Assembly (NCBI GenBank): GCA_028336245.1
Contig: JAOKTT010000003.1
Coordinates: 1-64,000 of the forward strand
DNA length: 64,000 nt
Source of the DNA: Polaribacter sp.
Lineage (GTDB): Bacteria; Bacteroidota; Bacteroidia; Flavobacteriales; Flavobacteriaceae
Direction of reading: 5' to 3'
In this document: piece by piece, positions 1-64,000 of the stretch
Numbering within the stretch: position 1 is the stretch's first letter
Layout of the letters: each line of letters starts with the position of its first letter
Position numbers and translations under genes: made by a program
Notes under the pieces: model-generated
Database searches by the model: none
What the model saw: the letters and a program-made list of their open reading frames with translations, nothing else
Told to the model about the DNA's origin: nothing

Positions 1-2129
1 CGGATAAGAAATTAATTAGGAAAGCCTTTGAAATTGCGGTGGATGCACATTCCGAACAACGCAGAAAAACAGGTGAACCTTATATTTTTCATCCCATTGC
101 TGTGGCAAAAATTGTTGCTATGGAAATTGGTTTGGGTGCCACCTCTATTGCAGCGGCGCTGCTGCATGATGTTGTAGAAGATACTGTGTATACTATTGAT
201 GATATGGAACAGTTGTTTGGAGAAACAATTGCGCGTATTGTAAGTGGACTTACAAAAATTTCTCGTTTAAACAAAGAGCAGGATGCTTCTATACAAGCGG
301 AGAACTTCAGAAAAATGCTCTTGACGTTAAATGACGATGTGCGTGTTATTTTAATTAAAATTGCAGACAGACTTCACAATATGCAAACGATGGATGCAAT
401 GCCAGCTCACAAACAAGTAAAGATTGCTTCAGAAACCTTATATATTTATGCGCCTTTAGCACATCGGTTGGGATTGTATAACATTAAAACAGAATTAGAA
501 GATTTAGGCTTAAAATATACGGAACCAGAAGTGTTTAAAGACATCGTTACCAAAATAAAAGAGAGTAAACAAGAACAACAGAAATATTTAGAGACCTTTG
601 CAGAAACCTTAAAAGAAGGACTTGATAAAGAAAACTTCAACTACAAGGTAAAGGGCCGTTTTAAATCCATCTATTCAATTCGCAGAAAAATGCGAAAACA
701 GAACGTTACTTTTGAGGAGGTATACGATAAATATGCTATCCGAATCATTTATACGCCGACTTCCGATGACGACAAGTTTGATGCTTGGAAGATTTACACG
801 ATTGTAACGGATTATTTTAAGCCAAACCCTACTCGATTGCGAGATTGGATCTCTCAGCCAAAAACAACGGGCTATGAGGCGCTGCATATTACAGTAGTAG
901 GACCTGATGCCCAATGGGTAGAAGTACAAATTCGCTCTGCAAGAATGAATGAAATTGCAGAAAAAGGATACGCAGCACATTTTAAATACAAACAGGGGGG
1001 TACAAATGAGAGCGGTTTAGAAACTTGGTTAAACAGGTTAAAAGAATCTTTAGAGAATCAGAGTTTGAATGCGGTTGATTTTGTTGAAGAGTTTAAATTA
1101 AATTTATATTCTAAAGAAATTTATGTTTTTACACCCAAAGGAGAATTAAAATCATTGCCAAAAGACGCATCCGCTCTAGATTTTGCATTTACGATTCACA
1201 CAGATGTAGGCTTAAAGTGCAGGGGAGCAAAAGTAAACGGAAAGTTAGTACCGTTGAGTCATACCTTAAAAAGTGGGGATCAAATAGAAGTAATTACCAC
1301 CACAAATAACAAACCCAATGCAAGATGGTTGGACTTTGTAATAACCGCAAGGGCAAAGACTAAAATAAGGATTGCTTTAAAAGATGAAGAAAAGCTAATT
1401 TCTGAGGAAGGGAAAGCTATTTTAACACGAAAATTGCGCCATTTAAAAATTCCTTTTAATGAAAAAACAATTAACGAACTGGTAAGCTTTTTTAAAATAA
1501 GAACAAGTTTTGATCTGTTTTTTAGAGTTGGGAACGGTGCTATAGACAATACAAAGTTAAAAGCATTTGTAGCACAGCGGAATAGCACCATTCTTAACTT
1601 CTTTAAAACCAAATTAAGACGCGCACCCTCCCATCAACAAGATAGCGTTGATTCTAATGAAATAACAAGTACCTATGATGCTTTGGTTTTCGGAAAGGAG
1701 GAAGAAAAATTAGACTACAAACTGTCCCAATGTTGCAATCCAATACCAGGAGACAAAGTTTTTGGTTTTTTAACGATCAACGAAGGCATTAAAATTCATA
1801 AAAAAAACTGTCCAAATGCGATTTTATTGCAGTCTAACTATGCGTATCGAATTATGCAGGCAAAATGGATTGATTCCACAAAACAAGACTTTAAAGTAAT
1901 TATACATATTAGCGGTGCCGACAATAGTGGTATTATCAACAGTCTTACAAAAATTATTTCTGGTAATATTGGAGTATTTATCAACAGTATCAATATTGCT
2001 GCAAATGAAGGTGTTTTTGACGGCAAAATAAGCCTTAGTGTAAAGAACAGCGGTCAGTTAGATAAGTTGATGAAAAATATTCGGAAAGTCGATGGTGTTA
2101 AAAAAGTAGACCGTGTTAATAGTTTATAA
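1..2129 (+). CDS. Bifunctional (p)ppGpp synthetase/hydrolase, RelA/SpoT family (5'-truncated by window edge)
   Basis: Open reading frame runs in from the left edge (DKKLIRKAFEIAVDAHSEQRRKTGEPYIFHPI). HD motif HDVVEDT, RelA/SpoT synthetase region, TGS-like domain (YVFTPKGELKSLPKDASALDFAFTIHTDVG) and C-terminal ACT-like region. Confidence 0.96.
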   Translation, partial: DKKLIRKAFEIAVDAHSEQRRKTGEPYIFHPIAVAKIVAMEIGLGATSIAAALLHDVVEDTVYTIDDMEQLFGETIARIVSGLTKISRLNKEQDASIQAENFRKMLLTLNDDVRVILIKIADRLHNMQTMDAMPAHKQVKIASETLYIYAPLAHRLGLYNIKTELEDLGLKYTEPEVFKDIVTKIKESKQEQQKYLETFAETLKEGLDKENFNYKVKGRFKSIYSIRRKMRKQNVTFEEVYDKYAIRIIYTPTSDDDKFDAWKIYTIVTDYFKPNPTRLRDWISQPKTTGYEALHITVVGPDAQWVEVQIRSARMNEIAEKGYAAHFKYKQGGTNESGLETWLNRLKESLENQSLNAVDFVEEFKLNLYSKEIYVFTPKGELKSLPKDASALDFAFTIHTDVGLKCRGAKVNGKLVPLSHTLKSGDQIEVITTTNNKPNARWLDFVITARAKTKIRIALKDEEKLISEEGKAILTRKLRHLKIPFNEKTINELVSFFKIRTSFDLFFRVGNGAIDNTKLKAFVAQRNSTILNFFKTKLRRAPSHQQDSVDSNEITSTYDALVFGKEEEKLDYKLSQCCNPIPGDKVFGFLTINEGIKIHKKNCPNAILLQSNYAYRIMQAKWIDSTKQDFKVIIHISGADNSGIINSLTKIISGNIGVFINSINIAANEGVFDGKISLSVKNSGQLDKLMKNIRKVDGVKKVDRVNSL

Positions 2130-2170
2130 ATAACATCTTATAAAAAAAGGAATTTAATCAGAAATAACAT

Positions 2171-2178
2171 TAAATTTG
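2171..2178 (+). promoter_or_regulatory. Bacteroidetes -7 promoter box TAAATTTG upstream of the Fur-family gene
   Basis: Exact TAnnTTTG match 23 bp upstream of the ATG at 2201. No clear -33 box, so moderate support. Confidence 0.45.
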
Positions 2179-2200
2179 TTTTTCATAAAATTTTAAGAAA

Positions 2201-2650
2201 ATGAGTAATTCTCTTGAAAATCAAGAAATAGTAAAAAAAGTATTTACATCCTATCTCGAGGAAAATAAGCATAGAAAAACACCTGAGCGCTATGCAATTC
2301 TTCAGGAGATTTATGATGCCGATGAACATTTTGATATAGAGTCTCTTTACATCAATATGAAAAACAAAAATTATAGAGTTAGTAGAGCAACGCTTTACAA
2401 TACAATTGAAATTTTGTTGCATTGTAGCTTGGTTCGAAAGCATCAATTTGATGGTCAGTCTATGGCACGATATGAGAAAAGTTACTTTGACAAAAACCAT
2501 GATCACGTAATTTTCACAGATTCAGGAGAAGTGAAAGAATTCTGTGATCCTAGAATTCAAGTGATAAAGAAAACGATTGAAGAGGTTTTTGACATCGACA
2601 TTCAAAATCACTCACTTTACTTTTACGGAACAAAAAAGAAACACACTTAA
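2201..2650 (+). CDS. Fur family transcriptional regulator
   Basis: 149 aa; [24 protein letters not shown]...[14 protein letters not shown] and NHDHVIF...[11 protein letters not shown] typical of Fur/PerR proteins. Confidence 0.9.
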
Positions 2651-2707
2651 ATAACAAACAACACAAACAACACTCCTAAAAAATTGGGAAAACAAATTAC
2701 ACAACTA

Positions 2708-3979
2708 ATGGCGGTAGATTTATTACTTGGATTGCAATGGGGAGACGAAGGAAAAGGCAAAATTGTAGACGTTTTAACCACAAACTATGACATTATTGCA
2801 CGCTTTCAGGGCGGTCCAAACGCGGGACATACTTTAATTTTTGACGGACACAAACACGTTTTACACACAATTCCTTCCGGAATTTTTCACAAAACAGCGC
2901 TAAATGTTGTCGGTAACGGTGTAGTGATAGACCCTGTTATCTTTAAAAAGGAGTTAGAAAATTTAGACAAACACAAAATTGATTATACCTCTAAATTATT
3001 AATTTCTAGGAAGGCCCATTTAATTTTACCAACACATAGACTATTAGATGCTGCATCAGAAACTTCTAAAGGAAAAGCAAAAATTGGTTCTACCTTGAAA
3101 GGAATTGGTCCTACTTATATGGACAAAACTGGAAGAAATGGAATGCGTGTTGGAGATTTAGAACTAGAAAACTGGAAAGAAAAATACCACGCTCTAACAG
3201 CAAAACATTTAGGGATGTTGGACTATTTCAATATTGAAATTGAATACGACCTAGACGAATTGGAAGCAGAATTTGATAGGGGAATCGATAAACTAAGAAC
3301 CTTACAATTTATTGATAGTGAAGAGTTTCTCAACCAAGCTATTAAAAATAAAAAGACCATTTTAGCAGAAGGCGCACAAGGATCTTTATTGGATATTGAT
3401 TTTGGAACCTATCCATTTGTTACTTCGTCAAATACTACGGCCGCAGGAGCTTGTACTGGTTTAGGGGTAGCCCCTAACAGAATTGGTGAAGTTTTTGGAA
3501 TTTTTAAAGCCTATACAACACGTGTAGGATCCGGCCCTTTTCCTACAGAGTTATTTGACAAAGATGGTGAAGATATGGCTAGAATTGGTCATGAATTTGG
3601 CGCTACTACAGGAAGAGCAAGAAGATGCGGTTGGCTAGACTTAGTCGCATTAAAATATGCCGTAGATGTCAACGGAGTTACCCAATTAATGATGATGAAA
3701 GGTGACGTACTTTCAGGATTTGATACCTTAAAAATATGTACTTCTTACAATTACAAAGGAAAAAAAATTACACATTTACCTTATAACATAGAACCAGAAA
3801 ATGTTTCTGTAAACTATACGAAATTTAAAGGTTGGGATGAAGATTTAACTAAAATGACATCTGCAGAACAACTACCAAAAAATCTTATGGACTATGTGGC
3901 TTTTATTGAAAAAGAAACCGGTGTTCCTGTTTCAATTGTTTCCGTTGGCCCAGACAGAAAACAAACGATTGTAAGATAG
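2708..3979 (+). CDS. purA: Adenylosuccinate synthase
   Basis: MAVDLLLGLQWGDEGKGKIVDVL...GGPNAGHT...; ATG at 2708 preferred over the upstream alternative start at 2684. Confidence 0.97.
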   Translation: MAVDLLLGLQWGDEGKGKIVDVLTTNYDIIARFQGGPNAGHTLIFDGHKHVLHTIPSGIFHKTALNVVGNGVVIDPVIFKKELENLDKHKIDYTSKLLISRKAHLILPTHRLLDAASETSKGKAKIGSTLKGIGPTYMDKTGRNGMRVGDLELENWKEKYHALTAKHLGMLDYFNIEIEYDLDELEAEFDRGIDKLRTLQFIDSEEFLNQAIKNKKTILAEGAQGSLLDIDFGTYPFVTSSNTTAAGACTGLGVAPNRIGEVFGIFKAYTTRVGSGPFPTELFDKDGEDMARIGHEFGATTGRARRCGWLDLVALKYAVDVNGVTQLMMMKGDVLSGFDTLKICTSYNYKGKKITHLPYNIEPENVSVNYTKFKGWDEDLTKMTSAEQLPKNLMDYVAFIEKETGVPVSIVSVGPDRKQTIVR

Positions 3980-4000
3980 TTGAAAAACCTTTTTAATAAT

Positions 4001-4037
4001 AAAAAGCATCTTTTTTAATTCTAAAAGATGCTTTTTT
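4001..4037 (+). terminator. Rho-independent-like terminator after purA
   Basis: Inverted repeat aaaaagcatctttttt-aattct-aaaagatgcttttttaa, T-rich 3' side. Confidence 0.7.
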
Positions 4038-4127
4038 AATTTCAAAACTTTGGCCCACCAGTTAATTTTCTCTTTTCTTTCCTAAGAAGAAATAATCTTT
4101 CTGTATTTTTGTTGAAAATAGGAACTT

Positions 4128-5723
4128 TTGAAAAAAATAATAACAGCTACTTTTCTTTTTATTTATTTTGTAAGTTTTTCGCAATCTAAAAAGATCACCT
4201 ACGTTGCCGAACAGCAATATGTGGACGAAGAGACCTTTCCTGGAGCAACTGTGTTGATCGGAAATGTAAAAATGATTCATGATGGAGCAATATTAACTTG
4301 TAAACAAGCACTTTTTTATCAAAAGAAAAATTTTTTTAAAGCGCTACAAAATGTAGTTATAAAACAAGGTGATACCATAACACAAACAAGTGATTACTTA
4401 GATTATGACGCCAATTCACAGCAAGTATTATCTTGGGGAAATGTAGTTTTAAAAGATCCTGAAATGACGCTAACTTCAGATACTTTGCAATTCGACCGAC
4501 TGAATCAAAAGTTATACTACCAAAGTTTTGCAACGATTAAGGACAAAACAAATACATTAAAAAGTAAAAATGGGAATTATTATCTTGAAACAAAAAAGTT
4601 CACAGCGACCACGCGTGTTACTGTCGTAAACCCCGAACACCATTTGGAATCCAGTCATTTGGACTATTACACCAATTCTGGTTTAGCCTATCTATACGGC
4701 CCTTCCACGATTACCAATACGCAAAATGAAAATAGAATCTATTGTGAACGGGGATTCTATAATACAAAAACTGACATTTCCTATTTTGTAAAAGAAGCAA
4801 AATTATATTTAAAAGAAAGAACGGTTGAAGGTGATAGTTTGTATTATGATAAAAAAAGAGGCTTTGCTTCCGCTACCAATAATATTCAGGTAATTGACAC
4901 CTTAAAGAATTTTGTTACGCGGGGAAATTATGCCGAAATATTTGAAGAAAAAGATTCACTTTTCATTATCAAAAGAGCCGTTGCTATTTCTATTGTAGAA
5001 AAAGACTCTACCTTTATTCACGGAGACACGCTAGTAGTTACAGGTATTCCCGAAGAACGAATCGTACGGTCTTATCACAATGTAAAAATTTATAAATCTG
5101 ACTTGCAGGGAAAATGTGACTCTTTGCATACGAATCAACAAAGTGGTGTTACAAAAATGTTTAGAAATCCTATTTTATGGTCAGATGGTAACCAAATTAC
5201 TGGAGATACCATTCACTTAATTTCAGACATTAACACTGAACAATTAGACTCTTTAAAAGTACTTAATAATGCTTTTATCGTGTCCAAAGACTCACTAGTT
5301 ACAAATGAATATAACCAAATAAAAGGAAGGAATATGTTTGGTAAATTTACAGCAAATAAACTAGATATACTTTTAGTCAAAGGAAATGCAGAATCTATTT
5401 ATTACAATAGAAGTGAAGAAACAGGTGATATAGAAACCATTACCAAAGAAATTTCTAGTAATATAGAATTTACATTGGAAAAAGGACAAATTATTTCCAT
5501 GAAGTACTTGAAATCCTCTGACGGAAAAACACATCCACCTTCCCAATTTCCCGAAAGTGAAACAAAATTAAACGGATTTGTTTGGAGAGCTAAAGAACAA
5601 CCCATGACGAAAAATGATATTTTCACGAAGAATAAAGGAAAAGATCCTTCTGAAAATAAAGAAAAAAAAAGCAGGACATCTTTGCTTAGAATCGATACTA
5701 AAAAAACAACAAAGAAAATATAA
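4128..5723 (+). CDS. OstA/LptA-like LPS-transport organic solvent tolerance protein
   Basis: Signal peptide MKKIITATFLFIYFVSFSQS; OstA repeats such as GATVLIGNVKMIHDGAILTCKQALFYQKKN and TSDTLQFDRLNQKLYYQSFATIKDKTNTLKSKNGNYYLETKKF. Confidence 0.85.
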   Translation: MKKIITATFLFIYFVSFSQSKKITYVAEQQYVDEETFPGATVLIGNVKMIHDGAILTCKQALFYQKKNFFKALQNVVIKQGDTITQTSDYLDYDANSQQVLSWGNVVLKDPEMTLTSDTLQFDRLNQKLYYQSFATIKDKTNTLKSKNGNYYLETKKFTATTRVTVVNPEHHLESSHLDYYTNSGLAYLYGPSTITNTQNENRIYCERGFYNTKTDISYFVKEAKLYLKERTVEGDSLYYDKKRGFASATNNIQVIDTLKNFVTRGNYAEIFEEKDSLFIIKRAVAISIVEKDSTFIHGDTLVVTGIPEERIVRSYHNVKIYKSDLQGKCDSLHTNQQSGVTKMFRNPILWSDGNQITGDTIHLISDINTEQLDSLKVLNNAFIVSKDSLVTNEYNQIKGRNMFGKFTANKLDILLVKGNAESIYYNRSEETGDIETITKEISSNIEFTLEKGQIISMKYLKSSDGKTHPPSQFPESETKLNGFVWRAKEQPMTKNDIFTKNKGKDPSENKEKKSRTSLLRIDTKKTTKKI

Positions 5724-5730
5724 GTTTGCG

Positions 5731-6912
5731 ATGAAAGATGATTTCTTTAAATACCAAGCACAAACTTCTCCACATCCATTAGCTATAGAAATTTCTCATG
5801 CTAAGGGAAGCTATATACATGACACGTCTGGGAAAGCATACTTAGATTTTGTTGCGGGTGTTTCTGCGAATAGTTTGGGACATAATCATCCAAAAGTTTC
5901 GGAAGCTATTAAAAAGCAATTAGACCGCTATGCCCATGTCATGGTGTATGGTGAGTTTATTCAAAAACCACAAGTAGAACTTTGCAAATTATTAGCCAAA
6001 AATTCTCCTGAAAATTTAAACTCTGTATACATTACAAATTCAGGAACAGAAGCCACAGAGGGTGCTCTAAAACTCGCTAAGAGAGTTACAAATAGATCAG
6101 AAATTATTGCTGCAAAAAACTCATATCATGGAAATACCATGGGTGCTATGAGTGTTTCTGGAGTAGAACAACAAAACCAAGCGTTTAGACCACTAATTCC
6201 GGGCACTATATTTATCGCTTTTAATTGTGACTTTTGCTTGAACAAAATCACGAAAAAAACAGCCGCTGTAATTTTAGAAACGATACAGGGAGGCGCGGGA
6301 TTTATCGAACCTAGAGACAATTTTTTACAAAAGGTAAAACAGAAATGCGATGAAACTGGCGCGCTTTTAATTCTAGATGAAATTCAAACTGGAATTGGAA
6401 GAACGGGTACTTTCTGGGGATTTGAAAATTACAATGTAATTCCGGATATTATAATTACAGGGAAAGGTTTGGGCGGTGGAATGCCGATTGGCGCTTTTAT
6501 TTCCTCCTTTGAAATGATGGCATTGTTAAAAGACAATCCTAAGTTGGGACATATTTCTACTTTTGCAGGACACCCAGTTATTGCGGCCGCCGGATATGCA
6601 ACCGTAACGGAAATTCTGGATCAAAACTTACTTGCCGAAAGCTTGCGAAAAGAACAAATTATTAGGGCATATTTAACACACCCAGCAATTCAAGAAATTC
6701 GAGGAAAAGGTTTAATGCTTGCGGCAATTGTTGATACCCCCGCACTGGCGACTCAAATTATACACGCTTGTTTAGACAATGGACTCATTCTATTTTTTCT
6801 TTTATTTGAGGGAAGAGCCATGCGAATTTCACCTCCATTGACCATTTCTGACGATGAGCTGATACAAGGTTGTAAAATCATTGTAAAAAGTATCTGTCAA
6901 GTATTAAAATAA
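5731..6912 (+). CDS. Class III PLP-dependent aminotransferase (acetylornithine/4-aminobutyrate type)
   Basis: SGKAYLDFVAGVSANSLGHNHPKV, NSGTEATEGALKLAKRVT, LDEIQTGIGRTGTFWGFE, ITGKGLGGGMPIGAFI; ATG at 5731 directly follows the OstA-like stop. Confidence 0.93.
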   Translation: MKDDFFKYQAQTSPHPLAIEISHAKGSYIHDTSGKAYLDFVAGVSANSLGHNHPKVSEAIKKQLDRYAHVMVYGEFIQKPQVELCKLLAKNSPENLNSVYITNSGTEATEGALKLAKRVTNRSEIIAAKNSYHGNTMGAMSVSGVEQQNQAFRPLIPGTIFIAFNCDFCLNKITKKTAAVILETIQGGAGFIEPRDNFLQKVKQKCDETGALLILDEIQTGIGRTGTFWGFENYNVIPDIIITGKGLGGGMPIGAFISSFEMMALLKDNPKLGHISTFAGHPVIAAAGYATVTEILDQNLLAESLRKEQIIRAYLTHPAIQEIRGKGLMLAAIVDTPALATQIIHACLDNGLILFFLLFEGRAMRISPPLTISDDELIQGCKIIVKSICQVLK

Positions 6913-6967
6913 ATGTATTTCAACGGTCTTAAAATATTCTACCATTCCATAAAAGGCAACACATTCA

Positions 6968-7654
6968 TTAACGTATTTTTAATAATAGATTTGGATCGGG
7001 ACAGTTCTGCTTATAAAATTCAAAATCGCAGGCAGCTGAAACCCCTGGATAGTCTCCGAAATTCTCTGCAAGGTCTCTAATTAATTGAAAATGCAAATGA
7101 GGAGCATAATCTCCATTTACTGTTGCTTTCCCTAAATAACCTAGCGTACTTCCTTGCGTAAATAGGTCACCAATTTTAATTGTAGCAATTGATGCTTCTG
7201 ACAAATGACCGTATAATGAAAAGAAGGTTTCTTCTCTAATGGTATGTTTTAAAATAATCGTGGGACCATAATCACCGTGATTTTTATTATTTTTATAACT
7301 GTGGACTTCTCCTGCAAGCACCGCCAATACTTTTGTACCTGCAGCGCACCAAAAGTCGATTCCTAAATGAATATTTCTTTTGTTATGTGCTGTTACATTT
7401 TTAAAATAAGTACTGCGATCATATAAATTTCTTTTTTCAAGATACCCTCCATATGCAACTTGATTATTTTGCTCGCTCAGATATAAATTGATATATTTTT
7501 CCCAAGCTCCTGAATCTGCAACGTTAAAATCTAATGCAATACTATTACTTTTCGAAATATCTATTGGAATATAAGAGTCCAAAGAAATAACAGCGTCTAT
7601 CACTGGAAGCGATGTTGCCGAAATCTGGTTTAAAAACTGACTAAATACATTCAT
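6968..7654 (-). CDS. M23 family (LytM-like) peptidoglycan endopeptidase
   Basis: HLGIDFWCAAGTKVLAVLAGEVHSYKNN...FFSLYGHLSEAS...PHLHFQL motifs. Confidence 0.9.
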   Translation of the reverse strand: MNVFSQFLNQISATSLPVIDAVISLDSYIPIDISKSNSIALDFNVADSGAWEKYINLYLSEQNNQVAYGGYLEKRNLYDRSTYFKNVTAHNKRNIHLGIDFWCAAGTKVLAVLAGEVHSYKNNKNHGDYGPTIILKHTIREETFFSLYGHLSEASIATIKIGDLFTQGSTLGYLGKATVNGDYAPHLHFQLIRDLAENFGDYPGVSAACDFEFYKQNCPDPNLLLKIR

Positions 7655-7671
7655 ATTTATTCTGTGTAAAA

Positions 7672-7707
7672 CAATAAAACTCTCGAATTTACTCGAGAGT
7701 TTTATTG
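7672..7707 (-). terminator. Strong hairpin between the aconitase stop and the M23 gene
   Basis: Perfect 15-bp stem CAATAAAACTCTCGA-atttac-TCGAGAGTTTTATTG. Confidence 0.7.
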
Positions 7708-7722
7708 CGAAACCCCGATCTA

Positions 7723-9990
7723 TTAGGCGTTTTCTTTCTTTATCAAATTTAAAGCGGATCCTTCGTTATACCATTCAATTTGTCCTGCATTATACGTGTG
7801 ATTAGCAAGCACAATATCTTTAGAGCCATCTGCGTGCACAACCTCTAATGTTAAAGGTTTACCTGGTGTGAAATTCTGCAAATCTACAAAGTTGAACGTG
7901 TCATCTTCTTGAATTAAGTCATAATCTGTTTCATTGGCAAACGTCAAGCCTAACATTCCTTGTTTTTTTAAGTTTGTTTCATGAATACGTGCAAAAGATT
8001 TCACCAATACTGCGGCAACTCCTAAGTGTCTTGGTTCCATGGCAGCGTGCTCTCTAGAAGAGCCTTCTCCATAATTATGATCTCCGATTACAATTGTTTT
8101 TATCCCTGCAGCTTTGTAAACTCTTGCCGTATCTGGCACGCCTCCAAAGTCTCCCGTAATCTGATTTTTAACAAAATTTGTTTTCATTCCGAAAGCATTG
8201 ACAGCTCCAATCAAACAATTGTTAGAAATATTATCTAAATGCCCACGAAAACGCAACCATGGCCCTGCCATAGAAATATGATCCGTAGTACATTTCCCAT
8301 GTGCTTTAATCAATAATTTTATCCCTCTTAAATCGTTACCTAAAGGAGTAAATGGTGTTAATAATTCTAATCTTTCCGAATCAGTATTCACCACAACATT
8401 TACATGACTTCCGTCTGCATCTGGCGCTAAATATCCATCGTCTTTTACCTCAAAACCTTTGGGTGGTAATTCCCATCCTGTTGGTTCATCCAACATTACT
8501 TCTTCTCCATTTTCGTTAATCAATGCATCGGTCATTGGATTAAAGTCTAAACGACCAGCAATAGTTACTGCAGCAACCATCTCTGGCGAAGCAACAAATG
8601 CGTGTGTATTTGGATTTCCATCTGCACGTTTGGCAAAGTTTCTGTTAAATGAGTGGATGATACTATTTTTAGGTGCATTTTTAGGATCATCGTACCTCGC
8701 CCATTGTCCGATACATGGACCACAAGCATTGGTGAAAATCTTTGCATCTAATTTTTCAAAAACTGCTAAAATTCCATCTCTATCTGCAGTATATCTTACT
8801 TTTTCAGAACCTGGATTGATTCCTAAATGTGCTTTTGTTTTTAAACCTTTATCAATTGCCTGCTGCGCAATAGAGGCTGCTCTCGATAAGTCTTCGTAAG
8901 AAGAGTTTGTACAAGAACCGATCAATCCCCATTCCACTTGCAATGGCCAATCGTTTTTTGTTGCGGCTTCTCCCATATCAGTTCCTACTTTTGTAGATAA
9001 ATCTGGTGTGAAGGGTCCATTTAACAATGGACCTAATTTTGATAAATCAATTTCGATAACTTCATCAAAATAAGCGGCGGGATTTGCATATACTTCTGCA
9101 TCTCCAGTTAAATAATCTTTTACCTCATTCGCAGCATCTGCAACATCACTTCTATCGGTTGCACGCAAATAGCGTTCCATAGATTCGTCATATCCAAATG
9201 TAGAGGTTGTCGCTCCTATCTCCGCACCCATATTACAAATAGTACCTTTACCAGTACAAGACATGCCAATGGCTCCTTCTCCGAAATATTCTACAATCGC
9301 TCCTGTTCCTCCTTTTGCGGAAACAATACCTGCTACTTTTAAAATTACATCTTTAGGTGCTGTCCAACCAGATAACTTTCCTGTTAACTTTACACCAATT
9401 AATTTGGGAAATTTTAATTCCCAAGCCATTCCTGCCATAACATCGACAGCATCTGCTCCACCAACACCAATAGCTACCATTCCTAACCCCCCAGCATTCA
9501 CAGTATGTGAATCTGTTCCAATCATCATTCCACCGGGAAATGCATAATTTTCTAATACTACTTGATGAATAATCCCTGCTCCTGGCTTCCAAAATCCTAA
9601 ACCATATTTATTAGATACTGATTCTAAAAAATTAAAAACTTCGTTACTTGTATTTAACGCAGATTGTAAATCTGAACTTGCACCATTTTTAGCTTGAATT
9701 AAGTGATCACAGTGCGTTGTCGTAGGAACTGCAACTTTTGTTTTTCCAGCTTGCATAAATTGCAATAAAGCCATTTGTGCAGTGGCATCCTGCAGTGCAA
9801 TTCTATCTGGAGCAAAATTAACATAGTCCGAACCTCTTACAAAGGCTTTTGTAGGATTGCCATCCCAAAGGTGGCTGTACAATATCTTTTCTGCTAAAGT
9901 CAAAGGTTTTCCCGTTATTTCACGTGCTGCATCTACGCGTTCTACAACGTTTGCGTACACTTTTTTGATCATCTCAATATCAAAGGCCAT
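7723..9990 (-). CDS. Aconitate hydratase
   Basis: 755 aa; [81 protein letters not shown]. Confidence 0.97.
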
Positions 9991-10021
9991 ATTCTAATTA
10001 AATTTATGATTATCAGTAAGA

Positions 10022-10029
10022 CAAAATTA
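10022..10029 (-). promoter_or_regulatory. Bacteroidetes -7 box (TAATTTTG) for aconitase, with TTG about 22 bp upstream
   Basis: Minus strand TTGTTTAAAATTCAAGGAAAAAATGTAATTTTG upstream of the ATG at 9990. Confidence 0.5.
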
Positions 10030-10158
10030 CATTTTTTCCTTGAATTTTAAACAATAAATAATAGATAGCTATCATTAATGAATAAAGAAAATTTATTTGT
10101 ATAAAAATTACATATTTTCTAATTAAAGACTATAAAATTTACAATAATATTAAAAAAA

Positions 10159-10455
10159 GCAGGCTAATAAGCCGAATCCTGTCCCTTTAAAAAAGGTTCT
10201 TATCATTTATCTCGTTCTAAAATTACTCTTAGAATCTATCTGCCTACCCTTTAGAATCGAGCGAGTAGCTCTCAAACTCTAATTTACATGGCATTGCACC
10301 TCATAGAGTTTACCTGGTTTCACTACAGCCGAACTGTACTTGCTTTCTGTTGCACTGGTCCTCAACTTACGTTGGACGGATGTTATCCGCTATGATACTC
10401 TATGGTGTCCGGACTTTCCTACATGCTAAAAAGCATGACGATAAGATAAGCCTGC
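10159..10455 (-). ncRNA. rnpB: RNase P RNA (bacterial class A)
   Basis: Minus strand contains GTAGGAAAGTCCGGACACC, GTGCAACAGAAAGCAAGTACAG, GGTAAACTCTATGAGGTGCAA and GGACAGGATTCGGCTTATTAGCCTGC. Terminal GCAGGCTTAT/ATTAGCCTGC pairing followed by a T tail. Confidence 0.95.
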
Positions 10456-10494
10456 TTTTTTTTATATTGTCATTATAAAAGTAGTTCATTTTCA

Positions 10495-10567
10495 TAAAAA
10501 ACCCACTCAATAAATTGAGTGGGAAAATTGCTATGAAAAAGAAAAAGTGTTGATGATAAATCAACAA
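10495..10567 (-). ncRNA. Candidate small RNA (about 70 nt) with promoter-proximal hairpin and intrinsic terminator
   Basis: Minus strand: TTG-21 nt-TATATTTG promoter (10573-10604), then TGTTGATTTATCATCAACA hairpin, A/T-rich linker, then CCCACTCAATTTATTGAGTGGGTTTTTT. No credible CDS overlaps it. Confidence 0.6.
10502..10523 (-). terminator. Intrinsic terminator CCCACTCAAT-TT-ATTGAGTGGG + TTTTTT
   Basis: Perfect 10-bp stem with a T tail on the minus strand. Confidence 0.8.
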
Positions 10568-10572
10568 CACAA

Positions 10573-10604
10573 CAAATATATACTTATTATCTTATAAAAA
10601 ACAA
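10573..10604 (-). promoter_or_regulatory. Bacteroidetes-type promoter (TTG...TATATTTG) driving the candidate sRNA
   Basis: -7 box TATATTTG at 10573-10580; -33 TTG at 10602-10604; 21 bp spacer. Confidence 0.6.
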
Positions 10605-10656
10605 CTTTTTTTGTAAAATATGCATTTAAAAGTACTTATTTTTTTAAAATCTTCCC

Positions 10657-11790
10657 TTATGAAAACATATCCTTTACTTTTTCAAAAAAAGACTTGTCAG
10701 ATTTATTAGGAGCAGGTCTAAAATTTTGATGATCCGACATCTCCTCGAAAAAGTGCTTTTGCTTTTTATCAAGCTCTTGAGGCGTCCAAACATTGATATG
10801 AATTAGAAAGTCTCCTGTTCCATACCTCTCGATACTTGGCAAACCCTTTCCTTTTAATCTTAATATTTTACCTGATTGTGATCCCCCGTCAATTTTAATT
10901 TTCACTTTCCCAGAAACAGTATCTACTTCTTTACTTGTTCCAAGAACTGCTTCAGAAAAGTTGATATACAAATCATAATGAATATTTGTGCCTTCTCGTT
11001 TTAAAGTTTCGTGGGGAATTTCTTCAATTAATACAAGAAGATCTCCAGCGATTGAATTCTTACCCGGGGCTTCATTTCCTTTTCCTCCTACTTTCAACTG
11101 CACACCCTCTGTAACTCCTGCAGGAATGCTAATAGAAACCGTTTCTTCTTTAATGAGCAAACCTTGAGCATCTGCATCATTAGGCTTATTACTTATGATC
11201 TCACCAGCACCAGAACAAGTTCCACAAGTAGCAGCTGTTTGCATTCTACCTAATATTGTATTGGTAATACGCATTTGCTGGCCAGAACCATCACAGGTGG
11301 TGCATTTTTTATAAGAAACACCTTCCGCTTGCATTTTACGTCTCACTTTTACCTTTTTCTCTGCACCCTTAGCGATTTCTTCTAAAGTAAGCTTTACACG
11401 AATACGCATATTACTTCCTTTAACACGCGCTTGACGTTGGCCGCCGCCAAATCCACTAAAACCGCCGCCACCGCCGCTGCCAAAAATATCACCAAACTGA
11501 CTAAAGATATCATCCATATCCATACCGCCGCCACCGAAGCCACCTCTGCCGCCGCCTTGCGGACCGTCTAAACCTGCATGACCATATTGATCATATCTTG
11601 CTTTTTTATTGTCGTCACTTAAAATTTCGTAGGCTTCTGCAGCTTTTTTAAAATTTTCTTCAGCAGTTTTATCATCTGGGTTTTTATCAGGATGATATTT
11701 AATCGCCATTTTTCTGTACCCTTTCTTAATTTCTGCTTGAGAAGCAGATTTTGAAATATCTAATGTTTCGTAAAAATCTTGTTTTGCCAT
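10657..11790 (-). CDS. dnaJ: Chaperone protein DnaJ
   Basis: J domain (HPDKN), Gly-rich region, two CxxCxGxG motifs, C-terminal substrate-binding domain; directly downstream of grpE. Confidence 0.96.
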   Translation of the reverse strand: MAKQDFYETLDISKSASQAEIKKGYRKMAIKYHPDKNPDDKTAEENFKKAAEAYEILSDDNKKARYDQYGHAGLDGPQGGGRGGFGGGGMDMDDIFSQFGDIFGSGGGGGFSGFGGGQRQARVKGSNMRIRVKLTLEEIAKGAEKKVKVRRKMQAEGVSYKKCTTCDGSGQQMRITNTILGRMQTAATCGTCSGAGEIISNKPNDADAQGLLIKEETVSISIPAGVTEGVQLKVGGKGNEAPGKNSIAGDLLVLIEEIPHETLKREGTNIHYDLYINFSEAVLGTSKEVDTVSGKVKIKIDGGSQSGKILRLKGKGLPSIERYGTGDFLIHINVWTPQELDKKQKHFFEEMSDHQNFRPAPNKSDKSFFEKVKDMFS

Positions 11791-11866
11791 TTTTTACAAT
11801 TGAAAATCAAAAATTGAAAGATTAAAAAAATCACCAATTCTTAATTTGTAATTTATAATTTTTTTA

Positions 11867-12424
11867 TTATTGCCCAATCACTACTTTAGGATACCGCACT
11901 ACTTTCTCTCCTAATTTGTAACCCTGTTCCACACAATCGATGATTTTTCCTTTTAAATCTTCGGAAGGTGCAGGTATTTGGGTAATTGCCTCATGAATTT
12001 CAGCGTCAAAAATATCTCCAGCTTTTGTTTCCACTTTTGATAATCCTTTCGTCTCTAAAGTCTTATAAAATTTTTGATAAATCAATAAAACACCTTCTCT
12101 TAATTCTGCTGCTACTTTATTTTCCTTGTCTTCCTCTGTATGTGTAAGCGCACGTTCAAAATCATCCACTATTGGCAGTAAAGATGTCATTAGTTCTTGT
12201 CCTGCAGTTTTAAACAACTCTATTCTCTCTTTTGTTGTTCTTTTTTTATAATTCTCAAATTCTGCAAACAGTCGTAAAAACTTATCTTTTTCAGCTTGAA
12301 TTAATTCCTCAGAGGTGGGTTCTTCTTGCACCACTTCCGCTTCAATATCCTGATTTTCTTCAGCTTGAATTATTTCTTGTTCGTTTACTATCGCTTCTTC
12401 TTTTATGTTGTCTTTCTTACTCAT
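11867..12424 (-). CDS. grpE: Nucleotide exchange factor GrpE
   Basis: LFAEFENYKKRTTKERIELFKTAGQELMTSLLPIVDDFERAL...VVIGQ. Confidence 0.95.
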   Translation of the reverse strand: MSKKDNIKEEAIVNEQEIIQAEENQDIEAEVVQEEPTSEELIQAEKDKFLRLFAEFENYKKRTTKERIELFKTAGQELMTSLLPIVDDFERALTHTEEDKENKVAAELREGVLLIYQKFYKTLETKGLSKVETKAGDIFDAEIHEAITQIPAPSEDLKGKIIDCVEQGYKLGEKVVRYPKVVIGQ

Positions 12425-12482
12425 TACTTGATCATCGTTAAATTGTCTACTTTAAATAGTCAAAAATGTTGCCAACAAAAAA

Positions 12483-12508
12483 ATAGTGTCAAACTGACAC
12501 TATTTTTG
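12483..12508. terminator. Hairpin terminator downstream of murA / upstream of grpE
   Basis: AAATAGTGTCA-aac-TGACACTATTTTTG inverted repeat. Confidence 0.6.
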
Positions 12509-12528
12509 TTTTATAAATAGGAACTAGA

Positions 12529-13839
12529 TTAGTCTTCTATTCTTTCTATTTTAGCTCCAATAGACTTTAATCTTGCTTCGATATTTTCGTAGCCTCTGTC
12601 TATTTGTTCAATATTGTTTATAATGGATGTTCCTTTTGCAGATAATGCAGCAATTAATAATGAAATTCCTGCTCTAATATCGGGAGAGGTCATCTTCGTC
12701 GCTTTTAATGAACTCTCAAAGTCAAGACCAATAACTGTGGCTCTATGTGGATCGCACAAAATAACTTTTGCGCCCATATCTATTAACTTATCCACAAAAA
12801 ACAACCTGCTTTCAAACATTTTTTGATGAATTAAAACTGTTCCCTTTGCTTGTGTAGCAATTACCAAAACAATACTCAATAGATCTGGAGTAAACCCTGG
12901 CCAAGGAGCATCTGCAACCGTTAGTACCGACCCATCGATATAATTCTGAATTTCGTAAGATTCTTGCGCAGGAATATAGATATCATCTCCTATCTTTTCT
13001 AATTTGATTCCTAATTTTCGAAACACATTTGGAATTTGTCCTAAATTTTCCCAGCTCACATTTTTAATTGTCAACTCAGAACGTGTCATCACAGCAACCC
13101 CAATCCAAGAACCAATTTCAATCATATCTGGCAACACTGTATGTTCGCAACCAGCTAAAGAAGTTACCCCTTCAATTACTAATAAATTAGAACCAACTCC
13201 TGATATTTTTGCCCCCATGGTATTCAGCATTTTTGATAGTTGCTGAATATAAGGCTCGCAAGCCGCATTGTAAATTTTTGTAGTGCCCGTTGCTAATACA
13301 GCTGCCATTAAAATATTGGCAGTTCCTGTTACGGAAGCCTCGTCCAATAGCATTTCTACACCGTGCAACTCCGATGCTTCTACTCCGTAAAAAGATTCTT
13401 CTTTATTATATCTAAACGTCGCACCCAATCTTATAAAACCTTCAAAATGGGTATCTAAGCGTCTTCTTCCTATTTTATCTCCTCCTGGACGTGGAATATA
13501 TCCTTTTCCAAAACGTGCTAATAAGGGCCCTACAATCATAATAGATCCTCGCAAAGAGCTTCCATCTCTTTTAAATTCTGCAGACTCCAAATAACTTAAA
13601 TTAACTGCATCTGCTTGAAAAGAATACGAATTTTTCCTAAGCTTTTGAACCTTAACGCCTAGCTCTCCAAGAATAAAAATAAGTTTATTTACGTCAATTA
13701 TATCTGGAACATTTTTTACAACTACTTTTTCTGAAGTTAACAAAACAGCACAAAAAATTTGTAAAACCTCATTCTTAGCTCCTTGTGGAGTAATTGTTCC
13801 TTTTAATTTATGACCGCCTTCAATTTTAAATGATGCCAT
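12529..13839 (-). CDS. murA: UDP-N-acetylglucosamine 1-carboxyvinyltransferase
   Basis: FKIEGGHKLKGTITPQGAKNEVLQIF; RPGGDKIGRRRLDTH; TPDLLSIVLVIATQAKGTVLIHQKMFESRLFFVDKL. Confidence 0.96.
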   Translation of the reverse strand: MASFKIEGGHKLKGTITPQGAKNEVLQIFCAVLLTSEKVVVKNVPDIIDVNKLIFILGELGVKVQKLRKNSYSFQADAVNLSYLESAEFKRDGSSLRGSIMIVGPLLARFGKGYIPRPGGDKIGRRRLDTHFEGFIRLGATFRYNKEESFYGVEASELHGVEMLLDEASVTGTANILMAAVLATGTTKIYNAACEPYIQQLSKMLNTMGAKISGVGSNLLVIEGVTSLAGCEHTVLPDMIEIGSWIGVAVMTRSELTIKNVSWENLGQIPNVFRKLGIKLEKIGDDIYIPAQESYEIQNYIDGSVLTVADAPWPGFTPDLLSIVLVIATQAKGTVLIHQKMFESRLFFVDKLIDMGAKVILCDPHRATVIGLDFESSLKATKMTSPDIRAGISLLIAALSAKGTSIINNIEQIDRGYENIEARLKSIGAKIERIED

Positions 13840-13845
13840 AGAATC

Positions 13846-14499
13846 TTATCTTTTTCTGTTTTTATGTTGATTATTGTGCTGCGGCTTCTTGTGCACCGTT
13901 TTGGAACTATTCTGTCCTTGGGAGTTTCTTTTTCTTAGCAAACTGCTACTTTCAGAAAGTGCTTCCTTGGTTTCTCTTAAGTCAATTTTTGCATCTGATA
14001 AATCAAATAAATGCTTAAAAATAACCGCATCGTCAACGGTATCCTTATTCCAGTTTAAATAACATTTTTTCATGTGGTTTGCAATGGTAAAAACCAACGC
14101 ATCTTTCTTGTCTCCATCCTCCCAACTTAAAGCAATGTCAATCATTGTTTGAATATTATTACCATAATATCGATATCTTGATGCTGATTTTGGATATGGC
14201 AAGCCCTCTGGCTTTTCTTGTAACTCCTCTTTTGATGGCTGTGGATATGGAGATGCAACATCTAATTTAAAGTCTGCCATGATAAACAACTGATCCCAAA
14301 GTTTGTGCTTAAAATCAGGCACATCCCGCAAATGTGGCTGTAAATTTCCCATCACATCTACGATTGCTTTGGCCATTTTATCTTGCTCCTCTTTTGTTTC
14401 TAAAGCCAAACAATGGTCTACTAATTTTTGTATGTGCCTACCGTATTCTGGTATGATCATCAATGGTCTGTCTGAATTATATTCTAAATCGAATGTCAT
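13846..14499 (-). CDS. DUF4290 domain-containing protein
   Basis: MTFDLEYNSDRPLMIIPEYGRHIQKLVDHCL... typical of the Bacteroidetes DUF4290 family next to murA; basic C-terminus. Confidence 0.8.
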   Translation of the reverse strand: MTFDLEYNSDRPLMIIPEYGRHIQKLVDHCLALETKEEQDKMAKAIVDVMGNLQPHLRDVPDFKHKLWDQLFIMADFKLDVASPYPQPSKEELQEKPEGLPYPKSASRYRYYGNNIQTMIDIALSWEDGDKKDALVFTIANHMKKCYLNWNKDTVDDAVIFKHLFDLSDAKIDLRETKEALSESSSLLRKRNSQGQNSSKTVHKKPQHNNQHKNRKR

Positions 14500-14596
14500 T
14501 TATTTATTTTTGAAGTCTTCTTGCTCCGCAAGAATTAAATACTTTGCTACTGAAGTTATTTCGGATTGCAAAATAACAATTTATTTTTAGTTTTTT

Positions 14597-16918
14597 TTAG
14601 CCAATCACTTTTAATTTAGCGAATTGCAAGAGTAATTTCTTTTTTCCTGCAGTTGCAAATTGAATTTCTGCTTTTTTATCGGGTCCTTTTCCTTCCACAC
14701 CAAGCACAGTTCCCGTACCAAAACGATTGTGTTCTACAATATTTCCTATAATAATATCACCATCAAAAAGATTCATTTTTGGCGTCAATTGAGAGACCTT
14801 TTTTAAATTTACAGGAAGAGTATCCTCTTTCTTTTTAGCCAAGTTTCGTTCCATCTTTTTCCGCTGAATGGGTTTCTGGAAACGAATTCCTTTCGGAGCA
14901 TCCTCAAATATACTTTTATCTACAAAACGGTTTACAGCAGGCTCTGGGGCCTTTGGAGTGAGATAATGTAGGTATTGATCTTCTATTTCTTCTAAGAATC
15001 TACTCGGTTCTGCATCTACTAACTTTCCCCATCGGTAGCGAGTTTGTGCATAGGTTAAATAGGCTGCCTTCTCTGCGCGTGTCAAGGCTACATAAAACAA
15101 CCTGCGCTCTTCCTCCAGCTCGCTTCTTGTACTCATACTCATTGCAGAAGGAAATAAGTTTTCTTCCAATCCTACCACATACACATACAAATACTCCAAA
15201 CCCTTAGATTGGTGAATGGTCATTAACGAAACCGTTGGCTCATCATCATTTTTTTCAGAATCAAAATCAGTTGCCAAAGCCACATCCTCTAAAAATGAAG
15301 TTAGGGAAGCGTCTTCTCCCTGTTCTATTTTATCTGTAATAAAATCTTTAATTCCATTTAATAATTCTTGTATATTCTCAACTTTACTCACAGCTTCTGG
15401 AGTGCCATCTTTTTCTAAATCTTTAATAAACTTCGCCTCTTTTACAACGGTTTCTGCAATTTCAAAAGCATTTTTCGTCTGCGACTCTATCTGCAAACGC
15501 AGCATCATATTCATAAAATTCTGAAGCTTATTTTTAGTTCCAGCATTTATTTTAAGATCAATCTTATCGATGTATTTTAAAACATCAAAAATTGATTTCT
15601 TATAGTGATTTGCTACAATAGTTAATTTGTCTATCGTTGTTGCACCAATACCTCTTGCCGGATAATTGATAATTCTTTTCAACGCTTCCTCATCATTCGG
15701 GTTAATCAATATCCGCAAGTAAGACAATATATCCTTGATTTCTTTCCGTTGATAAAAAGAGATACCTCCATAAATCTTATAATCAATTCCTTTTTTACGC
15801 AACGCATCTTCAATAGCTCTAGATTGCGAATTTGTTCTGTATAAGACACAAAAACTATCCGAACTTAATTGATGGTTCATTTGATTTTCCCAAATCGATT
15901 GGGCTACAAACCTTCCTTCCTCCCCGTCAGAAATCGTTCGCATTACATTAATCGCTTCTCCAGCATCGTTAGAAGTCCAAACTTCTTTGTCTAACTTGGT
16001 TTTATTCTTCGCAATGATCGAGTTTGCCGCATTTACAATATTGCTTGTAGATCTATAGTTTTGCTCCAGCTTAAACGTTTTTACATCTGGATAATCCTTC
16101 TGAAAGTTTAATATATTCTGAATATTTGCCCCTCTAAAGCTATAAATACTTTGAGAATCATCTCCTACTACGCAAATATTTCCAAATTTATCTGCTAAAG
16201 CTCGGACAATAATATACTGCGAGTGGTTGGTATCTTGATACTCATCTACCATAATATATCTAAAACGATTTTGATACTTTGCCAAGGTTTCAGGAAAGCG
16301 TGCCAGTAATTCATTTGTTCTTAGCAACAAATCATCAAAATCCATAGCACCTGCTTTAAAACACCGTGCTACATACTCCTTATAAATTTCCCCTACTTTA
16401 GGTCTACTTGCGTGCATGTCTGCCTCCTGCATATCCGCACTATTAAAATAAGCTCGCACCGTAACCAAACTATTTTTAAAAGAAGAAATTCTCCCTAGAA
16501 TTTGTTTCGGCTTGTAGCGCTCCTTATCCAAGCCCATCTCTTTTATAATGGTACTTATCAACCGCACAGAATCTTGCGTGTCGTATATTGTGAAATTGGT
16601 TGGGAAACCTAATTTATCTGCTTCTGACCTTAAAATACGGGCAAAAACCGAGTGAAAGGTTCCCATCCATAAGTTTTTTGCTTCCCCATCACCAACGACC
16701 GTAGCAATTCTTTTTTTCATCTCTTTTGCCGCTTTGTTTGTAAATGTGAGCGATAAAATATTGAAAGAATCTACACCTTCCTTCATCAAATGTGCTATGC
16801 GATACGTTAATACACGTGTTTTACCAGAACCTGCACCAGCAATAATAATCATCGGCCCATCTTTCTGCAAAACTGCTTGCTTTTGGGCATCATTTAAAGA
16901 ATCTAAGTAACTGTTCAA
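14597..16918 (-). CDS. UvrD/PcrA-family ATP-dependent DNA helicase
   Basis: IIAGAGSGKTRVLTYRIAHL, VDEYQDTNHSQYII, GDDSQSIYSFRGA, TIHQSKGLEY, VALTRAEK. Confidence 0.96.
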   Translation of the reverse strand: MNSYLDSLNDAQKQAVLQKDGPMIIIAGAGSGKTRVLTYRIAHLMKEGVDSFNILSLTFTNKAAKEMKKRIATVVGDGEAKNLWMGTFHSVFARILRSEADKLGFPTNFTIYDTQDSVRLISTIIKEMGLDKERYKPKQILGRISSFKNSLVTVRAYFNSADMQEADMHASRPKVGEIYKEYVARCFKAGAMDFDDLLLRTNELLARFPETLAKYQNRFRYIMVDEYQDTNHSQYIIVRALADKFGNICVVGDDSQSIYSFRGANIQNILNFQKDYPDVKTFKLEQNYRSTSNIVNAANSIIAKNKTKLDKEVWTSNDAGEAINVMRTISDGEEGRFVAQSIWENQMNHQLSSDSFCVLYRTNSQSRAIEDALRKKGIDYKIYGGISFYQRKEIKDILSYLRILINPNDEEALKRIINYPARGIGATTIDKLTIVANHYKKSIFDVLKYIDKIDLKINAGTKNKLQNFMNMMLRLQIESQTKNAFEIAETVVKEAKFIKDLEKDGTPEAVSKVENIQELLNGIKDFITDKIEQGEDASLTSFLEDVALATDFDSEKNDDEPTVSLMTIHQSKGLEYLYVYVVGLEENLFPSAMSMSTRSELEEERRLFYVALTRAEKAAYLTYAQTRYRWGKLVDAEPSRFLEEIEDQYLHYLTPKAPEPAVNRFVDKSIFEDAPKGIRFQKPIQRKKMERNLAKKKEDTLPVNLKKVSQLTPKMNLFDGDIIIGNIVEHNRFGTGTVLGVEGKGPDKKAEIQFATAGKKKLLLQFAKLKVIG

Positions 16919-17107
16919 TCCGTTTTATTTTGAAGTATATAAAGGCACAATTTAACCAAAGTATTTGTTTTTTCACAGGAAGCCGGAGCTTTTTTATTCA
17001 CAACTTATGCGCAATTATTTTTCTCTAAAAAAGCAATAACTTCTTCTTTTTTATGGAAAATAATAGCAAGAATCCTATCTTCGGCCTTCAATACATGTAT
17101 GTAAATT

Positions 17108-17620
17108 ATGGAAGATAAAATTTTAGAAAGTATTGGGTATCTTTTGCCCTCAATAGTAACGGGACTGGTAGCATATTTCATGTTTTCGGGCTTTAAAAAA
17201 CATAGCCTAACAGAAAAAAGAATGGAAGTCCGCGCTGCACAGAAAAAGGAAGCTCTTCCCATAAAACTAAAAGCTTGTGAGCGCTTATTATTGTTTTGCG
17301 AACGTATAAACCCCGTGAAAATGTTAGTGCGTATTCCGCCAATTTCTGCAAATACAGAAGATTACTTACAGTTATTAATAGCTAATATAACGCAAGAGTT
17401 TGAGCACAACTTCGTGCAGCAAATCTATGTATCTGAAGCTACTTGGACTGCTATTATGGCCTCAAAAAATGCGATTACTAATAAATTAAGACAAGGAGCA
17501 GAAAAGGCTACATCTGCAAATGATTTACGTGAAAATATTTTAATAGATTACGCTAAGACACTTCCACCATCAGCAACAGCAGTTGCCTTTATAAAAAAAG
17601 AAGTCCGTGATATGCTATAG
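17108..17620 (+). CDS. Conserved flavobacterial hypothetical protein with one N-terminal TM helix (possibly DUF7935)
   Basis: 170 aa, MEDKILESIGYLLPSIVTGLVAYFMFSGFKKH..., intact ORF with its own terminator. Confidence 0.75.
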   Translation: MEDKILESIGYLLPSIVTGLVAYFMFSGFKKHSLTEKRMEVRAAQKKEALPIKLKACERLLLFCERINPVKMLVRIPPISANTEDYLQLLIANITQEFEHNFVQQIYVSEATWTAIMASKNAITNKLRQGAEKATSANDLRENILIDYAKTLPPSATAVAFIKKEVRDML

Positions 17621-17621
17621 C

Positions 17622-17656
17622 AAAAAAAGCCTTCTTTTGAAAAGAAGGCTTTTTTT
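17622..17656 (+). terminator. Intrinsic terminator
   Basis: AAAAAAAGCCTTCTTTTGAAAAGAAGGCTTTTTTT. Confidence 0.8.
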
Positions 17657-17686
17657 AGTATAGAAGGATGCAACATCTGGAAGCAA

Positions 17687-19621
17687 CTAGAATTGTAATC
17701 GCAGTCCTATTTTATAATTTCTACCTCTTGTTTCATATCCAAAAACATCATCATAATCTTCATTTAGAAGGTTTGTAGCAGCTGCAAAAAGAGTAACTGT
17801 TCCTTCTAAAACGGTATAGTTTGCCATAAAGTCTAATACTTGATACTGCTCTAAAACCACATCCTCTCCAACAGTGCCAAAAGAACCATACCTATCAAAA
17901 ATTGTTCTCTCCCCTACATTTCTATGGGTAAAGTTAAAAAAAGCATTCTCAAAGGGAATTACGTCAATTCCTGTTACCAATTTATTTGCAGGTATATAAT
18001 CATTAAAATCTTCTAAAACATCCCTATTTATGTGCGTGTATGAAGCATGCACCGTTAAAAAAGAGCTTGGTACCACTTTCGTTTGCACTTCAATACCCTT
18101 AGCATCCGATGAGCTATTACCGTATGAATATGTTGTATTGTCATAAATAATGGCATTTACCTCTTTTCTATTGAAATAAACTACAGCTGCAGACAACCAG
18201 TTTTTGTAGCTAGCGTCTACACCAACTTCAAAAGTTGCGTTTGTTTCTGGCTTCAAATCGATGTTTCCAGAATATCCATCATACAACTGGTATAAACTTG
18301 GTGCAATAAACGCAGTACTATAAGAGGTTAGTAATTTTACAGCAGCATTGTCGTCCTTTACAACAGAATACGCGAGGTTTCCGTCATATACAAACTGATT
18401 TCCATACACATTGTGTATATTTAAACGACCACCAATGTTTGCGCTTAATCCATACTTAGATATATACACAAGGCTTGCATACGTATCTATGGTATTAAAA
18501 TTAGCATTTTCTTTATCTATGGTTCCAAATGGCGTTACACTCTGGTTGCTGTGCTCCTGGTAATTTACACCCGTAATTAATTGAAATTGCTTTGAAAATT
18601 CATATTTATTCACCAAGTCTAAAAAAAGACTTCTTCCCTCAAACTGATAGTTATCTAAGGTATTTGAAAAAGAATTGAACTGATTTAAATCTCTTTTTAC
18701 AGAATTTACAGAAGCTAATAAATACAATTGTCCTTTTGCATAGCTATAGCTAGGCTTCACTCCAACTCTCAATTGTTTTTGGTTTCCTGTATTCACTTCA
18801 CTGTCAGAAAATGCGCCTCCATCGAAATCATAATCAATTACATCATAATTTAAAAAAGTGTCAACCGATATTTTTTCGTTGAGTTGATATCCCAACTTTA
18901 ACAGGCCATTTTTACTGTAAAAAGCATCCGCTTCAAATTCAGTATTTGTTGTGCTTTTTGCGGCTGACATTCCGTCTACCCCTGTTAAACTAAAGGAGCC
19001 TAAAAAAGTAAAGGCCCCAATAGCTCCGCTAATTGTAGCATTCTGATTTCTATCAGCAAGCATGTATCCATAAGAATTTGCGGTATTATTTGTCCCTAAA
19101 CTTGTTTCAAAAGAACCCGAAATACGGTCTTTAGAAGCTTTCTTTAAAATGATATTAATAACTGCTGTTGCAGCACCCGAACCATATAAAGTTGAAGAGG
19201 CCCCTTTTAATATCTCAATACTTTCTATTTGGTGCACTGCAATTAAACGCAAATCAAATTCTTGATTTATGGCTGCTTGATCGGTTACCGGAACTCCGTC
19301 GATCAGCACTAAAACCTGTCTACTTCTTCCACCTCTAATGTTAATACTCCTTGGCTCTGATGCATTTGCATTCACACCTTTCACATCAATACCAGCTATT
19401 GTATTTAATATTTCAATAACCGTTTTACCGGCATTTTGTTGTAATTGCTTTTGCGTAATTTTATAAATTACCTTTCCAGTATTTTCTTTTTTAAGACTGA
19501 ACTTTGTTGCGGTAACCACTACTTCTTGCAAGGTTTCTACTTTTGCTCTTTCTTGTGCAAAAAGTATTGTGTTGAAAAAGCTACATGCCAAAACACCAAA
19601 AATAATACATTGTTTTTTCAT
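17687..19621 (-). CDS. TonB-dependent receptor, BtuB-like (putative vitamin B12 receptor)
   Basis: Signal peptide MKKQCIIFGVLACSFFNTILFAQ, TonB-box-like LQEVVVTATKF, plug domain (IRGGRSRQVLVLIDGVPVTD), beta-barrel ending ...NYKIGLRLQF. Cobalamin riboswitch directly upstream. Confidence 0.92.
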   Translation of the reverse strand: MKKQCIIFGVLACSFFNTILFAQERAKVETLQEVVVTATKFSLKKENTGKVIYKITQKQLQQNAGKTVIEILNTIAGIDVKGVNANASEPRSINIRGGRSRQVLVLIDGVPVTDQAAINQEFDLRLIAVHQIESIEILKGASSTLYGSGAATAVINIILKKASKDRISGSFETSLGTNNTANSYGYMLADRNQNATISGAIGAFTFLGSFSLTGVDGMSAAKSTTNTEFEADAFYSKNGLLKLGYQLNEKISVDTFLNYDVIDYDFDGGAFSDSEVNTGNQKQLRVGVKPSYSYAKGQLYLLASVNSVKRDLNQFNSFSNTLDNYQFEGRSLFLDLVNKYEFSKQFQLITGVNYQEHSNQSVTPFGTIDKENANFNTIDTYASLVYISKYGLSANIGGRLNIHNVYGNQFVYDGNLAYSVVKDDNAAVKLLTSYSTAFIAPSLYQLYDGYSGNIDLKPETNATFEVGVDASYKNWLSAAVVYFNRKEVNAIIYDNTTYSYGNSSSDAKGIEVQTKVVPSSFLTVHASYTHINRDVLEDFNDYIPANKLVTGIDVIPFENAFFNFTHRNVGERTIFDRYGSFGTVGEDVVLEQYQVLDFMANYTVLEGTVTLFAAATNLLNEDYDDVFGYETRGRNYKIGLRLQF

Positions 19622-19711
19622 TTTTAATAAATTTGATTTACAATAAATCAGGTGAATTTCGTGTACGAACAAAGTATAGCACATAAACCTCTATCCCGAA
19701 AGTTTTTAACT

Positions 19712-19895
19712 CGTGATTTCTGGCAGGTTTCCTGACTTGCGTCTTGTAACAAACCTTCCCAACAATACATTGTCAGTGGTAAAAGAATAGTTACAAGCTT
19801 AATAGCTTACAGTTGCGGGAACAGCTCTGGAGTCTAACCAGATTCCCTTTTAATTTGAGATCGCGGTATAGCGATATCAAAACCAAAATCAAGAC
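19712..19895 (-). promoter_or_regulatory. Cobalamin (AdoCbl) riboswitch
   Basis: Minus strand has AGAGCTGTTCCCGCAACTGTAA, ACCACTGACAATGTATTGTTGGGAAGG and GACGCAAGTCAGGAAACCTGCCAGA, the B12-box/cobalamin riboswitch signatures. Confidence 0.93.
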
Positions 19896-19902
19896 AAATG
19901 TA
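19895..19902 (-). promoter_or_regulatory. -7 promoter box TACATTTG upstream of the cobalamin riboswitch
   Basis: TAnnTTTG match immediately 5' of the riboswitch on the minus strand. Confidence 0.55.
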
Positions 19903-19957
19903 CTTTATAAATTGAGATTAACGAACATTTTTGTACACTTGTATTAAATTCTTTTTG

Positions 19958-21103
19958 ATGCCTAAAAATTATCCGATTTTATTGTTTTTTATATTTCTGA
20001 TGCTGGTATTTTCTTGCAAACAGGAAGCTCAGAAGGAATCACAAAACTCGGACTCAAAAAGTGAAATTTACCATGCCAAAGGTTTTGATATTCTAAGTAC
20101 AAAAGGCATTAAAAAACTTCAAATAAAAGCAGCCTATCAAAATGTTAAAACAGTTTTCGAATATGAAGTTCTAGCACAGAGGGATGTTTTAGACAGCACA
20201 CCCGCTCATAATAATGGGATACTTTTGGTGCCTATTAAAAGCATCGTGGTAACTTCCACGACACACATTCCAATGTTAGAACTATTGCAGGAAGAAACTG
20301 CTATTGTTGGTTTCCCATATGCCCAATATATCTCTTCAGAAAAAACAAGTGCTTTGGTAGCAAACGGAAAAATTAAAGAAATCGGAAAAGAAGGGGCATT
20401 GAATACCGAAATTTTATTGGACTTACAACCCCAATTAGTCGTGGGCTACAGTGTTTCTTCCGTAGACAAATCCTTAACCATGATTCAAAAAGCTGGAATT
20501 CCAGTTGTTTATAACGGAGATTGGTTGGAAGCAACCCCTCTGGGAAGAGCCGAATGGATAAAATTTTTCGGACTCCTGTTTGGTAAAGAAAAACAAGCGG
20601 ATAGTATTTTTAAAGAAATTGAAAAGAGTTATTTAGCTGCAAAAAACAGTGCGCTTGCGGCCACAAAAAAACCAACTATTTTATCGGGAGCTATTATGAG
20701 CAAAGGTATCTGGAACCTGCCTGCAGGGGAGAGCTTTGTTGCGCAGTTTTTAAAAGATGCAAACCTTGACTATATTTGGGAAAACACAAAAGGAAAAGGA
20801 AGTTTATCTTTAAGCTTTGAAAGTGTTTTTGACAAAGGCAAGAATGCGGATTTTTGGATTGCACCTGGTTATTTTACTTCCAAAAAACAATTGTTACAAA
20901 GCAATCAAATTTATGCAGAGTTTACAGCCTTTAAAAATGACAAAATTTACACTCCAAAATTAAAAAAAGGAAAAACTGGAGGCGTATTGTATTACGAACT
21001 GGCCCCTACAAGACCAGATCTCGTTTTAAAAGATATAATTAAAATTACACAACCTGATTTATTGCCAAATTACGAGTTGATTTTCTTTGAGAAAATGGAA
21101 TAA
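19958..21103 (+). CDS. ABC transporter substrate-binding lipoprotein (BtuF/FepB-like)
   Basis: Lipobox-like LMLVFSCKQE; periplasmic binding signatures IVVTSTTHIPMLELL, GALNTEILLDLQPQLVVGY, GIPVVYNGDW. Divergent from the B12 receptor. Confidence 0.85.
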   Translation: MPKNYPILLFFIFLMLVFSCKQEAQKESQNSDSKSEIYHAKGFDILSTKGIKKLQIKAAYQNVKTVFEYEVLAQRDVLDSTPAHNNGILLVPIKSIVVTSTTHIPMLELLQEETAIVGFPYAQYISSEKTSALVANGKIKEIGKEGALNTEILLDLQPQLVVGYSVSSVDKSLTMIQKAGIPVVYNGDWLEATPLGRAEWIKFFGLLFGKEKQADSIFKEIEKSYLAAKNSALAATKKPTILSGAIMSKGIWNLPAGESFVAQFLKDANLDYIWENTKGKGSLSLSFESVFDKGKNADFWIAPGYFTSKKQLLQSNQIYAEFTAFKNDKIYTPKLKKGKTGGVLYYELAPTRPDLVLKDIIKITQPDLLPNYELIFFEKME

Positions 21104-21384
21104 ACCACTCCTTTAGAATTCCGTTTTGCTTGAATATTATAAAACTAAGCTAAAATTTCAAAAAACTAGGCAAAGGTGGTGGAGCTATAAAGTGAAGTAC
21201 CTTTTTTAGCTAAATTCTCCCAAATCCAAAAAATTATATTTTACATTGATGCATACTATCGAATTACAAATAAAATATCTATTCTAAATTGTTTTATTTT
21301 AAAAGCGTGATTTAAAGAACAGATTTGCATTATTTTAAAAGAACTAGTTTTAGTATTTAGTAAAAAAAAAGATTAGTTTTTTTA

Positions 21385-21392
21385 TATATTTG
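21385..21392 (+). promoter_or_regulatory. -7 promoter box TATATTTG upstream of the pectinacetylesterase-like gene
   Basis: TAnnTTTG match 23 bp upstream of the ATG at 21415. Confidence 0.5.
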
Positions 21393-21414
21393 CTGGAAAC
21401 GCTATCCAATAGAT

Positions 21415-22545
21415 ATGAAAAATATACTTCTTTTCTTATGCTCTTTTTTTATTTTTATTTCATGTAATAAAGCGGATGTTATTATTGATACTGTAGAAGA
21501 AAATGAGCTTACTCTTTTGGAAGTTGCCAGTAATTATGTAAACAAAGCAAGCTGGATAGAGAACAGTGAAATGAAATCTCGTAATGGAAACACTATGGGC
21601 TATGGTGTTTATTTAAACCCTAACTCTAAAAAATTAGCCATATTTCTTGACGGCGGTGGTGCTTGCTTTAATGGATTCACATGCAACAACAATAGAGACA
21701 GTTATTCTAAAGACGATTTTCTGAATAGAATAGCCTCAGAAAATGCCCTTATAATTAACCGAAATTCTGATAAAAATCAATTCAAAGACTGGAACTTTGT
21801 ATTTGTTCCCTATGCTACTGGAGACGTGCACTCAGGTAGTAATGTATCTGCTAACGTACCCAATGCGGGGCCAGGAAATCAAAAAATGGTTGGATACAAT
21901 AATTTCACCCTAGTTCTGAAGGATTTAAAAAGCTATTTTGAAACCAATGGAGGAATTACTGAAATTGTTTTTATGGGCTCAAGTGCCGGTGGATTTGGGG
22001 CAATATCAAATACACTGCAATTGGCAGACATATTAGCAAAAAACATCCCTACCACTGTTATTGTAGATGCTGGTCAGATTTTTATGGACGAAATATTACT
22101 CACATCGTGTTTAGCTAATGAATGGGAAACATTATGGAACTTTAATTCATTCTTACCAGAAGATTTAGACCAAACTGTTCAAAAAACATACAACTACAAT
22201 ATTCAAAAAATTTATGAGTATTTGTCTGTAAAATTACCTGATTTTAACTTTGGTTTTTTAAGCTATTATAAAGATGCCACGAATCGTGGGTTTTATAGTT
22301 TTGGTCAGGATGAATGTGCTTATTTTCCTTCGCGATTAGTTAGCGGGGAAGCTTTTAAAAAAGGGCTTCTTGATTTAAAAACAACTGTTTTAGATGATCT
22401 TGAAAATTGGAAGGTTTTTTATGCGAATGGCGAAAGTCATACTTTTTTGAGTGATGAGAATCTTGATCAAACTGTAAATAACATAAGTCTTAATGATTGG
22501 ATGGCACAACTACGTGCAGGAAATGCTTTGAATGTAGCAGAATAG
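21415..22545 (+). CDS. Pectinacetylesterase/Notum-family serine hydrolase, putative lipoprotein
   Basis: Lipobox FIFISCNKA; LAIFLDGGGACFNGFTCNNN, FVPYATGDVHSGSN, nucleophile motif GSSAGGFGA, NGESHTFL. Confidence 0.82.
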   Translation: MKNILLFLCSFFIFISCNKADVIIDTVEENELTLLEVASNYVNKASWIENSEMKSRNGNTMGYGVYLNPNSKKLAIFLDGGGACFNGFTCNNNRDSYSKDDFLNRIASENALIINRNSDKNQFKDWNFVFVPYATGDVHSGSNVSANVPNAGPGNQKMVGYNNFTLVLKDLKSYFETNGGITEIVFMGSSAGGFGAISNTLQLADILAKNIPTTVIVDAGQIFMDEILLTSCLANEWETLWNFNSFLPEDLDQTVQKTYNYNIQKIYEYLSVKLPDFNFGFLSYYKDATNRGFYSFGQDECAYFPSRLVSGEAFKKGLLDLKTTVLDDLENWKVFYANGESHTFLSDENLDQTVNNISLNDWMAQLRAGNALNVAE

Positions 22546-22646
22546 GAAGCTTTGGTTTTTTTAGTATCTCCATTTTTTTTAAGAACTGTTTCCTTATAGA
22601 GGTAACTAAAACCAACAGGTACGCTAACAGACTTAATACCAATACC

Positions 22647-22973
22647 TTATTTTAGTTTTTCTAAAGCGTTCTCTCGCAAATATAAAAACAAAGGAAAGGT
22701 AAATGCCACAGCAACTAAAAAAGTAAATGGAATTAACAACCACCAATATTTTATTTTTAAACGCAACGATTCTGGAATCATAAAGGCGAAAAAAGTAAGT
22801 ACCACAACTGTTAAATCCGCTCCAAAAGATTTGCCTGCAAAATTAACTTGAGCATCTTTAAAGAAACCCGCCAAAGAAGGGTTTTCTACCGTTTGAAAAT
22901 ATTGAATATTGTAATACCAAGTATAGGTAATTCCTAAAACTGCTAATGCTAAAAATAGGTGTTTTCGTTTCAT
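22647..22973 (-). CDS. DUF2834 family membrane protein
   Basis: 108 aa with three predicted TM helices; MKRKHLFLALAVLGITYTWYYNIQYFQ...GADLTVVVLTFFAFMIPE. Confidence 0.75.
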   Translation of the reverse strand: MKRKHLFLALAVLGITYTWYYNIQYFQTVENPSLAGFFKDAQVNFAGKSFGADLTVVVLTFFAFMIPESLRLKIKYWWLLIPFTFLVAVAFTFPLFLYLRENALEKLK

Positions 22974-23052
22974 TTTTTTTAAATCAGTAGTGGCTGCACT
23001 ATTTTACTTTGAAAGGTATTTGCCAACCATAATTAGGTAGCAATTATCTCCG

Positions 23053-25806
23053 TTAAAACAATTTCGTTTGATTTTCATCATCCCTTCTTTTCTCCTCAGC
23101 CTTCTTTTTAGTGATTGCTCTTTGCAAAGCAATGGCCGCTTTATCTGCAGCGGAGCGCTCTTCTAAATCCGATGCATCAATAGCACTTTCAGCAATTTTA
23201 ACAGATCTTTTTTCTTCCACAACCTCTTCATAAATGACAGCTACTGACTCCAAAGAAATTTCTTCTGTTTCTTTAAAAGGCAAGGACTCTAACAAGTTTA
23301 CCTGTTTTATTTTCTCTGTCGCCAATTGATTTCCTTGCGCCTTAATTCCTTTTACCGAAATAAATTTCTCGAAATCAACTTTCTCATTCGCCAAACTGCG
23401 CTTCGTATAGAACACTTCTGCTATCGGTCTGTAATCCGTAGCCACAATCTCTAATTGCGATTTCGGATGCTCAGATATAAAAATCTCTTCTTTTCCTGGA
23501 GTTTCTATTAAAAAACGTTTCACATAGTATCGTTCTTTCTCTCCATCAAAATAAATTACAGAAATCGGTTTATTTGCTTTCCACTTTTCTAAAACAATCA
23601 GATCATTCTCAAAATGCATAGCTAAATTTGGCTTTACCGCCTTTGCTTTTCCGCTTTGCGTAATGATTAATAACTTATCTTCTGCTCTAAACTCACCTAA
23701 CAACTCTCCTCTTTCATCAACATTTAAGCGCTGTACAGCGTCGTCAAACCAAATTTTACGTGGTTTTAACGTAGATACCCCTTCTGATTTAAAATCTACT
23801 GTCTTTATCGTATACTTTGTAATCGTATTTCCTTTTACCGCTCTACCTTTTACTGCTAAATCTGTAAAATCAATATCCCATTTCAATTTTTTCAAACCAG
23901 CAACAGCGCGCAAATTGATGGTGACCGCTTCCGCTTCGCCATTTAAATTTGCAGTAAAATAATGCACTAAAGAGCCTTTATTTCCATTTGTAAGGTCATA
24001 CTCTTTATCCCGTGTCACCGAGGTTACATTAAAACGTTTCATATAGGAAGCACCTTTTACACCATCCCGATACATAAAGTTATACACTGTTCTTCTATCT
24101 TTTTTCTTGAAGACCGCAACATGTATGATATCTTTTCCTACAAAGGTTTTTGCATCTGCCTTAGTCACTGTCATTTTACCATCCTTTCTAAAGATAATAA
24201 TATCATCGATGTCAGAACAATCTGTTACAAACTCATCTCTTTTCAAAGAGGTTCCAATAAATCCTTCTGCCCTATTCACATAAAGTTTGACATTGTTCAT
24301 GGCTACTTTCGAAGCAACAATATCGTCGAAAATCCTGATTTCAGTTTTCCGCTCTTTTCCTTTGCCATACGTATCTTTCAAACGTTTGAAATACGCAATT
24401 GAAAACTCAATTAAACGCGATAAATGTTCTTTAACAACTGCTATTTTATCTTCTAAACCTTCGATAAATTGCTTGGCTTTGTCAATGTCGAATTTTGATA
24501 TTTTCTTAATCCTAATTTCTGTCAATCGTGCAATATCTTCCTCCGTAATTGCACGTTTTAGATGTTTAATATGCGGCTGTAAACCCAAGTCAATCGCTTT
24601 GATTACGCCTTCCCAAGTTTCTTCTTCTTCAATATCGCGATAAATTCTATTTTCTATAAAAATCCGTTCTAATGAAGAAAAGTGCCATTGCTCTTCCAAT
24701 TCATTTAACTGAATTTCCAATTCTTTTTTCAGCAGCTCAACCGTTAGGTCTGTAGAATGTCTTAATATTTCAGAAACCCCAACGAAAACAGGCTTATTAT
24801 CTTCAATAGTGCAAGAGAGTGGAGAAATAGAATTTTCACAACTGGTAAATGCATACAAGGCATCAATGGTTTTATCCGGAGAAACATTTGGGGGTAAATG
24901 CACTAATATTTCTACTTCTGCTGCAGTATTGTCCTCAATTTTTTTAATCTTTATTTTTCCTTTTTCGTTGGCTTTGATAATACTGTCAATTAAGGTAGTT
25001 GTTGTGGTTCCAAAAGGAATTTCATTGATTACCAATGTCTTTTTATCTAATTGTGTAATCCTCGCACGAACCCGCACTTTTCCTCCTCGAACCCCATCAT
25101 TATAATTTGTAAAATCTGCAATTCCCCCCGTAATAAAATCAGGTAAAATTTTAAAACTGCGTCCTTTTAAATATTTTATAGACGCATCGATCAACTCTAT
25201 AAAATTATGGGGTAATATCTTTGTGGACAGTCCAACTGCAATTCCTTCGGCTCCTTGTGCTAATAAAAGTGGAAATTTTACAGGTAAATCAATGGGTTCT
25301 TTTCTTCTTCCGTCATAGGATTGTTTCCAGGCAGTTGTTTTTGGGTTGAATACCACGTCTAGTGCAAACTTGGACAAACGGGCTTCTATATAACGAGAGG
25401 CTGCGGCGCGATCTCCAGTTAAAATATTCCCCCAGTTTCCTTGCATGTCTATCAGCAACTCCTTCTGTCCAATTTGTACCATCGCATCCGCGATAGAAGC
25501 ATCTCCATGCGGATGGTATTGCATCGTATGTCCTACAATATTGGCAACTTTATTATAACGGCCGTCATCCAAGTCTTTCATAGAATGCATAATTCTACGT
25601 TGCACTGGCTTTAACCCATCTTCTAAAGAAGGAACCGCTCTTTCTAAAATCACATAAGAAGCATAGTCTAAAAACCACTCCTTGTACATTCCTGTAACCT
25701 TCGTAATGGTCTCCACAGCATCCGTCTGATTGTGAAGCATGTCTGATTGTGCATTTTGACCGCTCAACTCCTCTTCGTGTTCGTTTTCGTTTATTTCTTC
25801 ACTCAT
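23053..25806 (-). CDS. parC: DNA topoisomerase IV subunit A (type IIA topoisomerase)
   Basis: YKEWFLDYASYVILERAVPSLEDGLKPVQRRIMHSM, GDRAAASRYIEARLS; adjacent to the ParE-like gene. Confidence 0.93.
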   Translation of the reverse strand: MSEEINENEHEEELSGQNAQSDMLHNQTDAVETITKVTGMYKEWFLDYASYVILERAVPSLEDGLKPVQRRIMHSMKDLDDGRYNKVANIVGHTMQYHPHGDASIADAMVQIGQKELLIDMQGNWGNILTGDRAAASRYIEARLSKFALDVVFNPKTTAWKQSYDGRRKEPIDLPVKFPLLLAQGAEGIAVGLSTKILPHNFIELIDASIKYLKGRSFKILPDFITGGIADFTNYNDGVRGGKVRVRARITQLDKKTLVINEIPFGTTTTTLIDSIIKANEKGKIKIKKIEDNTAAEVEILVHLPPNVSPDKTIDALYAFTSCENSISPLSCTIEDNKPVFVGVSEILRHSTDLTVELLKKELEIQLNELEEQWHFSSLERIFIENRIYRDIEEEETWEGVIKAIDLGLQPHIKHLKRAITEEDIARLTEIRIKKISKFDIDKAKQFIEGLEDKIAVVKEHLSRLIEFSIAYFKRLKDTYGKGKERKTEIRIFDDIVASKVAMNNVKLYVNRAEGFIGTSLKRDEFVTDCSDIDDIIIFRKDGKMTVTKADAKTFVGKDIIHVAVFKKKDRRTVYNFMYRDGVKGASYMKRFNVTSVTRDKEYDLTNGNKGSLVHYFTANLNGEAEAVTINLRAVAGLKKLKWDIDFTDLAVKGRAVKGNTITKYTIKTVDFKSEGVSTLKPRKIWFDDAVQRLNVDERGELLGEFRAEDKLLIITQSGKAKAVKPNLAMHFENDLIVLEKWKANKPISVIYFDGEKERYYVKRFLIETPGKEEIFISEHPKSQLEIVATDYRPIAEVFYTKRSLANEKVDFEKFISVKGIKAQGNQLATEKIKQVNLLESLPFKETEEISLESVAVIYEEVVEEKRSVKIAESAIDASDLEERSAADKAAIALQRAITKKKAEEKRRDDENQTKLF

Positions 25807-25809
25807 AGT

Positions 25810-27669
25810 CTATACTTCGTCTTCAATAGTATCCAACTCTACCTTTAAATTTTCAATGATAAACTTTTGTCTATCAGGAGTATTTTTCCCCATATAAAAT
25901 TCTAGCATCTGCTCAATAGACATCTCTTTGTCTAACATCACTGGATCTAATCGAATATCATCTCCAATAAAATGAACAAATTCATTGGGAGAAATCTCTC
26001 CCAAACCTTTGAATCTGGTGATCTCTGGTTTGCCTTTTAATTTCGCAATTGCCTCGTGCTTCTCTTCCTGTGAATAGCAGTAAAAGGTTTGCTTTTTATT
26101 TCGGACTCTAAACAAAGGTGTTTCTAAAATATATAAATGCCCTTCTTTGATCAGTTCTGGAAAAAACTGCAAGAAAAAAGTGATTAATAACAAACGAATA
26201 TGCATTCCATCCACATCGGCGTCCGTCGCAATTACAATATTGTTATACCGCAAATCTCCAATACCCTCTTCTATATTCAACGCGGCTTGTAGCAAATTAA
26301 ACTCCTCATTTTCGTACACAATTTTCTTACTCAATCCGTAAGAATTTAGCGGTTTTCCTTTCAAACTAAAAACGGCTTGCGTGTTTACGTTTCTCGATTT
26401 TGTGATCGACCCAGAAGCAGAGTCTCCCTCTGTAATAAATAAGGTAGTTTCTAAATAGTTTTCCTTTTTAATATCTCCTAAATGTATCCTACAATCTCTT
26501 AGCTTCTTGTTGTGTAAACTTGATTTTTTTGCACGGTCTTTTGCTAACTTTCGAATCCCCGAAAGCTCCTTACGTTCTTTTTCCGCTTGCATTATTTTCC
26601 GCTGTAGCATGTCTGCCACTGCTGGGTTTTTATGCAGGTAATTATCCAATTTAGTCTTTAAAAAATCGTTAATATAAGTTCTAACCGTTGGTAGTTTCCC
26701 TCCCATATCTGTAGACCCTAACTTTGTTTTTGTCTGACTTTCAAAAACAGGCTCCATTACCTTTATGGCGATAGCCGAAATAATAGATTTACGAATATCT
26801 GAAGCTTCAAAATTCTTTCCATAAAATTCCCGAATAGTTCTTACAATCGCTTCTCTAAATGCCGTTTGATGCGTCCCTCCTTGTGTCGTATACTGCCCGT
26901 TCACAAAAGAATGATATTCCTCTGAATATTGTGTTTTACTATGTGTAATCGCCACCTCAATATCATCTCCTTTGAGATGAATGATAGGGTATAACATGTC
27001 ATCTTGATTGTTATTGTCCTCCAGTAAATCTTTCAATCCATTTTCTGAAAAAAACTTTTCTCCATTAAAAATGATGGTCAAACCTGGATTTAAATAGACA
27101 TAATACTTCAACATTTTTGCTACATATTCATTTCTGAATTTGTATTTCTTGAAAATTTCTTCGTCCGGAATAAATGATACTTTCGTCCCTTTCCTGCGAG
27201 AACTTTCCTCTAAAAAATCTTGTTGCTCTAAGTTTCCTCGACTGAATTCTGCAGAAGCAGATTTTCCATCTCTAGAAGACTCCACTCTAAAGAAAGAAGA
27301 GAGTGCATTAACAGCTTTGGTTCCTACACCATTTAAACCTACGGACTTCTTAAAAGCTTTGGAATCGTATTTCCCGCCCGTATTCATTTTTGAAACTACA
27401 TCTACAACTTTTCCTAAGGGAATTCCACGACCAAAATCACGAATGGTTACTTTACTTCCTTGTATCGATATTTCGATATTTTTTCCTGCTCCCATTACAT
27501 ACTCGTCAATAGAGTTGTCTAAGACTTCTTTGACTAAAATATAAATTCCGTCATCTGCAGAAGAACCATCTCCTAATTTACCAATATACATTCCCGGACG
27601 CATTCTAATATGCTCTTTCCAGTCTAATGACCTGATATTATCTTCTGTATATTTTGTTTCTTGACTCAT
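25810..27669 (-). CDS. parE: DNA topoisomerase IV subunit B
   Basis: [58 protein letters not shown]; start likely the ATG at 27669 ([17 protein letters not shown]). Confidence 0.94.
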
Positions 27670-27889
27670 GAAATATGGGACTGTTATTAGGTTTGAAGCC
27701 ATGCTAAAGTACCAATAAACGGACAAAAATAAAATACCTATCAAAATTAGTTATTAACAGGATTTCAACTATTTTTTTGTGTTACCTTAGTATAAAAATC
27801 ACAAAATAAAACAATATGTTATATTTTTAAACAAATAAGAGAAAGCAACACATTTAAAGTACTTTTGACAAAAATAAATCAGTATACCT

Positions 27890-29149
27890 TTGGAAAGAAC
27901 ACAACTTTTAGAAATCGCAAACAAATATGGAAGTCCCGTATATGTGTATGATACAGATAAAATTGAAACACAATACAACCGATTAACGAATGCTTTTAGT
28001 ACGGTTAAGAATTTAAAATTAAATTATGCTGTAAAAGCACTTTCAAATATTAATATTTTAAAGTTTTTGCAGAACATTGGCGCAGGTTTAGATACTGTTT
28101 CTATTCAAGAGGTGCAATTGGGATTAACAACAGGTATCGATCCTAAAAAAATAATATTTACACCAAACGGAGTTTCTTTAACAGAGATTGAGGCAGTTGC
28201 AAAATTAGGCGTACAAATTAATATTGACAACCTTTCTATTTTGGAGTTGTTCGGACAAAAACATCCAGAGATTCCTGTCTGTGTGCGTATAAACCCACAC
28301 ATTATGGCAGGTGGAAATTCGAAAATTTCTGTAGGACACATCGACTCTAAATTTGGAATTTCCATTCACCAAGTACCACATATAAAAAGGGTCGTTGAAA
28401 ATACTGGTATGAATATCAACGGAATTCACATGCATACAGGATCGGATATTTTAGATATTGACACCTTTTTACGTGCGACAGAAATCTTATTTGACGTAGC
28501 AAAACAGTTTGAAAACATAGATTTTATTGACTTTGGAAGTGGTTTTAAAGTACCTTACAAGGAAGGGGATATTTCTACAGATATTGAGCAGTTAGGATTG
28601 CAATTGTCAGAGAGATTCAATGATTTTTGTGTTGAATATGGAAAAGAAATTACGTTAATGTTTGAACCTGGAAAATTTCTAGTTTCTGAAGCTGGTGTTT
28701 TTCTTGCGAAAGTAAATGTAGTAAAACAGACCACCTCAACGGTCTTTGCGCATGTAGATTCTGGCTTTAACCATTTGGTAAGACCCATGATGTATGATTC
28801 CTACCACCGCATCACGAACATTTCAAATACAGAAGGAAGGGATCGCTACTACTCTGTGGTTGGATATATTTGTGAAACAGACACCTTTGGTTCGAATCGA
28901 AGAATTTCTGAAATTTCTGAAGAAGACGTTTTGTGCTTCCACAATGCCGGAGCTTATTGTTTTTCTATGGCATCAAACTACAACTCTAGATACCTACCAG
29001 CAGAGGTAATGGTGCACCAAGGAAAGGATTACTTAATTAGAAAGCGACAAACAATTCAAGATATTTTACACAATCAAGAAATTGTTGACTTTTCAAAAGT
29101 AAAAAAAAAACAGCGAAGAAGCAATTCCTGCGTAAAAAGAATAAACTAA
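27890..29149 (+). CDS. lysA: Diaminopimelate decarboxylase (3' end affected by an A10 homopolymer)
   Basis: YGSPVYVYDTDKIETQYNRL, LNYAVKALSN, GSGFKVPYKEGD, EPGKFLVSEAG, CFHNAGAYCFSMASNYNSR. Confidence 0.94.
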   Translation: MERTQLLEIANKYGSPVYVYDTDKIETQYNRLTNAFSTVKNLKLNYAVKALSNINILKFLQNIGAGLDTVSIQEVQLGLTTGIDPKKIIFTPNGVSLTEIEAVAKLGVQINIDNLSILELFGQKHPEIPVCVRINPHIMAGGNSKISVGHIDSKFGISIHQVPHIKRVVENTGMNINGIHMHTGSDILDIDTFLRATEILFDVAKQFENIDFIDFGSGFKVPYKEGDISTDIEQLGLQLSERFNDFCVEYGKEITLMFEPGKFLVSEAGVFLAKVNVVKQTTSTVFAHVDSGFNHLVRPMMYDSYHRITNISNTEGRDRYYSVVGYICETDTFGSNRRISEISEEDVLCFHNAGAYCFSMASNYNSRYLPAEVMVHQGKDYLIRKRQTIQDILHNQEIVDFSKVKKKQRRSNSCVKRIN

Positions 29150-29155
29150 ATTTAG

Positions 29156-29200
29156 CCACGCGTTCACAAGTATTAATGTTGTGAGTTCGTGGTTTTTTTT
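29156..29200 (+). terminator. Intrinsic terminator after lysA
   Basis: CCACGCGTTCACAAgtattaatgTTGTGAGTTCGTGGTTTTTTTT, imperfect long stem plus T8. Confidence 0.75.
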
Positions 29201-29215
29201 ATTTAAAATTTTTCA

Positions 29216-29725
29216 ATGCAAATTAGACGTTCCACTTTTAAAGACATTCCTGATATCATGGTGATCATTGCAGACGCCAAGAACCATTTAGCAGCTCAAA
29301 AAATTGAACAATGGCAAAATGAATATCCAAATGTAGCACAAGTTGAAAATGACATTAAAAATGGAGAAAGTTATGTGCTTGTAAATAAACAAAGTAAGGT
29401 CATTGCTACGGCTATGTTTACCACGCGAAAAGAACCCACCTACAAAGTAATTGAAGGAGAATGGAAGGTGAATGAAAATCAAGTGTATGGCGTCATTCAT
29501 CGGATGGCTATCAAGGCAAGCTTCCGAAAGTTAGGACTAGCAGCCCAGTTATTTAAAGCATTTCATCAACAATTAAACAAACAAAAGATCCAAAGCTTAA
29601 AAATTGATACGCATAAAGAGAATGTGGGCATGCAGTCCCTTATCAAAAAACTAGGCTATCAATATTGTGGTGTTATTTATACCAATTACGGCGATAAAAG
29701 AATGGCTTTTGAAAAAGTACTTTAG
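29216..29725 (+). CDS. GNAT family N-acetyltransferase
   Basis: MQIRRSTFKDIPDIMVIIADAKNHL...GVIHRMAIKASFRKLGLAAQLF...NVGMQSLIKKLGYQYCG. Confidence 0.88.
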   Translation: MQIRRSTFKDIPDIMVIIADAKNHLAAQKIEQWQNEYPNVAQVENDIKNGESYVLVNKQSKVIATAMFTTRKEPTYKVIEGEWKVNENQVYGVIHRMAIKASFRKLGLAAQLFKAFHQQLNKQKIQSLKIDTHKENVGMQSLIKKLGYQYCGVIYTNYGDKRMAFEKVL

Positions 29726-29769
29726 AAAATCTAAATTGGCTGACTCTAATCTAAGAATTAATAGAAACT

Positions 29770-30747
29770 ATGAAAGTAATTGTTTGTGAGGAATTCGGAC
29801 TTCCATCGACGCTAAAATATAAAGAAGTAGCTCCCCTGAAACCTAAAAAAGACGAGGTTTTAGTTGCCGTAAGAGCGTGTAGTGTAAATTTTCCAGACAC
29901 TTTAATTATTCAAGGTCTATATCAATTTAAACCCAAATTACCCTTTATCCCTGGAAGTGATATTGCGGGGATTGTAAAAGATATAGGAGATAATGTGACC
30001 ACGCTTAAAGTTGGAGATGCTGTTTTTGGTTTTGCAATGAATGGCGGTTTTGCAGAGGAAGTTATCGTACAATCAAATGCCATATTTCCAAAGCCTGAAA
30101 ATATGGGCTTTCCAATTGCTGCTTCCTTCTTAATGGCCTATGGCACTTCATACCATGCACTTAAAGACCGCGCCAAATTACAAAAAGGAGAAACCTTAGT
30201 TGTTCTAGGAGCCTCTGGAGGCGTTGGTTTAGCAGCGGTTCAATTGGGTAAAATGATGGGAGCAAAAGTAATCGCTGCGGCGTCTACAGATGAAAAACTA
30301 GCACTTTGTAAACAATATGGCGCGGATCTAACGATCAATTATGGGAAAGAAGATTTAAAAAAAAGAATTAAGGAACTCACAGACGGAAAAGGTGCGGATG
30401 TCATTTATGATCCTGTTGGTGGTCCCCATTCAGAGCAAGCTTTAAGAGCAACTGCCTGGGAAGGAAGATTGCTTGTAGTAGGTTTTGCAGCTGGTACAAT
30501 TCCTGAAATTTCCCTGAACTTAGCCCTATTGAAAGGCTGTCAAATTGTGGGTGTTTTCTGGGGGAATTTTGCCATGCAATTTCCGAAAAAGAACTATCAG
30601 AATACCATGGAACTTATGCATTGGTTCTCTCAAGGAAAATTAAAACCACACATTCATCAGATATTTTCTCTAAAAGAAACACCCAAAGCATTAGAAGAAA
30701 TGATGCAGCGAAAAGTAAAAGGTAAAATTGTAATTCAAAACCAGTAA
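29770..30747 (+). CDS. NADPH:quinone oxidoreductase family (zinc-independent MDR)
   Basis: PFIPGSDIAGIVKDIGDNVTTLKVGD, LVVLGASGGVGLAAVQLGKMMGAKVIAAAST. Confidence 0.92.
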   Translation: MKVIVCEEFGLPSTLKYKEVAPLKPKKDEVLVAVRACSVNFPDTLIIQGLYQFKPKLPFIPGSDIAGIVKDIGDNVTTLKVGDAVFGFAMNGGFAEEVIVQSNAIFPKPENMGFPIAASFLMAYGTSYHALKDRAKLQKGETLVVLGASGGVGLAAVQLGKMMGAKVIAAASTDEKLALCKQYGADLTINYGKEDLKKRIKELTDGKGADVIYDPVGGPHSEQALRATAWEGRLLVVGFAAGTIPEISLNLALLKGCQIVGVFWGNFAMQFPKKNYQNTMELMHWFSQGKLKPHIHQIFSLKETPKALEEMMQRKVKGKIVIQNQ

Positions 30748-30845
30748 CATATTCTTAGTTTTAAAGAAGTGTACGCTTTCTTTTCAAAAAAAAGACCATA
30801 GCAATCCGTTTTCGTTATTTTGTCAATACCACATAAAAAACATCA

Positions 30846-32963
30846 ATGCTCCACTATATAACTCAGCAAACACAACTCCCTTCAAAATCTGTAGAAAACA
30901 CCATTTCGCTATTAAATGAAGACGCTACAATTCCTTTTATCTCAAGATACAGAAAAGAAAGAACTGGAAATTTAGATGAAGTTCAAATTGGTGAAATTGT
31001 AAAGTTTAAAGAAGTTTTTGAAGCCTTAGAAAAACGAAAAAAAACAATTCTAAAAGCCTTAGAAGAGCAGTTGGTTTTAACCGACGAATTAACACAAAAA
31101 ATAAACCTTTCTAGAGATTTAGTTTCTTTAGAAGACCTGTATTTACCCTACAAGAAAAAACGAAAAACAAAGGCTGAAACTGCACGTTTACAAGGACTAG
31201 AACCCTTGGCTAAAATGATCATGAGTCAGCGTATTAATGATTTAGAATACACCGCGTCAAAATATATTTCCAACGAAGTTGAAACTATCGAATGTGCTTT
31301 GGAAGGCGCTCGTTTTATAATGGCCGAATGGATTAATGAACGCACAGATATTCGGAATACTATTCGCCATCAGTTAGAGCGTTTTGGAACCATTTCATCT
31401 AAAGTAATAAAGACAAAAGTTGATACTGAGAAAGCACAAAAATTTAAGGATTATTTTGATTGGCAAGAATCTTTAAAAAGAATTCCATCGCATCGTTTTT
31501 TAGCCATTTTAAGAGCAGAAAATGAAGGCTTTATTCGTGTAAAAATAGCAATCGATGCGGAGAGCGCCCTTCAAAAAATGGAAGATCGAATAGTGCGTTC
31601 TCAAAACGACTGTGCAGCTCAAATTCAACTAGCAATAAAAGATGCTTTTAAACGCCTTTTATTTCCGTCGTTGTCAAATGAAGCACTATCAATAGCAAAG
31701 GAAAAAGCAGATGAAGCTGCAATTATTGTATTTACTAAAAATCTAAAGCAACTACTTTTAGGCGCTCCTCTTGGTGAAAAAAGAATTCTTGCGATTGATC
31801 CAGGATTTAAATCTGGATGTAAAATTGTATGTTTAAATGAACAAGGAGATTTAATACACAATGAAACTATTTTTCCGCATGCACCTCAAAATCAAACCAT
31901 AGAAGCTATTAAAAAAATTAATTCATTAGTAGAAGCTCATAAAATTGAAGCCATCGCCATAGGTAACGGAACTGCATCAAGAGAAACGGAACAATTAATT
32001 AAAAAAAATCAGTTTAAAAATAGCTTGGAAGTTTTTGTGGTGAGTGAAGCCGGAGCATCTATCTATTCTGTATCAAAAATTGCAAGAGACGAATTTCCCA
32101 ATTACGATGTAACTGTCCGTGGATCTGTTTCTATTGGAAGAAGATTACAAGATCCGCTGGCTGAATTAGTGAAAATTGATGCAAAATCGATTGGCGTTGG
32201 ACAATATCAGCACGATGTAGATCAAACCAAACTAAAAAAATCTTTAGATACCGTTGTAGAAAGTTGTGTAAATACCATTGGTGTAAATATAAATACTGCA
32301 AGTGAATCCTTATTAAGTTACGTTTCTGGAATTGGTCCAAAAATTGCAGAAAACATTGTAAATTATAGAAATGAAAATGGTTCATTCAACTCTAGAACAT
32401 CCATAAAAAAAGTTCCTCGTTTAGGAGGAAAAGCTTTTGAACAAGCTGCTGGTTTTTTACGAATTAAAAATGGAAAGAATCCTTTAGATAATTCTGGTGT
32501 GCATCCCGAAAGCTACGAATTGGTTGACAAAATGGCCAAAGATTTAAAGAAAAATATTTCTGAGTTCATTGGAAATAAAGAAATTCTACAAACAATCTTT
32601 TTGGAAAAATACACCACTGAAACCATTGGTTTTCCCACACTTCAAGACATTATTAAAGAATTAGAAAAACCTGGTGTAGATCCAAGAGCAAAAGCAAAAG
32701 TATTTTCTTTTGATGCGAGTATTAAAACAATTGCAGATTTAAAAATTGGTCAAATGGTACCTGGAATTGTAAATAATATTACCAATTTTGGTTGTTTTGT
32801 TGATATTGGAACCAAAGAAAGTGGATTGATTCATGTTTCTAATTTATCCGATACTTTTGTAAAAGATATAAATTCAATTGTCACTTTACAACAACAAATT
32901 ATTGTAAAAGTTTTGGAAGTAGATGTCGTTAGAAAACGAATTCAATTAGCGCTCATAAAATAG
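30846..32963 (+). CDS. tex: Tex family RNA-binding transcriptional accessory protein
   Basis: Tex N-domain (IPFISRYRKERTGNLDEVQI), YqgF-like ILAIDPGFKSGCKIV, HhH region (NINTASESLLSYVSGIGPKIAENIV), C-terminal S1 domain. Confidence 0.95.
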   Translation: MLHYITQQTQLPSKSVENTISLLNEDATIPFISRYRKERTGNLDEVQIGEIVKFKEVFEALEKRKKTILKALEEQLVLTDELTQKINLSRDLVSLEDLYLPYKKKRKTKAETARLQGLEPLAKMIMSQRINDLEYTASKYISNEVETIECALEGARFIMAEWINERTDIRNTIRHQLERFGTISSKVIKTKVDTEKAQKFKDYFDWQESLKRIPSHRFLAILRAENEGFIRVKIAIDAESALQKMEDRIVRSQNDCAAQIQLAIKDAFKRLLFPSLSNEALSIAKEKADEAAIIVFTKNLKQLLLGAPLGEKRILAIDPGFKSGCKIVCLNEQGDLIHNETIFPHAPQNQTIEAIKKINSLVEAHKIEAIAIGNGTASRETEQLIKKNQFKNSLEVFVVSEAGASIYSVSKIARDEFPNYDVTVRGSVSIGRRLQDPLAELVKIDAKSIGVGQYQHDVDQTKLKKSLDTVVESCVNTIGVNINTASESLLSYVSGIGPKIAENIVNYRNENGSFNSRTSIKKVPRLGGKAFEQAAGFLRIKNGKNPLDNSGVHPESYELVDKMAKDLKKNISEFIGNKEILQTIFLEKYTTETIGFPTLQDIIKELEKPGVDPRAKAKVFSFDASIKTIADLKIGQMVPGIVNNITNFGCFVDIGTKESGLIHVSNLSDTFVKDINSIVTLQQQIIVKVLEVDVVRKRIQLALIK

Positions 32964-33033
32964 TTATTGAACTTATGAACTTTACAGTAAAAATCTTAAA
33001 TATTTTCTTATTTTCGACCATCAAAAAGAACCA

Positions 33034-35364
33034 ATGAAAGTCTGTATTGCCGAAAAGCCAAGTGTCGCCAGAGAAATTGCTTCCATACTGGGAGCCAACA
33101 CAAAACGTGATGGTTACTACGAAGGCAATGGCTATGCGGTAACCTATACATTCGGACATTTGTGTACTCTTTTAGAACCCAAAGATTACAAACCGCATTG
33201 GAAAAGTTGGGATTTGAACAACCTTCCCATGTTGCCAGAACGTTTTGACACAAAAGTTACAGGTGATGCTGGTATTAAAAAACAATTTAATATTGTAAAA
33301 TCTTTGTTCGAGAAAGCATCTGTTGTAATCAATTGCGGAGATGCGGGAACAGAGGGAGAATTGATTCAACGTTGGGTAATTAACCAATGTAATTATAAAG
33401 GAGAAGTGCAACGTTTGTGGATTTCTTCATTGACAGAAGAGGCCATTAAAGAAGGTTTTAAAAACTTAAAACCATCAGTCAATTACGATAATTTGTATTA
33501 TGCAGGGTATTCTCGTGCCATTGGTGATTGGCTTTTGGGTTTAAATGCAACCCGTTTATACACTGTAAAATTCGGCGGTTACAAACAAGTTTTATCTGTG
33601 GGTAGAGTGCAAACTCCTACCCTAGCTATGATTGTAAATCGGTTTAAAGAAATTAACGATTTTAAACCACAACCCTATTGGGAACTGCAAACAACGTATA
33701 GAAATACGCTGTTTAATTATGAGGAAGGACGTTTTCTAAAACAAGAAGATGGGCAGGTTTTAGCGAATAAAGTAAAAGAATCTGATTTTGAAATCACTGC
33801 TGTTACCAAAAAGAAAGGAAAGGAATACGCCCCAAAACTTTTTGATTTAACAGGTTTGCAAGTATATTGTAATAACAAATTTGGTTTCTCTGCAGATGAA
33901 ACCTTAAAAATGGTTCAGAAGTTATATGAGATGAAAGTAGTTACCTATCCTAGAGTTGATACTACTTTTCTACCAAATGATGTATATCCAAAAATAGCAG
34001 GGATTTTATCAAAACTTACAAATTATAGCCAACTTACACAACCGCTTCTAGAAAGTAAAATAAAAAAATCGAAACGTATTTTTGACGATAACAAAGTTAC
34101 CGATCACCACGCGATAATTCCGACTGGTATTCAAGGGAACCTGCAATACAATCAGCAACAAGTATACGATATTATAACGCGAAGGTTCATTGGTGCTTTT
34201 TATCCAGATTCAGATGTTTCTAATACCGCTGTCATTGGAAAAGCTGCTGATGTTCCTTTTAAAACAACTGGGAAAGAAATTATAACCAAGGGTTGGCGCG
34301 TTGCTTTTGAGACTGAAGAAAGTAAAATTAAAAAAGAATTAAACGAACAAGTAACCTTACCTTCCTTTGTAAAAGGTGAAAAAGGAGCACATGAACCTTC
34401 CTTTTTAGAGAAGGAAACAAAACCGCCAAGAAATTTTACAGAAGCAAGTTTACTGCGTGCAATGGAAACTGCTGGACGGCAAGTTGACGATGATGAAATG
34501 CGCGAACTCATGAAAGAAAACGGCATTGGAAGACCCTCTACCAGAGCGAGTATTATTGAAACCTTATTTCGAAGAAAATATATTGAGCGTAAAAAGAAAT
34601 TAGTAGTACCAACCCAAACTGGAATTGATTTAATTAATATTATTGACAATGAATTATTAAAATCTGCTGAATTAACTGGGCGCTGGGAAAAGCGATTGAA
34701 AGAAATTGAAAGAGGCGAATTTAATGCAGGAGCTTTCATTAATAACATGAAGAAAATGGTAGACGAATTAGTCGTTGAAGTCCGTTCTAATACTTCAAAA
34801 AAAAGAATTTCTTCAGTCATTGCTCGTGAAGTAAAGCAAGCTGTTCACCCAAAAGCGCAAACAGATATAAAAAGAAAGAAACAAGTTGTAGGAAAAACCT
34901 GTCCGAAATGTAAAAAAGGAACCTTATTAAAAGGTTCTTCTGCTTATGGTTGCTCTGAATATAAAAATAACTGCCATGTAAAGATTCCTTTTGAGATTTA
35001 CGGAAAGAAAGTCTCTGAAAATCAGTTGATACGATTGCTTGACAAAGGCTTTACAACCAACTTAAAAGGTTTTAAAACAGCTACTGAATCTGTAGAAGGC
35101 TTGATACGTTTTGATGCGGATTTTAACTTAAAGTTAGAAGTTAAAAGTACAGCGCAACCTTTAGCACAATCAAGAAATCAAGAACCCGAAAAGATCAGGT
35201 GTCCAAAATGTAAAAAAGGAACTGTACTGAAAGGAAAAACAGGCTATGGTTGTTCACATTATACTACAGGCTGTGATTTCGTTTTCACCTTTGAAGCTAT
35301 TAAAAAAATAGCAAATGGTGCCCCATTGACAAAGGAATTAGTGTTGGAAATTATCAAAAAATAA
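33034..35364 (+). CDS. topB: DNA topoisomerase III (type IA)
   Basis: MKVCIAEKPSVAREIASILGA, toprim NCGDAGTEGELIQRWV, YAGYSRAIGDWLLGLNATR, SVGRVQTPTLAMIV, two C-terminal CPKCKKGT zinc-ribbon-like repeats. Confidence 0.94.
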   Translation: MKVCIAEKPSVAREIASILGANTKRDGYYEGNGYAVTYTFGHLCTLLEPKDYKPHWKSWDLNNLPMLPERFDTKVTGDAGIKKQFNIVKSLFEKASVVINCGDAGTEGELIQRWVINQCNYKGEVQRLWISSLTEEAIKEGFKNLKPSVNYDNLYYAGYSRAIGDWLLGLNATRLYTVKFGGYKQVLSVGRVQTPTLAMIVNRFKEINDFKPQPYWELQTTYRNTLFNYEEGRFLKQEDGQVLANKVKESDFEITAVTKKKGKEYAPKLFDLTGLQVYCNNKFGFSADETLKMVQKLYEMKVVTYPRVDTTFLPNDVYPKIAGILSKLTNYSQLTQPLLESKIKKSKRIFDDNKVTDHHAIIPTGIQGNLQYNQQQVYDIITRRFIGAFYPDSDVSNTAVIGKAADVPFKTTGKEIITKGWRVAFETEESKIKKELNEQVTLPSFVKGEKGAHEPSFLEKETKPPRNFTEASLLRAMETAGRQVDDDEMRELMKENGIGRPSTRASIIETLFRRKYIERKKKLVVPTQTGIDLINIIDNELLKSAELTGRWEKRLKEIERGEFNAGAFINNMKKMVDELVVEVRSNTSKKRISSVIAREVKQAVHPKAQTDIKRKKQVVGKTCPKCKKGTLLKGSSAYGCSEYKNNCHVKIPFEIYGKKVSENQLIRLLDKGFTTNLKGFKTATESVEGLIRFDADFNLKLEVKSTAQPLAQSRNQEPEKIRCPKCKKGTVLKGKTGYGCSHYTTGCDFVFTFEAIKKIANGAPLTKELVLEIIKK

Positions 35365-35444
35365 TTTATTTACAAGGATGTACCTTTTTGTTTCAAACAA
35401 ACTAGTTCCTAAGAATTTCGTGTTTTAGATATTATTATCTTACA

Positions 35445-36392
35445 TTGGATGCTTTTAAAACGCAGTCATTCATGGATTTTACAAACCCTCTCATATATGG
35501 TGTTCCCTGCTTTCTTGGTCTTATTTTAGTAGAGTTGGCTTATAGCAAGCATCATAAAAAGTCAGAAAAAAAAGCACTTTATAAATGGAAAGATTTCGCT
35601 GCGAGTATGACTATGGGCTTTGGTTCTGCAATTTTAGCACCTTTGACAAAAACAATTGCTGCCATCGTTCTTTTTAATTTTGTTTATGAGTTCTTCAACC
35701 CACTAGTTGACGGAATTCGAATGAATATTATGGGATATGAATCTTTTGGGTATGCCTGGTATATATGGCTTTTATGTCAATTCTTAGACGACTTTAGCTA
35801 TTATTGGTTTCATCGTCAAAACCACAACATCCGTTTTCTTTGGGCGGCTCATGTAGTACACCATTCTTCTAGTAACTTTAATTTAGGAACCGCGGTAAGA
35901 AATGGCTGGTTTACTGTATTGTACAAACCTTTTTTTTACATGTGGATTCCCGCACTTGGTTTTCCTCCAGAAATGTTAGTCGTTTGTCTCGGAATTGAGG
36001 CTTTATGGCAATTTCAATTGCATACCGTATATGTTCCAAAACTAGGGTTTATTGAAAAGATAATGAATACACATACCATGCACCAAGTGCACCATGCGCA
36101 GAACTCAGAATACATGGATAAAAATCATGGAGGCTTTTTAAATATTTTTGATCGGATATTTGGAACTTGGAAGGAGCTTGATGAAAATATTGAAATAAAA
36201 TATGGAGTCACCCATGCTCCGGATTCCTATCATCCAATCACTATTTTAACCCATGAATATAAAGATATTTGGAGGGATATGAAAAAATCCACAAACTGGT
36301 ATCACAAATTCATGTACGTTTTTGCAGCTCCGGGATGGAGTCATGACGGAAGTACACAAACCATCAAGCAGCAAAGAAAAAGCAACTACTAA
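35445..36392 (+). CDS. Sterol desaturase / fatty acid hydroxylase family membrane protein
   Basis: Histidine motifs HRQNH, HVVHHSS and HQVHHAQN, multiple TM segments. Confidence 0.9.
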
Positions 36393-36610
36393 TCAATCAT
36401 GTTTTTTAAGTAAAAATTTTCTACCTTTTCTCTTGCCCAAGGAGTTGTTCTTAAAAACTTTAAACTCGATTTATACGTAGGGTTGTTTTTAAATGCATTG
36501 ATATTTAAAGCATCTCCTAACTCTTCCCAGCCATATTCCCGAAATAATTGTTCTAACATCGTAGCTAATTTTATACCGTGTAAAGGATTGTTTACTTGTT
36601 CTTCACTCAT
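36389..36610 (-). CDS. VF530 family (DUF2132) small DNA-binding protein
   Basis: [62 protein letters not shown]. Confidence 0.87.
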
Positions 36611-37275
36611 GATGCCGACGAATTTGCAATTGTTAAAATTTTATCTGAATCTAGAAATACTTCGTGGGTTTTACTGCGTGCCACTATTTTCATACATTTT
36701 GCTATTTTTCCTGGATGAATGCTGCGGTATTTTTTATAGTCTCCGATAAGAAAAGGATTTAATATTCCCATGGCGATTTTACCAATCTTTTCACCTAACC
36801 GATACTCATTTCGTTGGCCATCAATCAAAGAAGGTCTTAAAATAAAAGTATGGTGCACATTTTGTGCGAGCACGTCGCATTCCATCTGTCCTTTTGTTTT
36901 ACTATAAAAGAGGTTGCTCTTACTGTTTGCCCCCATAGAGGACAAGACAATAAAAGTATCGATACCATTACTTTTAGCAAGCATTGCTGCGCTTACAGGA
37001 ATCCCATAATCGATGGCTTTGTATGTTATTTTATCTGGCGTTTTTAATGCCGTAGTGCCGATACAACAAAAAACCTCGTCTCCGATAAATTGTTCTTTAT
37101 ACAGCTCTAACTGCATTAAATCGACAAGATATTCTTCTACTTTCAGGGACGTTGACGCTACCGAACTTCGCGAAAATAATTTAATTTTATCATAACTACT
37201 GTCAGCAATTAACTGTTCTAAAAGGATACCTCCTGTCAAACCTGTTGCCCCTAAAATAATTGCTATTTTACCCAT
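36607..37275 (-). CDS. NAD(P)H-binding oxidoreductase (atypical SDR)
   Basis: [22 protein letters not shown] Rossmann motif; overlaps neighbours by 1-4 nt (operon). Confidence 0.88.
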
Positions 37276-38903
37276 TATTTATCTAAATTTGGTAAAACAA
37301 ATTCATTTAAAACAGATTCCTTAGCCATCATATCTTCAATTGCTTTTACCGTTCTTGGTGCCTCCCCAGACAAGTTAATAGGTGTGGTTTTAGTTACTAA
37401 AATATCATCTTCAATACGGATTCCGATACTCCACCACTTTTCATCGCAGGCACTTCCAATTGGAATATAAATACCAGGTTCCATCGTTACCACCATATTC
37501 TCTTCAAAAGCACCATAATTTCCCGGATCATGCACATCTAAACCAATGTGATGCGAAGTACCATGCGGAAAATACGGGTGCTTTTCATCCAAGGTTTTTA
37601 TAATTCCTAAAGCCAATAAACCTGCATTAATTACTTTCCTTGCTGCTTGGTTTGGTGCTGCCATACTTTCTCCAATAGTGTATAAAGCAATTCCAGCTTC
37701 TTGGGCATCATACACTAAATTATAAATCTCTTTTTGCTCGGTTGTAAACTTTCCATTTGCAGGAATAGTTCGTGTAACATCAGCAGTGTAGCCTCTGTAT
37801 TCTGCCCCTAAATCCATTAAAACAAGTTCATCCCCTACCTTGGTTTTATTATTCTCAATATAATGAAGAATACACCCGTTATTTCCTGCACCTACAATAG
37901 AAGGATACCCTTCATATTCCGCACCGTATTTTTTATAGACGAATTCGTGTATTCCTTGCAACTCGGTTTCTGACATATGTGGCTTCATGGCCTTCATAAC
38001 TTCTATCTGTCCTACAGCGGATATACGCACTGCTTTCGTTAACAAAACCATCTCCTCTGCCGTCTTTACTTCTCTTAACGTTGCCATGTTTTTAGATAAA
38101 AAACTAATATCAACGTTTGTTTTCGCTTCCAATTTTAAAATTATTTTTTGCTGCAGCTCTTTCTTTAGTTTGGTATCTGTAGCTTCTTTGAATTGCATCA
38201 AATCTTCATCAGCACTTAATGTAGGGTCGTATGCTAACGCTCTGCCTATTATTTGTGCAACATTTGCTGTGTTTTCTATGGATGTAGACTTTACCAATTC
38301 ATAAATTTGTTTTTTCATCGGTGATAAAACGTTTTTTATATTGTATCCCGAATTTTGTTTAAAAGAATGCACCAAGTCATATACCTCTGCGCTGTTCTTT
38401 GAAGAATTCCTGTAATCATCCTCAAATTTTTCAATAAAAATTCTATCGAACTTTTTTAAATCGATATTTGTATTTACAAAGTCTTCTGCATTTAGCGCCA
38501 TCTCAAAGCCTAAAGTTGTTTTTGCCCCTTCGATACCTAGGCGCTTACCATTCCACTGCTCTGCTCTTGCATCCCGCTTTTGAACATATAAAATCTCGTT
38601 GTAAGAAATTTCCTTATCGCCCATTTGAAACTCAGAAAATAAAACTAAGACTGCGTTTGGTTCTCGATATCCTGTAAGGTAATAAAAGTTAGGGTCTTGA
38701 TGAAAAACATAATCTACATCATTTGCTCTGTTTCGAACTGAATTTGCAAAGACAATAGCCACTGAATTTGGTGGCATTTTTTCACGCAACGCAGCACGTC
38801 TCGCTTTATGAAACTCTTTTGACAAGAAATCTGTTGGTGTCTGTCCAAAAAAAGAAGTAGAAAAAATTAAAATTGAAACAAATATAAATTTAAAAAATTG
38901 CAT
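37275..38903 (-). CDS. Exported Xaa-Pro aminopeptidase (M24 family, aminopeptidase P)
   Basis: Signal peptide MQFFKFIFVSILIFSTSFFGQ; M24 motifs GNNGCILHYIENN, LMDLGAEYRGYTADVTRTIP, HGTSHHIGLDVHD, VTMEPGIYIP. Confidence 0.92.
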   Translation of the reverse strand: MQFFKFIFVSILIFSTSFFGQTPTDFLSKEFHKARRAALREKMPPNSVAIVFANSVRNRANDVDYVFHQDPNFYYLTGYREPNAVLVLFSEFQMGDKEISYNEILYVQKRDARAEQWNGKRLGIEGAKTTLGFEMALNAEDFVNTNIDLKKFDRIFIEKFEDDYRNSSKNSAEVYDLVHSFKQNSGYNIKNVLSPMKKQIYELVKSTSIENTANVAQIIGRALAYDPTLSADEDLMQFKEATDTKLKKELQQKIILKLEAKTNVDISFLSKNMATLREVKTAEEMVLLTKAVRISAVGQIEVMKAMKPHMSETELQGIHEFVYKKYGAEYEGYPSIVGAGNNGCILHYIENNKTKVGDELVLMDLGAEYRGYTADVTRTIPANGKFTTEQKEIYNLVYDAQEAGIALYTIGESMAAPNQAARKVINAGLLALGIIKTLDEKHPYFPHGTSHHIGLDVHDPGNYGAFEENMVVTMEPGIYIPIGSACDEKWWSIGIRIEDDILVTKTTPINLSGEAPRTVKAIEDMMAKESVLNEFVLPNLDK

Positions 38904-39035
38904 AATAACTGATTTATGTATTCCTGTTCCAAATGTAGTATTAATTCTTTTTAACTTAAAAATATTAACAGAATATTAGTGCTTGGTAATTGCGAATTTT
39001 TCAATAATTTAGCCTCAAATTTAAGAAATCTACCC

Positions 39036-40121
39036 ATGAAAAATATTGCATTACATTCAATTCACGAAAAATTAGGCGCAAAAATGGTTCCATTTGCAGG
39101 GTACAATATGCCTGTTCAGTATGAAGGCGTTACTGCAGAGCATTTAACGGTGCGAGCTGCTGTTGGTGTTTTTGATGTAAGTCATATGGGAGAGTTCTTC
39201 GTTAGCGGAAAAAATGCATTGGCTCTCCTACAAAAAGTAACTTCAAATGATGCTTCTAAGTTAGAAATTGGGGATGCGCAATACAGTTGTTTTCCCGATA
39301 ATAAAAACGGAATTGTAGATGATTTACTTTGTTATAAAATTGAAGAGAATGAATACTTATTAGTAGTAAATGCCTCTAATATTGGAAAAGATTGGAACTG
39401 GATTTCTAAACATAATGAAGATTTTAAAGCCGATTTAAAAGACCTTTCTGAAGACTATTCTTTATTGGCTATTCAGGGTCCTAAAGCTGTGGAAGCAATG
39501 CAATCATTATCTTCTTTAGATTTGGCTGCCATTCCTTTTTACAAGTTTAAAATCAGTGATTTTGCAGGTGTAGAAGATGTGATTATTTCTGCAACGGGTT
39601 ATACCGGTTCTGGTGGATTTGAAATTTACTGTAAAAATGAGGATGCGGAACAAATCTGGAATAAGGTTTTTGAAGCTGGAGCGGCTTTCGGAATTAAACC
39701 TATTGGTCTAGCTGCAAGAGACACCTTGCGTTTAGAGATGGGCTATTGCTTGTATGGAAATGATATTGACGACACAACGTCACCTATTGAAGCTGGTTTG
39801 GGTTGGATTACTAAATTCACCAAAGACTTTATAAATGCGAAAGCATTGGCCAAAGAAAAAGAACAAAAGCCAGAAAGAAAATTGGTTGCTTTTGAATTAG
39901 ACGTCAGAGGAATTCCAAGACATGGTTATGATATTGTTGATGGAGACGGAAAAGTAATTGGGGTCGTTACTTCTGGAACTATGAGTCCATCCTTGCAAAA
40001 AGGAATTGGAATGGGATATGTCCCTCGAATTTCAGTAAAAGCCGGTACTCAAATATTTATTCAAGTTCGTAAAAAAGCAATTCCTGCAACCATTATAAAA
40101 TTACCTTTTTACAAAGGATAA
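39036..40121 (+). CDS. gcvT: Aminomethyltransferase (glycine cleavage T protein)
   Basis: [35 protein letters not shown]..., [18 protein letters not shown] at 39036. Confidence 0.95.
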
Positions 40122-40136
40122 ACTAAAAATATGCGA

Positions 40137-40160
40137 AGCCTCACCTATTTTTGAGGTTTT
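40137..40160 (+). terminator. Weak terminator-like hairpin after gcvT
   Basis: CCTCA-cctattt-TTGAGGTTTTT. Confidence 0.4.
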
Positions 40161-40177
40161 TACATTAAAAAAAAACT

Positions 40178-41293
40178 ATGAATTGTCTATTAACCGGAGG
40201 TGGCGGAATTGTTGGAAGTCATATTATTTTTGAATGGTTGCACAAAGCCATTATTGACAAAACCGTGCAGCATCTTTTTGTGGTTATCAGAGATAATGAA
40301 AAATCTGCGCAACAACGTTTAATAAGTATTTTACAAGACGCATCTCGTCCTGCTTTTTTAAATGAGTTTACTTTAGACGCATGTTTAGAAAAAATCACTG
40401 TAATTTCTAGTGATTTGTCTACCATTAAAAAAGAAGCCTTACAAGCATACGACTTCGATACTGTTATACATTGCGCAGGATCTACGAGCTTATTACACAC
40501 CATTGATTCTAAGGAAAAAGTGCACACGCAAAACTACTTGGTAACCAAGCAGTTTTTAGAACAGTTGCCAAAAGCAGTTACTCGTTTTATATATATCAGT
40601 ACCGCCTATTCTTTTGGTATTCAAGACGAAAAAGTATCGGATGCCATCGAAGACTATGCCGTTACTGATTTTAGAAATCCTTATGAACAGTCGAAGTACG
40701 AGAGTGAATTGTATGTAAAAGAAACTTGTAAATCTAAAAAAATAAGGTCACAGATTTTAAGACCCAGTATTATTTGCGGTCGTTTGATAGACGCACCTTT
40801 TTATGAAACTCCAAAATTTGATGTGTTCTATTCTTGGGCGATATTTTTAGATAAATACGCAAATAAATCTAAAGAAAAATTTAGAATTTGGATCGATAAA
40901 GAAAGTGGGTTAAATATTATTCCTGTAGATTTTGTTTCAAAAGCAATTCTGTATGCATTCTTAAACCCAACAATAAAAGAGTTAAATATTGTAAACCCAG
41001 AACAGATATTGCACAAAAATTATGTGGGTGATGTTTTAGAATCTTTTAATGTGAATTCTTATGAATATGTAGCTGAAAGACCAAAGAATCTAAATGACTT
41101 TGAGCAATTGTATTACAAAAGTATTGGAAACCTTTTTGAGAAATATATATCCGTCCCTGATTTACAATTCGAGTCTGGCCTTATTTCAAAATTAATAAAT
41201 ACTTTGGAATTAAAAAATACTTTAGGTGTGCACGAGAATTTTATGAACTTGATTCATTTTTCAGTAGAAAAAAAATTTAGAAAAAGCTATTAA
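40178..41293 (+). CDS. NAD-dependent epimerase/dehydratase, extended SDR (thioester-reductase-like)
   Basis: MNCLLTGGGGIVGSHIIFEWL, VIHCAGSTSL, YISTAYSFG, YEQSKYESE. Confidence 0.85.
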   Translation: MNCLLTGGGGIVGSHIIFEWLHKAIIDKTVQHLFVVIRDNEKSAQQRLISILQDASRPAFLNEFTLDACLEKITVISSDLSTIKKEALQAYDFDTVIHCAGSTSLLHTIDSKEKVHTQNYLVTKQFLEQLPKAVTRFIYISTAYSFGIQDEKVSDAIEDYAVTDFRNPYEQSKYESELYVKETCKSKKIRSQILRPSIICGRLIDAPFYETPKFDVFYSWAIFLDKYANKSKEKFRIWIDKESGLNIIPVDFVSKAILYAFLNPTIKELNIVNPEQILHKNYVGDVLESFNVNSYEYVAERPKNLNDFEQLYYKSIGNLFEKYISVPDLQFESGLISKLINTLELKNTLGVHENFMNLIHFSVEKKFRKSY

Positions 41294-41326
41294 TCGCTGT
41301 AGAAAGTTAAATACAATACATATCCA

Positions 41327-42325
41327 TTGGATTCATTAACTCAAATAATTTTAGGCGCGGCAGTTGGAGAAGCTGTCTTAGGGAAAAAAATTGGTAATAA
41401 AGCCATGTTATATGGAGCTATTGCTGGTACAATTCCTGATTTAGATGTCCTGACGTCCTTTTTTACAGATACCGTAAGCGCCTTAGAAATTCACAGAGGT
41501 TTTACACATTCTATTTTTTTTTCTGTACTATTTGCACCTGTTTTTGCATATATAGTGACTCGGTTTGAAGCCTATAAAAATCTAAAAGATTGGGCTTGGC
41601 TGTTCTTTTGGACTTTTATTACACATCCTATTTTAGATACGCAAACAACTTGGGGAACACAACTTTTTTGGCCTTTAGACATTCGATTGGCGTTTAAAAA
41701 TATATTTGTTGTAGATCCGCTGTACACCCTTCCTTTTTTAATATTTCTAATTTTAGCGATGCGTCAAAAAAAAGCAACTAAAAAAAGACGTTTCTATAAT
41801 AACTTAGGATTGATTATTAGCAGTTCTTATTTAGTATTAACCCTAATTTTAAAAGGATTTGCATATCAAAAATTTACAAAAGCACTTGAGGTCCAAGGTA
41901 TAAATTATAAGCATATAAATACAAAACCAACGCCATTAAACACCATTTTATGGAGTGCTAACGTGGCAACTGAAAACTCTTACTTCATTGGATATGCATC
42001 ATTTCTAGATAACAATCCGATTCAATTTTCAGAATATCCAAAAAATCACGAATTATTGGGCGATTTAGCGAAACATCCAAAAATAAAAAGAATGATTGCT
42101 ATTTCTAAAGGTTGGTATACCATCAACAAAAAAGACGAGCAGTTGTATTTTAATGATTTGCGTTTCGGTGCTTTAAGCACGCAACCCAATGCAAGTAATT
42201 TTGTTTTTAAATATAAGATTCAGGAAGCTTCTAACGGCACGCTGTCTTTTATTGAGGAAGCAAAAGAAAAAGGTGACGGAAAAAAATTGCTCTTAGATTT
42301 ATGGACCCGCATAAAAGGAAATTAA
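41327..42325 (+). CDS. Membrane-bound metal-dependent hydrolase (YdjM/DUF457-like)
   Basis: MDSLTQIILGAAVGEAVLGKKIGNKAMLYGAIAGTIPDLDV...HRGFTHSIFFSVLF...THPILDTQTTWGTQL. Confidence 0.9.
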   Translation: MDSLTQIILGAAVGEAVLGKKIGNKAMLYGAIAGTIPDLDVLTSFFTDTVSALEIHRGFTHSIFFSVLFAPVFAYIVTRFEAYKNLKDWAWLFFWTFITHPILDTQTTWGTQLFWPLDIRLAFKNIFVVDPLYTLPFLIFLILAMRQKKATKKRRFYNNLGLIISSSYLVLTLILKGFAYQKFTKALEVQGINYKHINTKPTPLNTILWSANVATENSYFIGYASFLDNNPIQFSEYPKNHELLGDLAKHPKIKRMIAISKGWYTINKKDEQLYFNDLRFGALSTQPNASNFVFKYKIQEASNGTLSFIEEAKEKGDGKKLLLDLWTRIKGN

Positions 42326-42430
42326 ATAAATACTTTCTTATCGTCTTCTTGTCAAAAACACTGCAATTTGTATAATATTATATACCCTATTAAAACTGGT
42401 GCACATAGCCCTGAAAAGCCAACAAAAACT

Positions 42431-42468
42431 TATAAAACCCCCAATGAAAATTCATTGGGGGTTTTATA
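42431..42468. terminator. Bidirectional terminator between convergent genes
   Basis: Perfect 18-bp stem TATAAAACCCCCAATGAA-aa-TTCATTGGGGGTTTTATA. Confidence 0.85.
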
Positions 42469-42470
42469 GT

Positions 42471-43658
42471 CTACTTTCTAAACGTGTTTCGAGTAATAAT
42501 AGCTTTTAATTTTTGTTTTAATCCCTGGCCGGCATCATAAATGATTTGTTCGTTTGTAGGAAAAGAAACCATACGCAATCTAATTAAATCGATGTACGCC
42601 GATTCTAAGGCTCTTTTGTCACCTTTAAAGTTCGCATACGCGTGCTGAAAAGTAAACTCACTTGTTATTGGATGCGTTTGTATCGTTTGCTTTGAATTTA
42701 GGTTTACATACGCCACTTGTGCTGTTACTTTTGCTGATTTAAATTGTGTAAACTGGTATAATTCACAACGGACACTTACAAACTTATCTACCTTGATTTT
42801 ATCCCCTTCTTCATCTAAAACTTGATCCCCATTTTCATCCAAAAGATATTCAAAGCCGTCTTTCACCTCTTTTTCTTTGATAATTTCTTTTTCTCTTACT
42901 TGTTCTGGCGAAACCTCAATTTTTCTCAAGTTTAATTCCAAACCAAAATCGTACGTTATTTTTGCATCCTTCGCACCATGATAAACCGTCCATAATTCAT
43001 TTAAACCATAGGTGTCAAAATTTAATAAATCTTCTTCTAATCTTTCAGGAAGTACCTGCTGTGTTTCATTTTTCATAGAAACCAACACAAAGTCTAATCC
43101 TCTTTCACGCGCAATATCTATTAAATTACGAACATCTTTAAAGTTAGGATTTACCTTTTCGATATAATCTAAATCGTTATACGCAGCTCTGTAGTCAAAT
43201 TTATTATTTGCATCGAACAGTTTTATTGCTTTTGAATATAAATACGCTGACAGTTGGTTTTTATTTGAAATAATTTCATCATCATAATTAGTAAACTGAA
43301 ACACAGCATCTCTTTTTTCTGCTAAAATAAATAATGGCAATAATGGTTTTAAGGTTTCTTGCCTTCTTTTCAAATTCTCATATAAAACAAAAACAGTTTC
43401 TATTTTTTCCGGGTTGTTCTCTTTTTTTAAAAAATTGATACGTGCTAAATCTTTCGCAGTTGCTTTTATGAAAGCCTCTTCTAAAAGTAAAATATAAGGC
43501 TGATTCCTTTTTTTAGTTTTATTTCTTTTTAGGTTGTCAATCGCAGTATTAATTGCGCTGTCGTAATTTCCATTACTAATAGCCTCTTGTGTATTTTTGA
43601 CACTACTACAAGAAGTTATCAAAAAGATAAATGCTGTAAAAAGTATATTTTTTTTCAT
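42471..43658 (-). CDS. Putative lipoprotein of unknown function
   Basis: Lipobox FLITSCSSVKN; 395 aa intact ORF with repeat-like helical N-half (AISNGNYDSAINTAIDNL). Confidence 0.75.
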   Translation of the reverse strand: MKKNILFTAFIFLITSCSSVKNTQEAISNGNYDSAINTAIDNLKRNKTKKRNQPYILLLEEAFIKATAKDLARINFLKKENNPEKIETVFVLYENLKRRQETLKPLLPLFILAEKRDAVFQFTNYDDEIISNKNQLSAYLYSKAIKLFDANNKFDYRAAYNDLDYIEKVNPNFKDVRNLIDIARERGLDFVLVSMKNETQQVLPERLEEDLLNFDTYGLNELWTVYHGAKDAKITYDFGLELNLRKIEVSPEQVREKEIIKEKEVKDGFEYLLDENGDQVLDEEGDKIKVDKFVSVRCELYQFTQFKSAKVTAQVAYVNLNSKQTIQTHPITSEFTFQHAYANFKGDKRALESAYIDLIRLRMVSFPTNEQIIYDAGQGLKQKLKAIITRNTFRK

Positions 43659-43746
43659 AATTAGTCTTGTTATTGAATGTTATAAATAGGTATTCAACTT
43701 TAACTCTTTCCTTTTCACTAGCTAAAGATACTTTTTTATAAATAAA

Positions 43747-43773
43747 AAATCCCGATAATTTCTCATCGGGATT
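43747..43773 (-). terminator. Intrinsic terminator after ychF
   Basis: AATCCCGAT-gagaaatt-ATCGGGATTTTTTATT on the minus strand. Confidence 0.75.
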
Positions 43774-43797
43774 ATTATAGTTTATTTTCAAAGAGAG

Positions 43798-44889
43798 TTA
43801 CACGTTAAAACGAAAGTGCATTACATCACCATCTTTTACAACGTAGTCCTTTCCTTCTACTCTCATTTTTCCAGCCTCTTTTACCTTGGCCTCAGATCCA
43901 AAAGTCACATAATCCTCATAGGCAATGGTTTCTGCTCTAATAAAACCTTTTTCAAAATCCGTATGAATAACTCCTGCTGCCTGCGGTGCAGTAGATCCGA
44001 TAGGAATTGTCCAAGCTCTTACTTCTTTAACACCTGCTGTAAAATACGTTTGTAAATTTAATAATTTGTATGCAGAACGCACCAATCTCGCAACACCTGC
44101 CTCTTCTAAGCCGATATCTGCTAAAAACATTTGACGCTCTTCATAATCGTCTAATTCTGTAATATCTGCTTCTGTACCCACTGCCAAAACAATTACTTCC
44201 GCATTTTCATCTTTTACAGCTGCTCTTATTTTTTCTACGTAGTCATTTCCTGAAACGGCAGCACCTTCATCAACATTACAAACATATAATACTGGCTTCG
44301 CGGTAATAAATTGCAAAGATTGCACAAACTCTTGCTCTTTTTCGTTGAAAGACAAAGCTCTTACAGAGATTCCTTTTAGTAAGGTTTCTTCAATTTTTAA
44401 TAAAACAACCAATTCTGCTTGGGCATCTTTGTTTCCTGTTTTTGCGGTTCTTTTTACACGTTCCAATCTCTTTTCTACAGTTTCTAAATCTTTTAACTGC
44501 AGCTCAATATCAATTGTTTCTTTATCTCTTACAGGATCTACAGATTCATCTACATGAATAATATTATCGTTGTCAAAACAACGAATTACATGTAAAATAG
44601 CATCTGTTTCTCTAATATTTGCCAAAAACTGATTTCCTAATCCTTCTCCCTTACTTGCTCCTTTTACCAAACCAGCAATATCTACAATCTCGACAGTTGC
44701 AGGCATTACACGTTCTGGATTTACCAATTCTTCTAATTTTTCAATTCTTTTATCGGGTACATTTACAACCCCAATATTTGGTTCTATCGTACAAAAAGGA
44801 AAGTTGGCACTTTGCGCTTTTGCATTTGACAAACAATTAAATAAAGTCGATTTTCCTACGTTTGGTAATCCTACAATTCCAGCTTTCAT
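43798..44889 (-). CDS. ychF: Redox-regulated ATPase/GTPase YchF
   Basis: [42 protein letters not shown]..., C-terminal TGS-like [17 protein letters not shown]. Confidence 0.96.
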
Positions 44890-44934
44890 TTCTTTAGATT
44901 TTCGAGTGCAAATATATATTTTTATTCATAAAAA

Positions 44935-44956
44935 AACCTCGAATAAATTCGAGGTT
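44935..44956 (-). terminator. Intrinsic terminator after the ferredoxin gene
   Basis: AACCTCGAAT-tt-ATTCGAGGTTTTTTTATG on the minus strand. Confidence 0.75.
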
Positions 44957-44991
44957 TTCTTCTTAGTTCTCAGACGCTTAATTAGTACGTC

Positions 44992-45342
44992 TTATTCATT
45001 GTGTAAGAAGCGTTGTTTTTCTAACAAAACTTCTTCTGTTTCCACATTATCATCATCTGGCACACAACAATCTACAGGACAAACTGCAGCACATTGTGGC
45101 TCATCATGAAATCCTTTGCACTCCGTACATTTATCTGGCACAATGTAATAAATTTCATCTGAAACGGGTTCTTGCGTTTCGTCGGCGTTTACAGCTTTAC
45201 CATTTGGCAATACCGCTTTTCCTTTTAAATCTGTTCCTTCTGAATATTTCCAATCATCTGCTCCCTCATAAATTGCTGTGTTTGGACATTCTGGTTCACA
45301 TGCCCCACAATTTATACATTCATCTGTTATTATAATTGCCAT
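44992..45342 (-). CDS. 4Fe-4S dicluster ferredoxin
   Basis: [21 protein letters not shown]...[25 protein letters not shown] at 45342 preferred. Confidence 0.92.
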
Positions 45343-45411
45343 AACTTTCTTTTCTGTTTTGTACCTTTGCAATTGCAAAAATAACACCAAAAATAGTCAC
45401 AACCAAAATAA

Positions 45412-46476
45412 ATGAATAGTATTCAAAATAGAATCAATGCTTTTGTAAAGTTAGGAACTTTTTTAAGTCAGTTTTCTCAAAACAAAATTGAGAAAGAAGC
45501 AGGCATAGATCACAATGATTTATTTTTTGAGGGTTTTAAACATCAGATGAAAATAGCCCAAGAAAAAAATTCTTGGTTTACAAAAGATAATATCTTATTT
45601 GCAATACAGAGTTGGTCTGCGGCACTCACAAAAAATAATTTAGAAGCTTGGACCTCTAAAAACAAATTTCCAATAAAAACGCCCAAAACAATTGCTATTG
45701 TTATGGCAGGAAATATTCCTTTGGTTGGTTTTCATGATTTCTTATCTGTTTTAATTTCGGGACATTCCGTGCTGATTAAGCAGTCTTCTAACGACAAACA
45801 TTTGCTGCCTTTTTTAGCGAAGTATATCGAATATGTTGAGGAAAGTTTGAAAGGAAACATCACTTTTACGGAACAGAAATTAGAGAATTTTGACGCTGTA
45901 ATTGCTACTGGAAGTGATAATACGGCTCGTTATTTTGAATATTATTTTAAGAATAAGCCAAATATCATACGGAAAAGCAGAAATTCTGTAGCGGTGATTA
46001 CGGGAAAAGAAACAGAAGAAGACTTACAAAAATTATCTGATGATGTTTTTACCTATTTCGGACTAGGTTGTAGATCTGTGTCTAAGTTATATGTCCCAAA
46101 AGACTATGATTTTAACAATTTCTTTAATGGGATGTTTGTCAAAAAAGACATCATCAACAATGCTAAATATGCCAACAATTACGATTATAACAAGGCTGTC
46201 TATTTAATGAGTTTGTTTGATTTGTTAGAAAATGGTTTTCTAATGATTAAAGAAGATCCAAGTTATGCCTCTCCCATTGCAACTATTTTTTATGAATATT
46301 ATGAAAATGAAATTGATTTAAAAATAAAATTACACCAAGACAAAGAAAAAATTCAATGTATAGTTGCCAAAGACTTTATAGAAAATGAAGTTCCTTTTGG
46401 TGCTACCCAACATCCAAAATTAGAAGACTATGCAGATGGTGTGAATACCTTGGAATTTTTATCTAAACTATCCTAA
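45412..46476 (+). CDS. Acyl-CoA reductase (LuxC-like)
   Basis: TIAIVMAGNIPLVGFHDFLSVLISGHSVLIKQSSNDKHLLPFL, IIRKSRNSVAVITG, GLGCRSVSKLYVP. Confidence 0.87.
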   Translation: MNSIQNRINAFVKLGTFLSQFSQNKIEKEAGIDHNDLFFEGFKHQMKIAQEKNSWFTKDNILFAIQSWSAALTKNNLEAWTSKNKFPIKTPKTIAIVMAGNIPLVGFHDFLSVLISGHSVLIKQSSNDKHLLPFLAKYIEYVEESLKGNITFTEQKLENFDAVIATGSDNTARYFEYYFKNKPNIIRKSRNSVAVITGKETEEDLQKLSDDVFTYFGLGCRSVSKLYVPKDYDFNNFFNGMFVKKDIINNAKYANNYDYNKAVYLMSLFDLLENGFLMIKEDPSYASPIATIFYEYYENEIDLKIKLHQDKEKIQCIVAKDFIENEVPFGATQHPKLEDYADGVNTLEFLSKLS

Positions 46477-46478
46477 AA

Positions 46479-47546
46479 ATGAAGAAACATAATTTTAGTG
46501 CAGGACCTTGTATTCTGCCGCAAGAAGTTTTACAAAAAGCAGCAGCAGCGGTGCTTAATTTTAACGACGGTGATTTATCTCTAATTGAAATATCTCACAG
46601 AAGCAAATCGTTTGTTACAGTGATGGAGACGGCAAGGTCGCTCGCTTTAGAATTGTTAGGTTTAGAAAACAAAGGTTACCAGGCCTTATTTTTACATGGC
46701 GGAGCGAGTTTAGAATTTTTAATGGTTGCTTACAACCTTTTAAATAAAAAAGCGGCATATCTAAATACGGGAACTTGGTCGGACAATGCTATCAAGGAAG
46801 CAAAAGCTTTTGGTGAAGTGCTGGAAGTAGGTTCTTCAAAAGACAAAAATTTCAATTATATCCCAAAAGGATATTCCATACCTGAAGAGGTAGATTATTT
46901 TCATTGCACCAGTAACAATACGATTGCAGGAACACAGATGAAATCATTTCCAGAAAGCAATGTTTCTTTAATTTGTGATATGAGTTCAGATATTTTTTCC
47001 CGACAATTAGACTTCGAGAAATTTGATTTGATCTATGCAGGAGCGCAAAAAAACATGGGTCCGGCAGGAACTACCTTGGTAATTGTCAAAGAAGAGATTT
47101 TGGGAAAAGGAACAAGACACATTCCTACAATGTTGAATTATCAAGCTCATATTGCGAAAGAAAGCATGGCAAATACACCTTCTGTATTTGCCATATATGT
47201 GTCTATGTTGAATTTACAATGGTTGAAAGATATCGGAGGAATTCCGTTTATAGAAGAAGTCAATAACAAGAAAGCAGCACTTTTATATGCAGAAATTGAT
47301 AGAAACCCTTTATTCAAAGGGATGGTCGCTAAAGAAGACAGAAGTACCATGAATGCTACTTTTAACTTGACAGATGCTTCCTTAACAACAACATTTGATA
47401 CCTTATGGAAAGCAGCAGGAATCAACGGTCTAAATGGACATAGAAGTGTTGGTGGCTATCGCGCAAGCATGTACAATGCACTTCCATTGCATAGTGTGCA
47501 AGTTTTAGTAGATGTAATGCAAACCTTAGAAAACGAACACGCCTAA
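46479..47546 (+). CDS. serC: 3-phosphoserine/phosphohydroxythreonine transaminase
   Basis: KKHNFSAGPCILPQEVLQKAA...ISHRSKSF, FHCTSNNTIAGTQ, IYAGAQKNMGPAGTTLVIV. Confidence 0.96.
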   Translation: MKKHNFSAGPCILPQEVLQKAAAAVLNFNDGDLSLIEISHRSKSFVTVMETARSLALELLGLENKGYQALFLHGGASLEFLMVAYNLLNKKAAYLNTGTWSDNAIKEAKAFGEVLEVGSSKDKNFNYIPKGYSIPEEVDYFHCTSNNTIAGTQMKSFPESNVSLICDMSSDIFSRQLDFEKFDLIYAGAQKNMGPAGTTLVIVKEEILGKGTRHIPTMLNYQAHIAKESMANTPSVFAIYVSMLNLQWLKDIGGIPFIEEVNNKKAALLYAEIDRNPLFKGMVAKEDRSTMNATFNLTDASLTTTFDTLWKAAGINGLNGHRSVGGYRASMYNALPLHSVQVLVDVMQTLENEHA

Positions 47547-47663
47547 ACGCAGTAGTAAATGGACTCCAATAAAAAATGTTTTTTAAACTTTTAAGGTTTA
47601 AAATTAAAACAAACAAAACATAAAAACTTCTTTCTTTAGTAAGAATTAGAGACATACAGACAA

Positions 47664-48614
47664 ATGAAAATATTAGCAAACGACGGAATTTCTCAAAGCG
47701 GAATTGATACTTTAGAAAAAAAAGGATTTGAAGTAATAATAACAAAAGTTGCTCAAAATCAGTTAGAAAAATATATCAATGAACATACTATTGATGCTCT
47801 TTTAGTAAAAAGTACAACCCAGGTTGGGCAAGAACTAATAGACGCCTGTCCGAGTATTAAATTAATTGGATGCGGGGACGGTAGTCTCGACAATATTGAT
47901 GTTTCCTATGCAGAAGACCAAGGTTTACATGTAATAAATGCTCCTGAAACTGCCGCAAATGCTGTTGCTGAATTGGTTTTTGCACACTTATTTGGATTGG
48001 TGAGATTCTTGCATGCTTCAAATAGAGAGATGCCTTTAGAAGGAGATTCTCGTTTTAAAGAATTAAAAAAAGCCTTTAGTGAAGGCATCGAATTAAGAGG
48101 CAAAACTATTGGTTTAATTGGTTTTGGAAGTATTGGTCAAGCAGTAGCTAAAATTGGTTTGGGCTTAGGAATGAATGTAATTGCAACAGATAAAAAGGTT
48201 ACAAGTGCACCCATTACAGTTGATTTTTTTAATGGCCAAAAAGTAACCATCAATATTGAAACCATTTCACAAGATGTCGTTTTAAAGGAAGCTGATTTTA
48301 TTTCTTTGCATGTACCTATGCAAGAGGGCTATCTAATTAAAGAAGATGATATTAAAAAAATGAAAGATGGCGTGGGAATTATAAATACTGCTGGTGGTGG
48401 AATTTTACATGAAGTAGACCTTGTAAAAGCCATTGAAAGTGGTAAAGTACAGTTTGCTGGCTTGGACGTGTTTGAAACAGAGCCAACACCTGCAGTTCAA
48501 TTGTTAATGAATCCAGAAATATCTTTAACACCGCATATTGGCGGCGCTACAAAAGAGACCGAAGAAAGAAATGGAATCGCATTAGCACAACAAATTATTC
48601 AGCTTTTACGCTAA
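47664..48614 (+). CDS. serA: D-3-phosphoglycerate dehydrogenase (short type, D-2-hydroxyacid dehydrogenase family)
   Basis: MKILANDGISQSGIDTLEKKGFEV, LRGKTIGLIGFGSIGQAVAKIGLGLGM, INTAGGGILHEVDL, LTPHIGGATKE. Confidence 0.9.
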   Translation: MKILANDGISQSGIDTLEKKGFEVIITKVAQNQLEKYINEHTIDALLVKSTTQVGQELIDACPSIKLIGCGDGSLDNIDVSYAEDQGLHVINAPETAANAVAELVFAHLFGLVRFLHASNREMPLEGDSRFKELKKAFSEGIELRGKTIGLIGFGSIGQAVAKIGLGLGMNVIATDKKVTSAPITVDFFNGQKVTINIETISQDVVLKEADFISLHVPMQEGYLIKEDDIKKMKDGVGIINTAGGGILHEVDLVKAIESGKVQFAGLDVFETEPTPAVQLLMNPEISLTPHIGGATKETEERNGIALAQQIIQLLR

Positions 48615-48617
48615 TAT

Positions 48618-49856
48618 ATGGCCATTGTAAAACCTTTTAAAGCAGTGCGAGCAACCGGAGATAAGGTAGCCCAAGTTTCGTCTAAAGCATACGGTGTTTA
48701 TACTCCAGAAATGCTGAGTTCTAAATTGGCACGCAATCCATATTCTTTTTTACATGTGACCACTCCTGCGCACAAAGACCCAAAAAAAGAACGCAGTGAA
48801 AAAGTACGTTTTAAACTAGTACAAAAACAATATGCAGAATTTAAAGAGCAAAACGTTTTTACACAAGATAAAACACCAGCTTTCTATATTTATAAAAAAA
48901 CAACGGCTACAACATCTTTTTGTGGAATAATTGCTGCTAGTGCTGTTGAAGACTGTTTGAATAACAATATAAAAAAACACGAAGGAACCCTTAGAAAAAG
49001 AGAGTTATTATTTGAAAACTACCTAAGAAATACGGGATTTACTGCAGAACCTGTATTATTATCATACCCTGACAATGCTAAAATTGTCGATATTCTTAAA
49101 AAATATTCGCAATACAAAGCAAACTATGAATTTACTACCGCAAATAAAGACATGCATGTTCTTTGGGTGGTAGCCGATGCATCTGATATTAAAAAAATAA
49201 CAAATGCATTTCAAGAAATTGACACCTTATATATTGCAGACGGCCACCACCGGTCATCCGCTTCCTGTTTATTAGCGGAACGTTTAAAAAAAGAAAACCC
49301 GCAGCATACAGGAACCGAAGCATATAACTTTTTCATGAGTTATTTAGTAGCAGAGAGTGAATTGAGCATGTACGAGTTCAATCGCTTCATAAAAGATCTA
49401 AATGGCCACACAGCACAAGAATTCTTAGTTACATTAGAGTCTTTTTTTACTATTAAAAATTACGGTACAGAATTTTATAAACCGTCAAAAAAGCATAATT
49501 TTAGCATGTATTTAGAAGGCGAATTTTATGCATTGACTTTAAAAAAAGCGATCTATCCTTTTACAGATGTGCTTAGTAAATTAGATGCTCAAATTCTTTA
49601 CAATACTGTTTTAAAACCACTATTAGGCATCAATGATATTAGAGATGATTCTAAAATCGTATATTCTCAAAACAAATCGAATGGTCTAGAACTAAAGACA
49701 AAAGTAGATACAGGTGCTTTTAAAGTTTCTTTCGGGATGTACTCAACCAATATAAAAGAACTCAAAGAAATTGTAGATGCAGGCTTGTTAATGCCCCCAA
49801 AAACGACCTATATAGAGCCGAAACTAAGAAGTGCTTTGACTATTTATGAGTTTTAA
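48618..49856 (+). CDS. DUF1015 family protein
   Basis: MAIVKPFKAVRATGDKVAQVSSKAYGVYTPEM...YIADGHHRSSASCLLAE...; starts 3 nt after the serA stop codon. Confidence 0.88.
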   Translation: MAIVKPFKAVRATGDKVAQVSSKAYGVYTPEMLSSKLARNPYSFLHVTTPAHKDPKKERSEKVRFKLVQKQYAEFKEQNVFTQDKTPAFYIYKKTTATTSFCGIIAASAVEDCLNNNIKKHEGTLRKRELLFENYLRNTGFTAEPVLLSYPDNAKIVDILKKYSQYKANYEFTTANKDMHVLWVVADASDIKKITNAFQEIDTLYIADGHHRSSASCLLAERLKKENPQHTGTEAYNFFMSYLVAESELSMYEFNRFIKDLNGHTAQEFLVTLESFFTIKNYGTEFYKPSKKHNFSMYLEGEFYALTLKKAIYPFTDVLSKLDAQILYNTVLKPLLGINDIRDDSKIVYSQNKSNGLELKTKVDTGAFKVSFGMYSTNIKELKEIVDAGLLMPPKTTYIEPKLRSALTIYEF

Positions 49857-49905
49857 CACTGTTTGCTCTTTTGAGCTTGAAGTAGCTTTTAATAAAAAAA
49901 ACGAA

Positions 49906-50580
49906 ATGGAAATACAAAAAAATATACAAGAGATAATAAAATCAATTCCAGAAAATGTAACGCTAGTTGCTGTTTCTAAAACCAAACCTATTTCCGATCT
50001 TCAAGAAGCCTATAATGGTGGCCAGCGCATTTTTGGTGAAAATAAAATACAGGAAATGGCTGCTAAGTTTGAGGCACTCCCTAAAGATATTCAATGGCAC
50101 ATGATTGGTCATTTACAAAGTAATAAAATAAAGTACATGGCCCACTTCGTAAATTTAATTCATGGAATAGACAAATTTAAAACCTTGAAAGAAATTAACA
50201 AACAAGCAAAAAAACACAATCGAATTATTTCGTGTCTACTGCAAGCAAAAATAGCGCAAGAGGAAACAAAATTCGGGCTGTCTTTTGACGAAATAGATCA
50301 GATCTTGCAAAGTCAAGAGTTTAAAGAACTAGAAAATATAAAAATTGTTGGTTTTATGGGAATGGCATCATTTACTGACAACCAAGAACAATTGAACGAA
50401 GAATTCGCATCTTTAAATAGGTTTTATCAACTAACTAAAACAAAAACAGGTACTTCTAACTGCGAACTAGAAACGCTTTCTATGGGAATGAGTGGAGACT
50501 ATAACCTGGCCATAAAAAATGGCAGCTCTATGATACGACTAGGGAGTTCAATTTTTGGTAATAGAAATTATAGTTCGTAA
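49906..50580 (+). CDS. YggS family pyridoxal phosphate-dependent enzyme (PLP homeostasis protein)
   Basis: IPENVTLVAVSKTKPISDLQEAYNGGQRIFGENKIQEM...WHMIGHLQSNKIKY...LSMGMSGDYNLAIKNGSSMIRLGSSIFG. Confidence 0.94.
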   Translation: MEIQKNIQEIIKSIPENVTLVAVSKTKPISDLQEAYNGGQRIFGENKIQEMAAKFEALPKDIQWHMIGHLQSNKIKYMAHFVNLIHGIDKFKTLKEINKQAKKHNRIISCLLQAKIAQEETKFGLSFDEIDQILQSQEFKELENIKIVGFMGMASFTDNQEQLNEEFASLNRFYQLTKTKTGTSNCELETLSMGMSGDYNLAIKNGSSMIRLGSSIFGNRNYSS

Positions 50581-50604
50581 ATTTACATTCTAAGAAATAA
50601 TAAT

Positions 50605-51684
50605 TTGTACGCAATATTAGACATTGAAACTACCGGGGGGAAATTTAATGAAGAAGGCATTACAGAAATTGCCATTTATAAATTTGATGGCCATACGATT
50701 GTAGACCAATTTATTAGTTTGGTAAACCCAGAAAAAGAAATTCAACAATTTGTTGTGGGGCTCACAGGCATCAATAATAAAATGCTCCAAAATGCTCCTA
50801 AGTTTTACGAGATAGCCAAAAGAGTTATCGAAATAACAAAAGACTGCACTTTAGTTGCGCACAATACCACTTTTGATTATCGGATTTTAAGTACAGAGTT
50901 TGACCGATTGGGTTATGACTTCAACAGAAATACGTTATGCACTGTAGAGCTGAGCAAGCAATTAATTTTAGACCAACCTTCGTATAGTCTCGGTAAACTT
51001 ACAAAGGCATTAGGCATCCCAATGACAGATAGGCATCGTGCTTCTGGTGATGCTTTAGCTACCGTGCAGCTTTTCAAACTACTTTTAGAAAAAGACAGCA
51101 CAAAAACAATCATACAAGAATACGTAAAATACTATGATCAGCGCATTGAAAAAGATAGACTTCAGAAATTAATAGCCTCAGTACCTATGGATATAGGACT
51201 GTTTTACGTGCATGATAAAAATGGAAAAATACTGTTTTTAGGGCGCGGAAAAAATGTAAAGTCGGAAGTAAATAAATTATTTTTGAAAGAAACAAAAAGA
51301 GCTTTAAAAATTCAAGAGAGAGCGACTTCTATTACCTATGAAAAAACAGGAAATGAACTCTTTACCCGCTTAAAATACTATTTACAGTTAGAAAGACTTG
51401 CTCCAAAATATAACATTAAGAAGAAAAGAAAGCCTTTATTGTATGACTTTAACAATGATGATTTCATTATTTTAGACAAAGGCAGAGAAACAGAAGAGCA
51501 TGCGCTAATACTTGTCGAAAATAATCAAATTTTTGGGTATGGGTATACAAGTTTAGCACACCAAGAAAATAACATCGACATTCTAAAATCAGTACTTACT
51601 CCGGTCGAAGACAAGGAATTAGCTAAAATAATTGTTAAAAATTATTTAAACAGTTATACGGTTCAAAAAATTGTACGTCTCTAA
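50605..51684 (+). CDS. DnaQ-like 3'-5' exonuclease fused to a divergent GIY-YIG (UvrC N-terminal-like) domain
   Basis: MYAILDIETTGGKFNEEGITEIAI, AHNTTFDYRIL, HRASGDALATVQL (DEDDh); C-terminal GLFYVHDKNGKILFLGRGKNVKSEV...TGNELFTRLKYYLQLERLAPKYN. Confidence 0.88.
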   Translation: MYAILDIETTGGKFNEEGITEIAIYKFDGHTIVDQFISLVNPEKEIQQFVVGLTGINNKMLQNAPKFYEIAKRVIEITKDCTLVAHNTTFDYRILSTEFDRLGYDFNRNTLCTVELSKQLILDQPSYSLGKLTKALGIPMTDRHRASGDALATVQLFKLLLEKDSTKTIIQEYVKYYDQRIEKDRLQKLIASVPMDIGLFYVHDKNGKILFLGRGKNVKSEVNKLFLKETKRALKIQERATSITYEKTGNELFTRLKYYLQLERLAPKYNIKKKRKPLLYDFNNDDFIILDKGRETEEHALILVENNQIFGYGYTSLAHQENNIDILKSVLTPVEDKELAKIIVKNYLNSYTVQKIVRL

Positions 51685-51735
51685 CTTTACCTCGAATTAA
51701 AGATTTATATTCAATATTTATAAAAAACAAGAAAC

Positions 51736-53838
51736 TTAACTAATATTAGACCAAATTTTAGATGATTTTGTCATTTGAATAAAAGCTTTTTTTATTAAAA
51801 TATTTTCTTCTTTCGCTAAATTTTCATCCACTTGTAATAAGGAAATAGCAGTATTCCTGGCCACTACTAAAATTTTAGAATCTTTTACTACATCGGCAAT
51901 TTTAAGATCTAAAACACCACTCTGTTGTGTTCCCATAATATTTCCAGGACCTCGCAACTTCAAGTCCACCTCTGCAATTTTAAAACCATCAGTAGTGTCA
52001 ACCATTGTTTTCAGACGCGTCTTTGCCTCTGGTGATAATTTAAAACTGGACAAAAGAATACAATAACTTTGATCAGCTCCTCGTCCAACCCGACCTCTTA
52101 ATTGATGCAATTGTGAGAGTCCAAAACGTTCTGAACTTTCAATGATCATAACACTGGCATTGGGCACGTTTACACCTACCTCAATAACCGTTGTGGCCAC
52201 CATAATTTGCGTTACACCCTTTACAAATCGCTCCATTTCAAACGCTTTGTCTGCGGGTTTCATCTTACCGTGCACAATACTAATTTGATATTTTGGCAAT
52301 GGAAATTCTCTGGATACACTCTCGTAGCCATCCATTAAATCTTTATAATCCATTACTGCAGACTCTTCGATTAATGGGTACACCAAATAGACTTGTCTTC
52401 CTTTATCAATTTCATCTTTCATGAATTTAAAAACAGCCAAACGATTGCTATCAAAACGATGCACTGTCTTTACTTCTTTTCTTCCAGGAGGCAATTCATC
52501 AATAACAGAAATATCCAAATCACCATACACAGACATCGCCAAGGTCCTGGGAATTGGGGTTGCCGTCATCACTAAAATATGTGGAGGTAATTCATTTTTA
52601 GCCCATAACTTTGCGCGTTGCTTTACCCCAAATCGGTGCTGCTCGTCAATAATAGCGATGCCTAAGTTTTTAAATTGCACTTTATCCTCCAATAAGGCGT
52701 GCGTACCAATCAATATATTTAAAGTACCCTCTTCTAAACCTGCATGAATCTCTCTTCTTTTTTTAGTTCTAACAGAGCCTGTTAACATAGCAACCTTGAG
52801 ACCCATACCCGCAACCAATTCTGAAACTGCAATAAAATGCTGATTTGCTAATATTTCTGTAGGTGCCATAATAGTTGCCTGAAAACCATTATCGATGGCT
52901 AAAAGCATGGCTAAAATAGCTACAATCGTTTTTCCTGACCCTACATCTCCCTGCAGCAAACGGTTCATATGTGCTCCAGATGCCACATCCTTTCGAACTT
53001 CTTTCAAAACTCTTTTTTGCGCATTTGTCAAATCAAATGGCAATCTATTTGTATAAAAATCATTGAAAATAGTCCCTACTTTTTCGAAGACTTCCCCTTT
53101 TATTTTCGTTTTATTGAGGAGCTTCTTTCGCAATAACTGCAACTGAATAAAAAATAATTCTTCAAATTTTAATCGATTTTCTGCTTTTGTGAGGTGTTCT
53201 TGACTTTTTGGAAAATGTGCATTTAGAAGTGCTTCTCGTTTGGACATAAACTTAAAATCCTCCAAAATCTCTCGCGATAAATTTTCTTGAATACTATCAT
53301 AAAACTGTTCCAACAAACGCTGTACGTAGGTCCCCATAATTCTATTAGAAACCCCTGCATTTATTAACCTTTCTGTGGCGTGATAAACCGGCTGCATCTT
53401 AGTCTGCAACTTTTTTTTATGAGCACTAAACAATTCTAATTCTGGATGTGGAATGCTAAAACTCCCATTGTAGTGATTGAGTTTCCCATAGACCACATAG
53501 GGCTCATTTACTTTCAAAGAGTCTTTGAGCCATTTTTGTCCTTTAAACCAGACCAATTCAATGCTTCCCGTAGCGTCTTGAAAGGTAGCTACTAAACGAC
53601 TGCCTCTTTTTTGTGCTATTGAATTTACTCGTGTAATACGCCCTACAATTTGCACTTCTGAAGAATTTGGCTGCAAATCTTTTATGGCATGAAATGTAGT
53701 TTTGTCAATGTAGCGAAAAGGAAAGAAATTAAGCAGATCATTGCAGGTCTTCAAGCCCAGTTCCGTGTACAAAAGCGCTGCTCTTTGTACACTAATTCCC
53801 TCGATATATGTAATTGGATAATTTAAATTCAACTTCAA
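51736..53838 (-). CDS. recG: ATP-dependent DNA helicase RecG
   Basis: MNRLLQGDVGSGKTIVAILAM, IIDEQHRFGVKQR, MTATPIPRTLAMSVYGDLDIS, LHQLRGRVGRG. Confidence 0.97.
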   Translation of the reverse strand: MKLNLNYPITYIEGISVQRAALLYTELGLKTCNDLLNFFPFRYIDKTTFHAIKDLQPNSSEVQIVGRITRVNSIAQKRGSRLVATFQDATGSIELVWFKGQKWLKDSLKVNEPYVVYGKLNHYNGSFSIPHPELELFSAHKKKLQTKMQPVYHATERLINAGVSNRIMGTYVQRLLEQFYDSIQENLSREILEDFKFMSKREALLNAHFPKSQEHLTKAENRLKFEELFFIQLQLLRKKLLNKTKIKGEVFEKVGTIFNDFYTNRLPFDLTNAQKRVLKEVRKDVASGAHMNRLLQGDVGSGKTIVAILAMLLAIDNGFQATIMAPTEILANQHFIAVSELVAGMGLKVAMLTGSVRTKKRREIHAGLEEGTLNILIGTHALLEDKVQFKNLGIAIIDEQHRFGVKQRAKLWAKNELPPHILVMTATPIPRTLAMSVYGDLDISVIDELPPGRKEVKTVHRFDSNRLAVFKFMKDEIDKGRQVYLVYPLIEESAVMDYKDLMDGYESVSREFPLPKYQISIVHGKMKPADKAFEMERFVKGVTQIMVATTVIEVGVNVPNASVMIIESSERFGLSQLHQLRGRVGRGADQSYCILLSSFKLSPEAKTRLKTMVDTTDGFKIAEVDLKLRGPGNIMGTQQSGVLDLKIADVVKDSKILVVARNTAISLLQVDENLAKEENILIKKAFIQMTKSSKIWSNIS

Positions 53839-54108
53839 TTTTTCTATGATTCAAAAATAATGAAATCAGATTAAAAAAAGAATTAAATTGATATTTATTG
53901 TGCTTTAGAAAAGGAAGTCTCCATACTTTTCAATTCGCAACAAGCGTTGCTCGCGCTATTACTAGTAAAAAATTACATCTTGCTTTCTTGAAAACAAAAA
54001 ATAAAGCAGATATCATACTTTAGAACTTTGCAATTTGCTTAATATCCTTCTTTTAAAAAGAGCTTTTATACATGTGTATGTGAAAGGTTTTTCTAAACAA
54101 CTTTTAAA

Positions 54109-54138
54109 TTGCACACCTCCTACTTATATGTATATTTG
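54109..54138 (+). promoter_or_regulatory. Bacteroidetes promoter TTG-19 bp-TATATTTG upstream of the rRNA methyltransferase gene
   Basis: TTG 54109-54111 and TATATTTG 54131-54138, 20 bp upstream of the ATG at 54158. Confidence 0.65.
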
Positions 54139-54157
54139 CAATCCATAAGAAGATAAA

Positions 54158-55372
54158 ATGAGATTACACAGGAATTTAACTTTTGCAGTAATAGACAGCA
54201 TTAGAGATATATTTAACGAAGGTGTTTATGCTGACAAAGCAGTAGAAAAGGCTTTAAAACGTGACAAACGTTGGGGAGCTAGAGACCGTAAATTTGTTGC
54301 TGAAACAATTTATGATATTGTTCGCTGGAACCGCTTGTATGCTGAAATTGCAGAAGTGAAAGCACCCTATGATAGAGACAATATTTGGAGGTTGTTTTCT
54401 GTGTGGTGTATCTTAAGAGGAATCGCTTTACCAGATTGGAATCAAGTTGGTGATGTACCAGAAAGAAAAATTAAAGGTCGTTTTGATGAACTTTCTAGAA
54501 CCAGAAAATACAGAGAATCGATTCCAGATTGGATGGATGAAATGTGTGTTAAAGAGTTGGGAGAAGAAATTTGGACCAAAGAAATTGCTGCTTTAAACGT
54601 GCAAGCAAATGTAATTTTAAGAACGAACACCTTAAATATTTCTAAAGAAATACTGCAAAAGAAATTAAAAGCTGAAGATATAAATACGGAATTTGTTCCG
54701 AATCACACAGATGCTTTAATTTTACCAGAAAGAGCAAATGTTTTCAAAAGCGAAGCTTTTCACAACGGATTTTTTGAAGTTCAAGATGCCTCATCTCAGT
54801 TAGTAGCGGCGTATTTAGACGTAAAACCTGGCATGAAAGTAATTGATACCTGTGCCGGCGCTGGAGGTAAAACTTTACATTTAGCTGCTTTAATGGAGAA
54901 TAAAGGACAAATTATTGCCATGGATATTTACGAAAGTAAACTCCGTAAGTTAAAGGTTCGAGCGAAAAGAAACAAAGCACATAACATTGATTTGCGTGTG
55001 ATTGATTCTACAAAGCCAATTAAAAAATTACACGGCAAAGCAGATCGAATTTTAATAGACGCTCCTTGCTCTGGCTTAGGTGTTATTCGCAGAAATCCAG
55101 ACTCAAAATGGAAGCTACAACCTGAGTTTATAGAAAATATTAAAAAAATACAACAGGAAATTTTACAGCAATATGCTGCCATGTTAAAGCCCGGTGGGAA
55201 AATGGTATACGCAACTTGTTCTGTGTTGCCCTCTGAGAACCAAGAACAAGTTAAGACTTTTTTAACATCAGAAGCTGGAAAAGAGTTTATATTTGTTTCG
55301 GACAAAAAAGTTTTAGCACATGTCTCCGGTTTTGATGGCTTCTATATGGCACTGTTAGAAAAGAAAAAATAA
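54158..55372 (+). CDS. RsmB/NOP2-family 16S rRNA (cytosine-C5) methyltransferase
   Basis: VIDTCAGAGGKTLHLAALM, DAPCSGLGVIRRNPDSKW, VYATCSVLPSENQEQV. Confidence 0.93.
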   Translation: MRLHRNLTFAVIDSIRDIFNEGVYADKAVEKALKRDKRWGARDRKFVAETIYDIVRWNRLYAEIAEVKAPYDRDNIWRLFSVWCILRGIALPDWNQVGDVPERKIKGRFDELSRTRKYRESIPDWMDEMCVKELGEEIWTKEIAALNVQANVILRTNTLNISKEILQKKLKAEDINTEFVPNHTDALILPERANVFKSEAFHNGFFEVQDASSQLVAAYLDVKPGMKVIDTCAGAGGKTLHLAALMENKGQIIAMDIYESKLRKLKVRAKRNKAHNIDLRVIDSTKPIKKLHGKADRILIDAPCSGLGVIRRNPDSKWKLQPEFIENIKKIQQEILQQYAAMLKPGGKMVYATCSVLPSENQEQVKTFLTSEAGKEFIFVSDKKVLAHVSGFDGFYMALLEKKK

Positions 55373-55438
55373 TTATATACCACTATATTTTAATAGTGAT
55401 TGCAGAGAAGAAGATTAATAATTTAAAATATTAAATAT

Positions 55439-57580
55439 ATGCTTAAAAAATTACTTTCGTTTTATTGCCTTTTATGTATCTCTTTTCTTACTTTTTCTCA
55501 AGAACAGTATTACAATAATGTAGATTTAACATTAGCTGGACTTCAATTAAAAGATGCTTTAGCTACCAAAATAATATCAACGCACACAAATTTCTTATCT
55601 TATTCTGATGTTTGGGTTGCCTGTAAAAATACAGATATAAACCCTGAAAATTCTAATGAAGTAGTTTTAGTTTATGGCTGGGAAGAAGGGCGTGATCAAG
55701 ACGATTCAAATGATAGAACTAGAGATATCACACGGCAAGATAATGGAAGTAATGGTAATTTTGTATGGAATCGAGAACATGTTTATCCAAAATCTCTTGG
55801 TGAACCAAATCTTGAAACTTCAGGTCCTGGTGCAGATGCGCATCATTTAAGATCTGCTGATAGAACAACAAATACATCTAGGAGTAATAAAAAGTTTGCG
55901 GAAGGTTCTGGAAACTCCGGAAGTGTTTCTAACGGTTGGTACCCTGGTGACGAATGGAAAGGAGATGTTGCTAGAATGATGATGTATATGTATCTACGTT
56001 ATGGCGATAGATGTGCACCAAATAATGTTGGTGATGGCAGCACTGATATGACTGAGGACAATATGATTGATTTATTTTTAGATTGGAACGTACAAGATCC
56101 TGTAACACAATTTGAAAAAGACAGAAATACGTATCATGAAAATACATCGAACTCTTCAGGACAAGGAAATAGAAATCCGTTTATAGACAACCCATACTTA
56201 GCAACAAGGATTTGGGGTGGAGATTCTGCAGAGGATGTATGGGGCATTTATACAAGTAGTGATAGTGAAGCACCTACTCAACCAACCAATGTTATAGCTA
56301 ATAACCAAACCACTACTACTATTGATTTAAACTGGTCTGCCTCTGACGATAATGTAGAAGTAACTGGATATAATGTCTATGTAGATGATGTTTTAACGGC
56401 ACAAAGTTCAAATGTTAGTTTTCAATTAACTAGCCTCACACCAAACACATCATATGCTATACAAATAGAAGCGCTCGATTTAATTAACAATAAATCTGAA
56501 AAGAGTACTGTTATAAATACGAGCACTACTAATGACACGACTGCGCCGAATGTACCAGCAAATATTACCGCAAGTAATATTTCAGGAACAGCATTCAAAA
56601 TAAATTGGACTACTACAACAGACGATACGGCTGTTACTGCTTATAAGGTATTCGTTGATGGTTCTTTGATAGGAAGTACACCAGACCTCTCCTATACTTT
56701 GACGGGTTTAATATTTTCTACAAGCTATCAAATAAGTCTTTCTGCCAAAGATGATGCCGGTAATGAATCTGAACAAAGTGATGCAGTAACTATAACCACC
56801 ACTGATGGGCAATCTAATGGTATTAACGAATTATTTATATCTGAATATGCAGAGCCAGAAGTAAATGGTAGTAATAAAGCCATAGAAATTGTAAACCTAA
56901 CCGCTTCAACGGTTAATTTATCAGAGTATTCTATTCAAAAACAATCTAATGGAGGTTCTTGGGTATCTAATTATCCTTTAGGAAACTTTAACATAGTTAC
57001 GGGTGATGTGTTTGTGATTGTGAATGCAGACACAGATGATAGCATACTTTTAGACGCAGCTGATTTGTTTGGTCCGCCAACCGATAGCGCCGCTCCTTAC
57101 GCATATGGCTCTCCTTTAAACTTTAATGGGAATGACCCAATCGGTTTGTTTAAAAATGGTGTATTAATAGATATTATTGGTATAGCAGGTGATTCTAGTA
57201 AACATATTGAAGATGTGACTTACAGAAGAAAAGGTACTATTTCTGCTCCTAACACTACGTTTACTGCAAATGAATGGGAGCTTTTAGACGGAAATACTTT
57301 TGATGATTTTGGTAGTCATACCTCAACTTTAAGTACCAATACAATTTCTTTTGAATCTTTTAAAATGTTTCCAAATCCAGTAAATGGGGACAAAATCTAT
57401 TTTAATACTTCGGTTGATTCGAGGGTAAGTATTTACACTGTTCTAGGAAAATTAGTACAATCCTCAAAGGTCACAAAAACTAAAAATAGCATAGACATTT
57501 CTCAATTCGCTAAGGGAATTTATCTAGTGAAAATTAATTCTGGGAAACAATTTATTTCTAAAAAACTAATTAAAAATTAA
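55439..57580 (+). CDS. T9SS-secreted endonuclease I family protein with two FN3 domains, lamin-tail-like domain and sorting domain
   Basis: Signal peptide; WNREHVYPKSLGEPN...GPGADAHHLR (endonuclease I); two FN3 repeats (DTTAPNVPANITASNISGTAFKINW); INELFISEYAEPEVNGSNKAIEIVNLT (LTD-like); C-terminal FKMFPNPVNG...FISKKLIKN (T9SS type A CTD). Confidence 0.92.
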   Translation: MLKKLLSFYCLLCISFLTFSQEQYYNNVDLTLAGLQLKDALATKIISTHTNFLSYSDVWVACKNTDINPENSNEVVLVYGWEEGRDQDDSNDRTRDITRQDNGSNGNFVWNREHVYPKSLGEPNLETSGPGADAHHLRSADRTTNTSRSNKKFAEGSGNSGSVSNGWYPGDEWKGDVARMMMYMYLRYGDRCAPNNVGDGSTDMTEDNMIDLFLDWNVQDPVTQFEKDRNTYHENTSNSSGQGNRNPFIDNPYLATRIWGGDSAEDVWGIYTSSDSEAPTQPTNVIANNQTTTTIDLNWSASDDNVEVTGYNVYVDDVLTAQSSNVSFQLTSLTPNTSYAIQIEALDLINNKSEKSTVINTSTTNDTTAPNVPANITASNISGTAFKINWTTTTDDTAVTAYKVFVDGSLIGSTPDLSYTLTGLIFSTSYQISLSAKDDAGNESEQSDAVTITTTDGQSNGINELFISEYAEPEVNGSNKAIEIVNLTASTVNLSEYSIQKQSNGGSWVSNYPLGNFNIVTGDVFVIVNADTDDSILLDAADLFGPPTDSAAPYAYGSPLNFNGNDPIGLFKNGVLIDIIGIAGDSSKHIEDVTYRRKGTISAPNTTFTANEWELLDGNTFDDFGSHTSTLSTNTISFESFKMFPNPVNGDKIYFNTSVDSRVSIYTVLGKLVQSSKVTKTKNSIDISQFAKGIYLVKINSGKQFISKKLIKN

Positions 57581-57633
57581 TATTATACATTCACAAAATT
57601 ATTCAAAACTGAATTATTTTTAACACTAAAAAA

Positions 57634-59724
57634 ATGAGAATAAAATTACTACTACTATCCTTACTACTCACCTTTGCTATTTCTGCACAAGAGCAGTATT
57701 ATACTGGTGTTGATTTAACTGCAGAGGGTGCAGAATTAAAAGAAAATTTAGCAGCAAAAACAATAGGTGCACATACAACCTTTTTAAGTTATACGCCCGG
57801 GGTTTGGGAGTCCTCTAAAATAACAGATGTAAACCCAGAGAATAGTTCAGAGGTTTTATTAATTTATGGTTACTCTGCGTCTGGTACTACTGCCAGAACA
57901 AGTGGCATCAATAATAGTGGAGGTAATCAAGGGGAATGGAATCGAGAGCACACCTATGCAAAATCGTTAGGAAATCCAAATTTAGGATCTTCGGGTCCTG
58001 GTGCTGATGCACATCATTTGCGTCCTTCAGATGTGCAATACAATGGCCAAAGAGGTAACTTAAAATTCGCGGACGGTGCTGGTAATTCTGGCAGTGTTTC
58101 TGGTGGATGGTATCCTGGTGATGAATGGAAAGGAGACATCGCTCGGATGATGATGTACATGTATATTCGGTATGGAAACCAATGCCAACCAAATAACGTT
58201 GGTATTGGAAGCAACGCTGCTACTGGTGACTTTATGATTGATTTATTTTTAGATTGGAATGTAGAAGACCCTGTTTCTGATTTTGAAAGACAAAAAAATA
58301 CCCACCACGATTCTAACCAAAACTATGCGCAAGGAAATAGAAATCCATTTATAGACAATGCCTATTTAGCTACTAGAATTTGGGGAGGAGCCCCTGCAGA
58401 AGATTCATGGGGAATTTATACGTCTAATGATAATGAAGCACCCACAGTGCCTACAAGCGTTGTTCTTAGTAATGCAACCACTTCTAGTATAAATGTTTCG
58501 TGGACTGCCGCTACAGATAATGAAGCCGTAACAAAATACGAAATATATGCCAACGGAACGTTAAACGGAGAAACAGCAAGCACTAATTATACGGCAACCG
58601 GCTTCAACTCAAATACATCCTATGCAATAACTGTGTTGGCGAAAGATCTTGCAGGTAATGCATCTGCCCAATCTGCGCCTGCGAACGGCACCACCACTAC
58701 CGATACCACAGCGCCGTCAGTTCCTAGCAACGTAAATATTACTTTTATTACCGGAACCAGCTTTCAAGTGAATTGGACTGCTTCCACAGATAATACGGCA
58801 GTGACAAGTTATGATGTTTATATTGATGGTGCTTTCAATGGTGCTGCTACAGGAACAAATTATACGGTCTCAGGTCTTACTATTTCAACCGATTATAGTG
58901 TGCGAGTTTTAGCAAAAGATTCGGCAAATAACCAATCAGCGCAGTCAACAGCAGTTACTGCAACTACTACCAACGGGGTAAATAGTGTTGTAGAATTGTT
59001 TTTCTCAGAATATGTTGAAGGTGTTGGGAATAACAAGGCTTTAGAAATTGTAAATTTAACGGACAACCCTATTAATTTATCAGGGTACAGTATAAAAAAG
59101 CAATCGAATGGCGCGGGTGGTTGGATCAATGCACTGCCGTTAAATGGAACCATTGACGTAAATGATGTTTTTGTCATGATTCATTTTCAGGCGGATGATG
59201 CTACTTTAGTTGCAGAAGCTGATTTAGTAGCACCAGAGGGTTCAAACTATGGAGCACCGGTTAACTTCAACGGAAACGATGCTGTAGGTTTATTTAAAGA
59301 TGATGTTTTAATTGATATCATTGGTGTTTTGGGCGAGACTGCTAAAAATTTCGAGAGTATGACCTTGAGAAGAAAATTAACAATCACCACTCCAAACACC
59401 ACTTATATTGCTTCTGAATGGGATCAATACGCTTTTAATACATTTGAAGGCATTGGAACCTACAATGCAACTGCCGGTTTAAATTCTTCTGTTTTTAATT
59501 CTTTTAAAATATATCCCAACCCTACCTATGGAAATACAGTATATTTTAAGGTGGGTGCAAAAACAAAGATAAAAGCCTACAATGTACTAGGTAAATTGGT
59601 GCAAACGGCAATCATAGATGGAAATAACAAGAGTATGGACATTACAACATTAGACAAAGGAATCTATATCTTACGGGTCCAAACGGCAAATGAATTTATA
59701 ACTCAGAAATTAATTAAAAGATAA
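57634..59724 (+). CDS. T9SS-secreted endonuclease I family protein, tandem paralogue of 55439..57580
   Basis: Same architecture: WNREHTYAKSLGNPN...GPGADAHHLRPSD, two FN3 repeats, VVELFFSEYVEGVGNNKALEIVNLT, FKIYPNPTYG...FITQKLIKR. Confidence 0.92.
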   Translation: MRIKLLLLSLLLTFAISAQEQYYTGVDLTAEGAELKENLAAKTIGAHTTFLSYTPGVWESSKITDVNPENSSEVLLIYGYSASGTTARTSGINNSGGNQGEWNREHTYAKSLGNPNLGSSGPGADAHHLRPSDVQYNGQRGNLKFADGAGNSGSVSGGWYPGDEWKGDIARMMMYMYIRYGNQCQPNNVGIGSNAATGDFMIDLFLDWNVEDPVSDFERQKNTHHDSNQNYAQGNRNPFIDNAYLATRIWGGAPAEDSWGIYTSNDNEAPTVPTSVVLSNATTSSINVSWTAATDNEAVTKYEIYANGTLNGETASTNYTATGFNSNTSYAITVLAKDLAGNASAQSAPANGTTTTDTTAPSVPSNVNITFITGTSFQVNWTASTDNTAVTSYDVYIDGAFNGAATGTNYTVSGLTISTDYSVRVLAKDSANNQSAQSTAVTATTTNGVNSVVELFFSEYVEGVGNNKALEIVNLTDNPINLSGYSIKKQSNGAGGWINALPLNGTIDVNDVFVMIHFQADDATLVAEADLVAPEGSNYGAPVNFNGNDAVGLFKDDVLIDIIGVLGETAKNFESMTLRRKLTITTPNTTYIASEWDQYAFNTFEGIGTYNATAGLNSSVFNSFKIYPNPTYGNTVYFKVGAKTKIKAYNVLGKLVQTAIIDGNNKSMDITTLDKGIYILRVQTANEFITQKLIKR

Positions 59725-59743
59725 TGCTCTTTTAATTCATAAC

Positions 59744-59773
59744 AAAAAAACGATTCAATTGAATCGTTTTTTT
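59744..59773. terminator. Palindromic intrinsic terminator after the second endonuclease
   Basis: AAAAAAACGATTCAATTGAATCGTTTTTTT perfect palindrome. Confidence 0.8.
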
Positions 59774-59842
59774 TGTTTAAAACCTCGTGAATAACTCAAA
59801 AATTTCAAAGAAATAATTCATCAAAATTAAATTGAAAAAAAG

Positions 59843-59850
59843 TAAATTTG
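59843..59850 (+). promoter_or_regulatory. -7 promoter box TAAATTTG upstream of purL
   Basis: TAnnTTTG match overlapping the over-extended ORF start at 59848, arguing that the true start is 59863 or 59884. Confidence 0.5.
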
Positions 59851-59883
59851 CTTTTTACACCAATGTCCAAACACAACACAATA

Positions 59884-62800
59884 ATGATTCATTTCTTTGG
59901 AAATAAAGACAGTAAAGTATATGCTGTTCAAACAACAAAAGAACTAACTGCAAAGACAGTTTCTAAATTAACTTGGTTATTTGCCAATCAACCTAAAATA
60001 GAAGCAGCAGCTATTGATGCTTTTTTTGTAGGCCCAAGAGCAGCAATGATTACTCCTTGGAGCACAAATGCAGTTGAAATTACTCAGAATATGGCAATTT
60101 CTGGTATCCTAAGAATTGAGGAATTCACAGTAGTTTCTGAAGATTTTACAGATTTTGACCCTATGATTTCTGAGAAATTCACCCGTTTACATCAAGAATC
60201 ATTTACAGTAGCCGTTCTGCCAGAAGCGATTTTAGATATCGAAGATATTGCAGCTTATAATGCCCAAGAAGGTTTGTCTTTAAGCACAGATGAAGTTGAA
60301 TATTTAGAAAGTGTTGCAACAAAAATTGGAAGAAAATTAACAGATTCTGAAGTATTTGGCTTTAGTCAAGTAAATTCAGAACACTGTAGACATAAAATAT
60401 TTAACGGAACTTTTGTTATTGATGGCGAAGAACAACCTACTTCCCTATTCAAAATGATCAAAGAAACAGCAAAACAATTTCCAAATGATATTGTTTCTGC
60501 TTATAAAGACAATGTTGCATTTATAAAAGGACCTAAAGTAGCACAGTTTGCTCCTAAAACAGCAGATAAACCAGATTTTTATCAAACGGAAGACTTTGAA
60601 TCTGTAATTTCTATCAAAGCAGAAACACATAATTTCCCGACTACTGTTGAGCCTTTTAACGGAGCAGCAACGGGTTCAGGAGGAGAAATTAGAGATCGAC
60701 TTGCTGGCGGAAAAGGTTCTTTACCTCTGGCAGGAACAGCCGTGTATATGACTTCATATTCTCGTTTAGAAGAAAAAAGATATTGGGAGCATAAATTTGA
60801 AGCAAGAGATTGGTTGTACCAAACCCCAAAGGATATTTTAATTAAAGCATCTAACGGAGCATCTGACTTTGGAAACAAATTTGGACAACCTTTAATTACG
60901 GGCTCTGTTTTAACTTTTGAACACGAAGAAAATGCTGCTTCAAGTACTACAAAACCTAGAAAATTAGGCTATGATAAAGTCATCATGCAAGCTGGTGGAA
61001 TTGGGTATGGAAAAGCAGATCAAGCAATCAAAGAAACCCCTAAAGAAGGAGATAAAATTGTAATTCTTGGTGGAGACAATTATAGAATAGGAATGGGCGG
61101 CGCTGCAGTTTCATCGTCAGATACTGGAGAGTTGGCCTCAGGAATTGAGTTAAACGCGGTACAACGTTCCAATCCAGAAATGCAAAAACGTGCTGCGAAT
61201 GCAATTCGTGGAATGGTAGAAAGTGAAGAAAACTTTATTGTTTCTATTCATGATCATGGTGCTGGTGGACATTTGAATTGTTTATCAGAATTGGTAGAAG
61301 ATACTGGTGGTAAAATCGATTTAGATACCTTACCTGTTGGAGATCCTACTTTATCAGGAAAAGAAATTATCGGTAACGAATCTCAAGAAAGAATGGGCTT
61401 GGTTATTGCAGAAAAAAATATCGATACCTTACAAAAAATTGCAGATCGAGAACGGTCTCCAATGTACACGGTTGGAGAGGTTACAGGAGATAAAAGATTT
61501 ACTTTTAAATCTAAAAAGAAAGGGGATACACCAATGGATTTTGCTTTAGAAGACATGTTTGGTGCTTCACCTAAAACGGTATTAACAGATATAACTGTTG
61601 AAAGAAAATACAAGAATCCAAGATATAAAGCAAAGAATTTAGAAATCTATTTAAAACAAGTGCTACAATTAGAGGCAGTTGCTTGTAAAGATTGGTTAAC
61701 AAACAAAGTAGACAGATGTGTGGGGGGTAAAGTTGCCAAACAACAGTGTGTTGGTCCGTTGCAGATTCCGTTAAATAACGTTGGCGTGATGGCCTTGGAT
61801 TACAACGGAAAAGAAGGCGTTGCAACTGCTATTGGCCATGCTCCTATTTCTGGGTTGATTGATCCTGAAGCTGGAAGTAGAAATGCAATAACAGAAGCGC
61901 TTACAAATCTTATGTGGGCACCTTTGAAAGACAAATTAAAAAGTGTTTCATTGTCTGCAAATTGGATGTGGCCTTGTAAAAATGAAGGTGAAGATGCACG
62001 TTTATATAAAGCTGTTAAAGCAGTATCAGAATTTTCTATCGATTTAGGAATCAATGTTCCTACTGGGAAAGATTCGTTGTCAATGAAGCAAAAATATGCG
62101 GATAGCGAAGTAATTTCTCCAGGAACTGTAATTATTTCTGCTGCTGGAAATTGTAATGAAATCACGAAAGTAGTAGAGCCTCTTTTACAAATTGATGGTG
62201 GAAACATCTACTATATTAACATTTCCCAAGACGCGTATAAATTAGGTGGAAGTTCATTCAATCAAACTTTAAATGCACTTGGTAATGAAGCGCCTGATGT
62301 AACCAATGCTTCTTATTTGAAGAAAACGTTTAATACCATTCAACAATTAATAAAAGAAGATAAAATTAAAGCAGGACATGATATTGCATCTGGCGGTTTT
62401 ATTACTACTTTGTTAGAAATGTGCTTTGCAGATGTAAACTTAGGAGCAGATTTTAATATTTCTGAATTGAATGAAGAAGATACTATTAAAGTACTGTTTT
62501 CTGAAAATGCAGGAATCGTTTTTCAAGCAGATGCGTCTGTAGAGACCGCCTTTGAAGAGATGGGAATTACTGTTTTTAACATCGGAACTGCAAATAATTC
62601 CGGAAAAGTAACTATTAAAAATAACGAAGAAACGTTCTCTTTTGATGTCGCTGAAATGAGAGATGTTTGGTATAAAACTTCTTTTTTACTAGATAGTAAA
62701 CAAACTGCAAATGGTTTGGCACAAGACCGTTTTGACAATTACAAAAAGCAGCCTTTAACCTATAAGTTCCCGGCTAATTTTACAGGCAAACTACCTATCA

Positions 62801-63570
62801 TTGGAAACGTTGGTGAAAAGCCAAAAGCGGCAATTATCAGAGAGAAAGGTTCAAATTCTGAACGTGAGATGGCAAATGCAATGTATTTAGCTGGTTTTGA
62901 CGTGAAAGATGTACACATGACCGATTTAATTTCGGGTCGTGAAACTTTAGAAGACATTCAGTTTATTGGTGCTGTTGGTGGTTTTTCAAACTCAGATGTC
63001 TTAGGTTCTGCGAAAGGTTGGGCAGGCGCATTTTTATACAATGCAAAAGCAAAGAAAGCCTTAAAAAACTTCTTTAAAAGAGAAGATACTTTGTCTGTAG
63101 GAATCTGTAACGGTGCTCAATTATGGATGGAGTTGGACTTGATTAACCCAAAGCATAAAGTACATGGTAAATTAGTTCATAATGATTCTCAAAAACATGA
63201 AAGCTCTTTTACCTCCGTAAAAATTCAAGAAAATAATTCTGTAATGTTATCTTCATTGGCAGGAACGGAATTGGGAGTTTGGATTTCTCACGGAGAAGGA
63301 AAGTTCAACTTACCAGAAGCTGAGGAAAATTACAATATCGTTGCAAAATACGGCTACGAAGGATATCCAAATAATCCGAATGGTTCTGATTATAACACGG
63401 CAATGATGAGTGATGCAACTGGAAGACATTTGGTAACGATGCCACATATAGAACGTTCTACTTTTCAGTGGAATTGGGCGAATTATCCTACAGGAAGAAA
63501 GGATGATGTTTCTCCTTGGCTGGAAGCATTTATAAATGCGAAAGAATGGATAGACACCTGCAATCAATAA
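59884..63570 (+). CDS. purL: Phosphoribosylformylglycinamidine synthase (fused synthetase and glutaminase)
   Basis: MIHFFGNKDSKVYAVQTT...; HNFPTTVEPFNGAATGSGGEIRDR; C-terminal glutaminase SVGICNGAQLWMEL. Start at 59863 is also possible. Confidence 0.95.
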   Translation: MIHFFGNKDSKVYAVQTTKELTAKTVSKLTWLFANQPKIEAAAIDAFFVGPRAAMITPWSTNAVEITQNMAISGILRIEEFTVVSEDFTDFDPMISEKFTRLHQESFTVAVLPEAILDIEDIAAYNAQEGLSLSTDEVEYLESVATKIGRKLTDSEVFGFSQVNSEHCRHKIFNGTFVIDGEEQPTSLFKMIKETAKQFPNDIVSAYKDNVAFIKGPKVAQFAPKTADKPDFYQTEDFESVISIKAETHNFPTTVEPFNGAATGSGGEIRDRLAGGKGSLPLAGTAVYMTSYSRLEEKRYWEHKFEARDWLYQTPKDILIKASNGASDFGNKFGQPLITGSVLTFEHEENAASSTTKPRKLGYDKVIMQAGGIGYGKADQAIKETPKEGDKIVILGGDNYRIGMGGAAVSSSDTGELASGIELNAVQRSNPEMQKRAANAIRGMVESEENFIVSIHDHGAGGHLNCLSELVEDTGGKIDLDTLPVGDPTLSGKEIIGNESQERMGLVIAEKNIDTLQKIADRERSPMYTVGEVTGDKRFTFKSKKKGDTPMDFALEDMFGASPKTVLTDITVERKYKNPRYKAKNLEIYLKQVLQLEAVACKDWLTNKVDRCVGGKVAKQQCVGPLQIPLNNVGVMALDYNGKEGVATAIGHAPISGLIDPEAGSRNAITEALTNLMWAPLKDKLKSVSLSANWMWPCKNEGEDARLYKAVKAVSEFSIDLGINVPTGKDSLSMKQKYADSEVISPGTVIISAAGNCNEITKVVEPLLQIDGGNIYYINISQDAYKLGGSSFNQTLNALGNEAPDVTNASYLKKTFNTIQQLIKEDKIKAGHDIASGGFITTLLEMCFADVNLGADFNISELNEEDTIKVLFSENAGIVFQADASVETAFEEMGITVFNIGTANNSGKVTIKNNEETFSFDVAEMRDVWYKTSFLLDSKQTANGLAQDRFDNYKKQPLTYKFPANFTGKLPIIGNVGEKPKAAIIREKGSNSEREMANAMYLAGFDVKDVHMTDLISGRETLEDIQFIGAVGGFSNSDVLGSAKGWAGAFLYNAKAKKALKNFFKREDTLSVGICNGAQLWMELDLINPKHKVHGKLVHNDSQKHESSFTSVKIQENNSVMLSSLAGTELGVWISHGEGKFNLPEAEENYNIVAKYGYEGYPNNPNGSDYNTAMMSDATGRHLVTMPHIERSTFQWNWANYPTGRKDDVSPWLEAFINAKEWIDTCNQ

Positions 63571-63650
63571 ACATATTAAATCTTAGAAAAAAGGATTAAC
63601 TCGATAGTTAATGCTTTTTGAGTATATTGTGGTGAACAAAATTCATTTTA

Positions 63651-64000
63651 ATGACCAAAAAACCAACACGGCTTTTTGATTTCCCCCAATATCAATTGCA
63701 GGAATACCCACAGGAAAAATGTTTCGTTTACAAAGAAAATAATATTTGGAAAAATATTTCTACCCAGAAATATATAGATCAAGCAAACCTTGCAAGTAGA
63801 GCTCTTTTAAAACTCGGAATTCAACCGAACGATAAGATTGCTGTAATTACTGTAAACAATAGCTATACATGGCATGTTTTAGACATCGGTATTTTACAGA
63901 TTGGTGCCCAGAACGTGCCTTTATACGCCACACTTTCAAGTAAAGATTACGCCTATATCCTAACCCACTCTGATGCACAGTATTGCTTTGTTTCTGATGA
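63651..64000 (+). CDS. AMP-dependent synthetase/long-chain acyl-CoA ligase (3'-truncated by window edge)
   Basis: ATG at 63651, open to the window end: MTKKPTRLFDFPQYQLQEYPQEKCFVYKENNIWKNISTQKYIDQANLASRALLKLGIQPNDKIAVITVNNSYTWHVLDIGILQIGAQNVPLYATLSSKDYAYILTHSDAQYCFVSD. Confidence 0.85.
   Translation, partial: MTKKPTRLFDFPQYQLQEYPQEKCFVYKENNIWKNISTQKYIDQANLASRALLKLGIQPNDKIAVITVNNSYTWHVLDIGILQIGAQNVPLYATLSSKDYAYILTHSDAQYCFVSD

Follow-up and report, generated by a model that had tools for sequence, protein, structure and literature searches.

Among the small RNAs described in Bacteroidota, two groups can be set beside the RNA gene reported here. The FopS RNAs of Bacteroides thetaiotaomicron are paralogous sRNAs of 65-70 nt that have standard promoters, occur in 12-15 copies, keep their conserved seed in the 5'-terminal nt 1-21, are bound by RbpB and repress susC translation (PMC11697453). 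In Flavobacterium psychrophilum, Rfp18, an RNA with at least three stem-loops and predicted pairing through the third, affects protease mRNAs (PMC9723704).

The locus analyzed here lies in a window of 64,000 nucleotides from Polaribacter sp. (contig JAOKTT010000003.1, the whole stretch of DNA under study), in which a preliminary description had proposed a stand-alone two-hairpin sRNA between rnpB and dnaJ. By analogy, FopS would be the closest working model. Like the FopS RNAs, the candidate belongs to Bacteroidota, is short, has a standard promoter, is multicopy with a shared conserved region and is also found in a phage (PMC11697453). FopS includes one member derived from a 3' UTR (PMC11697453), as is perhaps the case here in one relative (G010, see below). 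In contrast to the 5'-terminal seed of FopS, the conserved core is situated about 25-30 nt from the 5' end, between the first hairpin and the terminator. Also, FopS RNAs, which were compared by description, occur in Bacteroidaceae with 12-15 copies, whereas the dnaJ-linked RNA is single-copy in most genera. The Rfp RNAs are sRNAs of the same bacterial family, and some are conserved across species (PMC9723704). However, Rfp18 is conserved within Flavobacterium, where the dnaJ-linked RNA is mostly missing (genus g148, probably Flavobacterium), and it has at least three stem-loops versus two here; the 85 Rfp RNAs (PMC9723704) were set apart by description. Transcriptomic studies of F. psychrophilum may be silent on the RNA because many Flavobacterium genomes appear to be without it. 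The suggestion that the candidate might belong to an already reported family was not borne out. No Rfam 15 family reached its gathering score, the best sub-threshold matches being the unrelated sRNAs Ref84 (33.4 versus 52) and VrrA, and literature searches returned no report with this sequence or locus. The kind of molecule, a bacterial sRNA, is known, while the family appears to be new.

All parts of the locus are encoded on the minus strand of the window, between dnaJ upstream (10657-11790), whose product is closest to Polaribacter loci (84-86% identity), and rnpB downstream (10152-10458; Rfam RF00010, 201.5 bits). Promoter, hairpin, linker and terminator were all found as the preliminary description had it. 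A TTG (-33 element, 10602-10604) is followed after 21 bp by the -7 element TATATTTG (10573-10580), which is of the Bacteroidota TAnnTTTG type, and the dnaJ stop at 10657 lies 53 bp upstream of the TTG, in agreement with the earlier estimate of about 50 bp. The sRNA gene would comprise about 76 nt (10496-10571), with the 5' end placed from the promoter and the stem. It contains two stem-loops only. The 5' hairpin is formed by the arms GTGTTGTTGA (10561-10570) and TCATCAACAC (10547-10556) around a loop at 10560-10557. The linker or core TTTTTCTTTTTCATAGCAATTTT (10524-10546), invariant in the columns of alignment A1 and in genuine low-scoring matches to a covariance model, is predicted to be single-stranded, and is followed by the intrinsic terminator stem-loop CCCACTCAA-TTTA-TTGAGTGGG (10502-10523) and a T6 tract (10496-10501). 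Elsewhere on the minus strand of the window, a cobalamin riboswitch was identified (19705-19902; RF00174, 108.6 bits).

The segment folds at -19.0 kcal/mol (z = -6.4), with none of 200 shuffles equally stable, and the terminator search found 1 terminator versus 0.2 expected. The terminator stem has 9 bp and a 4-nt loop, so that the stem and T6 tract described before were recovered, but not the length of 10 bp. Likewise, the first hairpin was present in a register other than the 7-bp one proposed. When the RNA is cut at about 10567, the optimum is indeed the 7-bp stem TGTTGAT/ATCAACA (-19.0 kcal/mol). If the 5' end is instead placed at 10570-10572, GUGUUG.U.UGA/UCA.U.CAACAC becomes the most stable stem, pairing 10570-10561 with 10556-10547 (-22.5 kcal/mol). 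This 10-bp stem, which includes one U-U mismatch and starts slightly upstream of the 7-bp register, is also the one that covaries in relatives. Because the 10-bp register is both the energy optimum and the covarying one, the transcript is more likely to start nearer 10571 than 10566, the position first suggested, which would be a few bases off.

No credible coding sequence occupies the interval, as had been noted, and the RNA is without AUG. The sole overlapping same-strand open reading frame of at least 30 codons (10400-10570, 56 aa) crosses the terminator into rnpB. A short plus-strand frame complementary to the core (antisense peptide MKKKKC) was also considered and ruled out, as the hairpin part varies freely.

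Conservation within the genus (Polaribacter, or a group containing Polaribacter) was assessed from rnpB loci of relatives that were collected independently of the candidate. The linker CTTTTTCATAGCAATTTT and a CCC-type terminator were found upstream of rnpB in 32 of the 33 same-genus genomes with an rnpB locus, and the TAnnTTTG box and hairpin were nearly always at the same distance. An ordinary terminator takes the place of the sRNA in G011 (L027), and tandem copies are present in G002 and G003. In the dnaJ-rnpB interval of G010 (L021), the promoter and hairpin have been lost, and core and terminator directly follow dnaJ. The RNA of this genome would therefore be derived from a 3' UTR, a possible switch from a stand-alone RNA. 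In an alignment of 28 distinct genus sequences, made by MAFFT without reference to structure, two-sided changes were seen in 7 of the 10 pairs of hairpin 1 (91% of cells paired), the covariation score for the whole structure was 0.35 versus 0.126 in shuffles, and the linker was invariant except for the length of its last U run. A covariance model (R1), built from 28 sequences with the window sequence among them, matches the window RNA at 10572-10496 with 92.9 bits and detects the RNA in 167 of 168 genus genomes.

The RNA is also widespread in the family. R1 matched 221 of 251 Flavobacteriaceae genomes (208 of 237 genera), and outside the genus most of them gave a single match. Copy counts from the models are upper bounds, because weak matches (for example G000:C23:10457-10529 (+)) are artefacts of the palindromic terminator. 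With a broader model, R2, 22 of 248 genomes across the order were positive, all within the same family and none from another; in this search, most members of the large genus g148 were without the sRNA. A scan of GTDB representatives for the exact 21-nt core gave at least 118 stretches, of which the named ones are nearly all from Flavobacteriaceae; none of the 118 exact-core matches listed could be identified as a Bacteroides record. Core and terminator start are both present in 113 of the matches listed.

Covariation across relatives, which the preliminary description had named as a check, was strong. A family alignment of 92 sequences shows two-sided changes in all 10 pairs of hairpin 1 and in 18 of the 19 pairs of the whole structure, with a covariation score of 0.676 versus 0.188 in shuffles (reached by 0 of 500). 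These rows were fitted to the structure of the model and one row is an artefact, so that the alignment leans towards the structure. The sequence of hairpin 1 varies freely while its structure is conserved, and the core UUUCUUUUUCAUAGCAAUUUU is essentially invariant. In the 92 rows this invariance is partly by construction, because most rows were chosen by their exact core. The unbiased evidence is the rnpB-based set together with eight genuine low-scoring model matches from other genera, all of which keep a 22-nt core exactly.

Genomic context is dominated by dnaJ, which lies directly upstream in 102 of the 113 loci among the matches listed (median 74 nt to the core). Such a position, and the arrangement in G010, would suit a mere terminator (3' UTR) of the grpE-dnaJ operon that is preceded by a promoter and hairpin by chance. 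We regard this explanation as highly improbable and reject it. Conservation of the terminator alone, which the preliminary description had named as grounds against its own proposal, is decisively contradicted, as promoter, hairpin 1 and linker are conserved across genus and family. Of the 113 loci among the matches listed, 108 keep a TAnnTTTG box at a distance of 24-41 nt upstream of the core, versus 4.3% at random positions, and hairpin 1 covaries strongly. The sRNA can also be told from the dnaJ terminator because a separate terminator stands upstream of it in L050, because what precedes it in L056 is not the end of dnaJ, and because dispersed copies far from dnaJ keep the core, including ones with promoter and hairpin.

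The downstream neighbor is not constant. It is rnpB in records of Polaribacter, Tenacibaculum, Wenyingzhuangia and Lutibacter among the matches listed, and in the window's genus and its near relatives the RNA could on this ground be taken for an rnpB leader or a cis-acting attenuator of the downstream gene. Against this stands the absence of rnpB downstream in most other genera (among the matches listed); in three loci examined, from three other genera, the neighbor is an ABC-transporter ATPase and the RNA is unchanged. Moreover, the RNA ends in a complete terminator, and rnpB has a promoter-like box of its own, the candidate promoter TACTTTTA at 10471-10483 (minus strand), which in relatives reads TACTTTTG. 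A leader function was accordingly rejected, its residual probability being minimal.

Together, these comparisons make it nearly certain that the locus is a real RNA gene, as the preliminary description had proposed, and the RNA probably acts in trans through its core. Our preferred reading, to which we assign a probability of roughly 0.6, is that of a stand-alone, dnaJ-anchored sRNA whose core is a trans antisense seed at translation starts. The gene, of about 75-85 nt, would go back to the ancestor of Flavobacteriaceae, have its anchor downstream of dnaJ and be transcribed from its own housekeeping-type promoter. The 5' hairpin, conserved in structure and free in sequence, and the 3' terminator would protect and present the invariant single-stranded core. 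This core would pair with translation starts of the form (UUGCU)AUGAAAAAG (mRNA starts such as AUGAAAAA) and block initiation in the manner of the Bacteroides FopS RNAs.

Start codons are natural candidates for pairing because UUGCUAUGAAAAAG, with which genes for exported proteins typically begin, occurs in the reverse complement of the core. As the main mode of action, pairing at start codons is a tentative proposal, for which we would give somewhat less than even odds. In a genome-wide comparison of start regions in the complete genome G023, the linker paired no more strongly than 40 dinucleotide-shuffled linkers. The second-strongest start-region pairing in this genome was with comEC (identified by PF03772 in a relative), where 14 nt spanning the start codon match perfectly. 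Among 28 genus genomes, the comEC start is in most cases GCU-AUGAAAA or a near variant, and starts resembling GCUAUGAAAA recur; the site in the window's own genome is weak (-9.0 kcal/mol). In four sRNA-bearing genomes of other genera, compared by pattern positions, GCUAUGAAR was missing at comEC, so that comEC is not supported as a family-wide target outside the genus. Across the genus (L432-L460), comEC starts have a conserved TAACTTTA...GCTATGAAAA arrangement. The start sequences suggest a near-leaderless comEC mRNA in the genus, and their conservation may instead be maintained by the promoter-like box just upstream or by a leaderless start. We treat comEC as a lead rather than a finding, since the promoter-like box could explain the start and the four genomes of other genera are without the site. 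The comEC frame of G023 (L432) stops at 352 codons, versus about 675 in relatives, either by frameshift or by assembly error.

Other types of target were rejected. The exact 16-mer AATTGCTATGAAAAAG, used to look for long perfect mRNA matches in 40 genus genomes, falls mostly on the sRNA copies themselves (positions were compared with model matches for G002, G009 and G016). Pairing of the true linker with rRNA or tRNA is weaker than that of the strongest shuffles. Four sponge-like sites (L231, L283, L287, L288), in which a terminator immediately follows the core complement, have the appearance of chance or coding matches.

The main rival to seed pairing is protein binding. The invariant core could be the site of an RNA-binding protein, of the RRM or cold-shock type for instance, that the RNA sequesters or delivers, with the two UUUUUC repeats as contacts and no need for mRNA pairing. 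The core is invariant over about 200 genera while hairpin 1 varies freely, a genome-wide target signal is missing, the core is not complementary to rRNA or tRNA, and a protein ligand would account equally well for 21 nt that are perfectly invariant but have no visible conserved targets. On the other hand, the invariance extends to CAUAGCAA, which separates the U tracts and is not an evident protein motif, and we consider protein binding the less likely alternative. The occurrence of several copies in some genomes would suit titration of such a protein. Between carA and eno, the window's genome contains a second copy that is degenerate (G000:C1:5019-5093; L039, L075), and the exact core is kept at this site in the relatives G009 and G016 (L077, L078). 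Copies also recur next to a gene resembling cyoE/ctaB and next to one for a WbpD-like acyltransferase (both named by sequence reading only). Genome G002 has 13 exact cores. No copies were found on plasmids.

Copies are also present in phages. In the Polaribacter phages Danklef and Freya (Forsetiviridae) and Leef (Helgolandviridae), the 3' part of the sRNA is found with 83-84% identity in unannotated gaps, at about 3950-4060 of the analyzed stretches (L271-L273; Danklef_3, Leef_1, Freya_1). All three copies have a promoter-like box, core and terminator, and those of Freya and Leef also a small 5' hairpin. The 17-mer core occurs in 80 IMG/VR stretches, and the terminator directly follows the core at 19 of 83 viral core sites (a count that takes in the isolated phages, one of which appears twice). 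Four IMG/VR contigs (L469, L485, L492, L526) display a second architecture, a hairpin GGTAGT...ACTACC or a variant of it, followed by TTTTTCATAGCAATTTTC and a terminator.

Phage and dispersed genomic copies might alternatively mean that mobile elements spread and maintain the sequence, for example as an integration site (attB/attP), the RNA being incidental. Polaribacter phages do encode integrases (PMC8776804). However, the 8-kb stretches that surround the copy in Danklef, Leef and Freya show no annotated integrase, many of the phage copies come with a promoter-like box and a hairpin of their own and are not a fragment, and the dnaJ loci are uninterrupted. An attachment-site relic is therefore disfavoured, and we judge it very improbable. 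In its boldest form, the preferred reading of a trans-acting sRNA would make it a hitherto undescribed core regulatory RNA of the family Flavobacteriaceae that has an invariant seed and one ancestral locus at a chaperone operon, and that was taken up independently by phages of several lineages to steer host translation; we hold this extended scenario to be possible, though doubtful.

Flavobacteriaceae rank among the main degraders of polysaccharides in marine and soil habitats, and some members of the family are fish pathogens. To our knowledge, their post-transcriptional control is nearly unexplored. An RNA present in almost nine of ten genera with an unchanging core would, as far as we know, be more widespread than any other sRNA described as specific to this family. 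The phage copies make viral use of a host sRNA directly testable, and the dnaJ-linked sRNA offers a ready entry point to post-transcriptional control in Flavobacteriaceae.
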